DNA of 64,000 nucleotides from Chryseobacterium camelliae (GTDB taxonomy: Bacteria > Bacteroidota > Bacteroidia > Flavobacteriales > Weeksellaceae): positions 186,001 through 250,000 of the forward strand of contig NZ_CP115859.1 of NCBI RefSeq assembly GCF_027920545.1. The letters are read 5' to 3'. Positions 1 to 64,000 of the stretch are shown one piece after another (the stretch's first letter is position 1; every line of letters starts with the position of its first letter). A program made the position numbers and the translations under genes. The notes under the pieces are model-generated. The model made no database searches. It was not told where the DNA came from and saw only the letters and a list, made by a program, of their open reading frames with translations.

Positions 1-1245
1 GACAGTTATTACATTAAAAATATTGTTTCCGCAGAAGATGGAACATCAACACGGGATATAGGAGTACGTACAGATACCGAAAACAGAAATTACTATCTTA
101 AAATTGATTATACCCAACCGTTAGGGAAATTAGGAGGAAATTTTGAAATTGGGGGTAAAATGAATTTTAACAACAATGTAATTCCTAATGATTTGTACGG
201 GAATAATCTTGGAAATCTCAGCAGGAATGATATCTTCCATTATGAAGATAACCTCAGCTCGATCTATGCAAACTATAGCAAGACCTTCTTTAAAAAACTA
301 GAAACAAGAGTAGGACTTCGCTACGAATATATTGATTATAAAATCCGACAGGATATTGCAGGAAACACAAGAAGAGAGTCTTACGGAAAATTTTTGCCAA
401 ATATTTTATTGAAATATTCTTTTTCAGATAAGTATGATCTAAGCTTAACGTATAATAAAAACATATGGCGACCTTGGTATGCTGAATTCAATCCATTTTT
501 AATTCCTAATAATGACGGCTTCTACAATCGAGGAAACCTTGATTTGGAGCCGAATCCCAGCGACAGGGTTTATATGAAACTGGGAATTTTGAAAAAATAT
601 TTTATTTCAGCAAGATATATGTTTACCGATCAGGATTATTGGACAGATTATGTACAGGGAACTATTCAGAATTCTCAGGGAAAAGAGCAGAAGATAACCA
701 TTACCCAGCCTTCTAATTTTGCAGGGAAAGTTCATAAATACTATATTTTTGCGAATACCAATCAAACGTTCTTTAAAAATAAATTTACGGTAAATCTTGG
801 TTTGGGTTGGTATTATATCGACAACAGCGATTTTAACCAGAAAAATAAATTGGAAGGGGCAAACAATTATATCAGCTATTTGAGCGCTTCAACTAACCTT
901 TCATACACTAATCTCTTTAATAAAAACATCAATCTGAGCGCATGGGTTGAAGCTTCCAATCAAAATAACGGAAACTCTACAACCAATAAACCTAATATTT
1001 TCCATAATATTTCTGCAACGAAAATATTTCCGAAAACGCAAATGGAGGTCAGCCTTCAGCTGATGAATATTTTCCAGAGACCGAATTACGATGCTACAAC
1101 TTTCACGCAGGGCGGAACTTTCAGAAATGCTTCTAAATGGGATTGGTACGGAGCTTCCATCTCATTCGTAAAACGATTTGGAAACCAGAAGGTAAAAGAG
1201 AATACCAAAACCGATGCGGAAAAAAACGGTGGTGGCGGAAAATAA
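1..1245 (+). CDS. TonB-dependent receptor / outer-membrane beta-barrel protein, 3' part
   Basis: The reading frame is open from the first base, so the 5' part lies outside the window; about 414 C-terminal residues are visible. The sequence consists of alternating amphipathic strands rich in Tyr, Asn, Phe and Lys, typical of the barrel of the large flavobacterial receptor family (OMP_b-brl_3 type) that takes up polymers or metal complexes through TonB. The last strand ends in FVKRFG and is followed by a charged, Gly-rich tail. Substrate cannot be told without the plug domain. A terminator follows directly, so this is the last gene of its transcript. Seen: barrel pattern. Inferred: TonB dependence. 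Confidence 0.8.
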   Translation, partial: DSYYIKNIVSAEDGTSTRDIGVRTDTENRNYYLKIDYTQPLGKLGGNFEIGGKMNFNNNVIPNDLYGNNLGNLSRNDIFHYEDNLSSIYANYSKTFFKKLETRVGLRYEYIDYKIRQDIAGNTRRESYGKFLPNILLKYSFSDKYDLSLTYNKNIWRPWYAEFNPFLIPNNDGFYNRGNLDLEPNPSDRVYMKLGILKKYFISARYMFTDQDYWTDYVQGTIQNSQGKEQKITITQPSNFAGKVHKYYIFANTNQTFFKNKFTVNLGLGWYYIDNSDFNQKNKLEGANNYISYLSASTNLSYTNLFNKNINLSAWVEASNQNNGNSTTNKPNIFHNISATKIFPKTQMEVSLQLMNIFQRPNYDATTFTQGGTFRNASKWDWYGASISFVKRFGNQKVKENTKTDAEKNGGGGK

Positions 1246-1265
1246 TTGAGGATTTTTTAATTGAA

Positions 1266-1297
1266 ACGGATCATGATCTTCTCATGGTCCGTCTTTT
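1266..1297 (+). terminator. Intrinsic terminator after the barrel protein
   Basis: An 11-bp stem (1266-1276 with 1282-1292, one G-U pair) with a 5-nt loop is followed by CTTTTATA. It ends the receptor transcript. Confidence 0.7.
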
Positions 1298-1352
1298 ATA
1301 TTTGATAATTTTTGCGTAATATGCATTGTATTAATATGAAAAAAAAATAATT

Positions 1353-3254
1353 ATGACCAAAATTTTACACATTCATCAAAAAACAAAGCTTGTCACGTCA
1401 CTTTTTTTTCTGGTATTCTCAATTCTCTTGTTTACATCAGTAAAGGCACAAAACTACCAATGGCAATGGGCAAAGAAAGGAGGGGGAAATCAAAATAGCG
1501 GTACTTTCGATTATGATTCCGAACAAATTTATGATATGAAAATTGGTAGTGATAACAACTATTATTTTATAGGATCTATTCAGGGAAATACAGCTGTTAA
1601 TCTAAACAATGTTCCGGTTACCACTTATAATTCTTCACTGGGAGGGAATGATGTTTTTATCTTTTCTACCACTTGCGATGGTACAATTCGCTGGAGCCAG
1701 TCTATCGGGGGAGGAGATATATTTGATTCTTCCTATAATCTGGTGTTGGATAATCAGAATAATGTATATGTAGGAGTGTTTGTAGGGCATGCAGAGCATC
1801 AGATAAATGTCCATTTCAGCCCCACTGAAACATTACCGGGAGTACCTGCCAATGCAAATGTATATAGTGATTATTACAAAAATACATTCCTGGTAAAATA
1901 TGACTCAAATGGAAATTTTATTAAAAAAGCAGCCTTGGAAGGAGATAAAAATGGGTACAGTCATTCTTCTCAAATTCTGGATCTGGTAATAGACTCGAAC
2001 AATAATCTTCATTTTATTGCCGGGTTTGGCAGCGGAAATCACTTAAATGGTAATTTAACAGTACCTTCTTCAGCAACCAATCTGTCTCCCAACTATTATT
2101 TGATAAAATATGATAACAATCTGAATTATATAAGCAATATACAATTGCCGTTAAGTGCAGGTTCTGGATTTGCGGGAATGAATAACATCAGATTTGCTTT
2201 TGATGAAAGCTTAAACCGTTTTTATATTATAGGAAGCCGTTCCGTAAACGTTACATCCCAACCTATACCATTGGTATATGAAAATAAAGCAATTGTCAAT
2301 AGATCATATTTGTTAGCTGTCAACGGAACCAATGGTAGTGAAGTATTCCGTAGAGAAATATATACTGATCCTACTGTTAGCACAATGTTGCCTGCTAATA
2401 TTTTTAATTCAATAGCAATAGATGCTAATTCAGACATCTACGTTACCGGGAATGTTTTTTTGGGAGCTGCCAATAGTTCAATTAAAATATATGACCCTAA
2501 TAATCCCGGTACGACATCATCTGTTTTTTATCCTACTGTTGCTGCCAATACCCCATTTATTGCAAAAATTGATAAATTCGGGCAAACTCAGTGGTTGAAG
2601 ACTCCGGGACTTGTATCTTCTAACAATTCGTATTCTATTATTTTATCCGTTAGAGGAATCACGTTAAATGGTGATGAAGTAGCTGTGGGAGGTTCTGCTT
2701 CTTATTTTACATGGGATAGCTTTGTGTACAATAATATTCAGAACTATCAGCCGGATCCGGTTTTGTTACGTTTTAATAAACAAACAGGAACAGCCATTGG
2801 ATTGCACGCAATAAAAGGATCTTTTGGGAATACAGAACATATGACTGCTGTCACAAAAGATAATGACGGGAACTATGTAGTGGGAGGATCTTTTGTATCT
2901 ACTTTATTTGGAGCCCCTTCAAATGTTCCGTCATTGGTAGGAAATGCTACGTATGATTTTTATATAGCAAAACTGGCTGCAACAACTTGTGGAGTAAAAG
3001 TGATGGCAACCAATGAGCTAAGTGGTTTTGATGTAGGTATTTACCCTAATCCTGCTACAGATTTTATTTATATTAAAACTAAAGATGTTGTAGATGATTA
3101 TGAAATTTATAATTCAGTAGGTCAGTTGGTTCGTCAAGGCAAATTGGGGAAAGAAAATGAAATTAATCTTCATAATTTACCTTCTTCTGTTTATATGATA
3201 AAAGTGTATAATGTAAAAGGTGAGAGTAGTGCTTTAAAAGTAATTAAGAAATAA
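1353..3254 (+). CDS. T9SS type A sorting domain-containing secreted protein
   Basis: The 633-residue product begins with a signal peptide that ends in SVKAQ near residue 33. The middle carries loosely repeated segments such as QWAKKGGG, DKFGQTQWLKT and repeated NDIYVTG-like strands, which resemble SBBP-type beta-propeller repeats. The last 80 residues form a Por-type C-terminal sorting domain: GIYPNPATD, then YDIYNS-like GQLVRQG, and a final KVIKK. Such domains direct export by the type IX secretion system and attachment or release at the cell surface. The role of the passenger is unknown. It is a single gene between two terminators. Confidence 0.85.
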   Translation: MTKILHIHQKTKLVTSLFFLVFSILLFTSVKAQNYQWQWAKKGGGNQNSGTFDYDSEQIYDMKIGSDNNYYFIGSIQGNTAVNLNNVPVTTYNSSLGGNDVFIFSTTCDGTIRWSQSIGGGDIFDSSYNLVLDNQNNVYVGVFVGHAEHQINVHFSPTETLPGVPANANVYSDYYKNTFLVKYDSNGNFIKKAALEGDKNGYSHSSQILDLVIDSNNNLHFIAGFGSGNHLNGNLTVPSSATNLSPNYYLIKYDNNLNYISNIQLPLSAGSGFAGMNNIRFAFDESLNRFYIIGSRSVNVTSQPIPLVYENKAIVNRSYLLAVNGTNGSEVFRREIYTDPTVSTMLPANIFNSIAIDANSDIYVTGNVFLGAANSSIKIYDPNNPGTTSSVFYPTVAANTPFIAKIDKFGQTQWLKTPGLVSSNNSYSIILSVRGITLNGDEVAVGGSASYFTWDSFVYNNIQNYQPDPVLLRFNKQTGTAIGLHAIKGSFGNTEHMTAVTKDNDGNYVVGGSFVSTLFGAPSNVPSLVGNATYDFYIAKLAATTCGVKVMATNELSGFDVGIYPNPATDFIYIKTKDVVDDYEIYNSVGQLVRQGKLGKENEINLHNLPSSVYMIKVYNVKGESSALKVIKK

Positions 3255-3287
3255 TATATTTAAAATCATACTGATTAATATATGATG

Positions 3288-3319
3288 AAATGACACCGTG
3301 TTATGGTGTCATTTTTTAT
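3288..3319 (+). terminator. Intrinsic terminator after the T9SS protein
   Basis: A 10-bp perfect stem (3288-3297 with 3305-3314) has a 7-nt loop and a run of T on the right. The A run on the left may also help end the convergent dehydrogenase transcript. Confidence 0.8.
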
Positions 3320-3340
3320 GGGTCTTAAATATATAAAATA

Positions 3341-4333
3341 TTATCCTTTCGGAGATTTTGAGGTGAACAGCATATAAGCCAAACCCAATCCCATGCCTGC
3401 AAAAACAGCCAGAGTTGTTTTTCTGGAGAGTACAGGAAACATAGTCTCACCATAAATGCGGTGAGGCTCTGATGACGGAGTAAGTACATTTCCGGCTTCG
3501 TCGGGCGCTTTCTTTACTCTCATAAAAACCCTCATCGCCGCGGAAGCGGTATTCATGATAGGTTTTGGAAGTAATCCATATGCATTTTTGAGGATCATGG
3601 AAGTGAAATCAGGGAAAAGGTCTTTTTTTGGATGTTTTGCAAGTTGTACAATGCTTGCGGCAGTATCTCTCGGGTCTGTTGCAAAGGGAGGTATTTTAAA
3701 ATCCAGCCCCGAATATTTTGCAGAATGCATATTTCCCGTCGATCTTTGAATTTGCGGATAAAAATTACAGATATGAATACCGGAGAAGTCGGAAACTTCA
3801 CCCTGAAGACAATCCATCATCCCGCGAATTCCGAATTTTGCCGCAGAATAAGCCGCACTGTATGGAGCAGGCATAAAACCTCCGATCGAAATATTATTGA
3901 TAAGGATACCTTCCTGCTGTTTTTTGAAAATGGGTAAAACGCTGTATGCACCGTGCATATAACCGAATAAATTGGTTTTTATCACTTGTTCGTTCAGTTC
4001 CATCGGGATTTCTTCAAACTTTCCGCTTGCCATCACTCCTGCATTGTTTACCCAGATATCAATTCTTCCGTTAAACTGCAAAGCTTTATTAGCCAGGTTC
4101 TGAACATCTTCAGCTATGGAAACATCAGTGAGAACAGCCATTGCCGCAACATCCAGATCTCTGCACAGAGTCACGGTTTCATCAAGTCCTTCTCTTCCTC
4201 TTGCGGCAACTACAATATTGCAGCCTTCTAACGCAAAAGCTTCTGCAGTAGCCCTTCCAATACCACTACTTCCACCGGTAATGACAACCGTTTTTCCTCT
4301 TAAACTTTTTTGTAATAGATCAGCTGATTTCAT
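3341..4333 (-). CDS. SDR family oxidoreductase with C-terminal membrane segment
   Basis: The product has 330 residues. The cofactor-binding motif TGGSSGIG lies at about residues 19-26, NNAG near 97, and the catalytic YSAAK near 160, so this is a classical short-chain dehydrogenase/reductase with a Rossmann fold using NAD(P)H. It is longer than the usual 250 residues: after the domain come about 60 residues ending in a hydrophobic stretch (TLAVFAGMGLGLAYMLF), probably a single membrane anchor. Long SDRs of this type are common near stress genes in soil bacteria, but the substrate cannot be predicted. It stands alone on the minus strand. Confidence 0.85.
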   Translation of the reverse strand: MKSADLLQKSLRGKTVVITGGSSGIGRATAEAFALEGCNIVVAARGREGLDETVTLCRDLDVAAMAVLTDVSIAEDVQNLANKALQFNGRIDIWVNNAGVMASGKFEEIPMELNEQVIKTNLFGYMHGAYSVLPIFKKQQEGILINNISIGGFMPAPYSAAYSAAKFGIRGMMDCLQGEVSDFSGIHICNFYPQIQRSTGNMHSAKYSGLDFKIPPFATDPRDTAASIVQLAKHPKKDLFPDFTSMILKNAYGLLPKPIMNTASAAMRVFMRVKKAPDEAGNVLTPSSEPHRIYGETMFPVLSRKTTLAVFAGMGLGLAYMLFTSKSPKG

Positions 4334-4421
4334 TTTGCGATTGATTTTGGTTATGATTTAATAATCAACCTATTATTATGCCATTAAGGATATTTTATCC
4401 TGAATTTTACTGCAAAATATT

Positions 4422-4649
4422 TTATTCATCAAACAGAACTCTTCCGTCAAAAGGTTCGCTCCAACTGATAAAAATCAATTGATCATGTCTTTTAATTTCT
4501 GCCTGTACTACTTCATAGTCTCCATTTTCATTTTTTCTTTCAATAATCAAATCAGATCCTTCACCAATGTTTCCTTCCTGAAATTCCAATTGGTACTCTC
4601 CGGAAAGATCTTTTACAAAATCCTCTTTTTTAAAATCTCTGTGTGCCAT
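4422..4649 (-). CDS. Small hypothetical protein, 75 residues
   Basis: I do not recognise this protein. It is short, acidic and soluble, with a beta-rich pattern (EYQLEF, DLIIERK, EVVQAEIKR, QLIFISW) and no signal peptide. I chose the ATG before AHRDFKKED; an ATG two codons upstream is also possible. A TTGGCAT box 40-46 bases upstream resembles the -24 element of a sigma-54 promoter, as does the box before the small RNA-like element in the same gap but facing the other way. Length, codon pattern and clean boundaries support a real gene. Confidence 0.6.
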   Translation of the reverse strand: MAHRDFKKEDFVKDLSGEYQLEFQEGNIGEGSDLIIERKNENGDYEVVQAEIKRHDQLIFISWSEPFDGRVLFDE

Positions 4650-4688
4650 GATCATAAATTTTAAGATGATTAAGTAAGAGAATAAACC

Positions 4689-4695
4689 ATGCCAA
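4689..4695 (-). promoter_or_regulatory. Sigma-54-like -24 box upstream of the 75-residue protein
   Basis: Reads TTGGCAT on the minus strand. The -12 position that follows reads TC instead of GC, so the match is partial. It faces the small protein gene. Confidence 0.35.
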
Positions 4696-4762
4696 GATTA
4701 TTTTTTATTATTTTTTCTTAAATAATCTTAAATATTGCTAAAAAATATTGGGACGCATTTAA

Positions 4763-4778
4763 TTGGCACAATATTTTA
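4763..4778 (+). promoter_or_regulatory. Sigma-54-like promoter of the first small RNA-like element
   Basis: TTGGCAC followed by five bases and TTTA. The -24 half is a perfect consensus and the -12 half is degenerate. Transcription would start near 4789, just before the repeated 39-base core. Confidence 0.4.
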
Positions 4779-4788
4779 ATAACAGAAC

Positions 4789-4856
4789 ATAACTCATGTT
4801 TAATTTGAGTTTTCATGGTTATTAGTTTTTATCCTCAGAATTTCTGAGGATTTTTT
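4789..4856 (+). ncRNA. Candidate small RNA, copy 1 of a repeated element
   Basis: A 39-base core (4793-4831) is identical, base for base, to the reverse complement of 14349-14387. It is followed by a terminator hairpin (stem TCCTCAG/CTGAGGA, 4832-4850) and six T. A TTGGCAC box lies just upstream. The core can form a small stem (AACTCA with TGAGTT) at its 5' end. The hairpin stem differs from copy 2 while its position is conserved, which suggests that structure rather than sequence is kept there. Predicted length is about 68 nt. No open frame of useful length lies in this direction. The start is inferred. Confidence 0.55.
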
Positions 4857-4954
4857 GTTTGTAATAGCTTGAAAGTGAAATTTTATCTTTATTGCTTAGA
4901 AGACTGCTTAAGGAAAAATTGAATAATTTTCATAGAATGATTACAATGAGAAAA

Positions 4955-5521
4955 TTATTTCTTTTTTATGCCGATTAAACGTAAAGCAGTTCTGGTTAAA
5001 TATATTTCATCAAATGCAGTGAGCGATTCCACATCATGAAATGTTAAAAAGCTGAGATCATTTTTATTAAATGACAATTCGATCGAATGATTATAATCAG
5101 CAATAATCCTTACCCTGGAATATCCGTTATAATCTACTTTAAAGTCTTTAAATAGGCATCGTTGCTCTGCGGCCAGATATATTCTGTATTCTTCAAAAGC
5201 GGAATTATCATTGGAATCTCCTTTACTGTTGTGGTCAAGAGCTTTCCATGAAGTATAATTTCTCGGCTCTTTCAGTACATTTCCATTCTGATCTACAGGA
5301 ACAAACATTCCCAGATGTAAAGGTTTTTTCAGGAAATTGGCATAATTCTTCATCAGTTTTAAAGTTTGAAGATCTGCATATCCTTCGTGTGAATAATATT
5401 CTATGACAAATGTAGTCATAGGAACCAGCTTGTGAGATGCGTCAGGCTGCATAATTACAGGGGCATTTATTTGGGAAATAAAAATAACATTTTTATTGGC
5501 TTCGTCAAGTTTTGTGATCAT
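4955..5521 (-). CDS. Hypothetical protein, 188 residues
   Basis: I do not recognise this family. The ATG that begins ITKLDEANKN is the best start; an in-frame TTG four codons upstream is less likely. There is no signal peptide or membrane segment. The sequence looks globular and beta-rich, with segments such as FVIEYYSH, LHLGMFVPVD, EYRIYLAAEQR and RVRIIADY. It is transcribed away from the cytochrome c peroxidase gene. It may be a single-gene unit: no close partner lies on the same strand. Confidence 0.65.
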   Translation of the reverse strand: MITKLDEANKNVIFISQINAPVIMQPDASHKLVPMTTFVIEYYSHEGYADLQTLKLMKNYANFLKKPLHLGMFVPVDQNGNVLKEPRNYTSWKALDHNSKGDSNDNSAFEEYRIYLAAEQRCLFKDFKVDYNGYSRVRIIADYNHSIELSFNKNDLSFLTFHDVESLTAFDEIYLTRTALRLIGIKKK

Positions 5522-5652
5522 GATAAATACCAAATAATTAAAATATTAATTTAATTGATTGATTACTAATGTTTTAATGTGTGTTTGTTCAGATTTGTTA
5601 TTATTATTTCAATATAAAATTATTACTATTTTTGCTGAAATTTGCCAGGAAA

Positions 5653-6816
5653 ATGAAGAATACGCTAAGCTGGGTTTTAGTTCTACTTCTTATCGTTTCA
5701 CTTTTAAACAACTGTCTGAGCAGTAAAGTTCAGAGAGATATTACTCAAAAAAAGTCCTTTATTGCGAAATTAAGGGAGTTGTATGCTTCGGGAGACCGCT
5801 CAAAATGGCCTGCTCCAATGCTGGATGAAGAGGCAAAGCCTTATTTTTCAGAAATAGGACATCTTCCTGAAGTGCAGTTTCCACAGGATAATCCTTACTC
5901 TTCAGAAAAAGCTTTTCTGGGAAAAACATTATTTTATGATCCGCGTCTTTCCGGTTCCAATCAGATTGCTTGTGCTTCTTGTCATGATCCTGAATTGGGT
6001 TGGTGTGACAATAGAATGGTTTCTTTTGGACACGACAGGCAATTAGGAACCCGAAATGCCATGAGCATTCTCAATACGGCATATGCTACCACCTTGTTTT
6101 GGGATGGTCGTGCCGCATCATTGGAAGAGCAGTCTCAAATGCCGATTCAGGATAAAAAAGAAATGAGTGAACATGTTGAGATTGCTGCGGGTAAAATTGC
6201 CAGAATAAAAGGCTATGAAATATTATTTGAGAAAGCTTTCGGAGATAAAACAGTTACAAAAGAAAGAATTACAAAAGCAATTGCTACGTTTGAAAGAACA
6301 ATAAAAAGTACTCCAAGCAAATTTGACAGGTTTATTGATGGAGAAACTCACTTATTTACAGATGATGAAGTAATGGGGCTTCATCTTTTCCGTACAAAAG
6401 CACAGTGTGTAAACTGCCATAATTCGGGATATTTTTCTAATAATCGTTTTGAAAATATCGGAACATCCTTATTAAATTCAAAAGAGGAAGATTTAGGAAG
6501 ATATTTGATGACTAAAAACCCTGATGATGTAGGCAAATTTCGTGTTCCGGGCTTAAGGGAAGTTGTACGAACATATCCTTGGATGCACAATGGGTCTTTT
6601 ACATCCTTAACAGATATTATTCAAATCTATAACAAAGGAAATCCCGAACCCTATAAAAACCGGTCTACGGTGCATAACGGAATCACATTGAACTCCCAGA
6701 AGTCTGATATGCTGAGACTCTTGGATCTCACGGATGAAGAAGTTGCCCAATTGGAAGCCTTTTTAGGAACCTTATCTACAAAAAACGAGAGAATTCAGCC
6801 TCCTGCTTTACCTTAA
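5653..6816 (+). CDS. Di-heme cytochrome c peroxidase family protein
   Basis: The product has 387 residues from the ATG before KNTLSWVL; a GTG 24 codons upstream would add a non-signal extension. The N-terminus is a hydrophobic export signal; a Cys at 21 follows LLNN, a poor lipobox. Two heme-binding CxxCH motifs, CASCH (107-111) and CVNCH (252-256), match the CcpA/MauG family, which reduces hydrogen peroxide in the periplasm with electrons from cytochrome c, or oxidises other proteins. The MHNGSF motif near the C-terminus is typical of the family. It is a single gene with its own terminator. Confidence 0.88.
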   Translation: MKNTLSWVLVLLLIVSLLNNCLSSKVQRDITQKKSFIAKLRELYASGDRSKWPAPMLDEEAKPYFSEIGHLPEVQFPQDNPYSSEKAFLGKTLFYDPRLSGSNQIACASCHDPELGWCDNRMVSFGHDRQLGTRNAMSILNTAYATTLFWDGRAASLEEQSQMPIQDKKEMSEHVEIAAGKIARIKGYEILFEKAFGDKTVTKERITKAIATFERTIKSTPSKFDRFIDGETHLFTDDEVMGLHLFRTKAQCVNCHNSGYFSNNRFENIGTSLLNSKEEDLGRYLMTKNPDDVGKFRVPGLREVVRTYPWMHNGSFTSLTDIIQIYNKGNPEPYKNRSTVHNGITLNSQKSDMLRLLDLTDEEVAQLEAFLGTLSTKNERIQPPALP

Positions 6817-6847
6817 AAATACCAAGTGATTGATTCATTTAAAAAAC

Positions 6848-6880
6848 AAATCCACAATCATTATAATTGTGGATTTTTCG
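6848..6880 (+). terminator. Intrinsic terminator after the peroxidase
   Basis: An 11-bp perfect stem (6848-6858 with 6866-6876) has a 7-nt loop and TT plus CG on the right. Confidence 0.75.
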
Positions 6881-7106
6881 TAAATAAAATATATAATTAA
6901 GATTTGGGTGCTTGCAATCTATAAATTCAAAACTTTTATTTATGGTTTATAAACTTAATTGTACAACACGTTGCAAATACTATGCCTTAAATTCCACGAA
7001 TTAGTGATTTTTCGTAAAATTAATTCATGAAAACTGTTAACCTGTTCATTTTCTGCTTAAAAAGATAACAGATAGGAAAATATTAATTGAATATTAAAAA
7101 GACTGT

Positions 7107-7739
7107 TTAGAAAATAAAGGGGAGCTTCCTTGATAAAATAAAAACAATAAATAGAATGAAAATGAGTAAGCTTACGAAAAAATTCCATGATGTAGCATGC
7201 AGTAAATAACCAGTTCCACTTCCTAAAATACTGGAACCAGAATAATAAAACAACCAATACAGGGAAGTAGCAGAGGATTTTCCGGATTTCGCCCGGAGAG
7301 CTACCAACTGACTGTCCATCGTATGAGCCGAGAAGAAACATAAAGTAAATATTGCTAATCCTAAAATTAACAGATAAATATTTTGTGAAAAATAAGCAAG
7401 GGCAACCGCTGAAACACCGGAAATCACAAAACCTTTAAAAAAACCGAAAGCAATTAAAATGCTGAGATTGGAAATCCAGACAGAGACAATCGTAAGAAGA
7501 GCAGAAGTAAGAAGAGAAAAGGTCATAAGCCGTTTCCTGGGATAAGCATCTGCTTTGAAGGCAAAGAAAAAAAGACCTATAGCCATTCCAATGGTAGAAG
7601 AAGATATGAGAAGAGAACTGTTTCCGGCTCCTGTATTGAAATATTCACTTACTAAAGGCAAAAGAGCCTGAAAAAGATAAAGCTGTGCGAATACAGAAAG
7701 TCTGGATAAGAATATGCCTGCTTTTTCTAAATTGTTCAT
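7107..7739 (-). CDS. MFS transporter with large internal in-frame deletion, probably inactive
   Basis: Only 210 residues are present, against about 380-400 for the family. Residues 1-117 match the first four membrane helices of a YnfM/AraJ-like major facilitator, including the inter-helix motif KADAYPRKR. Residues from about 119 onward match the last three helices (IYLLILGLAIF, then SATSLYWLFYYSGSS and the terminal segment). Helices 5-9 are missing, and the two parts join in frame near 7385. A seven-helix product lacking half of each six-helix bundle should not transport. The reading frame is otherwise intact, so the loss may be recent. Which substrate it carried is unknown. Confidence 0.75.
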   Translation of the reverse strand: MNNLEKAGIFLSRLSVFAQLYLFQALLPLVSEYFNTGAGNSSLLISSSTIGMAIGLFFFAFKADAYPRKRLMTFSLLTSALLTIVSVWISNLSILIAFGFFKGFVISGVSAVALAYFSQNIYLLILGLAIFTLCFFSAHTMDSQLVALRAKSGKSSATSLYWLFYYSGSSILGSGTGYLLHATSWNFFVSLLIFILFIVFILSRKLPFIF

Positions 7740-7944
7740 GATCCTGTAACCGAATGAGGTTTTTTAAAACGCACAAATTTCTTACTGTTTTTTGAATGTA
7801 TAAAAATATAATATCTCTATATCTGATTGATTAGGTTTGATTTCTGATGGAAAAGTCAACTTAAATGGTAGGGTATTATAATCAAGGATGAAAAAAAATA
7901 AATATTTTTTTTGTGAATTAAATAAAATATATAACTATAAATCA

Positions 7945-7952
7945 TATATTTG
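7945..7952 (+). promoter_or_regulatory. TAnnTTTG -7 box of the oxoamine synthase gene
   Basis: TATATTTG, the Bacteroidota -7 consensus, 32 bases before the start codon. No TTG -33 element at the usual spacing was seen. Confidence 0.45.
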
Positions 7953-7984
7953 TATTAAATAACTCCACAAACTAATAATCAAAA

Positions 7985-9241
7985 ATGAACATAGATTTCA
8001 CAACCGCAACTTTCAAAGATTTTGAGAATATTCCGGATTTGGATATGATGGAACGTGCCAGTATTTATTATGACTTTTTAGATTATATGAAATCTAACGG
8101 GCATCGCTACAGATTACAAAACAATACAGGATGCAGTTCAGTAATGAGCGTTACTGCAGGAAACGCTACAAAAGAATTCATAAGCTTTGTTACGAGTGAT
8201 TATTTAGGATTTACACAGCATCCTAAAGTAAAGCAAGCTGCCATTGAGGGAATAGAGAAATTTGGTGCAGGTACTGCTGCCACTCCGCTTATCGGGGGGT
8301 ATTATTCCTATCATAATGATTTGGAAGAAAAAATTGCTTCTTTTTTCGGAAGAAAACAGGAGGAAGCAGTAATTTTTACTACAGGATATACTGCAAACAG
8401 TGCCACTTTACAGATTCTGCTTCAGAAAGAAGATATTGCAATTGTAGATATGGCAGTACATGCAAGTGTTTATGAAGGCTGCATTTTAACAAATAGAAAA
8501 ACGTTTCCACATAATAACCTAGAAGCTTTAGAACAAATTTTAAAGACCTCGGAAAATCAATACCGTACCAAATTAGTTGTTGTTGACGGAGTATATTCTC
8601 AGGATGGAGATACGGCACCGATTGAAGAAATATATCATTTGGTAAAAAAATATAATGCATATTTAATGGTTGACGATGTACATGGAGTAGGGATTTTAGG
8701 AAAGACAGGGAGAGGAACCATTGAAAATACGGGGCTGCTGGATAAAATTGATATCATTACGGGAACATTCAGCAAAACATTTGGTAATCTGGGAGGTTAT
8801 GTAATTGCCAATAAGAAATTGACTAATTTCATCAGATTTCAATCTCGTCAGCAGATATTTTCTGCAACCACCCCGCCTCCTACTGCTACAGGAATTATCA
8901 AAGCCATTGAATTAATAGATGAAGAGCCGCAGTGGCGCATGAAGCTTTGGGATAACATCAACTATTTCAAAAAAGGATTAGATGATATGGGATTGGATAC
9001 AGGAACTACCTGCTCTGCAGTGATACCCGTAAAAATCGGAGACCCGCATATTACTGGAGATGTAGGGAGGCTTCTTTTAGGTCACGGAATATATACCAAT
9101 CCGATTATATATCCCGCAGTGGCGAGAAAAGATGCGCGTATAAGGATGAGTATGACGGCAACACACGAGAGAGAGCATCTTGATAAAACATTAAACGCGT
9201 TTGAGGATATCAAAAATAAAATGCATATTGCAAAAAAATAA
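7985..9241 (+). CDS. Alpha-oxoamine synthase (serine palmitoyltransferase / cysteate acyltransferase-like)
   Basis: The 418-residue protein is a fold-type I PLP enzyme. The PLP lysine is K264 in GTFSKTFGNLGG; DDVHGVG (230-236) holds the Asp and His that contact the cofactor, and TGYTANSA binds phosphate. The family joins an amino acid to an acyl thioester with loss of CO2. In this phylum candidates are serine palmitoyltransferase (sphingolipids), cysteate fatty acyltransferase (capnine-type sulfonolipids) and KBL/BioF enzymes. The N-terminal 60-residue extension and absence of biotin genes favour the first two. A TetR gene starts 8 bases downstream and probably controls it. Confidence 0.8.
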   Translation: MNIDFTTATFKDFENIPDLDMMERASIYYDFLDYMKSNGHRYRLQNNTGCSSVMSVTAGNATKEFISFVTSDYLGFTQHPKVKQAAIEGIEKFGAGTAATPLIGGYYSYHNDLEEKIASFFGRKQEEAVIFTTGYTANSATLQILLQKEDIAIVDMAVHASVYEGCILTNRKTFPHNNLEALEQILKTSENQYRTKLVVVDGVYSQDGDTAPIEEIYHLVKKYNAYLMVDDVHGVGILGKTGRGTIENTGLLDKIDIITGTFSKTFGNLGGYVIANKKLTNFIRFQSRQQIFSATTPPPTATGIIKAIELIDEEPQWRMKLWDNINYFKKGLDDMGLDTGTTCSAVIPVKIGDPHITGDVGRLLLGHGIYTNPIIYPAVARKDARIRMSMTATHEREHLDKTLNAFEDIKNKMHIAKK

Positions 9242-9249
9242 TAATAAAC

Positions 9250-9888
9250 ATGCCTAGAAAAGTTGTACAAGGTCCTATCAGAGATAAAGAGAAGACCAAA
9301 CAAAAACTATTAGCCGCAGTTGGAAAAATTTTACGTGTGAAAGGGTATTCCGGACTAAAAGTAAGTAAAATTGCTGCAGTAGCGGGATTTGATAAAAAAC
9401 TGATCTACGAGTATTTCGGAAGTACGGATAAGCTGATTGATGAGTATATTAAATCTCAGGATTACTGGAGCAGAGTAAATCAGGAAAATGTAGAGGTTGA
9501 TATTTCCGATGGAGGTAAAGAATTGTCTAAAATGGCTATTCTGAGCCAATTTGAGAATCTGAAAAAAAATAAGGAACTTCAGAAAATTATACTTTGGGGA
9601 CTGTCTGAAAACAAGGCTATCCTTAAGAAAATAGCAGATGAAAGAGAAGAGATGGGAGAGATGCTTTTTTCAAATATTGTAGATCCTTATTTTGGTGAAG
9701 AAGATGCTGTAAGATATCGTGCGATTACTGCACTCCTTGTTTCCGGAGCTTACTATCTTAACCTTTATACAGGATATAATGCTCAAAAATTCTGTGGAAT
9801 CGATCTGAAAACAGAAGAAGGAAGACAGGAAATTGAAAAAGCCATCGTTGAAATCATTGACTTCGCTTACAGTAAAAAAGAAAAATAA
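9250..9888 (+). CDS. TetR/AcrR family transcriptional regulator
   Basis: The product has 212 residues. An N-terminal helix-turn-helix spans about residues 14-60 (KTKQKLLAAVGKIL, then LKVSKIAAVAGFDKKLIYEYFGS), the classic TetR_N pattern; the rest is helical and would bind a ligand or form the dimer. It follows the oxoamine synthase gene by 8 bases, so the two are co-transcribed. Inferred role: regulator of lipid synthesis, perhaps sensing an acyl compound. No operator could be identified with confidence. Confidence 0.88.
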   Translation: MPRKVVQGPIRDKEKTKQKLLAAVGKILRVKGYSGLKVSKIAAVAGFDKKLIYEYFGSTDKLIDEYIKSQDYWSRVNQENVEVDISDGGKELSKMAILSQFENLKKNKELQKIILWGLSENKAILKKIADEREEMGEMLFSNIVDPYFGEEDAVRYRAITALLVSGAYYLNLYTGYNAQKFCGIDLKTEEGRQEIEKAIVEIIDFAYSKKEK

Positions 9889-9966
9889 ATCATCTTTAAT
9901 ATTATCAGGAAATAATTTTGTGGATAATTTGAAAACTTTACACTTTCAGATTAAAACTTTATTTCT

Positions 9967-9974
9967 TATTTTTG
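9967..9974 (+). promoter_or_regulatory. TAnnTTTG -7 box that may drive a leaderless dnaX mRNA
   Basis: TATTTTTG ends four bases before the dnaX ATG. If used, transcription would begin at or next to the start codon. No clear -33 TTG was found, so transcription from the TetR operon is an alternative. Confidence 0.4.
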
Positions 9975-9978
9975 ACCA

Positions 9979-11064
9979 ATGGAAAATTTTATTGTATCTG
10001 CAAGAAAGTACCGCCCACAGGAGTTTGATACCGTTGTTGGGCAATCTCACATTACAGATACTTTAGAACACGCTATTGAAGAAAATCAATTAGCTCAGGC
10101 TTTGCTTTTCTGCGGACCGAGAGGAGTGGGTAAAACCACTTGTGCCAGAATTTTGGCAAGAAAGATTAATGAAAAAGACGGGTCTGTTTCAGAAGATGGT
10201 TTTGCCTATAATATCTATGAACTGGATGCGGCATCTAACAACTCTGTAGATGATATCCGGGAATTGATAGATCAGGTTCGTTTTGCTCCTCAGGTAGGTA
10301 AATACAAAGTATATATCATTGACGAGGTTCATATGTTGTCTTCTGCAGCTTTCAATGCATTTCTTAAAACATTGGAAGAACCGCCTGCACATGCTATTTT
10401 TATCTTGGCAACTACTGAAAAGCATAAGATCATTCCAACGATTTTGTCGCGTTGTCAGATTTATGATTTCAAAAGAATTATCATTGAAGATATTCAGGAG
10501 CATCTTAGAAAAATTGCTCAGAAGGAGAATATACAATATGAAGATGATGCCTTGTATTTAATTGCACAAAAAGCAGACGGAGCATTAAGAGATGCGCTTT
10601 CTATTTTTGACAGGCTTTCTACTTTCTCCCAGAAAAACATTACGTTGGCTAAAGCAGCAGAAGTATTGAATATTCTGGATTATGATCAGTATCTTAATAT
10701 CGTTGATTTGGCAAAAGAAAATAAAATTCCAGAAGTTTTGTTTGCCTTCAACGAGATTGTAAAAAAAGGATTCGATCCGCATATCTTTATTGCTGGGCTG
10801 GGAAATCATTTCAGAGATTTGATGATGGCTCAGAATGCTTCTACCATTGAGTTGATTGAAGTTGGAGAACAGACGAAAGTTAAATTTGTGGAGCAGGCTC
10901 AGAAATGGAATGCTCAGCAGTTAATTGATGCTATAGAAATTTGCAATCATGCAGACATCAATTACAAAAACTCAAAAAACCCTAGGCTTACTGTAGAAAT
11001 TGCTTTGATGCAGTTGGCTTCTTTAACGGCTAATGGAGACGTTACAAAAAAAAAAAGTTCATAA
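9979..11064 (+). CDS. dnaX: DNA polymerase III subunit gamma (zero-frame product of dnaX)
   Basis: The 361-residue product is the clamp-loader ATPase: Walker A GPRGVGKT (46-53), DEVH box (115-118) and the SRC sensor motif (157-159). The zinc-binding cysteines usual after Walker A are absent, as in other flavobacterial DnaX proteins. The frame ends at 11064, two codons after a run of 11 A (11046-11056), before the tau-specific part. The next 611 bases are open in the -1 frame and encode a normal DnaX C-terminus. A short gamma form and a frameshifted tau form, as known for Escherichia coli and Thermus, are therefore likely. A homopolymer sequencing error is the main alternative. Confidence 0.9.
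   Translation: MENFIVSARKYRPQEFDTVVGQSHITDTLEHAIEENQLAQALLFCGPRGVGKTTCARILARKINEKDGSVSEDGFAYNIYELDAASNNSVDDIRELIDQVRFAPQVGKYKVYIIDEVHMLSSAAFNAFLKTLEEPPAHAIFILATTEKHKIIPTILSRCQIYDFKRIIIEDIQEHLRKIAQKENIQYEDDALYLIAQKADGALRDALSIFDRLSTFSQKNITLAKAAEVLNILDYDQYLNIVDLAKENKIPEVLFAFNEIVKKGFDPHIFIAGLGNHFRDLMMAQNASTIELIEVGEQTKVKFVEQAQKWNAQQLIDAIEICNHADINYKNSKNPRLTVEIALMQLASLTANGDVTKKKSS
11046..11056 (+). promoter_or_regulatory. Candidate slippage site in dnaX (run of 11 A)
   Basis: Eleven consecutive A, read as AAA codons after ACA and followed by G. A -1 ribosomal shift, or an mRNA with one added or two missing A, joins the gamma frame to the tau frame as VTKKKKFIILAPF (or one Lys fewer). Confidence 0.6.
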
Positions 11065-11675
11065 TATTAGCTCCGTTTCTTAAAGAAAAGCAGGAAGTTC
11101 AGATCCCCGTTCCTGCAAAACCTCAGGAAGTAAAAGAAATAAAAACTGAAACAGTTGTTGCTGTACAGGAGGAAAATATCATTGTAAAAACTTCGAAACC
11201 TTTATCAAAACGGCCGTCCGCATCAGGATTCAGCATCAATTCTTTTTTAACTAAAGAAGAAAAGGTAGAAGTAGATGAAAATGTGGCTGTAAAAACTGAA
11301 AACCTTCCACAACATCACTTCACGGATACAGATCTTCAGGCGGAATGGAATCTCATGCTGAAACAGCTGCAGAAGAAAGACCCATTTGTTTTTAATGCAG
11401 TTAAAACTTTCAAAATGTTCAAATCAAATGAACATCAGATTACAGTTTCATATCCTTCAGATTCTGCAAAAGTTGAATTTGATAAAATAAGCGGTGAATT
11501 TTTCAACCATTTTAAAAGAAAAGCTCATAACTATTCTATTGAAATTGAATACAAAAGAGACTTTGAAAATCTGAAAGTAGAAGTGATGACCAAAAGAAAG
11601 ATCTTCGAAAAATTCACACAAAAAAATCCGCTTCTTAAAGATCTTGATGATTTAATGAGGTTTGATTTGACATAA
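11058..11675 (+). CDS. dnaX: Tau-specific C-terminal part of dnaX, read after a -1 shift
   Basis: From the A run to the stop at 11675 this frame has no stop codon. It begins FIILAPFLKEK, continues with a Pro-, Lys- and Glu-rich linker, and ends in a globular part of about 120 residues (DLQAEWNLMLKQL to LDDLMRFDLT) that matches the usual C-terminus of flavobacterial DnaX. In tau this region binds DnaB helicase and the polymerase core. Joined to the upstream frame it gives 565 residues, a normal tau length. An ATG at 11283 is internal to this part and is unlikely to be a separate gene start. Confidence 0.8.
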   Translation, partial: FIILAPFLKEKQEVQIPVPAKPQEVKEIKTETVVAVQEENIIVKTSKPLSKRPSASGFSINSFLTKEEKVEVDENVAVKTENLPQHHFTDTDLQAEWNLMLKQLQKKDPFVFNAVKTFKMFKSNEHQITVSYPSDSAKVEFDKISGEFFNHFKRKAHNYSIEIEYKRDFENLKVEVMTKRKIFEKFTQKNPLLKDLDDLMRFDLT

Positions 11676-11689
11676 TTTTTATATATTTG
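11662..11689 (+). promoter_or_regulatory. Bacteroidota-type promoter of the aromatic leader and DAHP synthase
   Basis: TTG (11662-11664), a 17-base spacer and TATATTTG (11682-11689) fit the -33/-7 consensus of this phylum. The box overlaps the end of dnaX (stop 11675). Transcription should start near 11694-11696, about 70 bases before the leader frame. Confidence 0.65.
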
Positions 11690-11764
11690 TCAAATATTTG
11701 TACGGAAAATTAGTTTTCGACAAAAACAAATTTATACAGAAAAGCTAGAAATAGACGACTTACA

Positions 11765-11899
11765 GTGGAAAATATATTAAAACCATACCTGTCTGCTCTT
11801 GCACCCGCTAATTACTTTTTTAGCGGTTATTTTAGTTTTTCTTTTACTTATTTTAGAAATTTCAGAAATTATTACCGATTTAGTTATTGGTATTGCTAA
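11765..11899 (+). CDS. Phe/Tyr-rich leader peptide (candidate attenuator) of the DAHP synthase gene
   Basis: A GTG-started frame of 44 codons ends in TAA 164 bases before the DAHP synthase gene. After an ordinary start (ENILKPYLSALAPAN) the peptide becomes strikingly aromatic: clusters YFF, YFSFSF, TYF, NYY and finally SYWYC. In total it has 9 Phe, 8 Tyr and 1 Trp. Such frames upstream of aromatic biosynthesis genes act as leader peptides: slow decoding when charged tRNA-Phe or tRNA-Tyr is scarce prevents a downstream terminator. No ATG is in frame, so the GTG start is inferred. I know of no described leader of this kind in the family. Confidence 0.65.
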   Translation: MENILKPYLSALAPANYFFSGYFSFSFTYFRNFRNYYRFSYWYC

Positions 11900-11924
11900 C
11901 TGAATTTCTTTCCAAAAAATAAAT

Positions 11925-11970
11925 GGGATCATTGAAGTCTTCAATTCCTGTTTCCCTTAATAATAATTTT
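11925..11970 (+). terminator. Candidate attenuator hairpin before the DAHP synthase gene
   Basis: A stem pairs ATTGAAG (11931-11937) with CTTCAAT (11939-11945), extended by GGA (11926-11928) with TCC (11946-11948) across a 2-base bulge. A T-rich stretch (TTAATAATAATTTTT) follows. It begins 25 bases after the leader stop. A second small stem, CCGCTA (11805-11810) with TAGCGG (11821-11826), lies inside the leader frame. Confidence 0.4.
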
Positions 11971-12063
11971 TAACGGCATTTTTTTGAAAGAATTATAAAT
12001 TAACTTTATAATGAAATTGCTATTGCCCCCTATTAAAAACAAGAATAAAATAAATTAACAATA

Positions 12064-13143
12064 ATGAATTTAAAAGATTTAAAAAATGACTGGATCAATG
12101 AGTTTGCTCAGCCCATGATGATTGCAGGACCATGCAGTGCGGAAAGTGAAGCTCAGATGTTGGAAACGGCAAGGAGAATGAAAGAAACCAATGCTCAGGT
12201 GCCGGTTTTCCGTGCAGGAATCTGGAAACCACGTACAAAACCCAACGGATTTGAAGGAGTAGGAGTAATTGGCCTGAACTGGCTGAAAAAAGTGAAGGAA
12301 GAATACGGTTTTAAAACTGCAACGGAAGTTGCCAACGCACACCACGTTTTTGCAGCTTTGGAAGCTGATGTAGATATTCTTTGGATCGGAGCCCGTTCTA
12401 CAGTAAATCCTTTTACCGTTCAGGAAATTGCTCAGGCTTTGAGAGGAACAGATAAAATTGTTTTGGTGAAAAACCCGGTAAATCCGGATTTGGCGTTGTG
12501 GGTAGGTGCTTTGGAAAGGCTTTTGGGACAAGGTATTAAAAATCTGGGAGTTATTCACAGAGGATTCTCTACGTACCAAAAAACAAAATACAGAAATAAT
12601 CCGAACTGGCAGATTGCTTTAGACTTTAAAAGCCAGTTTCCTAACATTCCAATGCTGATTGATCCGTCACATATTTGCGGAAACAGAACAGGTTTGGCAG
12701 ATATTACCCAGGAAGCACTGAACGTAGGTTACCAAGGTGCTATTATCGAATCTCATAGTAATCCTGATGAAGCCTGGAGCGATGCTGCTCAACAAATTAC
12801 TCCGGAAGTTCTGGCAGAATTAATTGGTAATTTAAAAGTCAGAAATACAAATCTGGCAGGATTTGAAGGAGAAATGGGAAGACACAGAACATTGATTTCA
12901 GATCTTGATTTTCAGTTAATTGAATTGCTTTCTCAAAGGATGAAGATTTCTGAAAAAATCGGGAAGCTTAAAAAAGAGAATGATATTGCGATTTTCCAGC
13001 CGGAACGTTGGAAAGTAATTACTGAATACGCGATTCAAAAAGCATTGGAAACGGGAATGTCTCAGGAATTCATAGAAAAAGTCTTCAAGGCAATTCATGA
13101 AGAATCTATTGAAGTTCAGAATAATATTATGATAAACAAATAA
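12064..13143 (+). CDS. Bifunctional DAHP synthase / chorismate mutase type II
   Basis: The 359-residue protein fuses two domains. Residues about 1-265 are a type I-beta (KDO8P synthase-like) DAHP synthase: AGPCSAES near 21, KPRT, GVIHRGFS and IDPSHICGNR, which hold the metal and phosphate ligands. Residues about 275-350 form an AroQ-type chorismate mutase (LDFQLIELLSQRM, EKIGKLKKEN, ESIEVQNNIM). The enzyme condenses phosphoenolpyruvate and erythrose 4-phosphate, the first step of the shikimate pathway; the mutase part makes prephenate and, in related fusions, also acts as feedback site. It stands alone here, preceded by a 388-base gap with a promoter and a Phe/Tyr leader frame. Confidence 0.92.
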   Translation: MNLKDLKNDWINEFAQPMMIAGPCSAESEAQMLETARRMKETNAQVPVFRAGIWKPRTKPNGFEGVGVIGLNWLKKVKEEYGFKTATEVANAHHVFAALEADVDILWIGARSTVNPFTVQEIAQALRGTDKIVLVKNPVNPDLALWVGALERLLGQGIKNLGVIHRGFSTYQKTKYRNNPNWQIALDFKSQFPNIPMLIDPSHICGNRTGLADITQEALNVGYQGAIIESHSNPDEAWSDAAQQITPEVLAELIGNLKVRNTNLAGFEGEMGRHRTLISDLDFQLIELLSQRMKISEKIGKLKKENDIAIFQPERWKVITEYAIQKALETGMSQEFIEKVFKAIHEESIEVQNNIMINK

Positions 13144-13161
13144 TAAGTTGAGGAAAAAGTT

Positions 13162-13238
13162 TTAGGGCTTAGCATTTAGGAATTGGATTTTTACAGAACA
13201 TATGTGAATTTGTCTAATACTTAAATTCTAAGCCCTAA
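13162..13238. repeat. Widely spaced inverted repeat before rsgA
   Basis: Arms 13162-13178 and 13222-13238 match at 16 of 17 positions (core TTAGGGCTTAG). The 43-base spacer and position between genes resemble those of other gaps in this window (22252-22330, 63950-64000). Function unknown; could be a terminator for the upstream gene or a dispersed repeat. Confidence 0.6.
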
Positions 13239-13243
13239 TTCCT

Positions 13244-13251
13244 TATATTTG
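13244..13251 (+). promoter_or_regulatory. TAnnTTTG -7 box of rsgA
   Basis: TATATTTG, 14 bases before the chosen rsgA ATG, which would give a very short leader. No -33 TTG at the usual spacing. Confidence 0.4.
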
Positions 13252-13265
13252 CAGCAATATTGTTT

Positions 13266-14192
13266 ATGAAAGGAAAAGTCATTAAATCTACAGGAAGTTG
13301 GTATCAGGTTTTAGAATTGGAAACCGGAAAGATTTTTGAAGCCAGAATTCGTGGAAAATTCAAATTGATTAAAACCAGACTTACCAATCCGCTTGCTGTG
13401 GGAGATTTTGTTGAATTCCAGCTGGAACAGGATGATGTTGCCTGGATTACGAAAATAGAACCGCGCAGAAACTACCTGATTAGAAAATCTGTAAACCTTT
13501 CAAAAGAAGCTCATATTATCGCATCAAATATTGATTTGGCGTGCTTTATCTTTACGTTAAAACATCCTGAAACCTCTCTTGGTTTTCTGGATCGTTTCTT
13601 GGCATGCTGTGAAGCTTATAATATTACCCCTTTGCTCTTATTCAATAAAATTGATGTGTTGAGTGAAGAAGAGATTGAAATTGTAAAAGATATGGAATTC
13701 CTTTATAACGAAATTGGATATGATTCTTTGGAAATCTCTTCATACTCAAAATTAAACTTAGACCAACTACAGGATATTCTTGTTGATAAGACTTCTGTTT
13801 TTTTCGGACACTCTGGATGCGGGAAGTCTACATTGGTCAATGCTTTGCAGCCGGGACTGAATTTAAAAACTTCTGAAATATCAGATACCCATTTAAAAGG
13901 AAAACATACCACTACTTTTGCGCAGATGCATTTTTGGGATTTTGGCGGAAACGTAATCGATACACCCGGAGTTCGTGAATTTGCCATGATTGATATCGAA
14001 AAAGAAGAAGTACAGCATTACTTCCCGGAAATTTTCAAAAAAAGGGAAGAATGTAAATACCACAATTGTCTTCATGTGAATGAACCGAAATGTGCCGTTT
14101 TGGATGCCCTGGAGACGGGAGAGATTCAACATTCCAGATATTCTACCTATATAAAATTGATGGAAGAGGCAGATGAAGCTTCTTTAAAATAA
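13266..14192 (+). CDS. rsgA: Ribosome small subunit-dependent GTPase RsgA
   Basis: The product has 308 residues from the ATG before KGKVIKS; a TTG two codons earlier is less likely. The GTPase motifs are circularly permuted, the mark of RsgA/YjeQ: G4 (FNKID) comes before G1 (GHSGCGKST) and G3 (DTPG). An OB-fold precedes the GTPase part and a zinc knuckle follows (C-x4-C-x-H with a later EPKC). RsgA checks late maturation of the 30S subunit. It is a single gene with a -7 box just upstream. Confidence 0.93.
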   Translation: MKGKVIKSTGSWYQVLELETGKIFEARIRGKFKLIKTRLTNPLAVGDFVEFQLEQDDVAWITKIEPRRNYLIRKSVNLSKEAHIIASNIDLACFIFTLKHPETSLGFLDRFLACCEAYNITPLLLFNKIDVLSEEEIEIVKDMEFLYNEIGYDSLEISSYSKLNLDQLQDILVDKTSVFFGHSGCGKSTLVNALQPGLNLKTSEISDTHLKGKHTTTFAQMHFWDFGGNVIDTPGVREFAMIDIEKEEVQHYFPEIFKKREECKYHNCLHVNEPKCAVLDALETGEIQHSRYSTYIKLMEEADEASLK

Positions 14193-14326
14193 CTTTTTAA
14201 GCTAAATTTTTTACCGTCTGTCATTATATTATTGCTTTGTAAAGAAGCAATAAGCAATTGATTGTCTTTTTGGAAGTTATTATTTTTGCGAAAATGATAA
14301 AAATAATGAATTTTTTTAACGATATG

Positions 14327-14349
14327 AAAAAACCCAGCCGAAGCTGGGT
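14327..14349 (-). terminator. Terminator hairpin of the second small RNA-like element
   Basis: Stem ACCCAGC with GCTGGGT around a TTCG tetraloop, followed on the minus strand by six T. The stem differs from that of copy 1 at 4832-4850 but stands at the same distance from the shared core. Confidence 0.8.
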
Positions 14350-14394
14350 AAAAACTAATAACCATGAAAACTCAAATTAAACATGAGAATCGCA
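14327..14394 (-). ncRNA. Candidate small RNA, copy 2 of a repeated element
   Basis: The reverse complement of 14349-14387 is identical over 39 bases to 4793-4831. It is followed by a strong UUCG-loop terminator and preceded by a TTGGCAC-N5-TTGT box, the better sigma-54 match of the two copies. The predicted RNA is about 68 nt and runs against rsgA and ndk, in the 335-base gap between them. The plus strand of the core starts a frame (MKTQIKHE) shared by both copies, but the frames then diverge and promoter plus terminator favour the minus-strand RNA. It could belong to a known flavobacterial RNA family such as Flavo-1; I could not compare. Confidence 0.55.
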
Positions 14395-14403
14395 ATAGAA
14401 TAA

Positions 14404-14419
14404 ACAATTACTGTGCCAA
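14404..14419 (-). promoter_or_regulatory. Sigma-54-like promoter of the second small RNA-like element
   Basis: On the minus strand TTGGCAC (14413-14419), five bases, then TTGT (14404-14407). The -24 half is perfect; the -12 half has TTG of the consensus TTGC. Confidence 0.45.
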
Positions 14420-14527
14420 AAATTTCATTATGAATTTCTTAAAAAGTTAATTTTTTGTTAAAAAAAATTTAAAATCAAAATCGGATATTTTTTTGTAATT
14501 TTGTTCACTTAAAAAAATATAACATTT

Positions 14528-14944
14528 ATGTCTAACATTACATTCACTATGATTAAGCCGGATGCTGTTGCAGACGGACATATCGGTGCGATATTAGGTA
14601 AAATCTCTGAAGGGGGCTTTAAAATCAAAGCTTTAAAACTGACTCAGCTTACCGTTGCTGATGCTAAAAAATTCTATGAAGTACACGCTGAAAGACCATT
14701 CTATGGAGAATTGGTAGAATTTATGAGCTCAGGACCAATTGTAGCTGCTGTTTTGGAAAAAGATAATGCAGTTGAAGATTTCAGAACTTTAATTGGTTCT
14801 ACCAACCCTGCAGAAGCTGCAGAAGGTACAATCAGAAAAATGTTTGCAAGAAGCATCGGAGAAAATGCTGTGCATGGTTCTGATTCTAATGAAAATGCTC
14901 TTATTGAAGCACAATTTCATTTTTCAGGAAGAGAAATTTTCTAA
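14528..14944 (+). CDS. ndk: Nucleoside-diphosphate kinase
   Basis: The 138-residue protein has the family length. It begins with the strand [10 protein letters not shown] and has the active-site motif HGSDS, where His carries the phosphate passed from ATP to other nucleoside diphosphates. RKMFA and IGxx substrate-binding segments are present. It is a single gene flanked by the small RNA-like element upstream and a strong terminator downstream. Confidence 0.97.
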
Positions 14945-14964
14945 GAAAAAAGATTTCAAAATAA

Positions 14965-15001
14965 AAAGTCCGGAGAAATTTTCTCCGGACTTTGTTTTTT
15001 A
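14965..15001 (+). terminator. Strong terminator after ndk, probably bidirectional
   Basis: A 14-bp perfect stem (14965-14978 with 14980-14993, core GTCCGGAGAAA) is followed by G and six T. It also lies just beyond the 3' end of the fucosidase gene on the other strand. Confidence 0.85.
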
Positions 15002-15033
15002 TATGACATAGTGTCTTGATTTAAAATAATATA

Positions 15034-16878
15034 CTACAGATTGCTTTCTATGGCTCCTACCTTTTCCCGATACAATTCAACAGGTTTATCAAGTAAAACA
15101 GCGATTACGGTTATGTTTTTATCCAGCCTTTCTTTAGGGATATCAATATAAACAATTCCGGGTCTGTCGCTCCAGTAGAGTTTGTTATAAATATTGTGAT
15201 TAATCATAGATCCTTCACCAACAATACGGATTCTGGAGATATTGTTTTTAATCCCTTTTAAAGCGATAGGACCTGTCGGAGTTCCTTCCACAAAAAGATA
15301 AAGGGTTTGTCGATCTTTTGATAGCGCACTCATTCCTGAATAGTGTCCGTTAGGTAGCCCTTTTCCGGTTTCAAAAAGAGCTTCGGAATGCTTACTGATC
15401 CAGCTTAAAGTCTCTTTATTTGTTTTTGAATTTGTTGGGATTTTCATATTCAGTCCATCGTTGGTTAATCCTGAATTGTTGAATATATTTTTTCCGTCAT
15501 AAAGCTGTTCCGCAATTTCAAAAACGGAGTTTTTTGTGTTTTTATCTTCTAAAATACTTTGAAGAGAAAGTGTCTCTTTTTTTACAGGATTGGAAAAACT
15601 AATTTTTTCGTTGAAGCTAAGTTCTACAACAGTAACGTCCTGATCAAATTTTATATTTGAAAAATGTACGGCTAAATTTCTGTTACCATCAGCTTTAAAA
15701 TCAACTTTAGCATTGTTGTCTCCAATAATTTTGACAGCTATCGGAAATGTATTTAAACCATATATTTTTGTGAAATCCTTAGCTTCTTCGAGGTATAGAA
15801 ATAATTTTTTTTCATCTTTTGAAATGGCAGATTTTCCTTTGTAATTTTCAAATGGTAGGCCTTTTCTTGTTTCGTAAACCGCTTCTTTATGCTTGGAGGT
15901 CCATCTTCCAAGATCTCGCAAAATTTCAATCTGTTCGGCAGGAATGCTTCCGTCTGCTTTTGGTCCGATGTCCAATAATAAATTTCCCCCCATACTGATA
16001 ACATCTGCCAGTGTTCTTACGATCATATTAGGCGTTTTATAATGATTGTCGAAAGGCTGGAATCCCCAGGAATCATTCATGGTGTAGCAAAGCTCCCAAA
16101 ATTTGCTTTCCGGGCTGATGACAGGAATTCCCTGTTCCGGGGTTTCATAATCACCATGATTGTTAAGCCTTGAATTGATAATGATATTGGAATTGTATTT
16201 CTTTAAATTTTCAAGAGTTTCCGGAGCGTGCCATTCTTCTGAACTGTGTTCCCAGTCTCCATCAAACCATAAAAGGTCAGGTTGATATTGATTTGAAAGC
16301 TCATTTAATTGGGTTTGATAATAGGTAATATAATTTTGCCAGCGTTTAGTGTCGCTTTTTATATCGTATCTTTTTTCAGTTCTGGTTTTAATATCATAAT
16401 AAGGGTGGCTCCAGTCGGGAAGAGAGTAGTAGAGACCGGTTTTTAATCCGGATTTTTTAAGTTCTGCAATAAATGGACTTAGAACATCTTTTTTGGCTAA
16501 AGCATTCTGAGGGATGGTAGTTGACTTTTCGGCTTTGGAATTCCAGAGAGCGACACCATCATGGTGTTTAGTGGTAATAACAGAATATTGGGCTCCGGAA
16601 TCTTTAATAAGCTGAACCCAATCTTCGGGGCGATACTGTGAAGCTGAAAAACCGTTCAGTTGCTTCATGTAGTTTTCATGATTGATATAATTATTGAAAA
16701 AAGACCAGGACTCGGAAATACCATTTACGGAATAGATTCCCCAATGAATAAAAATTCCCAGTTTGGCATCCTGAAACCATTCCATTTTTTTTTGAGCAGG
16801 TAGATTTTTTTGAGCATTGAGGTTGGAAACGGCTAAAAGTGTACCTAATAAAAAAGTTCTGGTCAGTTTATTTTTCAT
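15034..16878 (-). CDS. Alpha-L-fucosidase, glycoside hydrolase family 29
   Basis: The 614-residue product has a signal peptide ending in NLNAQ. The catalytic domain (about 25-350) shows GH29 marks: WFQDAKLGIFIHWG near the start, TTKHHDGVALW, and DLLWFDGDW, where the first Asp is the nucleophile. The C-terminal half is beta-rich and contains two related segments (RKGLPFENYKGKSAISKDEKKLFLYLE and the similar TGKGLPNGHYSGMSALSKD), an internal repeat. It would cleave terminal alpha-L-fucose from glycans in the periplasm or outside. Unlike many Bacteroidota glycan genes it has no SusCD partner here. Tandem dyads lie about 90-125 bases upstream. Confidence 0.9.
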   Translation of the reverse strand: MKNKLTRTFLLGTLLAVSNLNAQKNLPAQKKMEWFQDAKLGIFIHWGIYSVNGISESWSFFNNYINHENYMKQLNGFSASQYRPEDWVQLIKDSGAQYSVITTKHHDGVALWNSKAEKSTTIPQNALAKKDVLSPFIAELKKSGLKTGLYYSLPDWSHPYYDIKTRTEKRYDIKSDTKRWQNYITYYQTQLNELSNQYQPDLLWFDGDWEHSSEEWHAPETLENLKKYNSNIIINSRLNNHGDYETPEQGIPVISPESKFWELCYTMNDSWGFQPFDNHYKTPNMIVRTLADVISMGGNLLLDIGPKADGSIPAEQIEILRDLGRWTSKHKEAVYETRKGLPFENYKGKSAISKDEKKLFLYLEEAKDFTKIYGLNTFPIAVKIIGDNNAKVDFKADGNRNLAVHFSNIKFDQDVTVVELSFNEKISFSNPVKKETLSLQSILEDKNTKNSVFEIAEQLYDGKNIFNNSGLTNDGLNMKIPTNSKTNKETLSWISKHSEALFETGKGLPNGHYSGMSALSKDRQTLYLFVEGTPTGPIALKGIKNNISRIRIVGEGSMINHNIYNKLYWSDRPGIVYIDIPKERLDKNITVIAVLLDKPVELYREKVGAIESNL

Positions 16879-16966
16879 TTTATTTTTTTTACTAAAATAA
16901 GGAAAGTAGCTATGTTATAAAAGATGGATTTTATTTTGAACGAATTATTTAGGAAACATTAGAGTT

Positions 16967-17003
16967 CCGTAAAAATACGGTGAAAAATTCCGTGATTTTA
17001 CGG
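16967..17003. promoter_or_regulatory. Two tandem CCGT-ACGG dyads upstream of the fucosidase gene
   Basis: CCGTAAAAATACGG (16967-16980) and CCGTGATTTTACGG (16990-17003) are two inverted repeats with starts 23 bases apart, close to two helix turns. Each is flanked by TTCCGT and ACGGT words. They lie 89-125 bases upstream of the fucosidase start, where an activator or repressor could bind. No regulator gene is nearby, so the binding protein is unknown. Confidence 0.5.
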
Positions 17004-17109
17004 TATTCTTATATAAATATTTATTTAGAAATTTATACAGGTTTTAAGTAGGAGTAATCTATTTAAAACTGATAAACACTAATAACGATTATAACTCTAT
17101 TTTTTTTGA

Positions 17110-17139
17110 GGAAATGATAAAGGCAACCGAGAGGCTGCC
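17110..17139 (-). terminator. Probable terminator after rpe
   Basis: Stem GGCAGCC/GGTTGCC around TCTC, read on the minus strand, followed by TTTATCATTT. The T tract is poor on this strand and better on the other. Confidence 0.45.
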
Positions 17140-17166
17140 TTTTCATTTTTTATCTTTAAAATCAAA

Positions 17167-17817
17167 TTAGATTTTTAGTAATTCAATGGTTTTTTCAGGA
17201 TTTTCAGTTGAAAATACTGCATTACCAGCAACCAATACATCAGCTCCGGCTTCGAAAAGTTTAGAAGCGTTGTCAAGGTTAACCCCTCCGTCTACCTGAA
17301 TAAGAGCAGTAGAGTTGTTGCTCAGAATCAGATCTTTGGTTTCAGCGATTTTTTTGTAAGTATTTTCAATGAATTTCTGTCCTCCAAATCCCGGATTTAC
17401 ACTCATCAATAATACCAAATCTACATCGGCAATAATATCTTCCAGCATTAAAACAGGGGTGGAAGGATTTAAAACAACTCCTGCTTTCGCACCTAAACTT
17501 TGAATATGATGAATGGTTCTGTGAAGGTGGGTACAAGCTTCATAATGAACAGAAACTAAATCTGCGCCGTGGTTGATGAATTCTTCAACATACTTTTCCG
17601 GTTCAACGATCATTAAGTGTACATCTACAAATTTTTTAGCATGCTGCTGAATCGTTTTCATCACCGGAAAGCCAAATGAGATGTTGGGAACAAATCTTCC
17701 GTCCATCACATCTACGTGAAGCCAGTCTGCCTGAGAATTGTTAAGCATTTCAATGTCTTTTTGCAGATTCCCGAAGTCTGCGGATAAAAGGGAAGGAGCA
17801 ATAAGCTTCGTTTTCAT
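17167..17817 (-). CDS. rpe: Ribulose-phosphate 3-epimerase
   Basis: The 216-residue TIM barrel has the family length and motifs: SLLSADFGN at the N-terminus, LHVDVMDGRFVPN with the metal-binding His and Asp, HLMIVEP, MSVNPGFGGQ, and VDGGVN with the second Asp. It interconverts ribulose 5-phosphate and xylulose 5-phosphate in the pentose phosphate pathway. It ends 95 bases after the M42 peptidase gene on the same strand, with an AT-rich gap between them. Confidence 0.97.
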   Translation of the reverse strand: MKTKLIAPSLLSADFGNLQKDIEMLNNSQADWLHVDVMDGRFVPNISFGFPVMKTIQQHAKKFVDVHLMIVEPEKYVEEFINHGADLVSVHYEACTHLHRTIHHIQSLGAKAGVVLNPSTPVLMLEDIIADVDLVLLMSVNPGFGGQKFIENTYKKIAETKDLILSNNSTALIQVDGGVNLDNASKLFEAGADVLVAGNAVFSTENPEKTIELLKI

Positions 17818-17911
17818 TTTTACTTTTTATTTTATATTAAGATATTAGTAAAAGATCGGATATCTCTGACTTTTTACTTTTAACATCTCACTATTGATCT
17901 TATTGTTTTTA

Positions 17912-18988
17912 TTAATGATACTTCAGCTTCATTTCCGGTTGTATCTTCAGAAGGGTCTCGTAAATTAATTTAATGACGTTGGCTACATCTTCTTTAGAAA
18001 CCATTTCTACTGTGGTATGCATATAGCGCAAAGGTAGGGAAATTAATGCACTTGGTACACCGCCGTTGGAATGGGCGAATGCATCGGTGTCTGTCCCAGT
18101 AGCTCTGCTTGCCGCTGCTCGCTGGAATGGTATTTTTTTAGATTTTGCAGTGTCAATAATTAATTCTCTGATCGTATGATGAATGCTTGGAGCAAAGAAA
18201 ACAACAGGGCCGGCTCCGCATTTTTGATCGCCTTCTTTTTTCTTTTCGATCATTGGAGTCGTAGTGTCGTGAGTAACGTCTGTGACAATTGCAATATTAG
18301 GTTTAATGGTATCAGCAATCATATCTGCTCCGTATAAGCCTACTTCTTCCTGTACGGAATTGGTGATATACAGACCAAAAGGAATTGTTTTTTTGTTTTC
18401 TTTTAAAAGTCGCGCCACTTCTGCAATCATAAATCCTCCGATCCTGTTATCTAAAGCACGACAAACAAAATATCGGTCATTCATTTCGAAAAACTCGTCA
18501 GGATAAGTGATCATGCAACCTACGTAAATTCCTAAATCTTCAATTTCTTTTTTGGAAACGGCACCACAATCAATAAAAATGTTTTCAATTTTGGGAGTGG
18601 GTTCGTTTTGATTGGTGCTTCTGGTATGGATGGCAGGCCAGCCGAAAACTCCTTTTACAATACCTTTTTCACCATGGATATGAACTACTTTGGAAGGAGC
18701 GATGGTTTGATCTGAACCGCCATTTCTGATGACATAAATCAATCCGTCATCCGTAATATAATTTACATACCAGGAGATCTCATCTGCATGGGCTTCTATT
18801 ACTACTTTAAATTCAGCTTCAGGATTGATGATTCCATAGCATGTACCATAATGATCAATCTCTATTTTATCAACATAAGGTCTTATATAATCCATCCAGA
18901 TTTCCTGTCCTTTATGTTCAAAACCTGTCGGAGATGCTGTATTTAAGTATTTTTCTAAAAACTTTAAAGATTTCTTTTCAAACTTCAT
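17912..18988 (-). CDS. M42 family metallopeptidase (FrvX-like aminopeptidase)
   Basis: The 358-residue protein shows the two-metal site of the M42 family: EAHADEISWYV (first His and Asp), RALDNRIGG (bridging Asp), QEEVGLYGAD (catalytic Glu pair), TDVTHD (Asp) and HTTVEMVSKEDV near the end. M42 enzymes are large cytoplasmic tetrahedral aminopeptidases or endoglucanase-like proteins; peptide trimming is the most probable role. There is no signal peptide. It is divergent from the DUF4294 gene, with 52 bases between the starts. Confidence 0.92.
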   Translation of the reverse strand: MKFEKKSLKFLEKYLNTASPTGFEHKGQEIWMDYIRPYVDKIEIDHYGTCYGIINPEAEFKVVIEAHADEISWYVNYITDDGLIYVIRNGGSDQTIAPSKVVHIHGEKGIVKGVFGWPAIHTRSTNQNEPTPKIENIFIDCGAVSKKEIEDLGIYVGCMITYPDEFFEMNDRYFVCRALDNRIGGFMIAEVARLLKENKKTIPFGLYITNSVQEEVGLYGADMIADTIKPNIAIVTDVTHDTTTPMIEKKKEGDQKCGAGPVVFFAPSIHHTIRELIIDTAKSKKIPFQRAAASRATGTDTDAFAHSNGGVPSALISLPLRYMHTTVEMVSKEDVANVIKLIYETLLKIQPEMKLKYH

Positions 18989-19040
18989 AAAAAAGGAATG
19001 ATTTTTGTAAGTAATTTTTGTTCTAATAAGTGTAAAAGTA

Positions 19041-19745
19041 ATGAATTTTAATAAAATTATTTGCCTTTTTCTTTTCTTTTTTGGAGTGGGTATTTCCGGG
19101 CAAAAAGATTCTCTTGGGAATATTCCTTTAAGCCAATATCCACCCGAATTATTGAAAGTAGACGAATTTGGGAATAAGTATTATTATGATGAAAGGCAAA
19201 AAGCGAGATTCTATGAAATAAATGGTGAAACCGTAGTCGTAATGGATGAGCTGATGTTATTAAACAAGCCTAAGTTTAATAATCAATTAGATAAAAACTA
19301 CTATTATTTTCTGAATAAGAAGCTGTACAGGGTTTATCCGTTGTTTATGACGGCTTTATCTCAATACCGCGATATTCAGAAAGAAATGACCAATCTGGAT
19401 AGTAAAGCGAAAAGAAAATATGTGAGAGACAGGCAGAATATGCTGGCTGATCAGTATGAAAAACAGCTGAGAGATTTAACAACTACGGAAGGGCAGGTTT
19501 TTGCCAAGCTTATGAATCGAGCGACAGGTCAGAACGTATACGAGATCATCAAAGAATTAAGAGGAGGATGGAGCGCATTTTGGTGGAATGTAAAAGGTAA
19601 AATGGCTGATATTGATCTTAAAGATCAGTATAATCCGCACGTGAACAGAACGGATGAGTTTTTGGAATCATTGTTGCAGTCTAACTGGAATTCGGGTTTC
19701 CTTCAGCCTTATCCTGGAGCCTATCAGTTTAAAGTAGGAAAATAG
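19041..19745 (+). CDS. DUF4294 domain-containing exported protein
   Basis: The 234-residue product begins with a hydrophobic signal peptide ending near GISGQ. The remainder, with YYFLNKKLYRVYPLF, a basic helical stretch (MTNLDSKAKRKYVRDRQ) and LMNRATGQNVYEIIKELRGGWSAFWWN, matches what I know as DUF4294, a Bacteroidota-specific family. The function is not known. It is close to the M42 peptidase start on the other strand; this divergent pairing is common in flavobacteria, but its meaning is not known to me. Confidence 0.8.
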   Translation: MNFNKIICLFLFFFGVGISGQKDSLGNIPLSQYPPELLKVDEFGNKYYYDERQKARFYEINGETVVVMDELMLLNKPKFNNQLDKNYYYFLNKKLYRVYPLFMTALSQYRDIQKEMTNLDSKAKRKYVRDRQNMLADQYEKQLRDLTTTEGQVFAKLMNRATGQNVYEIIKELRGGWSAFWWNVKGKMADIDLKDQYNPHVNRTDEFLESLLQSNWNSGFLQPYPGAYQFKVGK

Positions 19746-19754
19746 AAAATCATA

Positions 19755-19790
19755 AAAAATTCCTGTAAATTTATTTACAGGAATTTTTGT
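19755..19790 (+). terminator. Terminator shared by convergent genes, overlapping the Nudix 3' end
   Basis: A 16-bp stem (19755-19770 with 19773-19788, core ATTCCTGTAAAT) lies between the DUF4294 and Nudix genes. Its right arm covers the last codons and stop of the Nudix gene (stop 19775-19777). Confidence 0.8.
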
Positions 19791-20191
19791 TTTAATTTAT
19801 CGAATACAATTCTGTCAATAGGTAAAGAAAATGGATTGCCGGGTTGGTCTATATCGATCCATTCCGTCTTTTCTATACAAGGATCAAGAATTAGAAAATC
19901 TTCTTCGTTGATAATGTTTACCATATAATATATAGTAAGCAGCTGTTCATTTTCTCTGAAACGGGAAACTAAAAAGTCTTCCTGAGTATAAAGATGTTCT
20001 GTAATCTCAACTTTTACATTGAGTTCTTCATCGAACTCGCGATGGAGGCATTCTAATACTCCTTCTCCGTATTCCAATCCTCCTCCCGGGAATTTCATTA
20101 AAGGTTCACCTGCATATTCTTCAAATAAGGTCAGTACTTTTTTGTCTTTTACTGCACAAGCATACACTCTAATGTTGATCTTGTCTATCAT
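19775..20191 (-). CDS. Nudix hydrolase, 138 residues
   Basis: The Nudix box is clear: GGGLEYGEGVLECLHREFDEEL near residues 36-57, which fits G-x5-E-x7-RE-x2-EE. The enzyme would hydrolyse a nucleoside diphosphate linked to another group, using metal ions held by the REFDEEL glutamates. Length and lack of other domains fit a MutT/NudF-like single-domain enzyme, but the substrate is not predictable. The gene end lies inside the terminator hairpin. Confidence 0.88.
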   Translation of the reverse strand: MIDKINIRVYACAVKDKKVLTLFEEYAGEPLMKFPGGGLEYGEGVLECLHREFDEELNVKVEITEHLYTQEDFLVSRFRENEQLLTIYYMVNIINEEDFLILDPCIEKTEWIDIDQPGNPFSLPIDRIVFDKLKQKFL

Positions 20192-20348
20192 ATTAATAAT
20201 TTGTACAGCTAAAATAAGGAAATTTAGAAAGAAGTGAGAGGTTAGAAGTTAGAAATTGGTTTAGAAAATTATTAAGTTGAGCTCTGCTTGATATTACTTA
20301 TTATAATATATGATATTCTACCGGCTTCTTACTTTTTACTTCTACCTA

Positions 20349-21023
20349 TTACAATTTAACAGCATTAATCATTTCTCTTTTTCCGGGAGGTCCTTGCTTC
20401 TTTTCTACCTTAAAGTTTAATTCTTGGAGTATTCTCCTTACGCTGCCTTTTGAGGAATAGGTTGTGAGAAGTCCGTTCATTGCCATTTTGTCTGAAACCA
20501 TTTCAAATAAGGGTTTTTCCCATAGATCGGGCTGTACTCTGGCTCCGAAACAGTCGAAATAAACCAGGTTAATTCCGGGTAAATCAATGTTTTTCAGATC
20601 AAAAAAGTCACATTCTATCTTTTTGAGATTAAATCCTTTAATAATTTCTACCGGTTTTTCCCATTCCGCTGCATGAATTTTATGATAAATATTTTTGAAT
20701 TCCGGGTTATCAAAAAGTTCGAAATAGGATAATTCGTTAATTTCGGATTCATTTATGGGGTATTTTTCGAGGGAAAAATAATTAATGATATGATTTTTGT
20801 CAGTTTTTAAATATTCATTAATTGTTACCAAAACATTTAAACCTGTTCCAAAACCGAGTTCTAAAATATTAATTTCGCAATCATTTAATAAATTCAGTCC
20901 ATTTTTGATAAACACGTGTTCTGCTTCCTGAAGTGCACCGTGATGAGAATGGTAGTTTTCATTTAAATCATTGATAAACAGTGTTTTGCTTCCGTCGTTT
21001 GTGGTTTTTATTTCTCTTTTCAA
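20349..21023 (-). CDS. mnmD: tRNA 5-methylaminomethyl-2-thiouridine methyltransferase MnmD
   Basis: The 224-residue protein has the N-terminal motif TNDGSKTLFINDLNENYHS, the AdoMet-binding ILELGFGTGLNVL near residues 56-67, and VYFDCFGARVQPDLW and GPPGKREM near the end. These match the methyltransferase half of MnmC, which completes mnm5s2U at the wobble position of tRNAs. The FAD-dependent oxidase half is missing, as is usual for stand-alone MnmD in this phylum. It is divergent from ilvE, with 84 bases between the starts. Confidence 0.9.
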   Translation of the reverse strand: MKREIKTTNDGSKTLFINDLNENYHSHHGALQEAEHVFIKNGLNLLNDCEINILELGFGTGLNVLVTINEYLKTDKNHIINYFSLEKYPINESEINELSYFELFDNPEFKNIYHKIHAAEWEKPVEIIKGFNLKKIECDFFDLKNIDLPGINLVYFDCFGARVQPDLWEKPLFEMVSDKMAMNGLLTTYSSKGSVRRILQELNFKVEKKQGPPGKREMINAVKL

Positions 21024-21107
21024 GCTATTTTTTCACAAATTTACTCTAAAATTTTTATATTTAGAAAATTATGTTAAATTTGTAGAACATCATAAAAAAT
21101 TTTAGAA

Positions 21108-22178
21108 ATGATAATTCAAAAAACTGAAAACTCCAGAATTTCTACATTCGACCCGAATAATTTTTCATTTGGAAATACTTTTATCGATCATATGGTGATT
21201 TGTGAGTATGAAAACGGAAAATGGGGTGATGTGAAATTAGTTCCTTATGGTCCTATACCATTTACACCTGCCATGATGGGAGTAAATTACGGACAAGCTT
21301 GTTTTGAAGGTATGAAAGCCTACAAAGACAAAGACGGGCAGGTTTTCCTTTTCAGGCCTGAAAAGAATTTTGAACGTATCAACAAGTCAGCGAAGCGTCT
21401 TGCAATGCCAGAAGTAACAGAGGAAATGTTTTTGGATGGATTGAAAGCTTTGGTTGATATCGACAGAGATTGGATTCCTCAGGGAGAAGGAATGTCTTTA
21501 TACATCAGACCATTGATTTTTGCAACTGAAGAAGCATTAAAAGCAAGAGTAGCTGATAAATATATGTTTGCAATTGTAGCAACACCTGCGAAAATGTATT
21601 ACACAGAACCAGTTTCTGTGAAAATTTCTGACCATTATTCAAGAGCTGCAAATGGTGGAGTAGGATCCGCTAAAGCGGCAGGAAATTATGCAGCAGCATT
21701 CTATCCGACTCAATTGGCTATGGAAGAAGGATATGAGCAGATTATCTGGACAGATGATGCTACTCACGAATATTTCGAAGAAAGTGGAACAATGAACGTG
21801 TTTGTAAGAATAAACGATACGATTTACACTCCTCCTACCTCAGAAAAAATCTTGGATGGTGTTACCAGAGATAGCTTCATTCAATTAGCTAAAAAGAGAG
21901 GGATTGAAGTGAAAATAGAACCGGTAAAAGTAAAAGATGTTGTAGAAGCTCAGAAAAACGGAACTTTGAAAGAAGTTTGGGGAGTAGGAACAGCAGTGGT
22001 AACTACCGTGTTCCAGGCGTTAGGGTATAACGGAGAAAAATTGGAATTACCAAAACTTTCTGCTGAAGAAAGCTATGCTGAAACGTTGAAAAAGGATCTT
22101 GTAGACTTGCAAACGAATCTTGCCGAAGATACATTCGGGTGGAGAGTGATGGTAGATCACGCATTGGAAACAGTTTAA
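21108..22178 (+). CDS. ilvE: Branched-chain amino acid aminotransferase
   Basis: The 356-residue protein belongs to fold-type IV PLP enzymes. The Schiff-base lysine lies in GGVGSAKAAGNYAA, and YFEESGTMNVFV and the late TAVVTTVF segment contact phosphate. The length and N-terminal extension fit the longer class II BCAT found in Bacteroidota and eukaryotes. It transfers the amino group between glutamate and the keto acids of Leu, Ile and Val. It is a single gene with a terminator. Confidence 0.95.
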   Translation: MIIQKTENSRISTFDPNNFSFGNTFIDHMVICEYENGKWGDVKLVPYGPIPFTPAMMGVNYGQACFEGMKAYKDKDGQVFLFRPEKNFERINKSAKRLAMPEVTEEMFLDGLKALVDIDRDWIPQGEGMSLYIRPLIFATEEALKARVADKYMFAIVATPAKMYYTEPVSVKISDHYSRAANGGVGSAKAAGNYAAAFYPTQLAMEEGYEQIIWTDDATHEYFEESGTMNVFVRINDTIYTPPTSEKILDGVTRDSFIQLAKKRGIEVKIEPVKVKDVVEAQKNGTLKEVWGVGTAVVTTVFQALGYNGEKLELPKLSAEESYAETLKKDLVDLQTNLAEDTFGWRVMVDHALETV

Positions 22179-22201
22179 TTTAATTCAATAAAAAGCTATA
22201 T

Positions 22202-22226
22202 AAAGTCGGGTATTGCCCGGCTTTTT
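22202..22226 (+). terminator. Intrinsic terminator after ilvE
   Basis: Stem AAAGTCGGG with CCCGGCTTT (one G-U pair), loop TATTG, then TT. Confidence 0.8.
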
Positions 22227-22251
22227 CTGTTTCTAAGGTTTTTTCTTTTTT

Positions 22252-22330
22252 CTGTCTTTCTGAAAGAAACAAAGTAGAGTGAAGAATCTAGGTTTAAGTA
22301 TCTAAGATTCTTGCTTTGTCAGAATGACAG
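22252..22330. repeat. Imperfect inverted repeat in the gap between ilvE and gldI
   Basis: The left arm (22252-22289) begins CTGTCTTTCTGAAAG and ends GAAGAATCT; the right arm (22305-22330) is AGATTCTTG to AGAATGACAG. The arms agree at both ends, and the left arm has extra bases in the middle. The gap of 320 bases holds otherwise only the ilvE terminator and an AT-rich stretch. It looks like a short dispersed repeat; no other copy was found in this window. Confidence 0.5.
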
Positions 22331-22498
22331 CAGTTGAATGGGTATGTTTTAAAATATCATCAAGAAAAATATTTTTTTTCGTTAAAAAACATATAAAATT
22401 AAATTTTAAATTATTTTCAACTCTCCTAAAACTTTTGTTTCAATAAGTTCAACAACTTTTGTAATTAATTCCCGAAATGTGTATTTTCGCAAATGTTT

Positions 22499-23011
22499 AT
22501 GAAAAAAATACTCTTCATATCAATATTGGGCTTATTGAGCTGCAATAGAAATACACAACAGGTGCATCCTCCTGTAGGTGGTGTTTTGGATAAAAAAGAT
22601 TTGGATGTTTCAAGAGAAAGAATGAGAAATCTGAATACTTTGGAAAGAAGTCAGATCCAGGATTGGATTGGCGGACAGGCCGAAAAGTTTTATCCAACAC
22701 AACTTAATTACTGGGTAAATACTGAAGGTTTTGATAAAAGAGAAAGAAGACAAGATGAAAGTCTTATTTCTTACTCTTATGATCTTTATGATTTTGATCA
22801 GACTAAAATTTACGATCAGCCTGTTGCAAGAAGAGAAGCTAAATTCGGACATTTTGATGAATTGAAAGCGGTAGAGAATGCTTTACGTTTTATACATGAT
22901 GGTGAGGAAGTAACCCTTTTGGTTCCGTCTTCTCTGGCTTACGGAACTTTCGGAGACGAGAAGAAGATTGACAACGACATCCCTTTAATCATAAAATTAA
23001 AAGCTTTATAA
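22499..23011 (+). CDS. gldI: GldI-like FKBP-type peptidyl-prolyl isomerase lipoprotein
   Basis: The 170-residue product begins with a lipoprotein signal and a lipobox LLSC near residue 14. The second half is a short FKBP-like domain (SYSYDLYDFDQTKIYD to GEEVTLLVPSSLAYGTFGDEKKIDNDIPLIIKLKAL), with the family's final strands. It matches GldI, a lipoprotein isomerase required for gliding motility and type IX secretion in Flavobacterium johnsoniae. An ATG two codons upstream is also in frame. The next gene, a second isomerase lipoprotein, starts 3 bases after the stop, so the two are an operon that may help fold outer-membrane or periplasmic proteins. Confidence 0.85.
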   Translation: MKKILFISILGLLSCNRNTQQVHPPVGGVLDKKDLDVSRERMRNLNTLERSQIQDWIGGQAEKFYPTQLNYWVNTEGFDKRERRQDESLISYSYDLYDFDQTKIYDQPVARREAKFGHFDELKAVENALRFIHDGEEVTLLVPSSLAYGTFGDEKKIDNDIPLIIKLKAL

Positions 23012-23014
23012 TAA

Positions 23015-24130
23015 ATGAAATTGTTTAACAAAAATATAATTCTGGCAGCGGCAAGTATTTCGCTGATGAGTTGTACCCCAATTTATAAAAAAATGAACGT
23101 AGACAAAGAAACTTACGAAGGTCTTAATGACGGACTTTATGCCAATCTCCAGACGACAAAAGGAAATATGATCCTGAAGTTTGAAGATAAGAAAGCACCT
23201 GTAACTGTAGCGAACTTTATTGGTCTTGCAGAAGGTAAAATCGACAACAAAGCTAAAGCGAAAGGAGTTCCTTACTATGACGGAACTATTTTCCACAGAG
23301 TGATTAAAGATTTCATGATTCAGGGAGGAGATCCTCAGGGAACAGGAATGGGAGATCCCGGGTATAAATTCGAAGATGAGAAAAACGATCTTAAACATAC
23401 AGGAAAGGGAGTTCTTTCTATGGCGAATTCAGGACCGAATACGAATGGGTCTCAATTCTTCATTACGGAAGTTGCTACACCTTGGCTGGATGGAAGACAC
23501 ACTATTTTCGGGAAAATTGTAAAAGGTGAAGAGGTGATCGATGCAATTGCCAATGTAGAAAAAGGCCCTCAGGATAAGCCTAAAACAGATGTCGTTTTAG
23601 AAAAAGTTTCTATTTTCAGCAAAGGTGACGAGTATAAAAACTATGATCCTGCAAAAACTTTCAACGAAGGAAAAGCTAAAATTGCTGAGAAGAATAAAGA
23701 ATTCATGGCTAAAGAAGAGGCTGACAAGAAAAGAAAAGAAGAAGAGTTTAAGGCAAACCAATTGAAAATGGTAGAAGATTTAAAATCCGGAATGCAAAAA
23801 ACTGAATCTGGTCTTTACTACAAAATTACAAAAACAACTACAGGAAAAGCTCCAAAAGCTGGTGATAATGTATCTGTACACTATGCTGGTAAATTGGTAG
23901 ACGGAACTGAGTTCGATTCTTCATTCAAAAGAAATGAGCCTATCGAGATTCCAATTGGAATGGGAAGAGTAATCAAAGGATGGGACGAAGGTATTCTTTT
24001 GTTAAAAGAAGGTGAAACTGCTACTTTATTAATTCCGCCGGCAATGGGATATGGAGAAAGAGGAGCAGGAGGAGTAATTCCGCCAAACGCTTGGTTGGTT
24101 TTCGATGTTGAGCTTGTAAAAGTACAATAA
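23015..24130 (+). CDS. Dual-family immunophilin lipoprotein: cyclophilin fused to FKBP
   Basis: The 371-residue product has a lipobox (SLMSC near residue 20). Residues about 40-205 form a cyclophilin: TVANFIGLAEG, YYDGTIFHRVIKDFMIQGGD, NGSQFFI and LDGRHTIFGKI. A charged, Lys/Glu-rich helical linker (about 205-265) follows. Residues about 268-371 form an FKBP domain: GDNVSVHYAGKL, GTEFDSSF, VIKGWDEGI and PPAMGYGERG. Both isomerase families thus sit in one envelope lipoprotein, next to gldI. Such cyclophilin-FKBP fusions are rare and known from Flavobacterium and a few others. Inferred role: periplasmic protein folding. Confidence 0.9.
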   Translation: MKLFNKNIILAAASISLMSCTPIYKKMNVDKETYEGLNDGLYANLQTTKGNMILKFEDKKAPVTVANFIGLAEGKIDNKAKAKGVPYYDGTIFHRVIKDFMIQGGDPQGTGMGDPGYKFEDEKNDLKHTGKGVLSMANSGPNTNGSQFFITEVATPWLDGRHTIFGKIVKGEEVIDAIANVEKGPQDKPKTDVVLEKVSIFSKGDEYKNYDPAKTFNEGKAKIAEKNKEFMAKEEADKKRKEEEFKANQLKMVEDLKSGMQKTESGLYYKITKTTTGKAPKAGDNVSVHYAGKLVDGTEFDSSFKRNEPIEIPIGMGRVIKGWDEGILLLKEGETATLLIPPAMGYGERGAGGVIPPNAWLVFDVELVKVQ

Positions 24131-24150
24131 TCGAATTTTAAAGTATTCTG

Positions 24151-24178
24151 AAAGCCGTCCGGAAGGATGGCTTTTTTT
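24151..24178 (+). terminator. Intrinsic terminator after the immunophilin operon
   Basis: Stem AAAGCCGTCC with GGATGGCTTT (one G-U pair), loop GGAA, then a run of T. Confidence 0.85.
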
Positions 24179-24259
24179 ATTCGGTTAAAATATATTCTGT
24201 AACGATCAATCTATATTCAGCGACTTATTTGATAAAGATATAATCAGAAAATTTTAATA

Positions 24260-24838
24260 ATGATGAAAACCAAATCACTTCTATTTTTATTTGTTTTGTT
24301 ATCGTTCATTTCTTTTGCCCAAACAAAAGCCAATACGGATGATATGGCGATAAAGAAAAACTTTACTTATTTTATAAACAGTATCAAAACTAAAAAGATT
24401 GACCAGGCGGTAAATTGTATCTATCCTAAATTTTTTACAGTCATTCCCAAAGAACAGATGACCCAGGTTTTAAATTTGACCTACAACAATCCGTTTATGA
24501 AGATCGATGTACAGAATCTGCAGTTTGGGAGTCTTGAAAAACCGGAGTTAATTAATGGTGAATATTTTTCTATTACCAATTACTATCTTAAAATGAAATG
24601 TAATGTAAGCTCTATGAACGACGAAATGAAAAAACAGATGAGTGCTGCTTTAATAAGTAAATACGGTAAGAATAACGTAAAATATTTAGCTAATGAAGGT
24701 GCATATCTTATCAATGCCAATATGAAAGCTTGTGCGGTATCAAAAGATAAGAAATATTGGAAATTTGTGATGCTTGAGAAAGAATATAAAACTCAGCTGG
24801 TAAAAGTTTTGCCAAAGAAAATTTTGGATAAAGTTTAG
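24260..24838 (+). CDS. Exported hypothetical protein, 192 residues
   Basis: A signal peptide ends at SFISFAQ near residue 21. The mature part is about 170 residues with no motif I can name. It contains a conserved-looking segment, MAIKKNFTYFINSIKTKKIDQAVNCIYPKFF, that suggests an NTF2-like or similar alpha+beta fold, but this is only a guess. It has its own terminator, which lies between it and the convergent exported protein on the other strand. Confidence 0.7.
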   Translation: MMKTKSLLFLFVLLSFISFAQTKANTDDMAIKKNFTYFINSIKTKKIDQAVNCIYPKFFTVIPKEQMTQVLNLTYNNPFMKIDVQNLQFGSLEKPELINGEYFSITNYYLKMKCNVSSMNDEMKKQMSAALISKYGKNNVKYLANEGAYLINANMKACAVSKDKKYWKFVMLEKEYKTQLVKVLPKKILDKV

Positions 24839-24860
24839 ATTCCAAACCTCAGTAATTATT

Positions 24861-24896
24861 AAAAGCCCTCTGCCTGTTTTTAAGGAGAGGGCTTTT
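24861..24896. terminator. Bidirectional terminator between two exported proteins
   Basis: Stem AAAAGCCCTCT (24861-24871) with AGAGGGCTTTT (24886-24896), with inner pairs CCT/AGG. Confidence 0.75.
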
Positions 24897-24910
24897 ATAT
24901 GTCATTAATT

Positions 24911-25486
24911 TTACTCAGTCTGATCAAGATAGGTCAAGCTAGAACCTTTTATAAATTCATCCAAAGAAGTATTTTCCTTTGCATTTTTATTGGTGAGTTC
25001 AATCAGGTAATAAATGGTGCTATTGATCCTGTTGTCTTTAAAAGTTATTTTGAATCTTTTAGCTTTAGGATTGGAGCTTGTAAACGTAAGTTCTTTAATA
25101 TTACTCAGTTTTACATTATTGACATCAAAAGATGCACGAGGATCTTTCTGAAGTTTTAAAAATCTTTTCTGTGTTTTATCTGTGGTTTCATCTAAGAATT
25201 TTTCCATTTGATAATCAGTCAGCAATTGCGGATAAATAAGTCCTTCTTTTAATAGAGAGGCTATTACTTTATCAGATTTATCATAATAAATGATTTTATT
25301 GTCAAACTGTACCTGAATATCTTTTGCAGTTATTTTCCCTTCAAATCTTTTATAGTTTTTCTTTTTGTATTCCGTTTTAAAATGCTCGACAATAGCTTGA
25401 TCTTTAGCGTTTAATGTTCCTTTTTTTTGACTGAAAGCAGGGCTGGATAATGATAAACACAAACCTAACGATAATAAAAGTTTCAT
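24911..25486 (-). CDS. Exported hypothetical protein, 191 residues
   Basis: A signal peptide ends near SPAFSQ (residue 20). The mature protein is Lys-rich and beta-rich, with segments KRFEGKITAKDIQVQFDNKIIYYD and KRFKITFKDNRINSTIYYLIEL. I do not recognise the family. It is convergent with another exported protein and shares its terminator. It is followed on the minus strand only by the terminator, and preceded by the Nudix-SDR-zinc finger block. Confidence 0.65.
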   Translation of the reverse strand: MKLLLSLGLCLSLSSPAFSQKKGTLNAKDQAIVEHFKTEYKKKNYKRFEGKITAKDIQVQFDNKIIYYDKSDKVIASLLKEGLIYPQLLTDYQMEKFLDETTDKTQKRFLKLQKDPRASFDVNNVKLSNIKELTFTSSNPKAKRFKITFKDNRINSTIYYLIELTNKNAKENTSLDEFIKGSSLTYLDQTE

Positions 25487-25517
25487 AATTTAAAATTTTT
25501 TCGTGTTGTAAGAAATT

Positions 25518-26099
25518 CTATAAAATACTTTTCAGACGAAGATATTGAATAAGCATGATAGTTTTAGCATCTTTAATATCACCTTTATCAATTAAATGGA
25601 GCGCTTTTTCAAAAGAAAGCTCCAAAACCTCAATATTTTCACCTTCTTCCTCAAGTCCGCCGCCATCATTTATTTTCATTTCATTGGAATATTCAGCAAT
25701 GAAAAAATGAAGAATTTCTGTAACTGAACCGGGAGACATATAAGCTTCGAATATTTTTTTGACTTCAGAAATTTTATAACCGGTTTCTTCTTCTGTTTCT
25801 CTTTTGATGCATTCTTCCGGCTGATTATCGTCTAGCAAACCTGCACAAGCTTCTATCAGCATTCCGTCAGGATTCCCGTTGATATACGTTGGTAGACGAA
25901 ATTGTCTGGTTAAGATAATCGTTTTATGATTAGTGTTGTAAAGTAAAATAACAGCTCCGTTTCCTCTGTCATATGCTTCCCGGCTTTGGATTTCTTTGTT
26001 ACCGTCTCTCTTTTCTATACTGAAAGTTACTTTTTTCAGCGTGTACCAGTTGTCTGACAATATTTCAGTGTTTTTAATCTTTATTTTTGGATTTTGCAT
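25518..26099 (-). CDS. Nudix hydrolase (ADP-sugar / GDP-mannose pyrophosphatase type)
   Basis: The 193-residue enzyme has a Nudix box with [26 protein letters not shown], and the N-terminal beta-sheet strands ([19 protein letters not shown] and [19 protein letters not shown]) typical of the NudF/NudK ADP-ribose and GDP-mannose pyrophosphatases. The SPGSVTE segment after the box is a mark of this group. It lies 8 bases after the epimerase-like gene on the same strand. Confidence 0.88.
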
Positions 26100-26107
26100 C
26101 TGTAATT

Positions 26108-27019
26108 TTATACTTTTTTTGATAATAAATCTTTTAAACTCTCTTGTAAATCAGGAAATTCAAACCGGAATCCTTCATCCTGAATTTTCTGTGAAGAAGC
26201 TCGGGAACCTTTCAGTAAAGCATTCGAAAGTTCTCCAAAGATAAGTTTTAAAACAAAGCCGGGAACATTAGGCATAAATAAAGGTTTGTTTACTATTTCT
26301 GCGATTTTCTTCGTTAAATTTTCATTAGTGGTATGTTCCGGTGAATTGGCATTATAAGCTCCGCTCATACGAACATTTTTTAGTGCAAATTCATAGATAG
26401 AACAAATATCTTTAATATGAATCCATGGCATATACTGTTTTCCGGTTCCTAAAGATGAACCAATACCATATTGTATAGGAAGAAGCATTTTTTTTAAAGC
26501 TCCTTCTTTTTCAGATAATACGACCGCAGTTCTTATTTTTACGACTCTTTCTGCCAGATTTTGTTCTTTAAATGCATCCGCAGCTCTTTCCCATAGAATG
26601 ACAACTTCACTTAAAAAATCATTTCCCGGACTATTCGTCTCCGTAAATATTTTCTCGGAAGTTATTGTTCCGTAATAATTAATTCCGGAAGCCGAAATAA
26701 AGGATTTAAGTCGTATGTTTTTCTTTTTTACAGCTTGTAAAAGAAGATTAGCGGAATCAACCCGGCTGGAAATTAATTCTTTTTTTCTTTCCGGAGTCCA
26801 TCTTTTTTCAGAAATATTGGCTCCGGCGAGATGAATAATATGGGAAACATTTTCTAAGGCAGCTTCATCAATTGTCCCATTTTTTATATTCCATTCGTAT
26901 TCATTCTCCCGCTTTTTATTTCGGGTAAGAAACCTTATTTCATAGTCGTTTTCAATTTTTTTTGACAGTTCTTGGGCTATTAATCCTCCGGCTCCCGTAA
27001 TCAATACTACTTCTTTCAT
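26108..27019 (-). CDS. TIGR01777 family NAD-dependent oxidoreductase (YfcH/SDR39U1)
   Basis: The 303-residue protein has the Rossmann motif TGAGGLIAQ near residues 7-15, then [20 protein letters not shown], the signature of the TIGR01777 epimerase-like family, and the late segment [21 protein letters not shown]. The C-terminal DUF1731 part ends with [29 protein letters not shown]. The reaction is unknown. It stands between a Nudix gene 8 bases downstream and a zinc-finger gene 12 bases upstream, so the three form an operon. Confidence 0.88.
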
Positions 27020-27031
27020 TTCGTAAGTATT

Positions 27032-27376
27032 TTAAGCTTGATTTTTTACGATAAGTATATAGTTGTCTTCCAGTAATTTATATCCGTAATCGTAGATGAA
27101 CTTATATTCAGAACCATTCTTATATACCTTAATATTGGTGAAATAATTGAAATCAAAACCCAAGCCATCCAGTTTAGCTTTTGCGACTTTAGTTTTTCCT
27201 TCGGTATTGATATCAGTCAGAATACGATAATTTTTACGCAATTTGTTGTTGATGTTGCGCATCAGATTATTAGAATCTTTATTCTGCTTATTGTTGTAGG
27301 CATTTCTACAAGCATCATTGCAGAATTTTTTGTCGGATCTTCCGATGATTTTTTCACCGCATTCTAGACAATTCAT
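27032..27376 (-). CDS. Small zinc-binding hypothetical protein, 114 residues
   Basis: The first 25 residues hold four Cys in a C-x2-C-x12-C-x3-C pattern (C3, C6, C19, C23), as in zinc-ribbon proteins with CNDAC-type motifs. The rest is a basic, helical and beta region (LRKNYRILTDINTEGKTK, then GLGFDFNYFTNI) with no enzyme signature. It may bind nucleic acid, but this is inferred only from the zinc site and basic charge. It lies 6 bases from the HPP-family gene and 12 bases from the oxidoreductase gene, all on one strand. Confidence 0.75.
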   Translation of the reverse strand: MNCLECGEKIIGRSDKKFCNDACRNAYNNKQNKDSNNLMRNINNKLRKNYRILTDINTEGKTKVAKAKLDGLGFDFNYFTNIKVYKNGSEYKFIYDYGYKLLEDNYILIVKNQA

Positions 27377-27382
27377 AATTTT

Positions 27383-27985
27383 TTATTTTTTCATTTTGTG
27401 TGGATGTGCGTGCTTTTTCTTTAATAATCTCTTAAACCTTGTATGAGTAGGATAGCTTCTGTTAGGAGTAATATTGTTAAAAAATAAAGCGACAAGTAAT
27501 AATATGATACAACCTGATAAAACGGGTGATACAACATACCAATATCCCAATTCAGGAATTTTTCCTGTTGAACTTACCGCAATAAGTGCAGTAGCTCCAC
27601 CGGGAGGATGTAAGGTTTTTGTGTATTGCATCAAAACAATCGAAAATGCAACCGCTAAAGGAGCAGAAAGCCAAATAATATCAGGAACGATTTGATAAAC
27701 CGTAACACCTACCAATGCTGAGATAACGTGACCTCCAACCAGGTTTCTGGGTTGTGCTAAAGGACTTTGAATAGCTCCATAAATTAAAACACTGGACGCA
27801 CCAAAAGAACCGATAAGAAAAATATTTTCTGTTGCCGATAATGTGTGAGATTGTATAAAAGCAATAATTCCGATTCCAAAGAATGCCCCTAAAAAAGACC
27901 AGAAATGCTCTTTGTAATCTACCAGTGTTTCTTTGTATATCACATATTTTGATACTCTGAGTGTTCTTTTAAAGGTCTTCTTCAC
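27383..27985 (-). CDS. HPP family membrane protein
   Basis: The 200-residue protein has four or five hydrophobic helices (FLGAFFGIGIIAFIQ, NIFLIGSFGASSVLIYGAI, VISALVGVTVYQI, LAVAFSIVLMQ, SPVLSGCIILLLVALFF) and the HPPGGATALI motif that names the family. HPP proteins are thought to be small integral membrane transporters or channels, in plants for nitrite. It has a basic C-terminal tail (RLLKKKHAHPHKMKK). It is the first gene of the minus-strand block. Confidence 0.88.
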   Translation of the reverse strand: MKKTFKRTLRVSKYVIYKETLVDYKEHFWSFLGAFFGIGIIAFIQSHTLSATENIFLIGSFGASSVLIYGAIQSPLAQPRNLVGGHVISALVGVTVYQIVPDIIWLSAPLAVAFSIVLMQYTKTLHPPGGATALIAVSSTGKIPELGYWYVVSPVLSGCIILLLVALFFNNITPNRSYPTHTRFKRLLKKKHAHPHKMKK

Positions 27986-28159
27986 AATTTTTCTTTTTAT
28001 AAGCTAAAGATACAAAATATCCGTTTGCAAACGACTACAAATGAATTTAAATAATTTTTAACCGACTCGATGTGCAGATTTCCACAATCTTTGCTCCAGA
28101 GATTTGAGAATACAGTGAGCGTCTCTTATCTGATTGTTAAACTTTAAAATAATAAAATT

Positions 28160-28492
28160 ATGTCACTAAGAAACAAAGTAACATTAATTGGTTACACAGG
28201 AAAAGAAGTAGAAATGATCAACTTCGAAAACGGAAACATTAAAGCGACTGTATCGCTGGCTACAAATGACCATTATACCAATGCGAAAGGAGAGAAGGTA
28301 GAAGAAACACAATGGCACAATTTGGTTGCATTTGGGAAAACTGCGGAGATTTTTCAGAAATATGTTCCTAAAGGAAAAGAAATCGCCATAGAAGGAAAGT
28401 TAACCTACAGATCGTATGATGATAAGGATGGAGTAAAGAAATATATTACAGAAATACGTATAGACGAGATATTGCTTTTAGGGGGGAAATAA
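28160..28492 (+). CDS. ssb: Single-stranded DNA-binding protein, short form
   Basis: The 110-residue protein is a single OB-fold: MSLRNKVTLIGYTGKEVEMI, ETQWHNLVAFGKTAEIFQKYVPKGKEIAIEGKLTYRSYDDKDGVKKYITEI, with the conserved strands of SSB. It lacks the long flexible linker and the acidic tip (DDDIPF-like) that recruit partner proteins in full-length SSB, so it is probably a second, accessory SSB. It has its own upstream gap and is followed 84 bases later by an HRDC protein. Confidence 0.92.
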   Translation: MSLRNKVTLIGYTGKEVEMINFENGNIKATVSLATNDHYTNAKGEKVEETQWHNLVAFGKTAEIFQKYVPKGKEIAIEGKLTYRSYDDKDGVKKYITEIRIDEILLLGGK

Positions 28493-28576
28493 ATATTTCT
28501 GGTTGTAAGAAAATTTTGGATTTACATCATAAATAGAACTCTTATCAGAACGTTAAACACAATAAAATCATATCAG

Positions 28577-29035
28577 ATGAAAATTAAAGTTTTAAAAGTG
28601 AGAATCGCAGAAGAATTTTTGCGTATCGATCAAAAAAAGATTGATCAGTTTCTGAATGAACATCAAATACTAAACGTTGAAACGGCTTTCGTACATGATG
28701 GTAATTTTTGGTCGGTTATTTTCTACTATGCAGAAATTGAAGCTTCAATTACAATTAATAGTGTAAAAGATTCTAAAGCTATAAAATATTCAGCTGAAGA
28801 CGAGATTCTAACAGCGGATGATATTAAGATTTTAGATGCTTTAAAGCTATGGAGATCAGAAAAAGCCAAAGAGCATAATCTTCCTTCTTATTTTATTGCA
28901 ACAAATAAAGAACTGACTTCGGTTGCTAAATATAAACCCGCTAAAAAAGAAGAATTATTAGACATTAAAGGTTTTGGAAAACATAAGATTGAAAATTATG
29001 GAGAAGAAATTTTAGAAATTTTAGAAAGTGTATGA
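28577..29035 (+). CDS. HRDC domain-containing protein
   Basis: The 152-residue protein ends in a complete HRDC domain (about residues 72-150: DIKILDALKLWRSEKAKEHNLPSYFIATNKELTSVA, KKEELLDIKGFGKHKIENYGEEI), the helical nucleic acid-binding fold found in RecQ and RNase D. The N-terminal 60 residues have no motif I know. A free HRDC protein next to ssb hints at work on DNA, but the role is not known. Confidence 0.85.
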   Translation: MKIKVLKVRIAEEFLRIDQKKIDQFLNEHQILNVETAFVHDGNFWSVIFYYAEIEASITINSVKDSKAIKYSAEDEILTADDIKILDALKLWRSEKAKEHNLPSYFIATNKELTSVAKYKPAKKEELLDIKGFGKHKIENYGEEILEILESV

Positions 29036-29091
29036 TTAAATATTGAATGATAAGAATGGGATTAAACACAAATGATGATTTCTTTATTTTG

Positions 29092-29122
29092 AAAGCCAAA
29101 GAAGGTATTTCTTTGGCTTTTT
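29092..29122 (+). terminator. Intrinsic terminator before hisS
   Basis: Stem AAAGCCAAAGAA with TTCTTTGGCTTT, loop GGTAT, then T run. Confidence 0.85.
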
Positions 29123-29197
29123 AATACCGGAAAAGTCTTTTCAAATGCTTACTTTTGCATACTCAATCATTATCAACTATCAATCATCATTTATAAA

Positions 29198-30625
29198 ATG
29201 AAGCCAAGTTTAGCAAAAGGAACGAGAGATTTTACAGCTTTAGAAGTTTCCAGAAGAAGATATATCATCAATATTTTACAGAAAAATTTTGAATTGTTTG
29301 GTTTTCAGCCATTAGAAACTCCCAGTTTTGAAAACCTGTCTACATTGACCGGAAAATATGGTGAAGAAGGTGATCGCTTGATTTTTAAGATTTTAAACTC
29401 CGGAGATTATTTAAAAGATGTTAAAGAATTGTCTGATATAATAAATAAACAAGATTATTCTAAAGAACAAATAGATAGGGATTTACAAATGGTCCCTTCA
29501 CATGATAATATTTTTTCAAATGTTGATTCTAAAAAATTAATCCCTTATATTTCTGATAAAGCTCTTCGCTATGATCTTACAGTACCTTTTGCAAGATTTG
29601 TTGCCATGAATCATGGAAAATTGACTTTTCCTTACAAACGTTACCAAATTCAGCCGGTTTGGAGAGCTGATCGTCCTCAGAAGGGTAGATTCAGAGAATT
29701 TTACCAGTGTGATGCTGACGTGGTGGGAAGCGAAAGTCTTTGGCAGGAAGTTGAATTGGTACAGTTATATTTAAAATCTTTTTCACAGCTTAATGTTTCA
29801 GTAACGATTCATATGAATAACAGGAAGATTCTTTCCGGTTTAGCAGAATATGCTGGAATTACAGATAAACTGATTGATTTTACTGTAGCTCTTGACAAAT
29901 TAGATAAAATTGGGAAAGATGGCGTGGTAAAAGAATTGTTAGAAAGAGAAATTACCCAAGACTCAATTGATAAACTGGATTTCCTTTTCAATCAATCGGA
30001 TGATGCTCTGGAAAATCTTCTTCAATTGAAAGAGAAATTTGCAGGCAATGAAACCGGGTTGAAAGGAGTTGAAGAATTAGAATTCGTACTTACTCAATCA
30101 GTTAATTTGGGTGTAGATATTCAGAATCTTGTTTTTGATATCACGCTGGCAAGAGGCTTAGATTATTATACAGGCGCTATTTTTGAGGTAAAGGCTGATG
30201 AAGCACAAATGGGCTCTATTGGTGGAGGCGGAAGATATGATAACCTTACAGAAGTTTTTGGGGTAAAAAATGTTCCTGGCATAGGAATTTCATTCGGTCT
30301 TGACAGAATTTATCTGGTGATGGAAGAACTTAATCTTTTCCCGGAAGAAGCAACTTCGAGTGTGGAGTATCTTTTTGCTAATTTTGGAGGAGAAGAAACC
30401 CTGGATGCTTTAAAATTGATTAATCAATTAAGAGAAAATGGTATTTCTGCAGAACTTTATCCTGAAAATGCAAAGTTGAATAAACAATTTACCTACGCAG
30501 AAAAGAAAGGAATTAAAAATCTTGCCTTCTTAGGTGGTGAAGAAATTAAAAATAATACGGTAAGATTTAAAAACCTGGAAACCGGTGAGCAAAAAACAAT
30601 TTCTCAACAAGAGTTTTTAGCATAA
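29198..30625 (+). CDS. hisS: Histidine--tRNA ligase
   Basis: The 475-residue protein is a class II tRNA synthetase. Motif 2 is [24 protein letters not shown]; the histidine-specific motif [15 protein letters not shown] is present; motif 3 is [14 protein letters not shown] near residue 368, and the C-terminal anticodon-binding domain follows. It charges tRNA-His. A terminator precedes and another follows, so it is transcribed alone. Confidence 0.97.
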
Positions 30626-30647
30626 AAATATCAGATTAATGAAAAAT

Positions 30648-30689
30648 AAAATTCCGGCTAATCTTCTGCGAAGACAGCCGGAATTTTTT
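30648..30689. terminator. Bidirectional terminator after hisS
   Basis: Stem AAAATTCCGGCT (30648-30659) with AGCCGGAATTTT (30676-30687), with an inner TCTTC/GAAGA stem. It also ends the TerD-like gene on the other strand. Confidence 0.85.
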
Positions 30690-30710
30690 ATATACTTTAT
30701 TTACGTTTTC

Positions 30711-31376
30711 TTAGTTAGGAAAATACTCATGGCTTTTTGCCTGCATTACCATTTTTTTATCCTGTAAACTTTTACCAATTGCTTCAAATTTCCACTCATT
30801 ATTAAATTTAAGCAGTCTCCCTAAAAGTAAGGTGCCTTTTTTCACGGAGTCTTCATCCCTGGGAATTTCAAATTGGCAATGAGTTTCTGTAATTTGATGA
30901 ACATTGCCTTCATACATCTGAATTTTTACAGAAGGAACTAATGAAAAATCTATGGTATTGACCTTTTTATGATCAATGTGGAGATAAAAAAAGATTTGAT
31001 CGATTTCGGAATTAATTTTTTCCAGATTTATTTTAATGAGTTTTTTATCAGAATTCTGCACAGTCGGATTTTCGTTTTCCTGATATCTAAAAGCTTCATC
31101 TTTAGAGGTAAGCTTTCCTAATGGAAAATTATTCTGAATAAGCCAACTGTTATATTTTGGTGAATGAATCCAGTCAATTTTGCTTCCATCCTTAGCAAAC
31201 ATAATGCAACTTAATTCAAGATCAATTTCTGTTAAATTTTTTCGGTTAAAAAGATTTTGATAAAAAGATAAAGAAGATTTTATTTCTCCCCAACTCACTC
31301 CCAGACAAAAGTTGTTAAGGTTTCTTTCGGAATGTTTTTTAAGCGAAAAGAGATCTCCCTTTTTTAAGTTTAACAT
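30711..31376 (-). CDS. TerD family stress protein
   Basis: The 221-residue product starts LNLKKGDLFSLKK and has NFCLGVSWG, DLELSCIMFAKDG, a DEAFRYQENE-like acidic stretch and IDQIFFYLHI. These follow the order of the TerD fold, which binds calcium and is linked to tellurite resistance and envelope stress. The usual DxDx calcium ligands (DLDASAF) are changed to DLELSCI, so metal binding may be altered. No other ter gene is adjacent. I chose the second ATG. Confidence 0.65.
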   Translation of the reverse strand: MLNLKKGDLFSLKKHSERNLNNFCLGVSWGEIKSSLSFYQNLFNRKNLTEIDLELSCIMFAKDGSKIDWIHSPKYNSWLIQNNFPLGKLTSKDEAFRYQENENPTVQNSDKKLIKINLEKINSEIDQIFFYLHIDHKKVNTIDFSLVPSVKIQMYEGNVHQITETHCQFEIPRDEDSVKKGTLLLGRLLKFNNEWKFEAIGKSLQDKKMVMQAKSHEYFPN

Positions 31377-31512
31377 GATCATGGTACGTTTTAAATGGCT
31401 ATGGTTTTTTGGTTTTATAAGTTTTGGTTTGGATGTCGCAAATTTATATATTTTCTTTATTAAAACTATGTGAATTTGTGTAAAAAAATTGTAAATTTTA
31501 ACAATATGATAA

Positions 31513-31539
31513 TTGTTTCATTATTTAGTGATATATTTG
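31513..31539 (+). promoter_or_regulatory. Promoter of the methyltransferase gene
   Basis: TTG (31513-31515), 16 bases, TATATTTG (31532-31539): the -33/-7 pattern of Bacteroidota. It lies 35 bases before the start codon. Confidence 0.6.
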
Positions 31540-31573
31540 TTATTGAAAATGTACTTAATTTATAAATAACATA

Positions 31574-32374
31574 ATGGAGAATTATTTGGAAATAAACAGA
31601 AAATCCTGGAACGCAAAAGTAGAACCGCATTTGAAATCTGACTTCTACTTTGTGGATGAATTTGTGAACGGAAGAACTTCATTAAACACAATAGAATTGG
31701 ACCTTTTGGGAGATATTCATAATAAAAAGATCCTTCATTTACAATGTCATTTCGGACAAGATTCGATTTCCTTATCGAGAATGGGGGCAAAGGTAACAGG
31801 TGTTGATTTGTCAGACAAAGCAATTGAAGAAGCGAAAAATCTGGCTGAAAAATGTGGAACCGATACCCAATTTGTTTGTTGTGATATCTACAGTCTTCCC
31901 GATTTTTTAAATGAAAAATTTGATATCGTTTTTACAAGCTATGGTACAATAGGCTGGTTACCGGATCTGGAAAAGTGGGCATATATTATCAGTTATTTTC
32001 TGAAAGAAAACGGAAAATTCATCATGGCAGAATTTCATCCGGCTGTTTGGATGTTTGATGATGATTTTACCAAAATCTCCTATAATTACTTTAATGAAAA
32101 ACCTATTGTAGAAACGTATGAAGGAACATATGCCGATCAGTCTGCGGAAATTAAGCAAGAATATGTAATGTGGAATCATTCTTTGGCAGAAGTTCTTCAG
32201 AATTTGATGAAAAATAATATGGACCTTCAGAATTTTAATGAGTACGACTGGTCTCCATATCCTTGCTTCAGGCATGTGGAAGAATTTGAAAAAGGAAAAT
32301 GGAGAATTCCCCAGTTTGGAAATAAAATGCCATTAGTTTATGCTTTAAAAGCACAGAAAAAGCCATCATTATGA
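31574..32374 (+). CDS. Class I SAM-dependent methyltransferase
   Basis: The 266-residue protein has motif I in the form KKILHLQCHFGQDSI, where the usual GxGxG is replaced by LQCHFGQ, and VTGVDLSDKAIEEAK as motif II with its acidic ribose-binding Asp. FDIVFTSYGTIGW and GKFIMAEFHPAVW give motifs IV and V. The fold is a class I methyltransferase; the substrate is unknown. Its 3' end runs into a perfect terminator stem. Confidence 0.85.
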   Translation: MENYLEINRKSWNAKVEPHLKSDFYFVDEFVNGRTSLNTIELDLLGDIHNKKILHLQCHFGQDSISLSRMGAKVTGVDLSDKAIEEAKNLAEKCGTDTQFVCCDIYSLPDFLNEKFDIVFTSYGTIGWLPDLEKWAYIISYFLKENGKFIMAEFHPAVWMFDDDFTKISYNYFNEKPIVETYEGTYADQSAEIKQEYVMWNHSLAEVLQNLMKNNMDLQNFNEYDWSPYPCFRHVEEFEKGKWRIPQFGNKMPLVYALKAQKKPSL

Positions 32375-32386
32375 TGGCTTTTTCTG
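32354..32386. terminator. Terminator overlapping the methyltransferase 3' end
   Basis: A 15-bp perfect stem (32354-32368 with 32372-32386) begins inside the last codons of the methyltransferase (stop 32372-32374). It also lies just after the 3' end of the YtxH-like gene on the minus strand. Confidence 0.85.
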
Positions 32387-32418
32387 GTGTATATGAATGT
32401 TAAATTGTGTTGAGATAT

Positions 32419-32655
32419 TTAAAAGTTTGTATCCTGAACCTTCGCTTTGGTTTCTTCTACTTTATCCTGAACCTGGGAAGCTACCTCATTTGCTTTATTT
32501 TTAATTTCATTTCCCCATTTATTAAGATTATCTTTTGCAGAATTAATTTTATCCTTTACAGCTTGTTGCTGCTCAGGGGTAGATTTTTTATACTTCCAAT
32601 ATGCTAAAGCTCCTAAACCTAATAAAGCCAATAAGCCATTTGTTTTATTTCCCAT
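32419..32655 (-). CDS. YtxH-like small membrane protein, 78 residues
   Basis: The product starts GNKTNGLLALLGLGALAYWKYKKS, a single hydrophobic helix followed by basic residues, and continues as a long amphipathic helix rich in Lys, Ala, Asp and Gln (KDKINSAKDNLNKWGNEIKNKANEVASQVQDKVEETK). This is the YtxH/general stress pattern. A TTGGCAC box 59-65 bases upstream is a possible sigma-54 signal, which would fit stress control. Confidence 0.8.
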   Translation of the reverse strand: MGNKTNGLLALLGLGALAYWKYKKSTPEQQQAVKDKINSAKDNLNKWGNEIKNKANEVASQVQDKVEETKAKVQDTNF

Positions 32656-32969
32656 GATTTCCGATTTTAAAAGTTAATAATTAAGATTTGATATCAATAT
32701 GTATGTAAAATGTGTGCCAAAAGATGAATAAATGTAATAAAATAATGTTAAAATTTCATTTTTATTAATCGATTTATCAGCGTATTGAATGATGAAATTA
32801 TTAATTGTCTGCAGTTTTTAATAATAAAAGGCTATTACTTAAATTTAATGATGAAAACTGCTACTATACAAGGGATAAATTTATATATTTGAGTGACATC
32901 CAAATTTTAAAATAAAATAGATTTTGAAATGCTCTTTTTCTGATGTTTTTGCTTCAAAATCGATTGGCT
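32656..32969. other. 314-base gap between YtxH-like gene and glgB
   Basis: The gap holds the TTGGCAC box for the minus-strand gene and, for glgB, the -7 box TATATTTG at 32884-32891 with a leader of about 75 bases. The remainder is AT-rich with no gene. Confidence 0.5.
32714..32720 (-). promoter_or_regulatory. Sigma-54-like -24 box of the YtxH-like gene
   Basis: TTGGCAC on the minus strand, followed at the -12 position by TTAC. Half of the -12 dinucleotide (GC) is lost. Confidence 0.4.
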
Positions 32970-34916
32970 ATGAATTCTGTTAAAACATATACTCTTTTTA
33001 CTGAACATGATATTTACCTTTTTAAAGAGGGTAAACATTACAGACTTTTTGAAAAATTCGGAGCACATTCGGTGGAAAAAAGCGGTATCCATGGGATTTA
33101 TTTTTCAGTTTGGGCTCCAAATGCTAAGAAAGTCTCTGTAGTAGGTAATTTTAATAAGTGGAATTCAAAAGACCACATATTGTATCCGAGATGGGATGAA
33201 TCCGGAATCTGGGAAGGTTTTATTGAAGACTTAACATGGGGAACTTTATATAAATATGCTATTGAAACGGCTCATGGGGAAATTCTGGAGAAAAGTGATC
33301 CGTATGCATTGAGCTGGGAGCAAAATATACAGGCAGCTTCTTTGGTTTCTACCAATTGGTATGAATGGAATGATCAGGAATGGATTGAAAACCGGTGGAA
33401 AAAAAACACTACAGAAGCTCCGATTTCTGTATACGAATTGCATTTGGGATCCTGGAAAAGAAGAAATAACGAATTGCATAGTTTTTTGAACTATAGAGAT
33501 ATTGCGACAGAGCTTATTCCTTATATTAAAAATATGGGTTTTACCCATGTAGAATTTATGCCGGTAATGGAATATCCCTATGATCCGAGTTGGGGGTATC
33601 AGATTACGGGTTTTTATGCAGCAACTTCACGCTTTGGTTCTCCTCAGGATTTGATGTTTTTAATTGATGAACTTCATAAGAACAACATAGGCGTTATTTT
33701 GGACTGGGTTCCTTCCCATTTTCCGGGAGATGCGAATGGGCTTCATCGTTTTGACGGAAGCTGTTTATACGAACATGAAGATCCCAGAAAAGGGTTTCAT
33801 CCGGACTGGAAATCCTATATTTTCAATTATGGAAGAAATGAGGTGAAATCATTTTTGATATCGAATGCCATGTTCTGGCTGGATCGTTATCATGCGGACG
33901 GACTGCGTGTAGATGCAGTGACTTCAATGCTTCATTTGGATTATTCGAGAAATGAAGGTGAATGGGAACCCAATATTTTTGGAGGGAATGTAAACCTTGA
34001 AGCCAAGACTTTCCTGGAGGAATTTAATACCGCGGTTTACAAAGAATTTGGTAATAGTATCATTACCATCGCAGAAGAAAGTTCAGATTTTCCAATGCTG
34101 ACGAAGCCTGTTCATGATGGAGGAGTTGGCTTCGGAATGAAATGGATGATGGGTTGGATGCACGATACGCTGGGTTATTTTAAAGAAGATTTTGGCAATA
34201 GGAAATACCATCATCATAAGCTGACATTTGCATCGATGTATATGTACAATGAAAATTATATGATGCCTTTATCACATGATGAAGTCGTTCATGGCAAAGC
34301 AAGCCTCATTTACAAAATGATTGGCGACGAATGGCAAAAATTTGCCAATCTGCGTACATTATATGTCTATATGTACACTCATCCGGGAGCAAAACTGTTG
34401 TTTATGGGAGATGAATTCGGGCAAACGAGCGAATGGAATTTTACTAAAAGTTTAGATTGGCATTTATTGGATTATCCTGTCCATAAAGGATTGCAGAATT
34501 TGGTTAAGGATCTCAATTATATCTACAGAGAAGAGTCTGCTTTTTATGAAAATCAGTTTCAGAAAGAGGGGTTTGAATGGATTGAAGCAGATGACTTGGA
34601 AAATTCAGTTTATGTATATTTAAGGAAAGGAAAAAGAAGAGATGATGTGCTCATGATCGTTTTGAATCTTTTACCGGAAGTAATCGACTATAAAATAGGC
34701 GTAAATGCAGGAACACACTGGGAGGTAATATTTAATTCTGATGATATAAAATATGCAGGAAGCGGGGTAGAGCCGGATGTTTTTAAAGAGCAATACGAAG
34801 AATATATGCGTCATCCGAAATCCATAAGTTTGAAATTGCCACCTCTTGCCGGAGTTATTCTCAGACAAACAAAAGACAGGAAATATAAAAACCACAGAAA
34901 TCAATTTAGAAAATAA
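32970..34916 (+). CDS. glgB: 1,4-alpha-glucan branching enzyme
   Basis: The 648-residue protein begins at the ATG before NSVKTYTLF; an in-frame ATG nine codons upstream also exists. An N-terminal CBM48 domain (GIYFSVWAPNAKKVSVVGNFNKWN) precedes the GH13 barrel: DWVPSHFPGDANGLHRFDG, LRVDAVTSMLHLDYSR with the catalytic Asp, ITIAEESSDFP with the catalytic Glu, and MPLSHDEVVHGK. It introduces alpha-1,6 branches into glycogen. It is the first gene of the glgB-glgA-glgC operon (44 bases before glgA). Confidence 0.97.
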   Translation: MNSVKTYTLFTEHDIYLFKEGKHYRLFEKFGAHSVEKSGIHGIYFSVWAPNAKKVSVVGNFNKWNSKDHILYPRWDESGIWEGFIEDLTWGTLYKYAIETAHGEILEKSDPYALSWEQNIQAASLVSTNWYEWNDQEWIENRWKKNTTEAPISVYELHLGSWKRRNNELHSFLNYRDIATELIPYIKNMGFTHVEFMPVMEYPYDPSWGYQITGFYAATSRFGSPQDLMFLIDELHKNNIGVILDWVPSHFPGDANGLHRFDGSCLYEHEDPRKGFHPDWKSYIFNYGRNEVKSFLISNAMFWLDRYHADGLRVDAVTSMLHLDYSRNEGEWEPNIFGGNVNLEAKTFLEEFNTAVYKEFGNSIITIAEESSDFPMLTKPVHDGGVGFGMKWMMGWMHDTLGYFKEDFGNRKYHHHKLTFASMYMYNENYMMPLSHDEVVHGKASLIYKMIGDEWQKFANLRTLYVYMYTHPGAKLLFMGDEFGQTSEWNFTKSLDWHLLDYPVHKGLQNLVKDLNYIYREESAFYENQFQKEGFEWIEADDLENSVYVYLRKGKRRDDVLMIVLNLLPEVIDYKIGVNAGTHWEVIFNSDDIKYAGSGVEPDVFKEQYEEYMRHPKSISLKLPPLAGVILRQTKDRKYKNHRNQFRK

Positions 34917-34960
34917 CTGACTCATAGCAGACACAAGATAAAATATTTACAGAAAATCAT

Positions 34961-36370
34961 ATGACAATATATCATCTAAGTACAGAATGTTATCCGGTAG
35001 CGAAAGTAGGAGGATTAGCGGATGTTGTAGGGGCACTTCCAAAATACCAGAATAAAGTAGAGGGAATTGATGCAAAAGTAGTCATGCCTTGGTATAACAA
35101 ATCTTTTATATACAATCATGAGTTTGACATAGTTTTTGATGGGTTTATCCATCAGGGACCCACGATGCTTCAGATTCAGGTGTTGAAAGAGAAAACCAAT
35201 GTGTTGGGATTTGAATTGTTCATGATCAAGATACCCGGACTTTTAGACCGGGAAAATCCTTACGGATATTCGGATGAAAACTTTCAGTTTATTGCTTTTC
35301 AGCATGGTATGCTGCATTGGCTGAGTGCAATGGAAATTCGTCCCGATGTATTGCATTGTCATGATTATCATACCGGATTGATTCCTTTTATGATTGAAAA
35401 CTGCTCCGAATTTGCTTTTTTAAAAGGTGTTAAAACGATTGGAACTATCCATAATGGAGAATATCAGGGAAACATGAATTGGGACATGGCCAAATACATT
35501 CCACCGTTCGATTATTACAAATGGGGTCTTTTAGATTGGAAAGGTCAGATCAATCCGTTAGCATCGATGATAAAATGCTGTAATGCTTTTACTACGGTAT
35601 CGGAAGGATATCTGGAAGAATTGTTTATAAGTTTTAGAGGATTGGAAGGTTTGGTGCGTCAGGAGTTCGGAAAAGCCTACGGAATCATCAACGGAATAGA
35701 TAGTGAAGTCTGGGATCCGGAAACAGATCCTATGTTAGATTTTAATTATAACATCCGAAACGCAGTTGAGCAAAAGAAAAAAAATAAAGAAAAAATCTGT
35801 AAAGAATACAATCTGAAACCTGAGCTTCCATTATTTGCCTTTATCGGGAGATTTGCGGGTGAAAAAGGAGCCGATCTGTTGCCGGATATGGTGTGGAGAA
35901 GCATAAAACAGAGCTATGGCGCTTTAAATGTAATTATTTTAGGTTCCGGAGATTCTTATATTGAAAATAAGCTTAAGGAATATGATGCTACATATACCAA
36001 TTTTGCATTAGATTTGGGATATAAAGAACAGCTTTCTCACAGGATATATGCATCGGCAGATTTTTTATTAATGCCTTCACGCGTAGAACCTTGTGGGCTG
36101 AACCAGATGTATTCTATGAGATATGGAACAATTCCTGTGGTAAGATATACCGGAGGTTTAAAAGATACTGTAGCTGATATTTCTACAGGAGGAGCCGGGC
36201 TCAATTTTACTTTTCCGGGAGTGGATGATATGATTCATGCGATGAATAGGGCAATAAGTCTTTACAATCAAAAAGAATTAATGACTAATCTCATTCATGC
36301 TAATATGAACTTTGATTTCGCTTGGGAGAAATCGGCGGAAAAGTATTTAAAATTATATAGTAATAGTTAA
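34961..36370 (+). CDS. glgA: Glycogen synthase (ADP-glucose)
   Basis: The 469-residue GT5 enzyme starts with TECYPVAKVGGLADVVGALPK, the ADP-glucose-binding motif, and ends with MPSRVEPCGLNQMYSMRYGTIPVVRYTGGLKDTV, which holds the catalytic Glu loop. It adds glucose from ADP-glucose to glycogen. It lies between glgB and glgC, 17 bases before glgC, so the three are transcribed together. Confidence 0.96.
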   Translation: MTIYHLSTECYPVAKVGGLADVVGALPKYQNKVEGIDAKVVMPWYNKSFIYNHEFDIVFDGFIHQGPTMLQIQVLKEKTNVLGFELFMIKIPGLLDRENPYGYSDENFQFIAFQHGMLHWLSAMEIRPDVLHCHDYHTGLIPFMIENCSEFAFLKGVKTIGTIHNGEYQGNMNWDMAKYIPPFDYYKWGLLDWKGQINPLASMIKCCNAFTTVSEGYLEELFISFRGLEGLVRQEFGKAYGIINGIDSEVWDPETDPMLDFNYNIRNAVEQKKKNKEKICKEYNLKPELPLFAFIGRFAGEKGADLLPDMVWRSIKQSYGALNVIILGSGDSYIENKLKEYDATYTNFALDLGYKEQLSHRIYASADFLLMPSRVEPCGLNQMYSMRYGTIPVVRYTGGLKDTVADISTGGAGLNFTFPGVDDMIHAMNRAISLYNQKELMTNLIHANMNFDFAWEKSAEKYLKLYSNS

Positions 36371-36387
36371 AAAAAAATGCAACACAT

Positions 36388-37656
36388 ATGAAGCACAATG
36401 TAATTTCTATTGTACTTGGTGGGGGAAGAGGCACAAGGCTTTTTCCATTGACGTATACAAGATCAAAGCCGGCTGTTCCTATTGCGGGAAAATACAGATT
36501 GGTAGATATTCCTATTTCAAATTGTTTAAATTCAGGATTGAATAAAATATTGGTTCTCACTCAGTTTAATTCGGCTTCTCTTAATTCACATATCAAGAAC
36601 TCATATCATTTTGATATTTTTAGTCAGGGATTTGTTGATATTCTGGCGGCAGAACAAAACGTAGAGAATGATAATTGGTATCAGGGAACAGCAGATGCAG
36701 TGCGCCAGTCGATGAAGCACCTGGAAAAATATGATTATGAATATATTTTAATTCTTTCCGGAGATCAGCTATATCAGATGGATTTTAGAGAGATGCTGGA
36801 TTTTCATATTGAAAAAGGAGGCGATGTGACTATCGCAACCATTCCTGTCAATGCGAAAGATGCAACGGGTTTTGGAATTTTAAGTTCTGATGATGAAGGA
36901 AATATTACTTCTTTTGTGGAAAAGCCTGCTTATGATGCTTTAGAAGATTTAAAATCTGAAGTTTCGGAAGAAAACAAACATAAAGGAAAAGAATATCTGG
37001 CTTCGATGGGGATTTATATCTTTACAAAAAGCATTCTTAAAAAAATGTTCGATGATGGGGCAGGAGACGATTTTGGAAAAGATATTATTCCAAGCTCAAT
37101 TGGGAAGTACAAAACATTAAGTTATCAGTACGAAGGATATTGGACGGATATTGGTACGATTGAATCTTTTTATGAAGCTAATTTAGACTTATGTCAGGAT
37201 TTGCCGCAATTCAACTTATTTTCAACATCGCCTATCTATACAAGGGCAAGAATGCTTCCGCCTTCAAAAATCAACGGATCGTATGTAAGCAAAGCGATCT
37301 TTGGAGACGGATGTGTTATTATGGCTGATAAAATTGAAAATTCAATCATAGGGAACCGAACGAGAATTGATAAAGGAAGTACCATTGTGAATTCATATAT
37401 TATGGGTTCGGATTTTTATCAGAACACAGATGAAATTTTGAAAAATGATAAAAAAGGTGTCCCGAATATGGGGGTAGGAAGATATTGCTATATTGAAAAA
37501 GCGATTCTGGATAAAAATTGTTACATCGGAGATAACGTGAGAATTATAGGAGGAAAACATTTAAAAGACGGAGATTACGGAACCTATTCTGTTCAGGATG
37601 GAATTGTGGTGGTGAAAAAAGGAGCTGTTCTGACTTCGGGAACTCATATAGGATAA
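36388..37656 (+). CDS. glgC: Glucose-1-phosphate adenylyltransferase
   Basis: The 422-residue protein has the nucleotidyltransferase motif GGGRGTRLFPLTYTRSKPAVPIAGKYRLVDIPISNCLNSG at the N-terminus, the SGDQLYQMD metal site and YWTDIGTIESFYEAN, and a C-terminal left-handed beta-helix. It makes ADP-glucose, the committed step of glycogen synthesis, and is the usual allosteric target. No terminator is visible right after it; a purine-rich stretch follows instead. Confidence 0.96.
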   Translation: MKHNVISIVLGGGRGTRLFPLTYTRSKPAVPIAGKYRLVDIPISNCLNSGLNKILVLTQFNSASLNSHIKNSYHFDIFSQGFVDILAAEQNVENDNWYQGTADAVRQSMKHLEKYDYEYILILSGDQLYQMDFREMLDFHIEKGGDVTIATIPVNAKDATGFGILSSDDEGNITSFVEKPAYDALEDLKSEVSEENKHKGKEYLASMGIYIFTKSILKKMFDDGAGDDFGKDIIPSSIGKYKTLSYQYEGYWTDIGTIESFYEANLDLCQDLPQFNLFSTSPIYTRARMLPPSKINGSYVSKAIFGDGCVIMADKIENSIIGNRTRIDKGSTIVNSYIMGSDFYQNTDEILKNDKKGVPNMGVGRYCYIEKAILDKNCYIGDNVRIIGGKHLKDGDYGTYSVQDGIVVVKKGAVLTSGTHIG

Positions 37657-37973
37657 AAGTAGGAAGTCTGAAGATGGAAGAAGAAAGAGGGAAGAGAGAA
37701 GAGAAGTTTTTGAAGTCTTAAATATGGATAGCCTCAATTTAAATGAATTATAAAAGTTTAAATTTTGTTTAAACCATTAAGATGAATGAAGCTGTTAAGT
37801 TTAATTAAGGACAAAATCAAAGATTTTTATCAACAAAACACTTATAAGCGAAGTTCAGCTTCATATTCTAAAAACCTTAAAAACAACTTAATGGGGAAAG
37901 TTATTTATAATAAAAACGAATAATTTTAATAATCCTTAAAACTGCCGACTTTTAAAATAAACTTAAAAACTGG

Positions 37974-38000
37974 GTGATCAAGATATTGGTCACTTTTTTT
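37974..38000 (+). terminator. Terminator-like hairpin directly before the SRPBCC gene promoter
   Basis: Stem GTGATCAA (37974-37981) with TTGGTCAC (37986-37993), loop GATA, then seven T. It would end read-through from glgC. Confidence 0.65.
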
Positions 38001-38016
38001 ATTTGTATTACATTTG
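37986..38016 (+). promoter_or_regulatory. Promoter giving a possibly leaderless mRNA
   Basis: TTG (37986-37988), 20 bases, TACATTTG (38009-38016). The ATG of the next gene follows after only four bases, so the transcript would start at about the start codon. Confidence 0.5.
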
Positions 38017-38020
38017 TGCG

Positions 38021-39061
38021 ATGCGTTTTTTTAAAATTTTAGCGGTAATTATTGTTTTTTTGGTAGGGGCTTATGCTGCTTCCATGTATTTTTTTGTAGA
38101 GGAAAATAAAAAGTTTCAGATTGAAAAAGAAATTGATTATCCTTTAGATAAAGTCTTTTCTCAGTTTAATAGTCTACAGCATTTTACCCGTTGGAACAAT
38201 TTCTTTACCAGCTCTCAAACGATGGATATTGATTATTACACTCCCTATGAAGGAAAAGGAAGTGCGATAAGCTATGTTGATACTAAAAACGACAGAGGTG
38301 GAGAAATGTTTATCCGTTACGAAAACTTAAATAAAACATTAAAATATCAGCTTTTTGAAGGCAAAAATGAAAATCCTACGTTGGTAGATGTGAAATTTAA
38401 AGCAATTTCTCCTGAAAAAACTAAAATTATCTGGTATGTTCATACCCCGAAACTTTCTGTACTGAAAAGAGTGGAAAACTTTTGGACCGAAGACCGGTTT
38501 GCTGAAAATATTGAAAAAAGTATGGCCAACCTGAAAAATGTTTTAGGGAATAAAGTGGAAAAAGATAATCAGATGGCAGCCATAAAATATGACAGCCTTA
38601 TGATCGAAAAAGAAGAAGAAAAAATATTGCTGGGAATCAATATCAGTACTTCCAATAAAAAAGATGCTTTATATAAAAATGTGGTGATGAACTACAATAA
38701 AGTGTATAATTATGTAACCATGGATTTGGGGAAAAAAGATGATGAGTTTGGCTATCCGATGCTGATGACGGATGCAGATAATTATAAAGATAAAGAAGTG
38801 TCTTATTTCATTGGGATCCCGTTGTCTAAAAAAGTTGGAATTACGGATAATAACTTTAGTTTCAGAACGATAAATCCTACACAGGATTATGTGATGTATT
38901 ACAAAGGAACCTATGCCGGAAGAATACGGGCGATTCAGCAGCTTATTCAAAAAGCTAAAAAAGACGAAATGCGCTTTGGAGATATTCGCCAGACTTTCAT
39001 AGAAAGACCTACGGAAGATCAGAATGTGAATATGAAGTTATCCTTATCGGTTTATAAGTAA
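38021..39061 (+). CDS. SRPBCC family membrane-anchored protein
   Basis: The 346-residue protein begins with a single hydrophobic helix (RFFKILAVIIVFLVGAYAASMYFFV) and then an SRPBCC/polyketide cyclase-like domain (EKEIDYPLDKVFSQFNSLQHFTRWNNFF) to about residue 170. The second half (from about 200) resembles a GyrI-like ligand-binding domain, ending in MRFGDIRQTFIERPTEDQNV. Such two-domain proteins bind hydrophobic small molecules; the ligand is unknown. The start was chosen by the ATG right after the -7 box; a TTG six codons upstream is unlikely. Confidence 0.7.
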   Translation: MRFFKILAVIIVFLVGAYAASMYFFVEENKKFQIEKEIDYPLDKVFSQFNSLQHFTRWNNFFTSSQTMDIDYYTPYEGKGSAISYVDTKNDRGGEMFIRYENLNKTLKYQLFEGKNENPTLVDVKFKAISPEKTKIIWYVHTPKLSVLKRVENFWTEDRFAENIEKSMANLKNVLGNKVEKDNQMAAIKYDSLMIEKEEEKILLGINISTSNKKDALYKNVVMNYNKVYNYVTMDLGKKDDEFGYPMLMTDADNYKDKEVSYFIGIPLSKKVGITDNNFSFRTINPTQDYVMYYKGTYAGRIRAIQQLIQKAKKDEMRFGDIRQTFIERPTEDQNVNMKLSLSVYK

Positions 39062-39184
39062 ATTACTGAAATTTATCATTTTTATAGTTATTTTTAATAA
39101 GTTAGCACTGTTTCACATCGGTTTTTTTATTAAATTTGGAGTTTAATTCTACAAATAAATTTTAATAATAGATAAACTGTAATA

Positions 39185-41995
39185 ATGGACAGATTTTCAT
39201 TCCTAAACGCAGCTCATTCTCAGTTAATTGAGGATTTATACCAACAGTATTTAAAATTCCCGGACTCTTTAGAACCATCATGGAAAGCCTTCTTTCAAGG
39301 TTTCGATTTTGCCTTAGAGAACTATGGCGATGATGAAGGTATTCAATATATTCAAGCTTCAGTTGCTTCTGCACCTGTACAGCAAATTTCTCAGGCAGCA
39401 GCCAACGGAGAAGTTCCTGATCACATCAAAAAAGAATTTAAGGTAGTCAACCTTATCGAGGCATACAGAACGAGAGGACATTTGTTTACAAAAACAAATC
39501 CTGTTAGAGAAAGAAGACATTATACTCCGACTTTAGATATCGAAAACTTCGGTTTAGACAAGTCAGATTTAAATACGAAATTCAACTGTGCAGTAGAAAC
39601 AGGTATGAAAGGTCCTGCAACTTTGCAAGAGCTTATCACTCACTTAGAAAACATTTACTGTGATTCTATCGGTGTGGAATATATGCACATCAACAACGTT
39701 GAGGAAAAAGATTTCATTAAGCAATGGCTTCAGGTAAATGAAAACCACCCAAGTCTTTCAGCGAATGAAAAAACTGAAATCTTATTAAAATTAAACCAGG
39801 CAGTTGCGTTTGAGAACTATCTTCACACAAAATTTGTCGGGCAAAAAAGATTCTCATTAGAAGGAGGGGAGACGTTGATTCCTGCATTGGATCAGTTGAT
39901 CTCAAGATCTTCTCAGCTGGGCGTAGATGAAGTGGTGTTGGGAATGGCTCACAGAGGTAGATTGAACGTACTTACCAACATTTTTGGTAAATCTTACAAG
40001 CAAATCTTCTCAGAATTTGAAGGAAAAGAATTTGAAGAAGATGTATTCTCCGGTGATGTGAAATATCACTTGGGTTCATCCAAAAAAATCAAAACAGCTT
40101 CTGGTGAAGAAGTTTCTATCAACCTGACTCCGAATCCGTCTCACCTTGAAACGGTTGCTGCTCTTGTAGAAGGTATTTGCCGTGCAAAAGTAGATGATAA
40201 GTATAAAGATTATTCTAAAGTGTTGCCAATCATTATTCATGGTGATGGAGCAATTGCCGGACAAGGTATTGCTTATGAAGTTGCTCAGATGATGACTTTG
40301 GAAGGGTACAGAACAGGAGGTACGGTACATATCGTTGTAAATAACCAGGTTTCATTTACAACTAACTATATGGATGCAAGATCTTCTACCTACTGTACAG
40401 ACATTGCAAAAGTTACGGAATCACCTGTAATGCACGTAAATGCTGATGATGCAGAAGCGGTAGTTCACGCGATCCATTTCGCAGCTGATTTCAGAGCGAA
40501 GTTTGGTAAAGATGTTTATATCGATTTATTAGGATATAGAAAATATGGTCATAACGAAGGTGATGAACCAAGATTTACACAACCTAATTTATATAAAACA
40601 ATTTCTAAGCACCCGAATCCGAGAGAAATTTACAAGGATAAATTACTAAAAGACAATGTAACGTCAAATGATGTTATCGCAAAAATGGAAACGGAATTTA
40701 AAGCACTTTTAGATAAAGACTTTGATGCTTCTAAAGAAATTGAGAAAAACGTAATGGACGTTTTCATGGCAGAAGACTGGACCGACTATCCGATCGGAAA
40801 GAGAGGTGCAGTTCAGGATGCTGTAGATACGAAATATGACTTAGCTAAGCTGAAAGAATTGGCTATTAAAATGTCAACACTTCCGGCTGATAAAAAGTTC
40901 TTGAATAAAATTACAAGACTTTTTGAAAATAGAATTAAAGCTATCGAGGGCAACAATTTAGATTGGGCTCTTGGAGAGTGGTTGGCTTATGCAACGCTTC
41001 TTGTAGAAGGTCATAACGTAAGAATTTCCGGTGAAGATGTGGAAAGAGGAACATTCTCTCACAGACACGCGGTTGTAAAAACAGAAGATACGGAAGAAGA
41101 ATATATTCCGTTAAGACATGTTTCTGAAAGCAGATTTGACGTATTCAACTCTCACCTTTCCGAATACGGTGTTCTTGGTTTCGACTACGGATATGCGATG
41201 GCATCTCCTAATACATTGACGATTTGGGAAGCTCAGTTCGGAGATTTCGTAAACGGGGCTCAAATTATCGTAGACCAGTATTTAGCGGCTGCAGAAGAAA
41301 AATGGAAAATTCAGGACGGGTTGGTAATGTTATTGCCTCACGGTTCAGAAGGCCAGGGTGCAGAACACTCTTCAGCAAGACTAGAGAGATTTTTAACACT
41401 TTGTGCTAACGAAAATATGGTGGTTGCAAACATTACTTCTCCTGCAAACTATTTCCACTTGCTAAGAAGACAATTAAAATGGTCATTCAGAAAACCATTG
41501 ATCGTAATGAGTCCGAAATCATTATTAAGACATCCAAGAGTGGTTTCTCCGCTTGAAGATTTCTCAAACAAAGGATTCCAGCCAATCTTAGACGATCCGA
41601 CTGCTGATCCTAAGAAAATTGAAAAATTGGTATTATGTTCAGGTAAACTATACTTCGAACTATTAGCTAAAAAAGAAGAATTGAATGCTGAAAACATTGC
41701 ATTGGTAAGATTAGAGCAATTATATCCGCTTCAGGCAGATGCTATTGAAGCAATCTTTGAAAAATACTCAAACAGAAAAGAGATTGTTTGGGCTCAGGAA
41801 GAACCTGAAAATATGGGAGCTTGGTCTTATATCTTAAGAAACTTCAGAGATACAGGAATTCAGGTGGTTGCTCCGGTTCCAAGTGGTGCTCCGGCTCCCG
41901 GAAGTCACAAAATGTTTGAGAAAAACCAAAATGCAGTGATCAACAGAGTATTCGACAGAAACGATGCTCCTGTAAAAAGACCTGTAACAGCTTAA
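39185..41995 (+). CDS. sucA: 2-oxoglutarate dehydrogenase E1 component
   Basis: The 936-residue thiamine diphosphate enzyme has IHGDGAIAGQGIAYEVAQM, the ThDP/Mg site with NNQVSFTTN, and LPHGSEGQGAEHSSARLERFL in the transketolase-like third domain. The N-terminus (RFSFLNAAHSQLIEDLYQQYLK) is the usual E1o binding segment for E2. It decarboxylates 2-oxoglutarate in the TCA cycle. sucB starts 38 bases later; E3 is not in the window. A TAAATTTG box (39131-39138) is a possible promoter. Confidence 0.97.
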   Translation: MDRFSFLNAAHSQLIEDLYQQYLKFPDSLEPSWKAFFQGFDFALENYGDDEGIQYIQASVASAPVQQISQAAANGEVPDHIKKEFKVVNLIEAYRTRGHLFTKTNPVRERRHYTPTLDIENFGLDKSDLNTKFNCAVETGMKGPATLQELITHLENIYCDSIGVEYMHINNVEEKDFIKQWLQVNENHPSLSANEKTEILLKLNQAVAFENYLHTKFVGQKRFSLEGGETLIPALDQLISRSSQLGVDEVVLGMAHRGRLNVLTNIFGKSYKQIFSEFEGKEFEEDVFSGDVKYHLGSSKKIKTASGEEVSINLTPNPSHLETVAALVEGICRAKVDDKYKDYSKVLPIIIHGDGAIAGQGIAYEVAQMMTLEGYRTGGTVHIVVNNQVSFTTNYMDARSSTYCTDIAKVTESPVMHVNADDAEAVVHAIHFAADFRAKFGKDVYIDLLGYRKYGHNEGDEPRFTQPNLYKTISKHPNPREIYKDKLLKDNVTSNDVIAKMETEFKALLDKDFDASKEIEKNVMDVFMAEDWTDYPIGKRGAVQDAVDTKYDLAKLKELAIKMSTLPADKKFLNKITRLFENRIKAIEGNNLDWALGEWLAYATLLVEGHNVRISGEDVERGTFSHRHAVVKTEDTEEEYIPLRHVSESRFDVFNSHLSEYGVLGFDYGYAMASPNTLTIWEAQFGDFVNGAQIIVDQYLAAAEEKWKIQDGLVMLLPHGSEGQGAEHSSARLERFLTLCANENMVVANITSPANYFHLLRRQLKWSFRKPLIVMSPKSLLRHPRVVSPLEDFSNKGFQPILDDPTADPKKIEKLVLCSGKLYFELLAKKEELNAENIALVRLEQLYPLQADAIEAIFEKYSNRKEIVWAQEEPENMGAWSYILRNFRDTGIQVVAPVPSGAPAPGSHKMFEKNQNAVINRVFDRNDAPVKRPVTA

Positions 41996-42033
41996 TTATA
42001 AATAATAATCAATAAAAAAATAAAAAATACGAT

Positions 42034-43281
42034 ATGTCAGTTTTAGAAATGAAAGTTCCTTCACCGGGCGAATCAATTACAGAAGTTGAAATTGCAACTT
42101 GGCTTGTGAAAGATGGTGATTACGTAGAAAAAGATCAACCTATCGCTGAAGTAGATTCAGACAAAGCAACGCTGGAATTGCCTGCTGAACAAAGTGGTGT
42201 TATTACTTTGAAAGCTGAAGAAGGTGATGTGGTACAAGTAGGACAAGTGGTTTGTTTAATCGATATGGATGCTGCAAAACCTGCGGGTAGCGCTGCTCCT
42301 GCTGCAGAAGCTCCAAAACAAGAGGAAGCTCCGAAAGCGGCTGAACCGGCTAAACAAGAAGCTCCAAAACCTGCTGCTGCACCTCAGACTTATGCAACAG
42401 GGGCTCCGTCTCCTGCAGCTAAGAAAATTCTTGACGAAAAAGGAATTGATGCTTCTCAGGTTTCTGGTTCTGGAAGAGATGGAAGAATCTCTAAATCTGA
42501 TGCTGAATTGGCGGCTGTTCCTGCATTCGGAGGAAACCCGATCACTGCTACAGGTTCCAGATCTACAACAACAACTAAACTTTCAGTTCTTAGAAGAAAA
42601 ATCGCTCAGAGATTAGTTTCTGTAAAGAATGAAACAGCGATGTTAACTACTTTCAACGAAGTTGACATGTCTGAGATCTTCAGATTAAGAAAACAATATA
42701 AAGAAGAATTTGCTCAGAAACACGGAGTTGGACTTGGTTTCATGTCTTTCTTCACAAAAGCGGTTACAAGAGCTTTAGCAATGTATCCTGACGTAAATGC
42801 TTCTATCGACGGAGATTTCAAAGTAAATTACGATTTCTGCGATATTTCAATTGCGGTTTCAGGTCCTAAAGGATTGATGGTTCCGGTATTGAGAAACGCT
42901 GAAAATATGTCTTTCGCTGGTGTTGAAGCAAACATCAAAGATTTGGCTACAAAAGTAAGAGACGGAAAAATTACTGTTGATGAAATGACAGGAGGTACTT
43001 TCACCATTACAAACGGAGGTACTTTCGGTTCTATGTTATCTACACCAATTATCAACCCGCCTCAATCAGCTATTTTGGGTATGCACAACATTATCCAAAG
43101 ACCGGTTGCTGTTGACGGGCAGGTTGTTATTCGTCCAATGATGTATGTGGCAATGTCTTATGATCACAGAATTATCGACGGTAAAGAGTCTGTAGGATTC
43201 CTTGTTGCGGTAAAAGAAGGTATCGACAATCCTGTTGAGATTTTAATGGGTGGAGACGAAAGAAAAGGTCTTGGATTATAA
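42034..43281 (+). CDS. sucB: Dihydrolipoyllysine-residue succinyltransferase (E2 of 2-oxoglutarate dehydrogenase)
   Basis: The 415-residue protein has one N-terminal lipoyl domain (lipoyl Lys in [11 protein letters not shown] near 43), an Ala/Pro/Lys-rich linker, a peripheral subunit-binding domain ([30 protein letters not shown]) and the catalytic acyltransferase core with [15 protein letters not shown] holding the His and Asp. It transfers the succinyl group to CoA. It follows sucA in an operon and ends at a terminator. Confidence 0.97.
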
Positions 43282-43307
43282 TTATCTTAAATTATCATAT
43301 ATTTTAC

Positions 43308-43336
43308 AATCTCGCCTTGAAAAAGGCGAGATTTTT
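43308..43336 (+). terminator. Intrinsic terminator after sucB
   Basis: Stem AATCTCGCCTT with AAGGCGAGATT, loop GAAA, then T run. Confidence 0.9.
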
Positions 43337-43365
43337 GTATCTAGTAAATTATAAAATGAAAAAAA

Positions 43366-43752
43366 ATGTTTTCAAAAATCACATCTAATATCAGAGTTTC
43401 AGTAGTTCCTGAATATGATAGTAAGAACAGTTATCCCTCAGAAAACCGTTATGTTTTCAAATATAACATTGTGATTGAAAATAACGGAGATTTTCCTATC
43501 AAAGTTCTTAAAAGAAAATGGCTGATTTTCGATGTAGGCTTCGGCTATACAGAGATCGTTGGCGATGGAGTAATCGGTTTAACACCGGATATAGAACCCG
43601 ACGGAAATTTTGCTTATTTTTCTAATGTCATGCTTCGTTCCGGAGTAGGTAATATGAGCGGTAAATATCTGGTAAGAAATGAACAAACCAAAGAAAATTT
43701 TGAAATTGATATTCCTAAATTTAATTTGTTGTCGGAGGTTTTGAGTAATTAA
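43366..43752 (+). CDS. apaG: ApaG domain protein
   Basis: The 128-residue protein is a fibronectin-like beta-sandwich with the ApaG segments YVFKYNIVIENNGDFPIKVLKRKWLIFD, VVGDGVIGLTPDIEPDG and YFSNVMLRSGVGNMSGKYLV. ApaG affects cobalt and magnesium handling in enterobacteria, but its biochemical role is unclear; the name is a family label. It is a single gene and is convergent with the exonuclease gene 25 bases away. Confidence 0.92.
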   Translation: MFSKITSNIRVSVVPEYDSKNSYPSENRYVFKYNIVIENNGDFPIKVLKRKWLIFDVGFGYTEIVGDGVIGLTPDIEPDGNFAYFSNVMLRSGVGNMSGKYLVRNEQTKENFEIDIPKFNLLSEVLSN

Positions 43753-43777
43753 TTTAGATTAAAAGCTTAACAAATCA

Positions 43778-44332
43778 TTACAACTTTTTAATCTTTGCTT
43801 TCATGTATTCCGAAACTTCTTCATTGCTTGTGAGAAATAATTTTTCAAAAGCCAGTAAAGATATTTTGGCACAAACTTCAGCATCGTCTCCTGCTCTGTG
43901 ATGATTGAATTTGATTTGATGATATTCTGCAAGATGTTTTAAACCATATCTCGGAAGGTAATTCCATGATTTTTTTGCCAACTGAATACTGCACAGATAG
44001 TTTAATTTTGGGGTAAACATTCCGTAATAATCTAAGCAGCCCCGTAAAACACTAGCATCAAAACTTGCATTATGAGCAATCATTAATGTTCCGTACATCA
44101 TTTCTTCCACTTCATACCAGATATCCTCAAAAGTAGGAGCATCTTTTACATCCTCAGGTAAAATTCCGTGTACATCAATATTTCTTTGACTGAAATACGG
44201 AAAACTGGGAGGTTTGATGAGCCAGGTTTTAGTTTCTATGATTTCTGAATTTTGCACAACACAAATTCCCAACTCACAAGCTGAGTTTCGGTCGAAAGTA
44301 GCGGTTTCAAAATCTATTGCGCAAAAATCCAT
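43778..44332 (-). CDS. 3'-5' exonuclease (DEDDh, DNA polymerase III epsilon-like)
   Basis: The 184-residue protein has Exo I (AIDFETATFD, the Asp-Glu pair), Exo II (AHNASFDASVLRGCL) and Exo III (HHRAGDDAEVCA with the catalytic His and Asp), all four acidic residues and the His. Such short proteins act in DNA repair or RNA trimming rather than as the epsilon subunit. It starts 3 bases after the endonuclease V gene, so the two are in one operon. Confidence 0.9.
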   Translation of the reverse strand: MDFCAIDFETATFDRNSACELGICVVQNSEIIETKTWLIKPPSFPYFSQRNIDVHGILPEDVKDAPTFEDIWYEVEEMMYGTLMIAHNASFDASVLRGCLDYYGMFTPKLNYLCSIQLAKKSWNYLPRYGLKHLAEYHQIKFNHHRAGDDAEVCAKISLLAFEKLFLTSNEEVSEYMKAKIKKL

Positions 44333-44335
44333 GAA

Positions 44336-44848
44336 TTAAAATTGTCTTGTTAGGGTATCAACTTTCTTCAAAAGAGTCGGGATTCTGAAATCTCCGTGCA
44401 TCTTTTGAATGAAATCGTATGCAGTATTCATATCAATTCCTACACTGGAAATATATAAAGGAGTGTCGCTGTTTCCTCTTTTTAAAGGTAATTTATACTT
44501 TTCAACAGTTGCAAAATTTGTTTTAGCAACACCAATTACAGGGATTTCCTTGTTCAGAGTGTCAAATAAATGCTTTCCCAATCCGGGGTTCATTTCATCA
44601 TCAAGATAAACAAAACCGTCGATAATAATACAGGAAATCTCTTTAATCTGAGTTTTGATCTTCTCTAAAAGACTCAAAATACAAGGAAGCTCTCTTTTGT
44701 AAAATTGTCCGGAGATATATTCTTCGACACCTTCTTTGATTTCAGAAAATTCATAATCGGGAACAGCATTTTCCCAATCTTCAAAAGCCAGACATATGGT
44801 ATTGGCTTTATCGTTATCAAAATAATACGTGTCGAAAACTAAAATCAT
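44336..44848 (-). CDS. nfi: Endonuclease V
   Basis: The 170-residue protein is at the short end for the family. It has the first catalytic Asp in LVFDTYYFDNDKA, the acidic IIDGFVYLDDEMNPGLGKHL and GVAKTNF, with the Lys that contacts DNA. Endonuclease V nicks DNA near deaminated adenine (inosine). It precedes an exonuclease by 3 bases, a plausible repair pair, and lies 3 bases after the glycosyltransferase gene. The N-terminal strand seems shortened compared with Escherichia coli Nfi. Confidence 0.85.
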   Translation of the reverse strand: MILVFDTYYFDNDKANTICLAFEDWENAVPDYEFSEIKEGVEEYISGQFYKRELPCILSLLEKIKTQIKEISCIIIDGFVYLDDEMNPGLGKHLFDTLNKEIPVIGVAKTNFATVEKYKLPLKRGNSDTPLYISSVGIDMNTAYDFIQKMHGDFRIPTLLKKVDTLTRQF

Positions 44849-44851
44849 TAT

Positions 44852-45823
44852 TTATAAAAAATGTTTAAAAATCAACCATTTTGATTGATAGAAATTATTC
44901 TTCTGATGTTTTTGCCTACGTTTCCAGGTTCCCGAAGCTTGAGCGTAAAATCCGAAATGTGCTCTTACAACAGCCCAAAGATGAGGAAAGCCTTGTTTTA
45001 AACCAAAATAAATTCCGGCAATACCATCCAAGCACAGTCTGAAAAAGATTAGCCCGATCAATTGAGGAAAAGGTAAGTTTTTCAGCATCATAGAAAGGTT
45101 GTTTCTGATATTTAAATACGTCTTCTGAGCGCTTTGTTTATTTAAAGTTCCGCCTCCGACATGATAAACCTTAGATTTTCCGGTATAGAAAATTTTTCTT
45201 GCGGAATTGATTAATCTCCAGCAAAGATCAATTTCTTCCTGATGGGCAAAAAATCTTTCATCAAAACCATTCTGATTCCAAAAATCTTGTGATCGAATAA
45301 ATAAACAGCATCCTGAAGCCCAGAAAATCTCCGTTTCATCGTCGTATTGCCCTTTATCTTCTTCCACATCATCGAAAACTCTTCCTCTGCAGTAGGGGTA
45401 GCCCAAATTATCGATTAAACCACCTGCAGCCCCTGCAAACTCAAATTTATTTTTGTCATTGTATGATAAGATTTTAGGCTGAATAGCTGCGATTTCCGGA
45501 TTTTTTTCAAAAAGATGTAAAACAGGCTCAATCCAGTTTTCGGTAACTTCTACATCAGAATTCAGGAGACAATAATAGGTTGCATTAATTTGCTTTAAAC
45601 CCTCATTATACCCGCCTGCAAAACCGTAATTTTCAGCATTGATGACAATTTTTACCGAGGGAAAACTGGTTTTTAAAAACTCTACTGAATCATCCGTCGA
45701 TGCATTATCAATAACATAAACATCAGCATCCTTAGAAAATTGTACAACATGGGGAAGAAATTTTTCCAACCAGTTCTTTCCGTTCCAGTTTAAGATGGCA
45801 ACTGCGAGTTTTGGCTTCATCAT
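44852..45823 (-). CDS. Glycosyltransferase family 2 (rhamnosyltransferase-like)
   Basis: The 323-residue protein has the GT-A motif AVAILNWNGKNWLEKFLP, VYVIDNASTDDSVEFL and LLNSDVEVTENWIEP, then FAHQEEIDLCWRL in the acceptor side, as in the WcaA/RfbF group. A C-terminal hydrophobic segment may hold it at the membrane. It probably adds a sugar to a lipid-linked glycan. It lies 3 bases after an acyltransferase gene. Two ATG codons are adjacent; the first is taken here. Confidence 0.9.
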   Translation of the reverse strand: MMKPKLAVAILNWNGKNWLEKFLPHVVQFSKDADVYVIDNASTDDSVEFLKTSFPSVKIVINAENYGFAGGYNEGLKQINATYYCLLNSDVEVTENWIEPVLHLFEKNPEIAAIQPKILSYNDKNKFEFAGAAGGLIDNLGYPYCRGRVFDDVEEDKGQYDDETEIFWASGCCLFIRSQDFWNQNGFDERFFAHQEEIDLCWRLINSARKIFYTGKSKVYHVGGGTLNKQSAQKTYLNIRNNLSMMLKNLPFPQLIGLIFFRLCLDGIAGIYFGLKQGFPHLWAVVRAHFGFYAQASGTWKRRQKHQKNNFYQSKWLIFKHFL

Positions 45824-45826
45824 TTT

Positions 45827-46711
45827 CTATATTTTTTCTGAATCGAATGTTTTGATGGAATCCTGATACTTCCATTTTCTGTGTGACCAAAGATAGTTGT
45901 CAGGATATTTGTGAATGGTATTTTCTAATAATTTGTGAAACTTTTTCACCACTTCATTATTGACAAACTTTTCTCCATCCGGGTAGATTCTATGATAATT
46001 TACCTGATAAAATCCTCTTTTTACTTTTTTCATTTCACAATAAATGAAAACAAGATCCATTCTTGTCGCAAGCTTATCATAACCTATAAAAGCCGGAGTC
46101 CTTTGATTAAGAAATTCGAGACCGTAATTCACATGAGCAACATGAGGAGTCTGATCTGCCACAAACATATAGGCAGAATCGCCATCGTTGCTGTTTCTGA
46201 AAATATTCATGATCACTTCGTTGGCTTCTAAAGCTTCATTGCCAAATTTGTTTCTCACCTTCTTCATCTGATCTTCCCAGAAATTACTGTTTACTTTTCT
46301 GTAAACGGGATGGCAGTGCTTCTGTGGAATTACCTTGGCCAATGCATTGATCCATTCCCAGTTAAAAACATGCCCTGCAAGTAAAATAATATTTTTACCC
46401 TCTGCTTTAGCTTCATGAAAGAGGTGCTGATTGATATGCTGCATTCTTACCCTGGATTCAGTTTCACTGATGCTGAAGGACTTTACAGTTTCTACCAAAT
46501 AATCGGAGAAATTAAGATAAAATTTCTTTAAAATAGCCTGAATTTCTTCATCGGTCTTTTCAGGAAAAGAGTTTTTAATATTTTGTAAGATGACTTTCTT
46601 TCTGTAACCTACGATATAGTAGTTTAAAAAGAAAATAATATCCGAAAAAATATATAATATTCTAAGCGGAATCTTGGAAATTAGATAAAGTATTTTGATC
46701 AGAAATTTCAT
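45827..46711 (-). CDS. Lysophospholipid / lipid A acyltransferase family protein
   Basis: The 294-residue protein has an N-terminal hydrophobic anchor (IPLRILYIFSDIIFFLNYYIV) and the acyltransferase motif ILLAGHVFNWEW, where His and Glu stand for the HxxxxD/E pair of LpxL-type enzymes. The MFVADQTPHVAHVNY segment is also typical of LpxL/HtrB. It would add a fatty acid to lipid A or a related lipid. It starts the operon with the glycosyltransferase, endonuclease V and exonuclease. A TAAATTTG box lies 11 to 18 bases before its start. Confidence 0.9.
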   Translation of the reverse strand: MKFLIKILYLISKIPLRILYIFSDIIFFLNYYIVGYRKKVILQNIKNSFPEKTDEEIQAILKKFYLNFSDYLVETVKSFSISETESRVRMQHINQHLFHEAKAEGKNIILLAGHVFNWEWINALAKVIPQKHCHPVYRKVNSNFWEDQMKKVRNKFGNEALEANEVIMNIFRNSNDGDSAYMFVADQTPHVAHVNYGLEFLNQRTPAFIGYDKLATRMDLVFIYCEMKKVKRGFYQVNYHRIYPDGEKFVNNEVVKKFHKLLENTIHKYPDNYLWSHRKWKYQDSIKTFDSEKI

Positions 46712-46790
46712 AAAGTATGCAAATTTAAGGATAATAAAAATATGGTTTCATTTTTGCAGGTAATAAGTAATATTTTTTTATTTTTATAGT

Positions 46791-47375
46791 ATGAAAAAAG
46801 TGTCGTTAGTAGCTTTAATAGTTCTGGGTACTACAATTTGGGCTCAGAATACAGAAATTAAAAAAACTCCCGAAGTCAAGAATTCCGGAGATAAAGCTTT
46901 GCTGGTGAAAAGTGATGCAGCAGAACTGGAAGCAAAAAAGAAAGCTGCGGCAGAAGAGAAGGCAAAGTTGCCTAAACCTTATGATCCGAAAGCAAATGCA
47001 CAGTCAGATATTGATAAACTGGTGGCACAAGCCCAAAAAGAAGGCAAGAATATCATGATTCAGGCAGGAGGTAACTGGTGTATCTGGTGTCTGAGATTTA
47101 ATCAGTATGTTCAGTCAACTCCAGAATTAAAAAATAATGTTGACAAAAATTATCTGTATTACCATTTGAATTATTCTCCTGAAAACAAGAACGAGAAAGT
47201 TTTTGCTCAGTATGGAAATCCTGGAGATAAATACGGTTATCCGGTATTCATTGTGCTGGATAAAAATGGAAAAATGATACATATACAGCCGAGTGATGTT
47301 TTGGAAGAAGGAAAAGGCTATAGCTTAGAAAAAGTAAAAGAGTTCTTTAACCAATGGGCTCCAAAAAAATCATAA
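46791..47375 (+). CDS. Thioredoxin-fold exported protein
   Basis: The 194-residue product has a signal peptide ending at IWAQ (residue 19), then a charged, Lys/Ala-rich stretch to about 75, and a thioredoxin-like domain with the redox motif WCIWC in QAGGNWCIWCLRFNQYV. The GYPVFIVLDKNGKMIHIQPS part fits the DsbD-gamma/TlpA-like group. It may reduce disulfides in the periplasm. It starts divergently from the acyltransferase gene. Confidence 0.88.
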   Translation: MKKVSLVALIVLGTTIWAQNTEIKKTPEVKNSGDKALLVKSDAAELEAKKKAAAEEKAKLPKPYDPKANAQSDIDKLVAQAQKEGKNIMIQAGGNWCIWCLRFNQYVQSTPELKNNVDKNYLYYHLNYSPENKNEKVFAQYGNPGDKYGYPVFIVLDKNGKMIHIQPSDVLEEGKGYSLEKVKEFFNQWAPKKS

Positions 47376-47381
47376 AAAATT

Positions 47382-47408
47382 AAAACCGGGAATTCCCGGT
47401 TTTTTTTG
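47382..47408 (+). terminator. Intrinsic terminator after the thioredoxin-like gene
   Basis: Stem AAAACCGGG with CCCGGTTTT, loop AATT, then more T. Confidence 0.9.
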
Positions 47409-47472
47409 TACAATATTTGTTCAATTTTCACGAAATTTTTGTTGTATTATCCGGTTTACCAAAGAAAACTGA

Positions 47473-47743
47473 GGCTATAGAACTACCTCCAAAAAAATCG
47501 GAATGAATACCAGAACCTTATCCAGGAGATTTAAAGAAGCTTTAGGGATGAATTACGTTCGTTTTTTATGTGCTTTAAGAATTACATGTTCCCTTGGAAT
47601 TAATGCTTGAAGAAAAATATAATATGTACGAAATTGTAATGATGATGGGATGCAACAGTCTTTCATCATTTAGTAATATATTCAAAAAAGTAATTAGAAT
47701 TGCTCCTACGGAATATCAGCATAAACTTAAAGGAGATCATTAA
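47473..47743 (+). pseudogene. AraC-family regulator remnant, frameshifted
   Basis: Only the C-terminal DNA-binding region is left. The first frame reads NTRTLSRRFKEALGMNYVRFLCALRI, the first half of an AraC helix-turn-helix pair, and stops at 47608-47610. From 47594 the +1 frame reads LELMLEEKYNMYEIVMMMG, then SLSSFSNIFKKVIRIAPTEYQ, the second half of the same domain, to the stop at 47741-47743. A one-base change at about 47590-47600 thus breaks the gene. The ligand-binding part and the promoter are missing upstream, where a terminator follows directly. It is a decayed gene. Confidence 0.85.
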
Positions 47744-47777
47744 GTTTGAATTATTCTCAATCATAATATAAAAAAAT

Positions 47778-47803
47778 AAAACCACTTCAAAAGAAGTGGT
47801 TTT
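47778..47803 (-). terminator. Terminator after the S6-S18-L9 operon
   Basis: Stem AAAACCACTTC with GAAGTGGTTTT, loop of four, and a T-rich tail on the minus strand. Confidence 0.85.
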
Positions 47804-47830
47804 GTATGTTGAGAAAATCTCGTTTTGTGA

Positions 47831-48340
47831 TTAAGCTTCTTCAGAAGGAGCTTCTTCTTTTTTAGCAGGAGCTGCTTTTGGAGCTTCTACAGGAGCGTCA
47901 GATACGATATCGAATTCGAAGTTGTACTCAACGTTTCTGTGTAATCTGATGTTAGCAGTTACTTTACCAGTTCTCTTAATAGTGTTTCCTGGAATTTTGA
48001 TATATTTTTTCTCAACAGAAACTCCAGCTTTTTCTAGAGCTGCAGAAAGATCTGCATTGTTGATAGATCCGAATAATTTGTCACCAGCACCTACTTTTGC
48101 AGGAATAGTAACAGAAGTTTTCTTCAATTGCTCAACTACAGCAGTTGCAGCAGCGATTAATTTAGCTTCTTCTTCTTTTCTAGCTTCCAAAGTAGCTTCT
48201 AGAGCTGCAATGTTTTTAGGTGTAGCTAAAAGAGCAAATCCTTGAGGGATTAGGAAGTTTCTTGCATAACCTGGCTTTACGCTTACTGTGTCGAATTCAA
48301 GACCTAAGTTTTCTACGTCTTTTTTAAGAATAATGTTCAT
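47831..48340 (-). CDS. rplI: 50S ribosomal protein L9
   Basis: The 169-residue protein begins NIILKKDVENLG and has VKPGYARNFLIPQGFA, the conserved N-terminal domain, then a long central helix and the C-terminal domain. An Ala/Pro/Glu-rich tail (APVEAPKAAPAKKEEAPSEEA) follows and is longer than in most bacteria. It is last in rpsF-rpsR-rplI. Confidence 0.97.
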   Translation of the reverse strand: MNIILKKDVENLGLEFDTVSVKPGYARNFLIPQGFALLATPKNIAALEATLEARKEEEAKLIAAATAVVEQLKKTSVTIPAKVGAGDKLFGSINNADLSAALEKAGVSVEKKYIKIPGNTIKRTGKVTANIRLHRNVEYNFEFDIVSDAPVEAPKAAPAKKEEAPSEEA

Positions 48341-48452
48341 TGTTGTTGTCCTTTTTTAGATTTTAGACTTCTAAAATCAAGTTAGAATTTAATTATGTAT
48401 TCAGCAACAAAAGAAGAGATTGCTCCCTTCTTTTATCTATTTTTTAGTTGTC

Positions 48453-48755
48453 TTATTTTAATAAGTCAGCTACGTAAGGCATCAAAGCTAAATGTCTAGC
48501 TCTTTTGATAGCAGCAGAAACTTTTCTTTGGTATTTTAAAGAAGTTCCAGTGTATCTTCTAGGTAAAATTTTACCCTGCTCGTTTACGAACTGTAATAAG
48601 AAATCAGCATCTTTGTAATCAACGTGCTTAATTCCGTATTTTTTAAATCTACAATATTTCTTTTCAGATTTTGTATTGATATCAAGCGGAGTAAGGAATT
48701 TTACTTCTGATTCTCCTCCAGCTGAGGCTTGTTTAGCCATTTCATCTATTGCCAT
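48453..48755 (-). CDS. rpsR: 30S ribosomal protein S18
   Basis: The 100-residue protein has the S18 core [58 protein letters not shown]. The N-terminal 25 residues are an extension, as in other Bacteroidota. It binds the 30S platform with S6. It lies between rpsF and rplI. Confidence 0.97.
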
Positions 48756-48786
48756 GTCTTGTCTTTTTAAAAAATTGGGTTAATAA

Positions 48787-49128
48787 TTAAGCTTTAGCTG
48801 CTTTTACTTTAGTTCTTCTAGTTACAGCGTACTCAACAGCATGTTTGTCAAGTTTTGTAGTAAGGTAACGAATTACTCTTTCGTCACGTTTGAATGCTAA
48901 TTCTAGATCAGCAACTACAGTACCTTCTCCTTTAAATTCGATTAAAGTGTAGAATCCGTTCTTTTTCAATTGGATCGGATAAGCTAATTTTTTTAATCCC
49001 CAGTTTTCTTTAGCAACGATTTCGCAGTTCTTTTCTTTTAAAAGATCTACATACTTGTTCACTGCTTCCTCTACCTGTGACTCAGATAGAACGGGAGTTA
49101 AAATGAAAACAGTTTCGTAATTGTTCAT
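48787..49128 (-). CDS. rpsF: 30S ribosomal protein S6
   Basis: The 113-residue protein starts [20 protein letters not shown] and has the strand motif [20 protein letters not shown]. It binds S18 on the 30S platform. It is the first gene of the operon; a TAATTTTG box, a -7 consensus, lies upstream on this strand. Confidence 0.97.
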
Positions 49129-49262
49129 AATGTTAAATGAATTTGTTAATTATTTCGAGGTGCAAAATTAGAAAATATATTTATAATATGCAAGGTCAAA
49201 GGCAATTTTATTGATCAGTAAAAAGTAATGGATCAATAAATAATAATTTTAAAGATGAGATC

Positions 49263-50615
49263 TTACTCTTTTTCCCGGATTTCTTTTAAGAAGTTTACCT
49301 TTATGACATCATACAAAGAATGTCTGCTCACCAAAATGGATGTGATAGAAGAAACCATTCCGGCTAACATTAAATGGAAAATCAAAGAATGCCTGTCGGT
49401 CATTTCCAAAACAATGATGGCAGAGGTAAATGGTGCTCGGGTAATTCCGGTAAGAAAAGCAACCATTCCGGCAAGAATAACAACATTCGTTTCGTTGGGA
49501 CTTAAATGAATAAAACCGGAGATTACAGATCCTATACTTGCACCAGCCGTTAAAGCGGGGGCAAAAATTCCACCGGCACCTCCTGAAGTAAAAGAAAGGG
49601 CAGGACCCAACATTCTTAAAATAGGAACATACCAGTCTTCATGCTTATTTTCTGTAAAAAGAACCCGTTCCATGATTTCTTTTCCCGAGCCTAAAATTTC
49701 TCTGTTAATAAAGAAAGCAATGGAAGCTATGATTAAAGCACAAATCACCAGGAAAATAACATTGGATCTGTCTGTTTTTAATTTTCTTTTTTTCCAATCA
49801 GACATTTTTAACATAGTAACAGAAAGCTGACTGGCTAAAATGCCTGCAACTCCCGCTACTAAAATAATAGGAAGCATCACCATTAATGAAACGTCATTTG
49901 TTTTAGGATACCCTAAATATAAATAGGAACCAGCTAAAGTCTGAGCAGTCAGACCTGCAATAATAACCGCGGTAAATAAAGCGGTTTTAAAGTAATTGAT
50001 ATGGGTTTTGGAAAGTTCTTCCACTGCAAATACAATCCCTCCAAGTGGAGTGTTAAAAGCCGCTGCAAGACCGGCCGCTGCACCCGTCATAATCATATTT
50101 TTCTTTGAAATCTTAGGCCACCATTCCGGAAGATACTCATTCACTTTTCTGAAAACAGAGCCTGCAATCTGAATGGTAGGACCTTCCCGTCCTACAGCGC
50201 CACCACCTATTACCAGAACGACAGATGAAATGATTTTAAAAACAATGATTTTTAAACTTAAAAAGCTGCGTATTTTTTTATGCTCTTTCGGATTGGCCAA
50301 TTCCACGGCGGCCATAACTTGTGGAATTCCGCTTCCTTTGGCATTGGGAGCAAATTCTTTTACCAGCCACCATGAAAGGACAAAACCAATTGGAGCAATA
50401 ACGAAAATCATCCACGAATGCCAGTCGAGAATAAAATGAAGAAGATTTTCACCCCATGCAAAAATTTTAGCATACATCACCGCAAAGAAGCCTGTAATCA
50501 CTGAACCAATCCAAAAAGGAATGGCCTGAAGCAGGTTGTATTTCAGTTGTTCGTTTCGAATATTATCGAAAGATTTTTTCAGAGATCTTCGAATGAGAGC
50601 GATAATTTTTAACAT
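49263..50615 (-). CDS. ClC family chloride channel or H+/Cl- antiporter
   Basis: The 450-residue integral membrane protein has the three ClC signatures: GSGIPQV near residue 97, GREGPTIQIAG near 147 with the gating Glu, and GGIFAPALTAGAS near 350. Ten or more hydrophobic segments follow the ClC order. The Glu at the gate argues for proton-coupled exchange or a gated channel. There are no CBS domains. It is a single gene. Confidence 0.93.
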   Translation of the reverse strand: MLKIIALIRRSLKKSFDNIRNEQLKYNLLQAIPFWIGSVITGFFAVMYAKIFAWGENLLHFILDWHSWMIFVIAPIGFVLSWWLVKEFAPNAKGSGIPQVMAAVELANPKEHKKIRSFLSLKIIVFKIISSVVLVIGGGAVGREGPTIQIAGSVFRKVNEYLPEWWPKISKKNMIMTGAAAGLAAAFNTPLGGIVFAVEELSKTHINYFKTALFTAVIIAGLTAQTLAGSYLYLGYPKTNDVSLMVMLPIILVAGVAGILASQLSVTMLKMSDWKKRKLKTDRSNVIFLVICALIIASIAFFINREILGSGKEIMERVLFTENKHEDWYVPILRMLGPALSFTSGGAGGIFAPALTAGASIGSVISGFIHLSPNETNVVILAGMVAFLTGITRAPFTSAIIVLEMTDRHSLIFHLMLAGMVSSITSILVSRHSLYDVIKVNFLKEIREKE

Positions 50616-50998
50616 TTATCAATTTTGAAGTTTAAAAATACGGGATTTTTATGGATTTTACATTTTTCTGAGAGATTAATCCGCTAAAATTATTTTTTAT
50701 TTTTTTTGAATTGATGCGTTTGTATTGAATACTCATTAATTAATTTTTAAAGTTATATGTTATATTGTAAATTGAGGTTGTTTTTATTGTTGTTTATTCA
50801 TTTAAAAGTTGTTTTTATTGATTATTAAATAAAATTTATTAGAAATCCGGAAGCTTGTTGCAGCCATTATTTGTGATTTAAAATCAACAGCATTAGAAGA
50901 ATATAGCTTTCATTTTTAGCCACAAAAAAACCTCCGAAAAATTCGAAGGTTTTATATTGGTGAACAGGTTAGATTACTTATTGCCTATTATTCATAAA
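50616..50998. other. 383-base gap between ClC and E2 genes
   Basis: Apart from a terminator at 50924-50953 it is an AT-rich stretch with TTGTTTTTATTG words repeated (about 50770-50825). No frame or RNA is visible. Confidence 0.5.
50924..50953 (-). terminator. Terminator after the E2 gene
   Basis: On the minus strand stem AAACCTTCGAA with TTCGGAGGTTT (one U-G pair), then a run of T. Confidence 0.8.
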
Positions 50999-52309
50999 TT
51001 ATATTTCCGTATTCAGATCCCAGTTTTCAAGATAGTCATGAACGTGCTTCAACATCATTCCACCCAGAGATCCGTCTACCACTCTGTGGTCATAAGAGTG
51101 AGACATGAACATTAAGTTTCTGATCGCAATTACATCACCGTCAGCTGTTTCAAGAACTGCAGGTTTTTTCACGATCGCTCCGATGGCTAAAATAGCAACC
51201 TGTGGCTGAGGAATAATTGGTGTCCCCATTAGGTTTCCAAAGCTTCCTACGTTGGAAATCGTGTATGTTGCTCCCTGAGTATCCTCAGGTCTTAATTTTT
51301 TGTTTCTTGCTCTGTAAGCCAAATCGTTGATCGCTTTTGCCAATCCTGAAAGTGACAACTGATCTGCGTTTTTAATTACAGGCACAATAAGGTTTCCGTC
51401 TGGTAAAGCCGTTGCCATACCAATGTTGATGTTTTTCTTTTTAATGATGTTATCACCATTTACCGAAACATTGATCATCGGGAAATCCTGGATGGCTTTT
51501 ACAACCGCTCTTACGAAGATCGGCATGAAAGTAAGTTTTTCACCTTCACGTTTTTCGAAAAGAGATTTGTTTTTATTTCTCCATTTTACAACGTTCGTTA
51601 CGTCTGTTTCGATGAAAGAGGTAACGTGAGGTGCAATGTGTTTAGCTTTTACCATGTTTTCAGCGATGATTTTTCTCATTCTGTCCATCGGAATGATTTC
51701 ATCACCTGCTGTAACAGAGATTGTAGAAGCCGGAGCTGAAGTTGCTACGGGCTGTGGAGCAGAAGCTGCCTGTACCGGAGCCGCTTGTGGAGCTGGCTGG
51801 TTTCCTCTGTTTTTAACGTAAGCTAAAATATCTTCTTTGGTAATTCTTCCTTCTAAACCGCTTCCTTTGATCGTTTTTAGTTCAGATTCAGAAATGTTTT
51901 CCTGTTGTGCGATTGATTTTACAAGTGGAGACAAGTAAAGATCTCCTGAAAATTCTGTTGAAGCAGCAACCTGTAAAGGCTGTTCAATGGTTTTTAAGAT
52001 TTCAGCATCAGGAGCAGCTGCCGGAGTCTCAGTTTTTACTTCTTCTGTTGCTGTATTTCCGCCTTCTCCTTCAATTTCTAAAATAGCAATGGCTTCACCT
52101 ACTTTTGCAACTTCGTCTTTCTGTTTCAAAATCTTTACGATTTTTCCCGAAACCGGTGTCGGAACATCTGAATCTACCTTATCTGTTGCAATTTCTACTA
52201 CGGAATCATCTTCTTTTACATTATCACCTTCATTGAATAACCAGGTGATAATAGTAGCTTCCATAACACCTTCTCCCATGGAAGGAAGCAATAATTTGTA
52301 CTCTGCCAT
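50999..52309 (-). CDS. 2-oxo acid dehydrogenase E2 component (branched-chain type)
   Basis: The 436-residue protein has an N-terminal lipoyl domain (lipoyl Lys in EIATDKVDSDVPT), a subunit-binding domain (LSPLVKSIAQQENISESEL, GSGLEGRITKEDIL), a Pro/Ala linker and the catalytic core with MSHSYDHRVVDGSLGG. MGEGVMEATI at the N-terminus and the order of the core favour the branched-chain 2-oxo acid dehydrogenase E2 over the pyruvate one. The E1 and E3 genes are elsewhere. A TATATTTG -7 box lies upstream. Confidence 0.9.
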   Translation of the reverse strand: MAEYKLLLPSMGEGVMEATIITWLFNEGDNVKEDDSVVEIATDKVDSDVPTPVSGKIVKILKQKDEVAKVGEAIAILEIEGEGGNTATEEVKTETPAAAPDAEILKTIEQPLQVAASTEFSGDLYLSPLVKSIAQQENISESELKTIKGSGLEGRITKEDILAYVKNRGNQPAPQAAPVQAASAPQPVATSAPASTISVTAGDEIIPMDRMRKIIAENMVKAKHIAPHVTSFIETDVTNVVKWRNKNKSLFEKREGEKLTFMPIFVRAVVKAIQDFPMINVSVNGDNIIKKKNINIGMATALPDGNLIVPVIKNADQLSLSGLAKAINDLAYRARNKKLRPEDTQGATYTISNVGSFGNLMGTPIIPQPQVAILAIGAIVKKPAVLETADGDVIAIRNLMFMSHSYDHRVVDGSLGGMMLKHVHDYLENWDLNTEI

Positions 52310-52372
52310 TTTTAATTTTTAGATTTTGACAAATATATAAAAAAAATCGGTTTTTTTATGAAATATATAATT

Positions 52373-53200
52373 TTAGAAAAATTCGATGTAAATATTCTCG
52401 CCTACATTCATCCCAAACAGGCTTTTTGCTCCGTTTTTTTTGCTTCCTTTATAGATCGTTAGTTCCAAAAGCTGACTGTCATTGAAGATGGCTGCCGACT
52501 GACCGTGGAATTCAGTTTCTCGATCCCAATCCGAAACCACTTCTGTATGGCTTGAAAAAACTTTTGAAAGGGCTAAGTTCCTGAACCTGATCGTAAAGTT
52601 TTCGTAACCGTTCCCAATGGTCTCAAAAAAATCTTTACTGATATTTGAAATGATATTTCCGAAATTATCAATGTAAGTTACTTCCCCGATAATCATTTTT
52701 TCAGATTCATTATACACCGGTTTCGGGAATAAAAGCTGTTTGGCGGAATCAATTTTTCGTCCGATAACTCCCGGAAGTCCTCCATTGGCTAAATGTACAG
52801 CTGCCGGAACAAAAATATCGGTTGATGTGAAATTAACGATGTCATCGAATCTATTGTTCAGCGTAATTTCAAAAATAGCTTCAGGTTTAATGTCAAAAAA
52901 TATTAAACTTAAAAGTCCGTTATCGGCTGCAATGAAGTAGTGACCGTCTGCTTTGTATAAAATATTTTTTCTCGATTTGTGCTGAAAGCTGTCGACCGAA
53001 ATAATATGAATACTGCCTTTCGGAAAATGTTTGTAAGCGTTTCTTACAATATATGAAGTCTGTATAAGGTTGAATGCCTGAATATCGTGGGTGATATCAA
53101 CAATATTAACCTTCTGATTCAGAGAAAGAATGCTGCCTTTCACAGCGGCCACTCTGTAATCCAAATTTCCGAAATCTGAAGTAAGGGTAATAATTGACAT
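52373..53200 (-). CDS. SAM hydroxide adenosyltransferase family protein (DUF62)
   Basis: The 275-residue protein starts IITLTSDFGNLDYRVAAVKGSILS and continues with NIVDITHDIQAFNLIQTSYIVRNAYKHFPKGSIHIISVDS and YFIAADNGLLSLIF, the pattern of the DUF62 / SAM hydrolase and fluorinase fold. Members hydrolyse AdoMet to adenosine and methionine. The halide-binding Ser of fluorinases is not visible, so hydrolysis is more probable. It is divergent from phoH, with a -7 box (TAAATTTG) in the 131-base gap. Confidence 0.9.
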   Translation of the reverse strand: MSIITLTSDFGNLDYRVAAVKGSILSLNQKVNIVDITHDIQAFNLIQTSYIVRNAYKHFPKGSIHIISVDSFQHKSRKNILYKADGHYFIAADNGLLSLIFFDIKPEAIFEITLNNRFDDIVNFTSTDIFVPAAVHLANGGLPGVIGRKIDSAKQLLFPKPVYNESEKMIIGEVTYIDNFGNIISNISKDFFETIGNGYENFTIRFRNLALSKVFSSHTEVVSDWDRETEFHGQSAAIFNDSQLLELTIYKGSKKNGAKSLFGMNVGENIYIEFF

Positions 53201-53331
53201 TAATTGTTTGTAGAATAATAGAATTGCAAATTTATCTAAAATAAAAAGAAAGCCCGAAATATTCTAGGAAAGAATTTGATATAAATTTCAAAAAAAGCTT
53301 TACATTTAAAATCTAAAAATAAAAATACTGC

Positions 53332-54288
53332 ATGTTTGAATTGACATATGATTTGGAAGATATCGACATGAAAATCTTCTATGGGGTTAATAACCAATTT
53401 TTCAATTTAATAAAATCAAGCTTTCCGACTCTGAAAATTACAGGAAGAGATCATTTCATCTTTGCAATGGGAAATCAGGAAGCTTTGGATATATTTAAGC
53501 AGAAACTTGATGATATTGTCGGATTTATTTCGAAAAATAATTCTATCGAGCTTAAAGACGTTGAAAATATCCTCAATTTAAAAGACGAGAACGAAAAGCA
53601 GCTTGTTTTCGATCAGGATATCATTGTAAAAGGGGTAAACGGTAAAGTCATAAAGGCTAAAACAACCAATCTTAAAAAACTGGTAAAAGAAACGGAGAAA
53701 AAAGATATGGTTTTTGCGATCGGACCTGCAGGAACAGGGAAGACCTATACCAGTGTGGCTTTGGCGGCAAGAGCACTTAGAGATAAAACCGTAAAAAGAA
53801 TTGTTCTGACACGACCTGCTGTAGAAGCGGGGGAGAGTTTAGGCTTTTTGCCGGGAGATCTTAAAGAAAAGCTGGATCCTTATTTACAGCCACTTTATGA
53901 TGCGCTCAGAGATATGATTCCTCATGAGAAACTGGAAGGTTTTATGGAAAAGAAAGTCATTGAGGTTGCTCCGTTAGCTTTTATGAGGGGGAGAACCTTG
54001 GATGATGCTTTTGTAATTCTTGATGAAGCACAAAATACGACACACTCTCAAATGAAAATGTTTTTAACCAGAATGGGGATGAATGCCAAATTTATTATTA
54101 CGGGAGATCCAAGCCAGGTCGACTTGCCGCCAAAACAGCAATCCGGATTGAAAGAAGCTATGAGAATCCTTAAAGATGTAAAAGAAATAGGATTTGTTCA
54201 CTTAACGGAGGAAGATGTGGTGAGACATCCTGTTGTTAAGAAAATTATTTTAGCATATAACGAAGAAGAAAAGAGACAGAGAGACTAG
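53332..54288 (+). CDS. PhoH family ATPase
   Basis: The 318-residue protein has an N-terminal KH-like part (about 1-110) and then the PhoH domain: Walker [43 protein letters not shown] as Walker B, and [11 protein letters not shown]. The family is linked to RNA processing and phosphate or stress response. Its function in this phylum is not established. It is divergent from the DUF62 gene. Confidence 0.93.
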
Positions 54289-54374
54289 TTTTTTAATAAA
54301 TTTTAAAAATTCTTGTTAAATCAGCAAAAAGTGATATATTAGCTCGCTAATTTTTTAGAAAAAACAAATATATC

Positions 54375-55031
54375 ATGAAAAGACTTTTACTTATTGCAGC
54401 GGTTGCTGTCATGGGAGTTTCTTTGCAGGCACAAGAAACAAGATTTGGTGCTAAAGCCGGTTATTCATTCTCAACAATAAAAGTTGATGAAGCACAGGAT
54501 GATCTGGAAGCTAGAAGTACAGATCCTTCTCACACTTTTTACATTGGCGGGCTTGTTGAGCACAAATTTGGAGATAAATTCGGGATCCAAGGGGAATTAT
54601 TGTATTCGCCGCTAGGAGGTAAAGAAGATCGTAACGCAAGTGAAGATGATGTGTATTTTAGAGAAAAAACTAAAATCACTTTCGGAACTTTATTAATTCC
54701 TGTTTCTGCAAAATATTTTATTACAGAAAATTTATCGGTATCTCTTGGGGCTAGTTTTGGCGTTATTCTTTCTGCAAAACAAAAAACTGTTGTTGATGCA
54801 GGTATAGGTATTCCCGGTTTAGAATTGGAAGGAGATGATGATGTGGATATTAAAGATGATGTGAATACTTTAAATATCGCTCCATTCTTAGGTGCTGAGT
54901 TTGCATTAGAGAACGGATTGTTTTTTGACGCAAGATATAACTACGGAATTTCTGACCTTTCTAAAAGTGACGGTAAAGTTACAAACAGCTTTCTACAAGT
55001 TGGTGTAGGTTTCAAATTTGGAGGTAATTAA
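54375..55031 (+). CDS. Porin family outer-membrane beta-barrel protein 1 of 4
   Basis: A signal peptide ends at SLQAQ (residue 20). The mature 198-residue part is an eight-stranded barrel: RFGAKAGYSFSTI at the start and FLQVGVGFKFGGN at the end, with Gly and aromatic residues at alternate positions (PF13568-like). Acidic loops (EDRNASEDD, EGDDDVDIKDDV) may bind ions. It is the first of four such genes in a row, with terminators between the later ones. Substrate or role unknown. Confidence 0.85.
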   Translation: MKRLLLIAAVAVMGVSLQAQETRFGAKAGYSFSTIKVDEAQDDLEARSTDPSHTFYIGGLVEHKFGDKFGIQGELLYSPLGGKEDRNASEDDVYFREKTKITFGTLLIPVSAKYFITENLSVSLGASFGVILSAKQKTVVDAGIGIPGLELEGDDDVDIKDDVNTLNIAPFLGAEFALENGLFFDARYNYGISDLSKSDGKVTNSFLQVGVGFKFGGN

Positions 55032-55057
55032 GATTTTTTCTTTACCTATAAAAAATA

Positions 55058-55083
55058 AAGCAGGATTTTTTATCCTGTTTTTT
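55058..55083 (+). terminator. Terminator after barrel protein 1
   Basis: Short stem CAGGAT with ATCCTG, extended by A-T pairs, loop of five T, and a T tail. Confidence 0.65.
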
Positions 55084-55143
55084 CATGAACGGCATTTAGT
55101 TTGCTATACCTAATTTTTATAATAACATTTTAAATTTTAAACA

Positions 55144-55653
55144 ATGAAAAGATTATTATTACTAGGTGCTTTTGCGCTTTTTGGTGGTATTGCTCATGCT
55201 CAGGAAGGTTTTAAACTAGGAGGTCATATCGGGGCTCCGCTAGGTGATGCTGCAGATGCTGCAAGTGTTACAATAGGTATAGACGCTGCTTATATGTGGA
55301 ATATAACTAAGGGATTAGATATCGGGGTTACTACAGGGTATTCTCATTTTTTCGGGAAAGATCAGGTAGATGATTTCGGTTTTGTTCCTATTGCTGCATC
55401 AGGGAAATATAAATTTGATAAAATTCCACTTTTTGTAGGGCTGGATTTGGGAGCTGCTATTTCTACAAGAGATTATATCAATAGTGGTTTATATGTAGCG
55501 CCAAGAGTAGGATATCAAATGAAAAATGCTGAATTGTATTTAGGATTCCAGAATATCAGCAGCAGATATAAAGATCATGGCTATTATTGGTACAATGATG
55601 AAAGATTTAATTTTGGAGCCATTAATTTTGGTGTGAATTTCTTTCTGAAATAA
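55144..55653 (+). CDS. Outer-membrane beta-barrel protein 2 of 4
   Basis: A signal peptide ends at GIAHAQ (residue 20). The mature part of about 149 residues has GFKLGGHIGAPLGDA at its start and FGAINFGVNFFLK at its end, typical barrel strands. It is the smallest of the four neighbours. The signal peptide resembles those of barrels 3 and 4 (KRLLLLGAFALFGG). Confidence 0.85.
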   Translation: MKRLLLLGAFALFGGIAHAQEGFKLGGHIGAPLGDAADAASVTIGIDAAYMWNITKGLDIGVTTGYSHFFGKDQVDDFGFVPIAASGKYKFDKIPLFVGLDLGAAISTRDYINSGLYVAPRVGYQMKNAELYLGFQNISSRYKDHGYYWYNDERFNFGAINFGVNFFLK

Positions 55654-55677
55654 AAAAAATTAAGAAATCATTATAAT

Positions 55678-55707
55678 AAACTCCGGCTTTGATAAGCCGG
55701 AGTTTTT
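55678..55707 (+). terminator. Terminator after barrel protein 2
   Basis: Twelve-bp perfect stem AAACTCCGGCTT with AAGCCGGAGTTT, loop TGAT, then TT. Confidence 0.9.
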
Positions 55708-56059
55708 ATTTTTATATTATACGTATTTTAAGATATATATATTCTTTACTGAAAAGGATTGTTTTTTTTTAAATTAAGAAGTGATCTATGAATGTATTTA
55801 TATAATATTTTAAAGAAATTACGAGCAGATCAATTTTTTTATGCCCTTAAAATCAAGAAAAATAACTTTTTCCCTGTGTTGTTTGTTAAATTGTTGTTTT
55901 TTTATTCAAAATATTGTGAAAAAATCAAAAATGCTTATTGAATGGGATTTATTTTGGGAAAACGACAAATTTTAACAATGATATTAATCACATTAACAAA
56001 TTTTAATATTAGAACAGACCATTATACATTTGCAGTCAGAAAGTATTAAAATTATTAAA
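55708..56059 (+). other. 352-base gap before barrel protein 3
   Basis: AT-rich with no open frame. It ends in a -7 box TACATTTG (56025-56032) 27 bases before the next start codon, so barrel 3 probably has its own promoter. About 300 bases before it may carry regulation; I see no clear dyad. Confidence 0.5.
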
Positions 56060-56722
56060 ATGAAAAAATTATTATTAGCAAGTGCTATTGCACTTTTCGG
56101 TCTTTCTAATGCTCAGATTGCTAAAGGAACTGCTTATTTATCTGGTCAGGTAAACTACGCTCAAGAAGAAAACAACAACAACGATACTAAAGTAGAAAGC
56201 TTCAGAGTTATTCCAACTGCAGGTTTCTTTGTAAACACTAACCTGGCTGTAGGTTTAGGATTAGGATATGCAAACGATAAAATAACTACTACTACAACTT
56301 CAAACGTAGCTGGAGGAACTTTAACAGTTGAAAACAAAGGTACTCAATCTGCATTTGTTGTAGCTCCATTCGTAAGAAAATATTGGACTTTGGCTGATAA
56401 ATTATATATCTTCGGTCAATTAGAAGTTCCAATGGCGTTTGGTGAATATAAAGAAGAAGGAACTGAAACTTTCGTTGCAGGATCAACTACTACAGTTAAC
56501 TCTACTTCTGATAAAACTAAATTTACATCTATCGGTGTAAACGTTAAGCCAGGTTTAGATTATTTCTTGAACAAAAACTGGTCTATCGAAGCTACTATCG
56601 GTGAGTTTGGATACAACACTTACAAAGAAGATGTAGACGGAGCTAAGAGCATCAATAACTACAAGTTCGGATTGAATTTATCTTCTGTAACTTTCGGAGT
56701 TAAATATGTTTTCGCTAAGTAA
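56060..56722 (+). CDS. Outer-membrane beta-barrel protein 3 of 4
   Basis: The 220-residue product has a signal peptide KKLLLASAIALFGLSNAQ. The barrel begins GTAYLSGQVNY and ends SVTFGVKYVFAK. The start was placed at this ATG and not at the in-frame upstream one because it opens the signal peptide. It shares its signal peptide with barrel 4 both in protein and, in large part, in codons, so these are recent paralogs. Confidence 0.85.
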   Translation: MKKLLLASAIALFGLSNAQIAKGTAYLSGQVNYAQEENNNNDTKVESFRVIPTAGFFVNTNLAVGLGLGYANDKITTTTTSNVAGGTLTVENKGTQSAFVVAPFVRKYWTLADKLYIFGQLEVPMAFGEYKEEGTETFVAGSTTTVNSTSDKTKFTSIGVNVKPGLDYFLNKNWSIEATIGEFGYNTYKEDVDGAKSINNYKFGLNLSSVTFGVKYVFAK

Positions 56723-56746
56723 TTTAAGCTAAAAGCATTAAAAAAT

Positions 56747-56775
56747 AAAAGCCCTAAGTTTTCTTAGGGCTTTTT
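56747..56775 (+). terminator. Terminator after barrel protein 3
   Basis: Stem AAAAGCCCTAAG with CTTAGGGCTTTT, loop TTTT, T tail. Confidence 0.9.
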
Positions 56776-56815
56776 CTACATATGAACAAATTAAACTTTT
56801 AATTCAATAAAAATC

Positions 56816-57466
56816 ATGAAAAAATTATTACTAGCGGGTGCTGTTGCACTTTTTGGTTTATCAAATGCTCAAATGACTAAAGGGGATTGGGTAATCAGTG
56901 GAAATACAGGTCTTGGATTTAACACCCAAAGTTCTACGGTTAAAGCAAATGGAGAGTCTGAAGATCTTCCTAAAACTTCTCAGTTTTCTATCACACCATC
57001 CGTAGGATATTTTGTAATGGATGGATTAGCCGTAGGAATTGATTTAGGATTTGATAACCAAACAACTAAATTTGACGGAGATAAGGTAACTTTTACCAAA
57101 ATTTCTGTAATGCCAACTGCAACTTACTATTTCAACACAGATAGTAAATTTTTCCCATTCGTAGGGGCTGGTATTGGTTATGCATCAGCTAAAACAAAGT
57201 ATAGTTTCTCTAATTCAATCGGAGATCCATTGCTTCTTTCCGCTGTAGATACTACGGAAGATGGTTTAACCTGGAAAGCTAAGGCTGGGGTTACTTATAT
57301 GGCTACTCAGTCTTTAGGTATTAACCTTGGTGTTGGATTTGATCAGTTCAATACAAAAAATACGAATTACAACAATACTGAAGTTAAAACGACGAGAAAT
57401 AATTTCGGTGTAAATGTAGGTTTCTCTTACTTCATTAAGGCTAAGGCTCAGAAATCTGATAAATAA
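56816..57466 (+). CDS. Outer-membrane beta-barrel protein 4 of 4
   Basis: The 216-residue product has the signal peptide KKLLLAGAVALFGLSNAQ, then strands such as GDWVISGNTGLGF, FSITPSVGYFVMDGLAVGIDLGF and NNFGVNVGFSYF. It is a paralog of barrel 3, with which it shares both the signal peptide and the first strand pattern. Its end is marked by a long terminator shared with the TM2 gene. Confidence 0.85.
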   Translation: MKKLLLAGAVALFGLSNAQMTKGDWVISGNTGLGFNTQSSTVKANGESEDLPKTSQFSITPSVGYFVMDGLAVGIDLGFDNQTTKFDGDKVTFTKISVMPTATYYFNTDSKFFPFVGAGIGYASAKTKYSFSNSIGDPLLLSAVDTTEDGLTWKAKAGVTYMATQSLGINLGVGFDQFNTKNTNYNNTEVKTTRNNFGVNVGFSYFIKAKAQKSDK

Positions 57467-57488
57467 TCTAATTATTTTAAGATAAAAA

Positions 57489-57527
57489 ACAAAGAACCCG
57501 ACTCAATTTTGAGTCGGGTTCTTTTAT
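57489..57527. terminator. Bidirectional terminator between barrel 4 and TM2 genes
   Basis: Fourteen-bp stem AAAGAACCCGACTC with GAGTCGGGTTCTTT, then T on the plus strand and A/T on the other. Confidence 0.9.
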
Positions 57528-57548
57528 TAAAGGTTGATTTTTAATTTT

Positions 57549-57812
57549 TTAAAACCATTCTTTCTGATTCTGAACATATGTTCTGTCAAATTCCTCATCA
57601 GATTTTGTTAAATAGATGATTCCTTCGATTAAACCTACAATTCCTACAACCCCACATGTTACTAAACCAAGAACGAGTTGAATAATTCCCGCTTTTGTAT
57701 AGCCAAGATAGAACTTATGAATTGCAAAAGTTCCTAGTAAAATTCCTAAGATACCGGCAACAACTTTTTTTTCAGACTTGTAAGGTGGGTTATAATTTCC
57801 CTGTGTTTCCAT
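57549..57812 (-). CDS. TM2 domain-containing protein
   Basis: The 87-residue protein has two hydrophobic helices with the TM2 motif: KVVAGILGILLGTFAIHKFYLGYTKAGIIQLVLGLVTCG and IVGLIEGIIYLTKSDEEF. The family is broad; its role in bacteria is not known. It starts 51 bases after the ffh stop, on the same strand. Confidence 0.88.
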   Translation of the reverse strand: METQGNYNPPYKSEKKVVAGILGILLGTFAIHKFYLGYTKAGIIQLVLGLVTCGVVGIVGLIEGIIYLTKSDEEFDRTYVQNQKEWF

Positions 57813-57862
57813 AATAATATATTTAAATGATTGTTTTTGGTGTGTTGGTGTATGATTGTTTA

Positions 57863-59224
57863 TTATTTTCCAAACATTCCGCCCATTCCCGGCATATTTG
57901 GCATTTTGCTCATCATCTGCATCATTTGCTTTCCTTGAGGTCCCTGCATCATTTTCATCATTTTACCCATTTGGTCGAATTGCTTCATCAACTGGTTTAC
58001 ATCTTCAATTTTTCTTCCGGCACCTCTGGCAATTCTGTTTTTTCTCTGCGTATTGATGATAGACGGTCTTCTTCTTTCTTCAGGAGTCATAGAGTAGATG
58101 ATTGCTTCAATATGTTTGAATGCATCGTCGCTGATTTCTACGTCTTTGATCGCTTTTCCAACTCCCGGAATCATGCCCATCAAATCCTTCATATTACCCA
58201 TTTTCTTGATCTGATTGATTTGTTTCAGGAAATCATCAAAACCAAATTCGTTTTTAGCAATTTTTTTGTGAAGTTTTTTTGCTTCTTCTTCATCAAATTG
58301 CTCCTGAGCTCTTTCTACTAAGGAAACAACGTCTCCCATTCCCAGGATTCTGTCTGCCATTCTTTCCGGGTAGAAAAGATCTAAAGCTTCCATTTTCTCA
58401 CCTGTAGAGATGAACTTGATTGGTTTTTCAACTACCGAACGAATCGTTAAAGCAGCCCCACCTCGAGTATCACCGTCTAATTTCGTTAAAACAACTCCGT
58501 CAAAGTTCAACGCATCGTTGAAAGCTTTTGCCGTATTTACAGCATCCTGACCCGTCATTGAGTCAACAACGAATAAAGTTTCGTTTGGTTGAATAGTAGA
58601 GTGAACCGTTTTGATTTCGTTCATCATCTGCTCGTCAATTGCCAGACGACCTGCTGTATCCACAATGACGATATCGTGACCGTTAGATTTAGCAAAATTA
58701 ATGGCATTCTGAGAGATGCTTGAAGGATCCATAGAACCTTCTTCAGTAAAAACAGGAACCCCGATCTGCCCGCCCAACACTTTCAGCTGGTCGATTGCAG
58801 CAGGACGATACACGTCACAAGCTACCAAAAGAGGTTTTTTATTCTTTTTTGTTTTTAAATAATTAGCTAATTTTCCTGAGAAAGTTGTCTTACCAGAACC
58901 CTGAAGACCTGCAATCAGAATTACAGACGGTTTTCCGGAAAGGTTGATTCCTTCCTGAGAGCCTCCCATTAAATCTACTAATTCGTCGTGAACGATTTTT
59001 GTCATCAACTGTCCCGGAGTAAGCGAAGTAAGAACATCCTGTCCTAAAGCTTTATCCTGAACTCTTTTAGTAAGATCTTTAGCAACTTTATAATTAACAT
59101 CGGCGTCTACCAATGCTCTACGAATCTCTTTTACGGTTTCCGCGACATTGATTTCCGTGATCTTTCCACGTCCTGAAATGTTATGAAGCGCTTTGTCTAA
59201 TTTATCCTGTAAACTATTAAACAT
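57863..59224 (-). CDS. ffh: Signal recognition particle protein Ffh
   Basis: The 453-residue GTPase has the N-domain, then G1 (LQGSGKTTFSGKLA), DTAGRLAID and TKLDGDTRGGAAL, and the M-domain. It ends in a very Met-rich stretch (MGKMMKMMQ, MMQMMSKMPNMPGMGG) that binds the signal peptide and SRP RNA. It targets membrane and exported proteins. The 4.5S RNA gene is not seen nearby. A TATTTTTG box lies just upstream. Confidence 0.97.
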   Translation of the reverse strand: MFNSLQDKLDKALHNISGRGKITEINVAETVKEIRRALVDADVNYKVAKDLTKRVQDKALGQDVLTSLTPGQLMTKIVHDELVDLMGGSQEGINLSGKPSVILIAGLQGSGKTTFSGKLANYLKTKKNKKPLLVACDVYRPAAIDQLKVLGGQIGVPVFTEEGSMDPSSISQNAINFAKSNGHDIVIVDTAGRLAIDEQMMNEIKTVHSTIQPNETLFVVDSMTGQDAVNTAKAFNDALNFDGVVLTKLDGDTRGGAALTIRSVVEKPIKFISTGEKMEALDLFYPERMADRILGMGDVVSLVERAQEQFDEEEAKKLHKKIAKNEFGFDDFLKQINQIKKMGNMKDLMGMIPGVGKAIKDVEISDDAFKHIEAIIYSMTPEERRRPSIINTQRKNRIARGAGRKIEDVNQLMKQFDQMGKMMKMMQGPQGKQMMQMMSKMPNMPGMGGMFGK

Positions 59225-59385
59225 ATGTATTGTAAATTATAGGTTTGCAAAAATAAGGATTTTTTTAGGATATCAAACCGGTAAAATACGTAATATTATA
59301 TATGATATGAAATATTGTTTTAGTTTAAATATAATTGAAAGGGATGATATAAATCAAATCATGGGAAAATCCGATAGAAAAAGTC

Positions 59386-59393
59386 TATTTTTG
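59386..59393 (+). promoter_or_regulatory. TAnnTTTG -7 box before the atp operon
   Basis: TATTTTTG, 51 bases before the small membrane protein that opens the atp gene cluster. The -33 element is not clear. Confidence 0.4.
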
Positions 59394-59444
59394 TGATCAA
59401 TTAAAATTTGCCTAATTAATGTTAGGCAGAAAATAAATTTTAAA

Positions 59445-59822
59445 ATGAAAGCGAATCCGAATATTCTCGTTACGATATTATTTTTTTTAACATTCCTGAT
59501 TCATTTCTCCTTGTGGAAATTCGTGTTTCATCTGGATGAAATCGTAATCGTGAAATTTTATTTATTCCTGAGTGTGATGTTCATGATGATGATTACTCTG
59601 ATTGTTTTAATTAATAGGGTAGTTCCCGAGTTTTTAGGATTGTCTGTAATCGGTTTGATTCTTTTAAAATTCGGTTTAATGTATTTAATTAGAAAGAAAT
59701 TGAACTTTGAGATGATTCCAGGCTATAAATTTCATTTTATAATTCCCTATTTTATCCTGACAACGCTGCTTACCTACTATGCAATCAAGCTCATCAATCA
59801 TGATAAAAAACAGGAAAATTAA
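59445..59822 (+). CDS. Small membrane protein preceding the ATP synthase genes
   Basis: The 125-residue protein has four predicted hydrophobic helices (ILVTILFFLTFLIHFSLWKFVF, FYLFLSVMFMMMITLIVLI, EFLGLSVIGLILLKFGLMYL and FIIPYFILTTLLTYYAIK). It lies 53 bases before atpB in the same direction. Its size and place are those of AtpI/Atp1-like assembly helpers, or of the DUF6168 family; no motif fixes this. Confidence 0.7.
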   Translation: MKANPNILVTILFFLTFLIHFSLWKFVFHLDEIVIVKFYLFLSVMFMMMITLIVLINRVVPEFLGLSVIGLILLKFGLMYLIRKKLNFEMIPGYKFHFIIPYFILTTLLTYYAIKLINHDKKQEN

Positions 59823-59875
59823 TTATTGAAACTAGAAAAATTATTATATTTTTGCACAACGAAAAAAACCTATCA

Positions 59876-60976
59876 ATGTTTAAGAAATTCGCAGTTTTAT
59901 TCTACAGTATTTTTGTATTAAACTTAATGTCTGCACAGCACGGCGAGGCTACTGCTGAGGCGGGGTCTGCTACTACAGAGCTTTCAGAGAAAGACAAAGT
60001 AAGTAAAGAAAACAAAGAGTTCATCGATCATCACTTGTTGGATGCGCATGACTTTACATTGATGGTGGATAAAGAAGGTCATCATATCGGTTTTCCTCTT
60101 CCTGTAATTTTTTATGACAACGGGATTCACGCTTTCATGAGCAATAAAGAAGGTTTCATGCACGGGGAGCCAACTGAGGTTGACGGATCTTTCTACAAAT
60201 TGCACCACGAAAAAATTTATAAGACTGATGCAGCTGGAAATTTAGCAGAAGATAAAGAAGGTCACGTTACTTCAGAAAAAGTTTTAGACTTATCAATTAC
60301 GAAGAGTGTACTTGTTATCATATTGACATCAATCTTTATGTTTGTATTGTTCACAGGAATGGCTAAGTCTTATAAAAAATCTTCAGTTCCTACTGGTGCA
60401 GCAAGATTTTTAGAGCCTTTAGTGATTTTCGTGAGAGATGAAATCGCTATTCCAAACATCGGACATAAATATAAGAGATTCATCAGTTATCTTTTAACGG
60501 TATTCTTCTTTATCTTGTTCTTGAACGTATTAGGATTAATGCCTTTCGGAATCAATGTTACAGGTAATATTACAATGACATTCTTCTTGGCAATCCTTAC
60601 TTATTTAATTACTACATTCTCTGCAAACAAAGATTACTGGAAACATATTTTCTGGATGCCGGGAGTACCTGTACCCATGAAGCTGATCATGTTGCCAATC
60701 GAATTATTAGGAACAATCACTAAGCCTTTCGCATTGATGATCCGTCTTTTTGCAAACATGACTGCAGGACACATCGTAGTAATGAGTTTGATCGGATTGA
60801 TCTATGTATTTAAGAATGTTATTGCAGGTGTTGCATTCCCGTTCTTAACATTAGTAATCTATTTATTGGAAGTATTGGTTGCATTCTTACAGGCTTATAT
60901 CTTTACGATGTTATCAGCTTTGTTCATCGGAATGGCAGTACAGGAGCATGAGCATGAACACCATGCAGCTCACTAA
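59876..60976 (+). CDS. atpB: F0F1 ATP synthase subunit a
   Basis: The 366-residue product is longer than the usual 270. It starts with a signal peptide-like segment ending LMSAQ near residue 20, then about 130 periplasmic residues rich in His and acidic residues, then the five to six helices of subunit a. The essential Arg lies in the segment ALMIRLFANMTAGH. A His-rich tail (QEHEHEHHAAH) ends the protein. It forms the proton half-channels facing the c-ring. The start is the ATG before FKKFAVLF; an upstream TTG is unlikely. Confidence 0.93.
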   Translation: MFKKFAVLFYSIFVLNLMSAQHGEATAEAGSATTELSEKDKVSKENKEFIDHHLLDAHDFTLMVDKEGHHIGFPLPVIFYDNGIHAFMSNKEGFMHGEPTEVDGSFYKLHHEKIYKTDAAGNLAEDKEGHVTSEKVLDLSITKSVLVIILTSIFMFVLFTGMAKSYKKSSVPTGAARFLEPLVIFVRDEIAIPNIGHKYKRFISYLLTVFFFILFLNVLGLMPFGINVTGNITMTFFLAILTYLITTFSANKDYWKHIFWMPGVPVPMKLIMLPIELLGTITKPFALMIRLFANMTAGHIVVMSLIGLIYVFKNVIAGVAFPFLTLVIYLLEVLVAFLQAYIFTMLSALFIGMAVQEHEHEHHAAH

Positions 60977-61020
60977 TGAATTGAAATTAAACAGAAACAA
61001 ATTTTTTAAAATTATATATT

Positions 61021-61215
61021 ATGGAAATCCCTAAAATTGTAGGTGCTGGTATCGTAGTACTAGGTGTAGGTATCGGTCTTGGTAAAATCGGAGCTGCTGC
61101 TCTTGAAGCTATCGCTAGACAACCTGAACAATCTGGAAAAATCCAAACAGCTATGCTTATCGCTGCTGCCCTTGTAGAAGGTGTTGCGTTTGCTGCTCTA
61201 TTCGCAGTAAACTAA
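61021..61215 (+). CDS. atpE: F0F1 ATP synthase subunit c
   Basis: The 64-residue protein is a helical hairpin with the RQPE loop and the ion-binding Glu in AAALVEGVAF. The residue corresponding to the sodium-binding Gln of helix 1 is Leu (GVGIGLGK), and Glu is followed by Gly rather than Ser. Proton coupling is therefore more likely than sodium. It is short, without a signal. Confidence 0.95.
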   Translation: MEIPKIVGAGIVVLGVGIGLGKIGAAALEAIARQPEQSGKIQTAMLIAAALVEGVAFAALFAVN

Positions 61216-61301
61216 TTAAAACAAAAAATCACTATCTGTAACGGTTGGTTACAGGTAGTGGTTATTTAAGAAAAAGTAATAATTATTTATACATTTATAT
61301 A

Positions 61302-61799
61302 ATGGAATTAATTCATCAGTTTTCGTCAGGATTATTTATTATCCAGTCTGTTATTTTTCTAGCATTATTATTTTTGTTAGGTAAATTCGCTTGGAAACCT
61401 ATCTTAAAATCTATCAATGATAGAGAAACTTCTATTGTTGACGCTCTTAATCAAGCTAAATTGGCTAGAAAAGAGATGGAAACTTTAAAAGAGGATAACG
61501 AAAGAATCATTCGTGAAGCTAAAATCGAAAGAGATGCCATCCTTAAAGAAGCCAGAGATATTAAAGACAGAATCGTAGCAGAAGCTAAAGATGCTGCTAA
61601 AGCTGAAGGAGATAAATTGATTGAATCTGCTAAGCAGACGATCAACGCTGAAAAAAATGCTGCAATGGCAGATATCAAAACTCAAATTGGTACCATTTCT
61701 ATCAATATTGCAGAATCTATCCTTAAGCAGAAATTAGACAACAACGAAGCTCAGAATGAGTTGGTTCAGAATTATTTAAACAAATCAAATCTTAACTAA
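61302..61799 (+). CDS. atpF: F0F1 ATP synthase subunit b
   Basis: The 165-residue protein has one N-terminal hydrophobic helix (FIIQSVIFLALLFLLGKFAW) and then a long charged coiled coil (ARKEMETLKEDNERIIREAKIERDAILKEARDI) that links F0 to F1. I placed the start at the ATG before ELIHQFSSG, giving the normal length; the upstream in-frame codon lies in the gap to atpE. It ends 2 bases before atpH. Confidence 0.95.
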   Translation: MELIHQFSSGLFIIQSVIFLALLFLLGKFAWKPILKSINDRETSIVDALNQAKLARKEMETLKEDNERIIREAKIERDAILKEARDIKDRIVAEAKDAAKAEGDKLIESAKQTINAEKNAAMADIKTQIGTISINIAESILKQKLDNNEAQNELVQNYLNKSNLN

Positions 61800-61801
61800 G
61801 A

Positions 61802-62341
61802 ATGCTTACATCTAAAGTAGCTAAAAGATATGCACAAGGTTTGCTTGATTTCACAAACGAAACAAGCCAAACAGCTACTGTATTTTCTGAAATGAAAGAT
61901 GTAGTAAAGGTAATGACCGAATCTAAAGATTTGAATAAATTCTTCCTTACTCCTTACATCGATTCTAAAAAGAAAATTGAAGTAGCTTCAGAAATTTTTA
62001 AAGGCTTGTCACAATCTTCTCAAAACCTGATTAAACTGGTAATTAAGCAAGGTCGTGAAGCTCAGTTAAAAAATATTGCTCAGGAATTCATCAATAAAGT
62101 TGAAGATATCAATGGAGTACAGAGACTTACTCTTACTACTGCTTCAGAAATATCGAATGCTAATATTGAAGAGATCTTAAAATCAAGTAAACTTGTCAAT
62201 ACAAGCGCCAACTTCGATTTAAAAAGAATTATCAATCCTGAAATTTTAGGAGGATACATTCTAAGAGTAGGAGACCAGCAGATTGATGCGTCTGTAAAAA
62301 CTAAGCTTAACCAAGTTAAAAAAGATTTTCAATTAAATTAA
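61802..62341 (+). CDS. atpH: F0F1 ATP synthase subunit delta
   Basis: The 179-residue protein is helical with the family segments LTSKVAKRYAQGLLDF and SQNLIKLVIKQGREAQLKNI and the C-terminal ADFDLKRIINPEILGGYILRVGDQQIDASVKTKL. It sits on top of F1 and binds the b subunit. It lies 2 bases after atpF and 18 bases before atpA. Confidence 0.95.
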   Translation: MLTSKVAKRYAQGLLDFTNETSQTATVFSEMKDVVKVMTESKDLNKFFLTPYIDSKKKIEVASEIFKGLSQSSQNLIKLVIKQGREAQLKNIAQEFINKVEDINGVQRLTLTTASEISNANIEEILKSSKLVNTSANFDLKRIINPEILGGYILRVGDQQIDASVKTKLNQVKKDFQLN

Positions 62342-62359
62342 GAAAAAAACAACCATACA

Positions 62360-63937
62360 ATGGCAGAAATAAATCCGGCAGAAGTATCTGCGATCTTAAA
62401 ACAGCAATTGGCCAACTTCGACACTCAATCTAATGTTGAGGAAGTAGGTACAGTTTTAACCATCGGTGATGGTATCGCTCGTGTATACGGGTTAGAAAAC
62501 GTACAATACGGAGAGTTGGTGAAATTTTCTAGTGATGTAGAAGGTATTGTACTAAACCTTGAAGAAGACAACGTAGGTGTTGCTTTGCTAGGTGAAAGTA
62601 AATTAGTAAAAGAAGGAGATACAGTAACAAGAACAAACAGAATTTCTTCTATCAAAGTAGGAGAAGGAATGTTAGGAAGAGTAGTGGATACTCTAGGTAA
62701 CCCTATCGATGGTAAAGGTCCTATTACTGGGGAATTATACGAAATGCCATTGGAAAGAAAAGCTCCCGGAGTTATTTACAGACAACCGGTAACTGAGCCT
62801 TTACAGTCTGGTATCGTTGCTATTGACGCGATGATTCCTGTAGGAAGAGGGCAAAGAGAGCTTATCATTGGTGACAGACAGACAGGTAAAACTACTGTTG
62901 CGATCGATACGATCATCAACCAAAAAGAATTTTTTGATGCTGGTAAACCAGTATATTGTATATATGTTGCTATTGGTCAGAAAGCTTCTACTGTAGCACA
63001 AATCGTTAAAACCCTTTCTGATAAAGGAGCTTTAGCATATACGGTAATTGTTGCGGCTAACGCATCGGATCCGGTTCCAATGCAGGTATATTCTGCGATG
63101 GCAGGTGCTGCGATCGGAGAGTTCTTCAGAGACACCGGTAGACCAGCTTTGATTGTTTATGATGATTTATCTAAACAAGCGGTTGCTTACCGTGAGCTTT
63201 CTCTACTATTGAGAAGACCACCGGGTCGTGAGGCTTATCCTGGAGACGTTTTCTATCTTCACTCAAGATTATTGGAAAGAGCGGCAAAAGTTATCGCTGA
63301 TGATAATATCGCAAGCCAAATGAACGACTTACCTGAATCTTTGAAGCCAATCGTAAAAGGGGGTGGTTCATTAACGGCACTTCCGATCATTGAAACTCAG
63401 GCTGGAGATGTTTCTGCATATATCCCTACCAACGTAATCTCTATTACAGACGGACAGATCTTCTTGGAGTCTGATCTATTCAACTCAGGGGTTCGTCCTG
63501 CAATCAACGTAGGTATCTCTGTATCAAGGGTAGGAGGTAATGCTCAGATCAAATCAATGAAAAAAGTTTCTGGTACTCTTAAATTAGACCAGGCTCAGTA
63601 TAAAGAATTAGAAGCGTTTGCTAAGTTCGGATCTGATCTTGATGCTGCTACTTTAGCGGTAATCTCTAAAGGAGAAAGAAACGTAGAAATCCTTAAGCAG
63701 CCGGTAAATGCACCACTTCCTGTAGACAGTCAGGTAGCGATCGTATATGCCGGAACAGAAAACTTAATGAGAAACGTTCCTATCAGAAAAATTAAAGAAT
63801 TCCAACACGAATATATCGAGTTCCTAAGATCTAAGCACCCTGAAACAATGGCTGCAATTAAAGCTGGAAAAATCGATAACGAGATTACAGGAGTTCTTAA
63901 GCAGGCAGCTAACGATTTAGCTTCTAAATATAACTAA
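62360..63937 (+). CDS. atpA: F0F1 ATP synthase subunit alpha
   Basis: The 525-residue protein has the P-loop [12 protein letters not shown] near residue 171, [28 protein letters not shown] and the arginine-containing ATP-synthase motif. It binds nucleotide at a non-catalytic site and supports the beta subunit. It ends the visible part of the operon; atpG should follow outside the window. Confidence 0.98.
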
Positions 63938-63949
63938 AAATTAGTTGAT

Positions 63950-64000
63950 GGTTTTTGGTTGATAGTTGACAGAATTTTCTAAAACTAGCAACCAACAACC
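63950..64000. repeat. Imperfect inverted repeat after atpA
   Basis: Arms 63950-63965 and 63985-64000 agree at 14 of 16 positions (GGTTTTTGGTTGATAG with CTAGCAACCAACAACC). It lies directly after atpA and runs to the window edge, so more of it may lie outside. It would interrupt the operon before atpG or form part of an intergenic repeat family. Confidence 0.55.

Follow-up and report, generated by a model that had tools for sequence, protein, structure and literature searches.

The leaders of the Escherichia coli pheL-pheA and trpL systems have a defined intrinsic terminator and antiterminator. Both are described as sensing charged tRNA through a ribosome positioned on control codons (PMC11802643), which is also what we propose for the leader studied here, upstream of a gene for DAHP synthase fused to chorismate mutase (an aroG-type gene, below aroG). 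The E. coli leaders have their defined terminator, whereas none was found in the aroG leader. In Corynebacterium glutamicum, the leader peptide aroR precedes aroF, itself a DAHP synthase gene, and stalling under Phe limitation is described as raising transcription (PMC11802643, PMC7356990). aroR resembles the aroG leader in being a leader peptide located before a DAHP synthase gene and containing Phe-Tyr-Phe, but it belongs to the Actinobacteria, its aromatic run is short, and it is called translational in PMC7356990; the likeness is one of descriptions.

As of 2010, leader peptides were said to be known only from Proteobacteria and Actinobacteria, to which Firmicutes were then added (PMC2965389), and a count of leader genes near starts has included Bacteroidetes (PMC4833913). 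The first-pass annotation of this DNA stated that no such leader was known to it in Flavobacteriia. That claim falls because PMC9723704 describes strong signs of attenuation by leader peptides ahead of amino acid operons of F. psychrophilum, as well as structured 5′ elements at pheA and hisG without an Rfam match. These cases share with the aroG leader the class of bacteria, the association with amino acid operons, and the structured 5′ elements; the section of that paper on such elements does not name a DAHP synthase leader. Leader-like short ORFs are also reported in long 5′ UTRs of Bacteroides thetaiotaomicron (PMC7366714), where, unlike the aroG leader, the example described precedes a hypothetical protein, and is presented there without validation or a demonstration of amino acid sensing. 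For Chryseobacterium, the open-access literature on leader-peptide attenuation yielded nothing past a broad review, and we do not claim that the aroG leader is unpublished.

The locus described below adds to the evidence that amino acid sensing by ribosomes is used in Flavobacteriia, as it is in Proteobacteria. A single genus offers clear his and trp cases, together with a further case at the entry to the aromatic pathway, whose output step appears to differ from the textbook one. Its setting is a phylum in which promoters and the initiation of translation are unusual.

An aromatic-rich leader frame before aroG

The window is a stretch of 64,000 nucleotides from the 3.4-Mb, single-contig genome of Chryseobacterium camelliae. 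In it, 388 bases separate the end of dnaX (11675) from the gene at 12064, and this gap contains the leader frame. The features referred to throughout are the following:

11662 to 11689, + strand: Bacteroidetes-type promoter TTG-N17-TATATTTG, read in the sequence and overlapping the end of dnaX
11765 to 11899, + strand: aromatic leader ORF, 44 codons plus TAA (GTG start; TAA at 11897 to 11899)
11805 to 11826, + strand: hairpin CCGCTAA..TTTTAGCGG within the leader ORF, from a hairpin scan and by eye in the alignment
11856 to 11865, + strand: segment B (codons R-N-F-R), pairing with D, with covariation
11873 to 11892, + strand: hairpin TACCGAT..ATTGGTA formed by the last aromatic codons, from the alignment and pairing counts
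11900 to 11920, + strand: segment D/E directly past the stop codon, CTGAATTTCTTTCCAAAAAAT, able to pair with B or G
11921 to 11953, + strand: hairpin F, its structure kept and its sequence not, with no T-tract directly behind
11972 to 11994, + strand: segment G, AACGGCATTTTTTTGAAAGAATT, complementary to D/E
11992 to 12012, + strand: inverted repeat H, ATTATAAA..TTTATAAT, overlapping a TTGAAA-N17-TATAAT promoter-like match at 11984 to 12012
12064 to 13143, + strand: aroG-type gene, DAHP synthase fused to chorismate mutase (PF00793, PF01817)

The last of these had been named a DAHP synthase-chorismate mutase gene, and the PF00793 and PF01817 matches bear this out, the domains being DAHP synthase type I and chorismate mutase type II. 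Its nearest relatives are found in Chryseobacterium species (98% at C. gwangjuense). Most searched genomes contained two matches to the gene, one full-length and one distant (28% to 33% identical where listed); the distant match is presumably KdsA-like.

The GTG-started frame of 44 codons is present as first reported, with 8 Tyr and 1 Trp, but its Phe residues number 8 and not the 9 originally given, making 17 aromatic residues of 44. Sixteen of these 17 fall within the last 28 codons, in agreement with the earlier remark that most of them lie there. Among 218 ORFs of 35 to 60 amino acids in the six frames of the window, this one ranks top for aromatic content (0.386; runner-up 0.315). The promoter reported at 11662 to 11689 can likewise be read in the sequence, and a TTG-N15..20-TAnnTTTG pattern is found 330 to 436 bases 5′ of the aroG-type gene in 63 of 81 loci. 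Two attributes of an attenuator, a short ORF between promoter and structural gene and the enrichment of that ORF in codons for the pathway product (17/44, conserved), are thus found at the aroG leader.

Database searches returned little for this region. No Rfam family (release 15) matched at gathering score in the whole window, and the four weak matches obtained for 11600 to 12100 at E up to 5 were each under gathering score. The leader peptide had no Pfam match, and a protein search with it, a weak test for a 44-amino-acid query, gave no candidate relative. As a window-wide motif, AACGGCATTTTTTG had 16 matches with at most three mismatches against 16.3 expected. The whole leader of the window folds with a z of −1.90.

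A contig scan of genomes confirmed 290 relatives, from which the best 80 loci were kept (Chryseobacterium titles, two of Weeksellaceae bacterium); with the window they make up the 81 compared. In all 80 of these best loci, the most aromatic short ORF is at the same place, ending 136 to 226 bases before the gene, so the proposed check for an aromatic-rich frame in close relatives came out positive at 80/80 of the best loci of 290, one of them degenerate. Judged from its substitutions, the frame is under purifying selection: dN/dS is 0.30 in the last 24 codons, 0.73 in the front part and 0.48 overall (pairs 3% to 30% apart, relatedness not tree-corrected), third codon positions change most frequently, and in 21 alignment rows any gap within the frame has a length divisible by three. 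The dN/dS values and the gaps favor translation of the ORF. The front of the peptide varies, and the final Tyr-Trp-Tyr is kept at 79, 80, and 80 of 81 sequences. The accompanying expectation of a frame with variable sequence fails because the peptide end is highly conserved. One position swaps between Tyr (45 of 81) and Phe (29 of 81), the last residue is variable (Cys 62, Tyr 10, Ser 7 of 81), and the start codons, as chosen by script, are GTG in 37, ATG in 36, and TTG in 7 of 81, with one gap. In Chryseobacterium gilvum (L106) the leader has decayed to 10 aromatic residues of 41, with G and H partly lost and the promoter kept.

RNA pairing within and behind the frame

An attenuator places its control codons in a stem of the RNA, to be opened by a ribosome that stalls there, and at the aroG leader the B:D stem and the TACCGAT/ATTGGTA hairpin provide such an arrangement. 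The comparison rests on an alignment (A1) of 75 of 88 unique leader sequences, near-duplicates excluded, drawn from 100 leader loci taken by script; L040, L050, L074, L092, and L106 were lost at this stage as the end of H was not located. In A1, 95.3% of cells in B:D and TACCGAT/ATTGGTA are paired. Three of five measures for this paired region lie above all 500 shuffles, and its double-change pairs and further pair types are equalled by 83 and 122 of 500 shuffles.

The covariation in B:D comes mainly from one pair, columns 24 and 66, with 6 C-A exceptions and statistics that ignore relatedness. This pair has 39 C-G, 18 U-A, 2 U-G, 6 C-A, and 10 other combinations in A1 (Fisher p 4e-9 for the C/U by G/A table, a value that ignores kinship of the sequences). 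The base in column 24 occupies the third position of a Phe codon (TTC/TTT), so the change from C-G to U-A leaves the peptide unaltered; that in column 66 comes after the stop codon. The B and D segments of one sequence pair better with each other than with swapped partners, and 0 of 2,000 permutations reach the observed mean. In L037, L044, and L062, a frame shift turns RNFR into an SSER-like sequence, and by eye B still pairs with D, although A1 scores these three as unpaired at B:D. The arms of the hairpin inside the ORF, also compared by eye, are CCGCT..AGCGG, and ACTGCT..AGCAGT in L041.

A hairpin and a T-rich stretch had been noted between the frame and the gene. Both exist, the hairpin at 11921 to 11953 being kept in relatives and T-runs occurring at 11967 to 11971 and, past AACGGCA, at 11979 to 11985, but terminator scans (below) do not support them as a terminator. 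For the hairpin F region, 74 of 75 sequences give a fold of −4 kcal/mol or below and the mean z is −2.05, although the stems differ between sequences (AGGAA/TTCCT, CGGAA/TTCCG, GAGACTC/GAGTTTC). GGCATTTTTTG may be an elemental-pause site, to judge by its fit to the consensus.

Segments D/E and G form an invariant complementary pair. Their complementarity averages −10.25 kcal/mol over 75 sequences (−7.8 to −12.6 in 15) and is matched by 1 to 72 of 1,000 dinucleotide shuffles in ten sequences. The D/E:G helix has no double changes in A1 and no sign of coevolution, 881 of 2,000 permutations doing as well. It overlaps the B:D helix only partly. Masked folding, with bases under the ribosome held unpaired, covered 72 of 81 sequences, the rest having failed the script patterns. 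Expected D/E:G pairs in these 72 numbered 8.0 without a ribosome, 12.7 and 12.2 when one was stalled on the aromatic codons, and 2.3 when it stood at the stop codon, an effect that the masks in part force.

Inverted repeat H has 93.4% of cells paired. Of 500 shuffles, 255 reach this level of pairing and 178 reach its covariation score, so H shows no covariation beyond that of shuffled sequence. Shortly past H, a CTATTG-like hexamer at 12020 to 12025 recurs in many loci of two genera. Pairing of the leader with the start codon, as a translation switch, was considered and rejected: it was above shuffled in 22 of 40 sequences (means 6.35 vs 5.42 expected pairs), and composition therefore explains most of it.

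Sibling leaders and the proposed switch

Two other biosynthetic genes of Chryseobacterium provide a standard for the terminator question. hisG was found in 25 of 26 genomes, and in 25/25 it comes with a leader, for example MNPNFLTVHHYYHHLC, and a terminator, for example AACCGTCTGAGTAAATAGACGG with a T-run (L171 and 24 relatives, L178 to L201). trpE has a WWW leader and a canonical terminator in 26/26 genomes (L173 and 25 relatives, L202 to L226). The strict rule used for these calls does give false matches, having fired on L227, a weaker second trpE-family locus without a Trp leader. Applied to 102 aroG leaders, among them L106, L164, and L165, it finds a terminator in just 3, all three inside hairpin F; a relaxed rule fires in 85 of 102 at scattered positions, many at the stop codon, and is uninformative. 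The intrinsic terminator that an attenuator has between leader and gene was thus not found at the aroG leader in these scans.

Like the aroG leader, the hisG and trpE attenuators have a short cognate-rich ORF (HHYYHH, WWW) before the first biosynthetic gene, and in the genome of the window each is preceded by a TAnnTTTG promoter. They differ in their hairpin and long T-tract, which the aroG leader is without; its peptide is longer than theirs, and it has an extended, conserved 3′ part. The same rule gives 25/25 and 26/26 against 3/102: as read from its sequence, the aroG leader resembles its siblings at the sensing end but is without their output part. The same counts do not support the read-through of an intrinsic terminator that the first-pass annotation had envisaged as classical attenuation. 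In the order, pheA was present in 31 of 60 genomes; among 30 loci inspected, at least seven outside the family of the window have a Phe-rich leader and a terminator (L239, L242, L243, L248, L249, L253, L255), and six of the genus of the window gave no terminator match. The interest of the aroG leader lies in its missing terminator together with its conserved 3′ part; small and conserved, the system lends itself to the question of how attenuation can work without an intrinsic terminator.

The region probably acts in cis, through a leader peptide, to regulate the gene for DAHP synthase-chorismate mutase, and ribosome position would switch the RNA between B:D and D/E:G. The ribosome is likely to sense charged tRNA for Phe and Tyr, and possibly for Trp, a reading to which the comparison lends good support. 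Comparison among relatives supports the conserved frame, the B:D stem, the hairpin at F, and the link to aroG, and from these we infer ribosome stalling, the switch from B:D to D/E:G, and the direction of the response. Transcription would start at the promoter at 11662 to 11689, and a ribosome would translate the 44-codon leader. With ample charged tRNA, the ribosome would get to the stop codon, cover D/E and depart, after which the last aromatic codons would fold into the stem, B with D around TACCGAT/ATTGGTA. With Phe-, Tyr-, or Trp-tRNA scarce, the ribosome would stall on the last aromatic codons (YYRF..YWY) and block B, freeing D/E to pair with G, 50 to 60 bases downstream, and this switch would raise aroG expression. 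As there is no canonical hairpin-plus-T-tract terminator, our first guess for the read-out is factor-dependent or weak termination or a pause site between F and H; the second is processing of the leader RNA. A broader proposal, which we advance with some hesitation, is that the switch responds to all three of the aromatic amino acids where the pathway begins and acts without an intrinsic terminator, its D/E pairing being read by Rho, a nuclease, or a programmed pause, and that it arose in one family as aroG acquired a promoter and a leader of its own. Of the sampled genera of the family that are without the leader, most have the gene right behind dnaX.

Several other explanations of the locus were weighed against this switch. 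Classical attenuation could operate through a weak terminator hairpin, CC(U)UUAA..UUAACGG, right before the T-run of G, unless a ribosome stalls. The T-run of G is indeed kept in most sequences, the pairing CC and GG are common, and L108 to L110 contain, by eye, a matching change from C-G to U-A. The strict matches (3/102), on the other hand, each lie inside hairpin F and the relaxed ones (85/102) are scattered, and a terminator at this T-run is doubtful because the T-run is absent in L167 to L170 (CAATTTCG) and D/E would pair with G too late, the polymerase being already past the T-run; we regard this explanation as unlikely. We give still less credence to G and H as a second aroG promoter or operator (TTGAAA-N17-TATAAT over a palindrome), with the leader transcript separate or interfering. 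The 11/12 match to the sigma-70 consensus and the place of G and H among the most conserved bases would fit a promoter, but the Bacteroidetes promoter consensus requires TAnnTTTG, which is absent at G/H, the two halves of the palindrome differ in spacing by a few bases from locus to locus, which suits an RNA loop better than an operator, and 4 kb contain 11 promoter-like sites against a shuffled mean of 12.4.

The conserved peptide end invites comparison with TnaC, in which the nascent peptide itself arrests the ribosome in response to a free aromatic amino acid. Such an arrest is very improbable here: it sits poorly with the Tyr/Phe swap at one place (45/29 of 81), the varying last residue, and codons of B that change frame with RNA pairing kept, and a free amino acid as inducer would have the wrong sign for a biosynthetic gene. 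If the frame encoded a small, conserved protein of independent function that merely lies before aroG, the purifying selection on it would be accounted for, yet what is kept are aromatic codons and RNA pairs, the Pfam and protein searches (the latter weak for so short a query) were empty, and 41 of 42 covariance model matches (below) adjoin aroG, leaving this idea hardly credible.

Distribution of the leader and the dnaX neighborhood

Beyond the best loci, we inspected 40 additional ones, 35 from the family and 5 from the order or class. Among these 40, a similar leader occurs in two further genera, g9 (L117) and g32 (L140, L144), the gap before the gene in g32 being about 436 bases. The other 32 family loci have the end of dnaX 14 to 208 bases before the gene in 19 cases and no dnaX match within 1.5 kb in 13. 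At L117 the leader is present and the upstream neighbor is not dnaX; the leader therefore travels with aroG rather than with dnaX. In some of the additional loci the gene is preceded, by eye, by pheA- or tyrA-like genes.

Of 11 loci from g9, 10 have the leader and one (L157) is cut by a contig end. Nine divergent loci from g1 have it in six, counting that of L169 from the sequence itself where the script had ranked another ORF first; L164 and L165 have a different aromatic-rich frame before aroG, ending ..FFANTYYCKNINDYCYQ and ..LFFTDIYYCERFHYSF, and L166 has none. A hairpin in L164, AAAAGATATTCAATATCTTTTT, could be a terminator and was flagged by the relaxed scan only.

A covariance model search (E 0.001 or lower, with strict filters that may lose weak matches) of 148 family genomes found 42 with a match, one per genome, in 3 of 33 genera (20 g1, 20 g9, 2 g32). 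By coordinates, 41 of the 42 matches are directly 5′ of an aroG-type gene; the remaining one is from G241, where 147 bases lie between the gene and the end of its contig and the match begins 299 bases into another contig. Under these strict filters, the leader was not found in 30 of the 33 sampled genera, and so the aroG-type gene does not need it.

In the window, a frameshift at eleven consecutive A (11046 to 11056) divides the dnaX gene upstream of the leader (9979 to 11675), with a stop codon then at 11062 to 11064. A run of 10 to 11 A is present in dnaX at 51/51 loci in which the motif was located, out of 80 scanned. The run looks like a case of programmed frameshifting or slippage, a known kind of event in dnaX.
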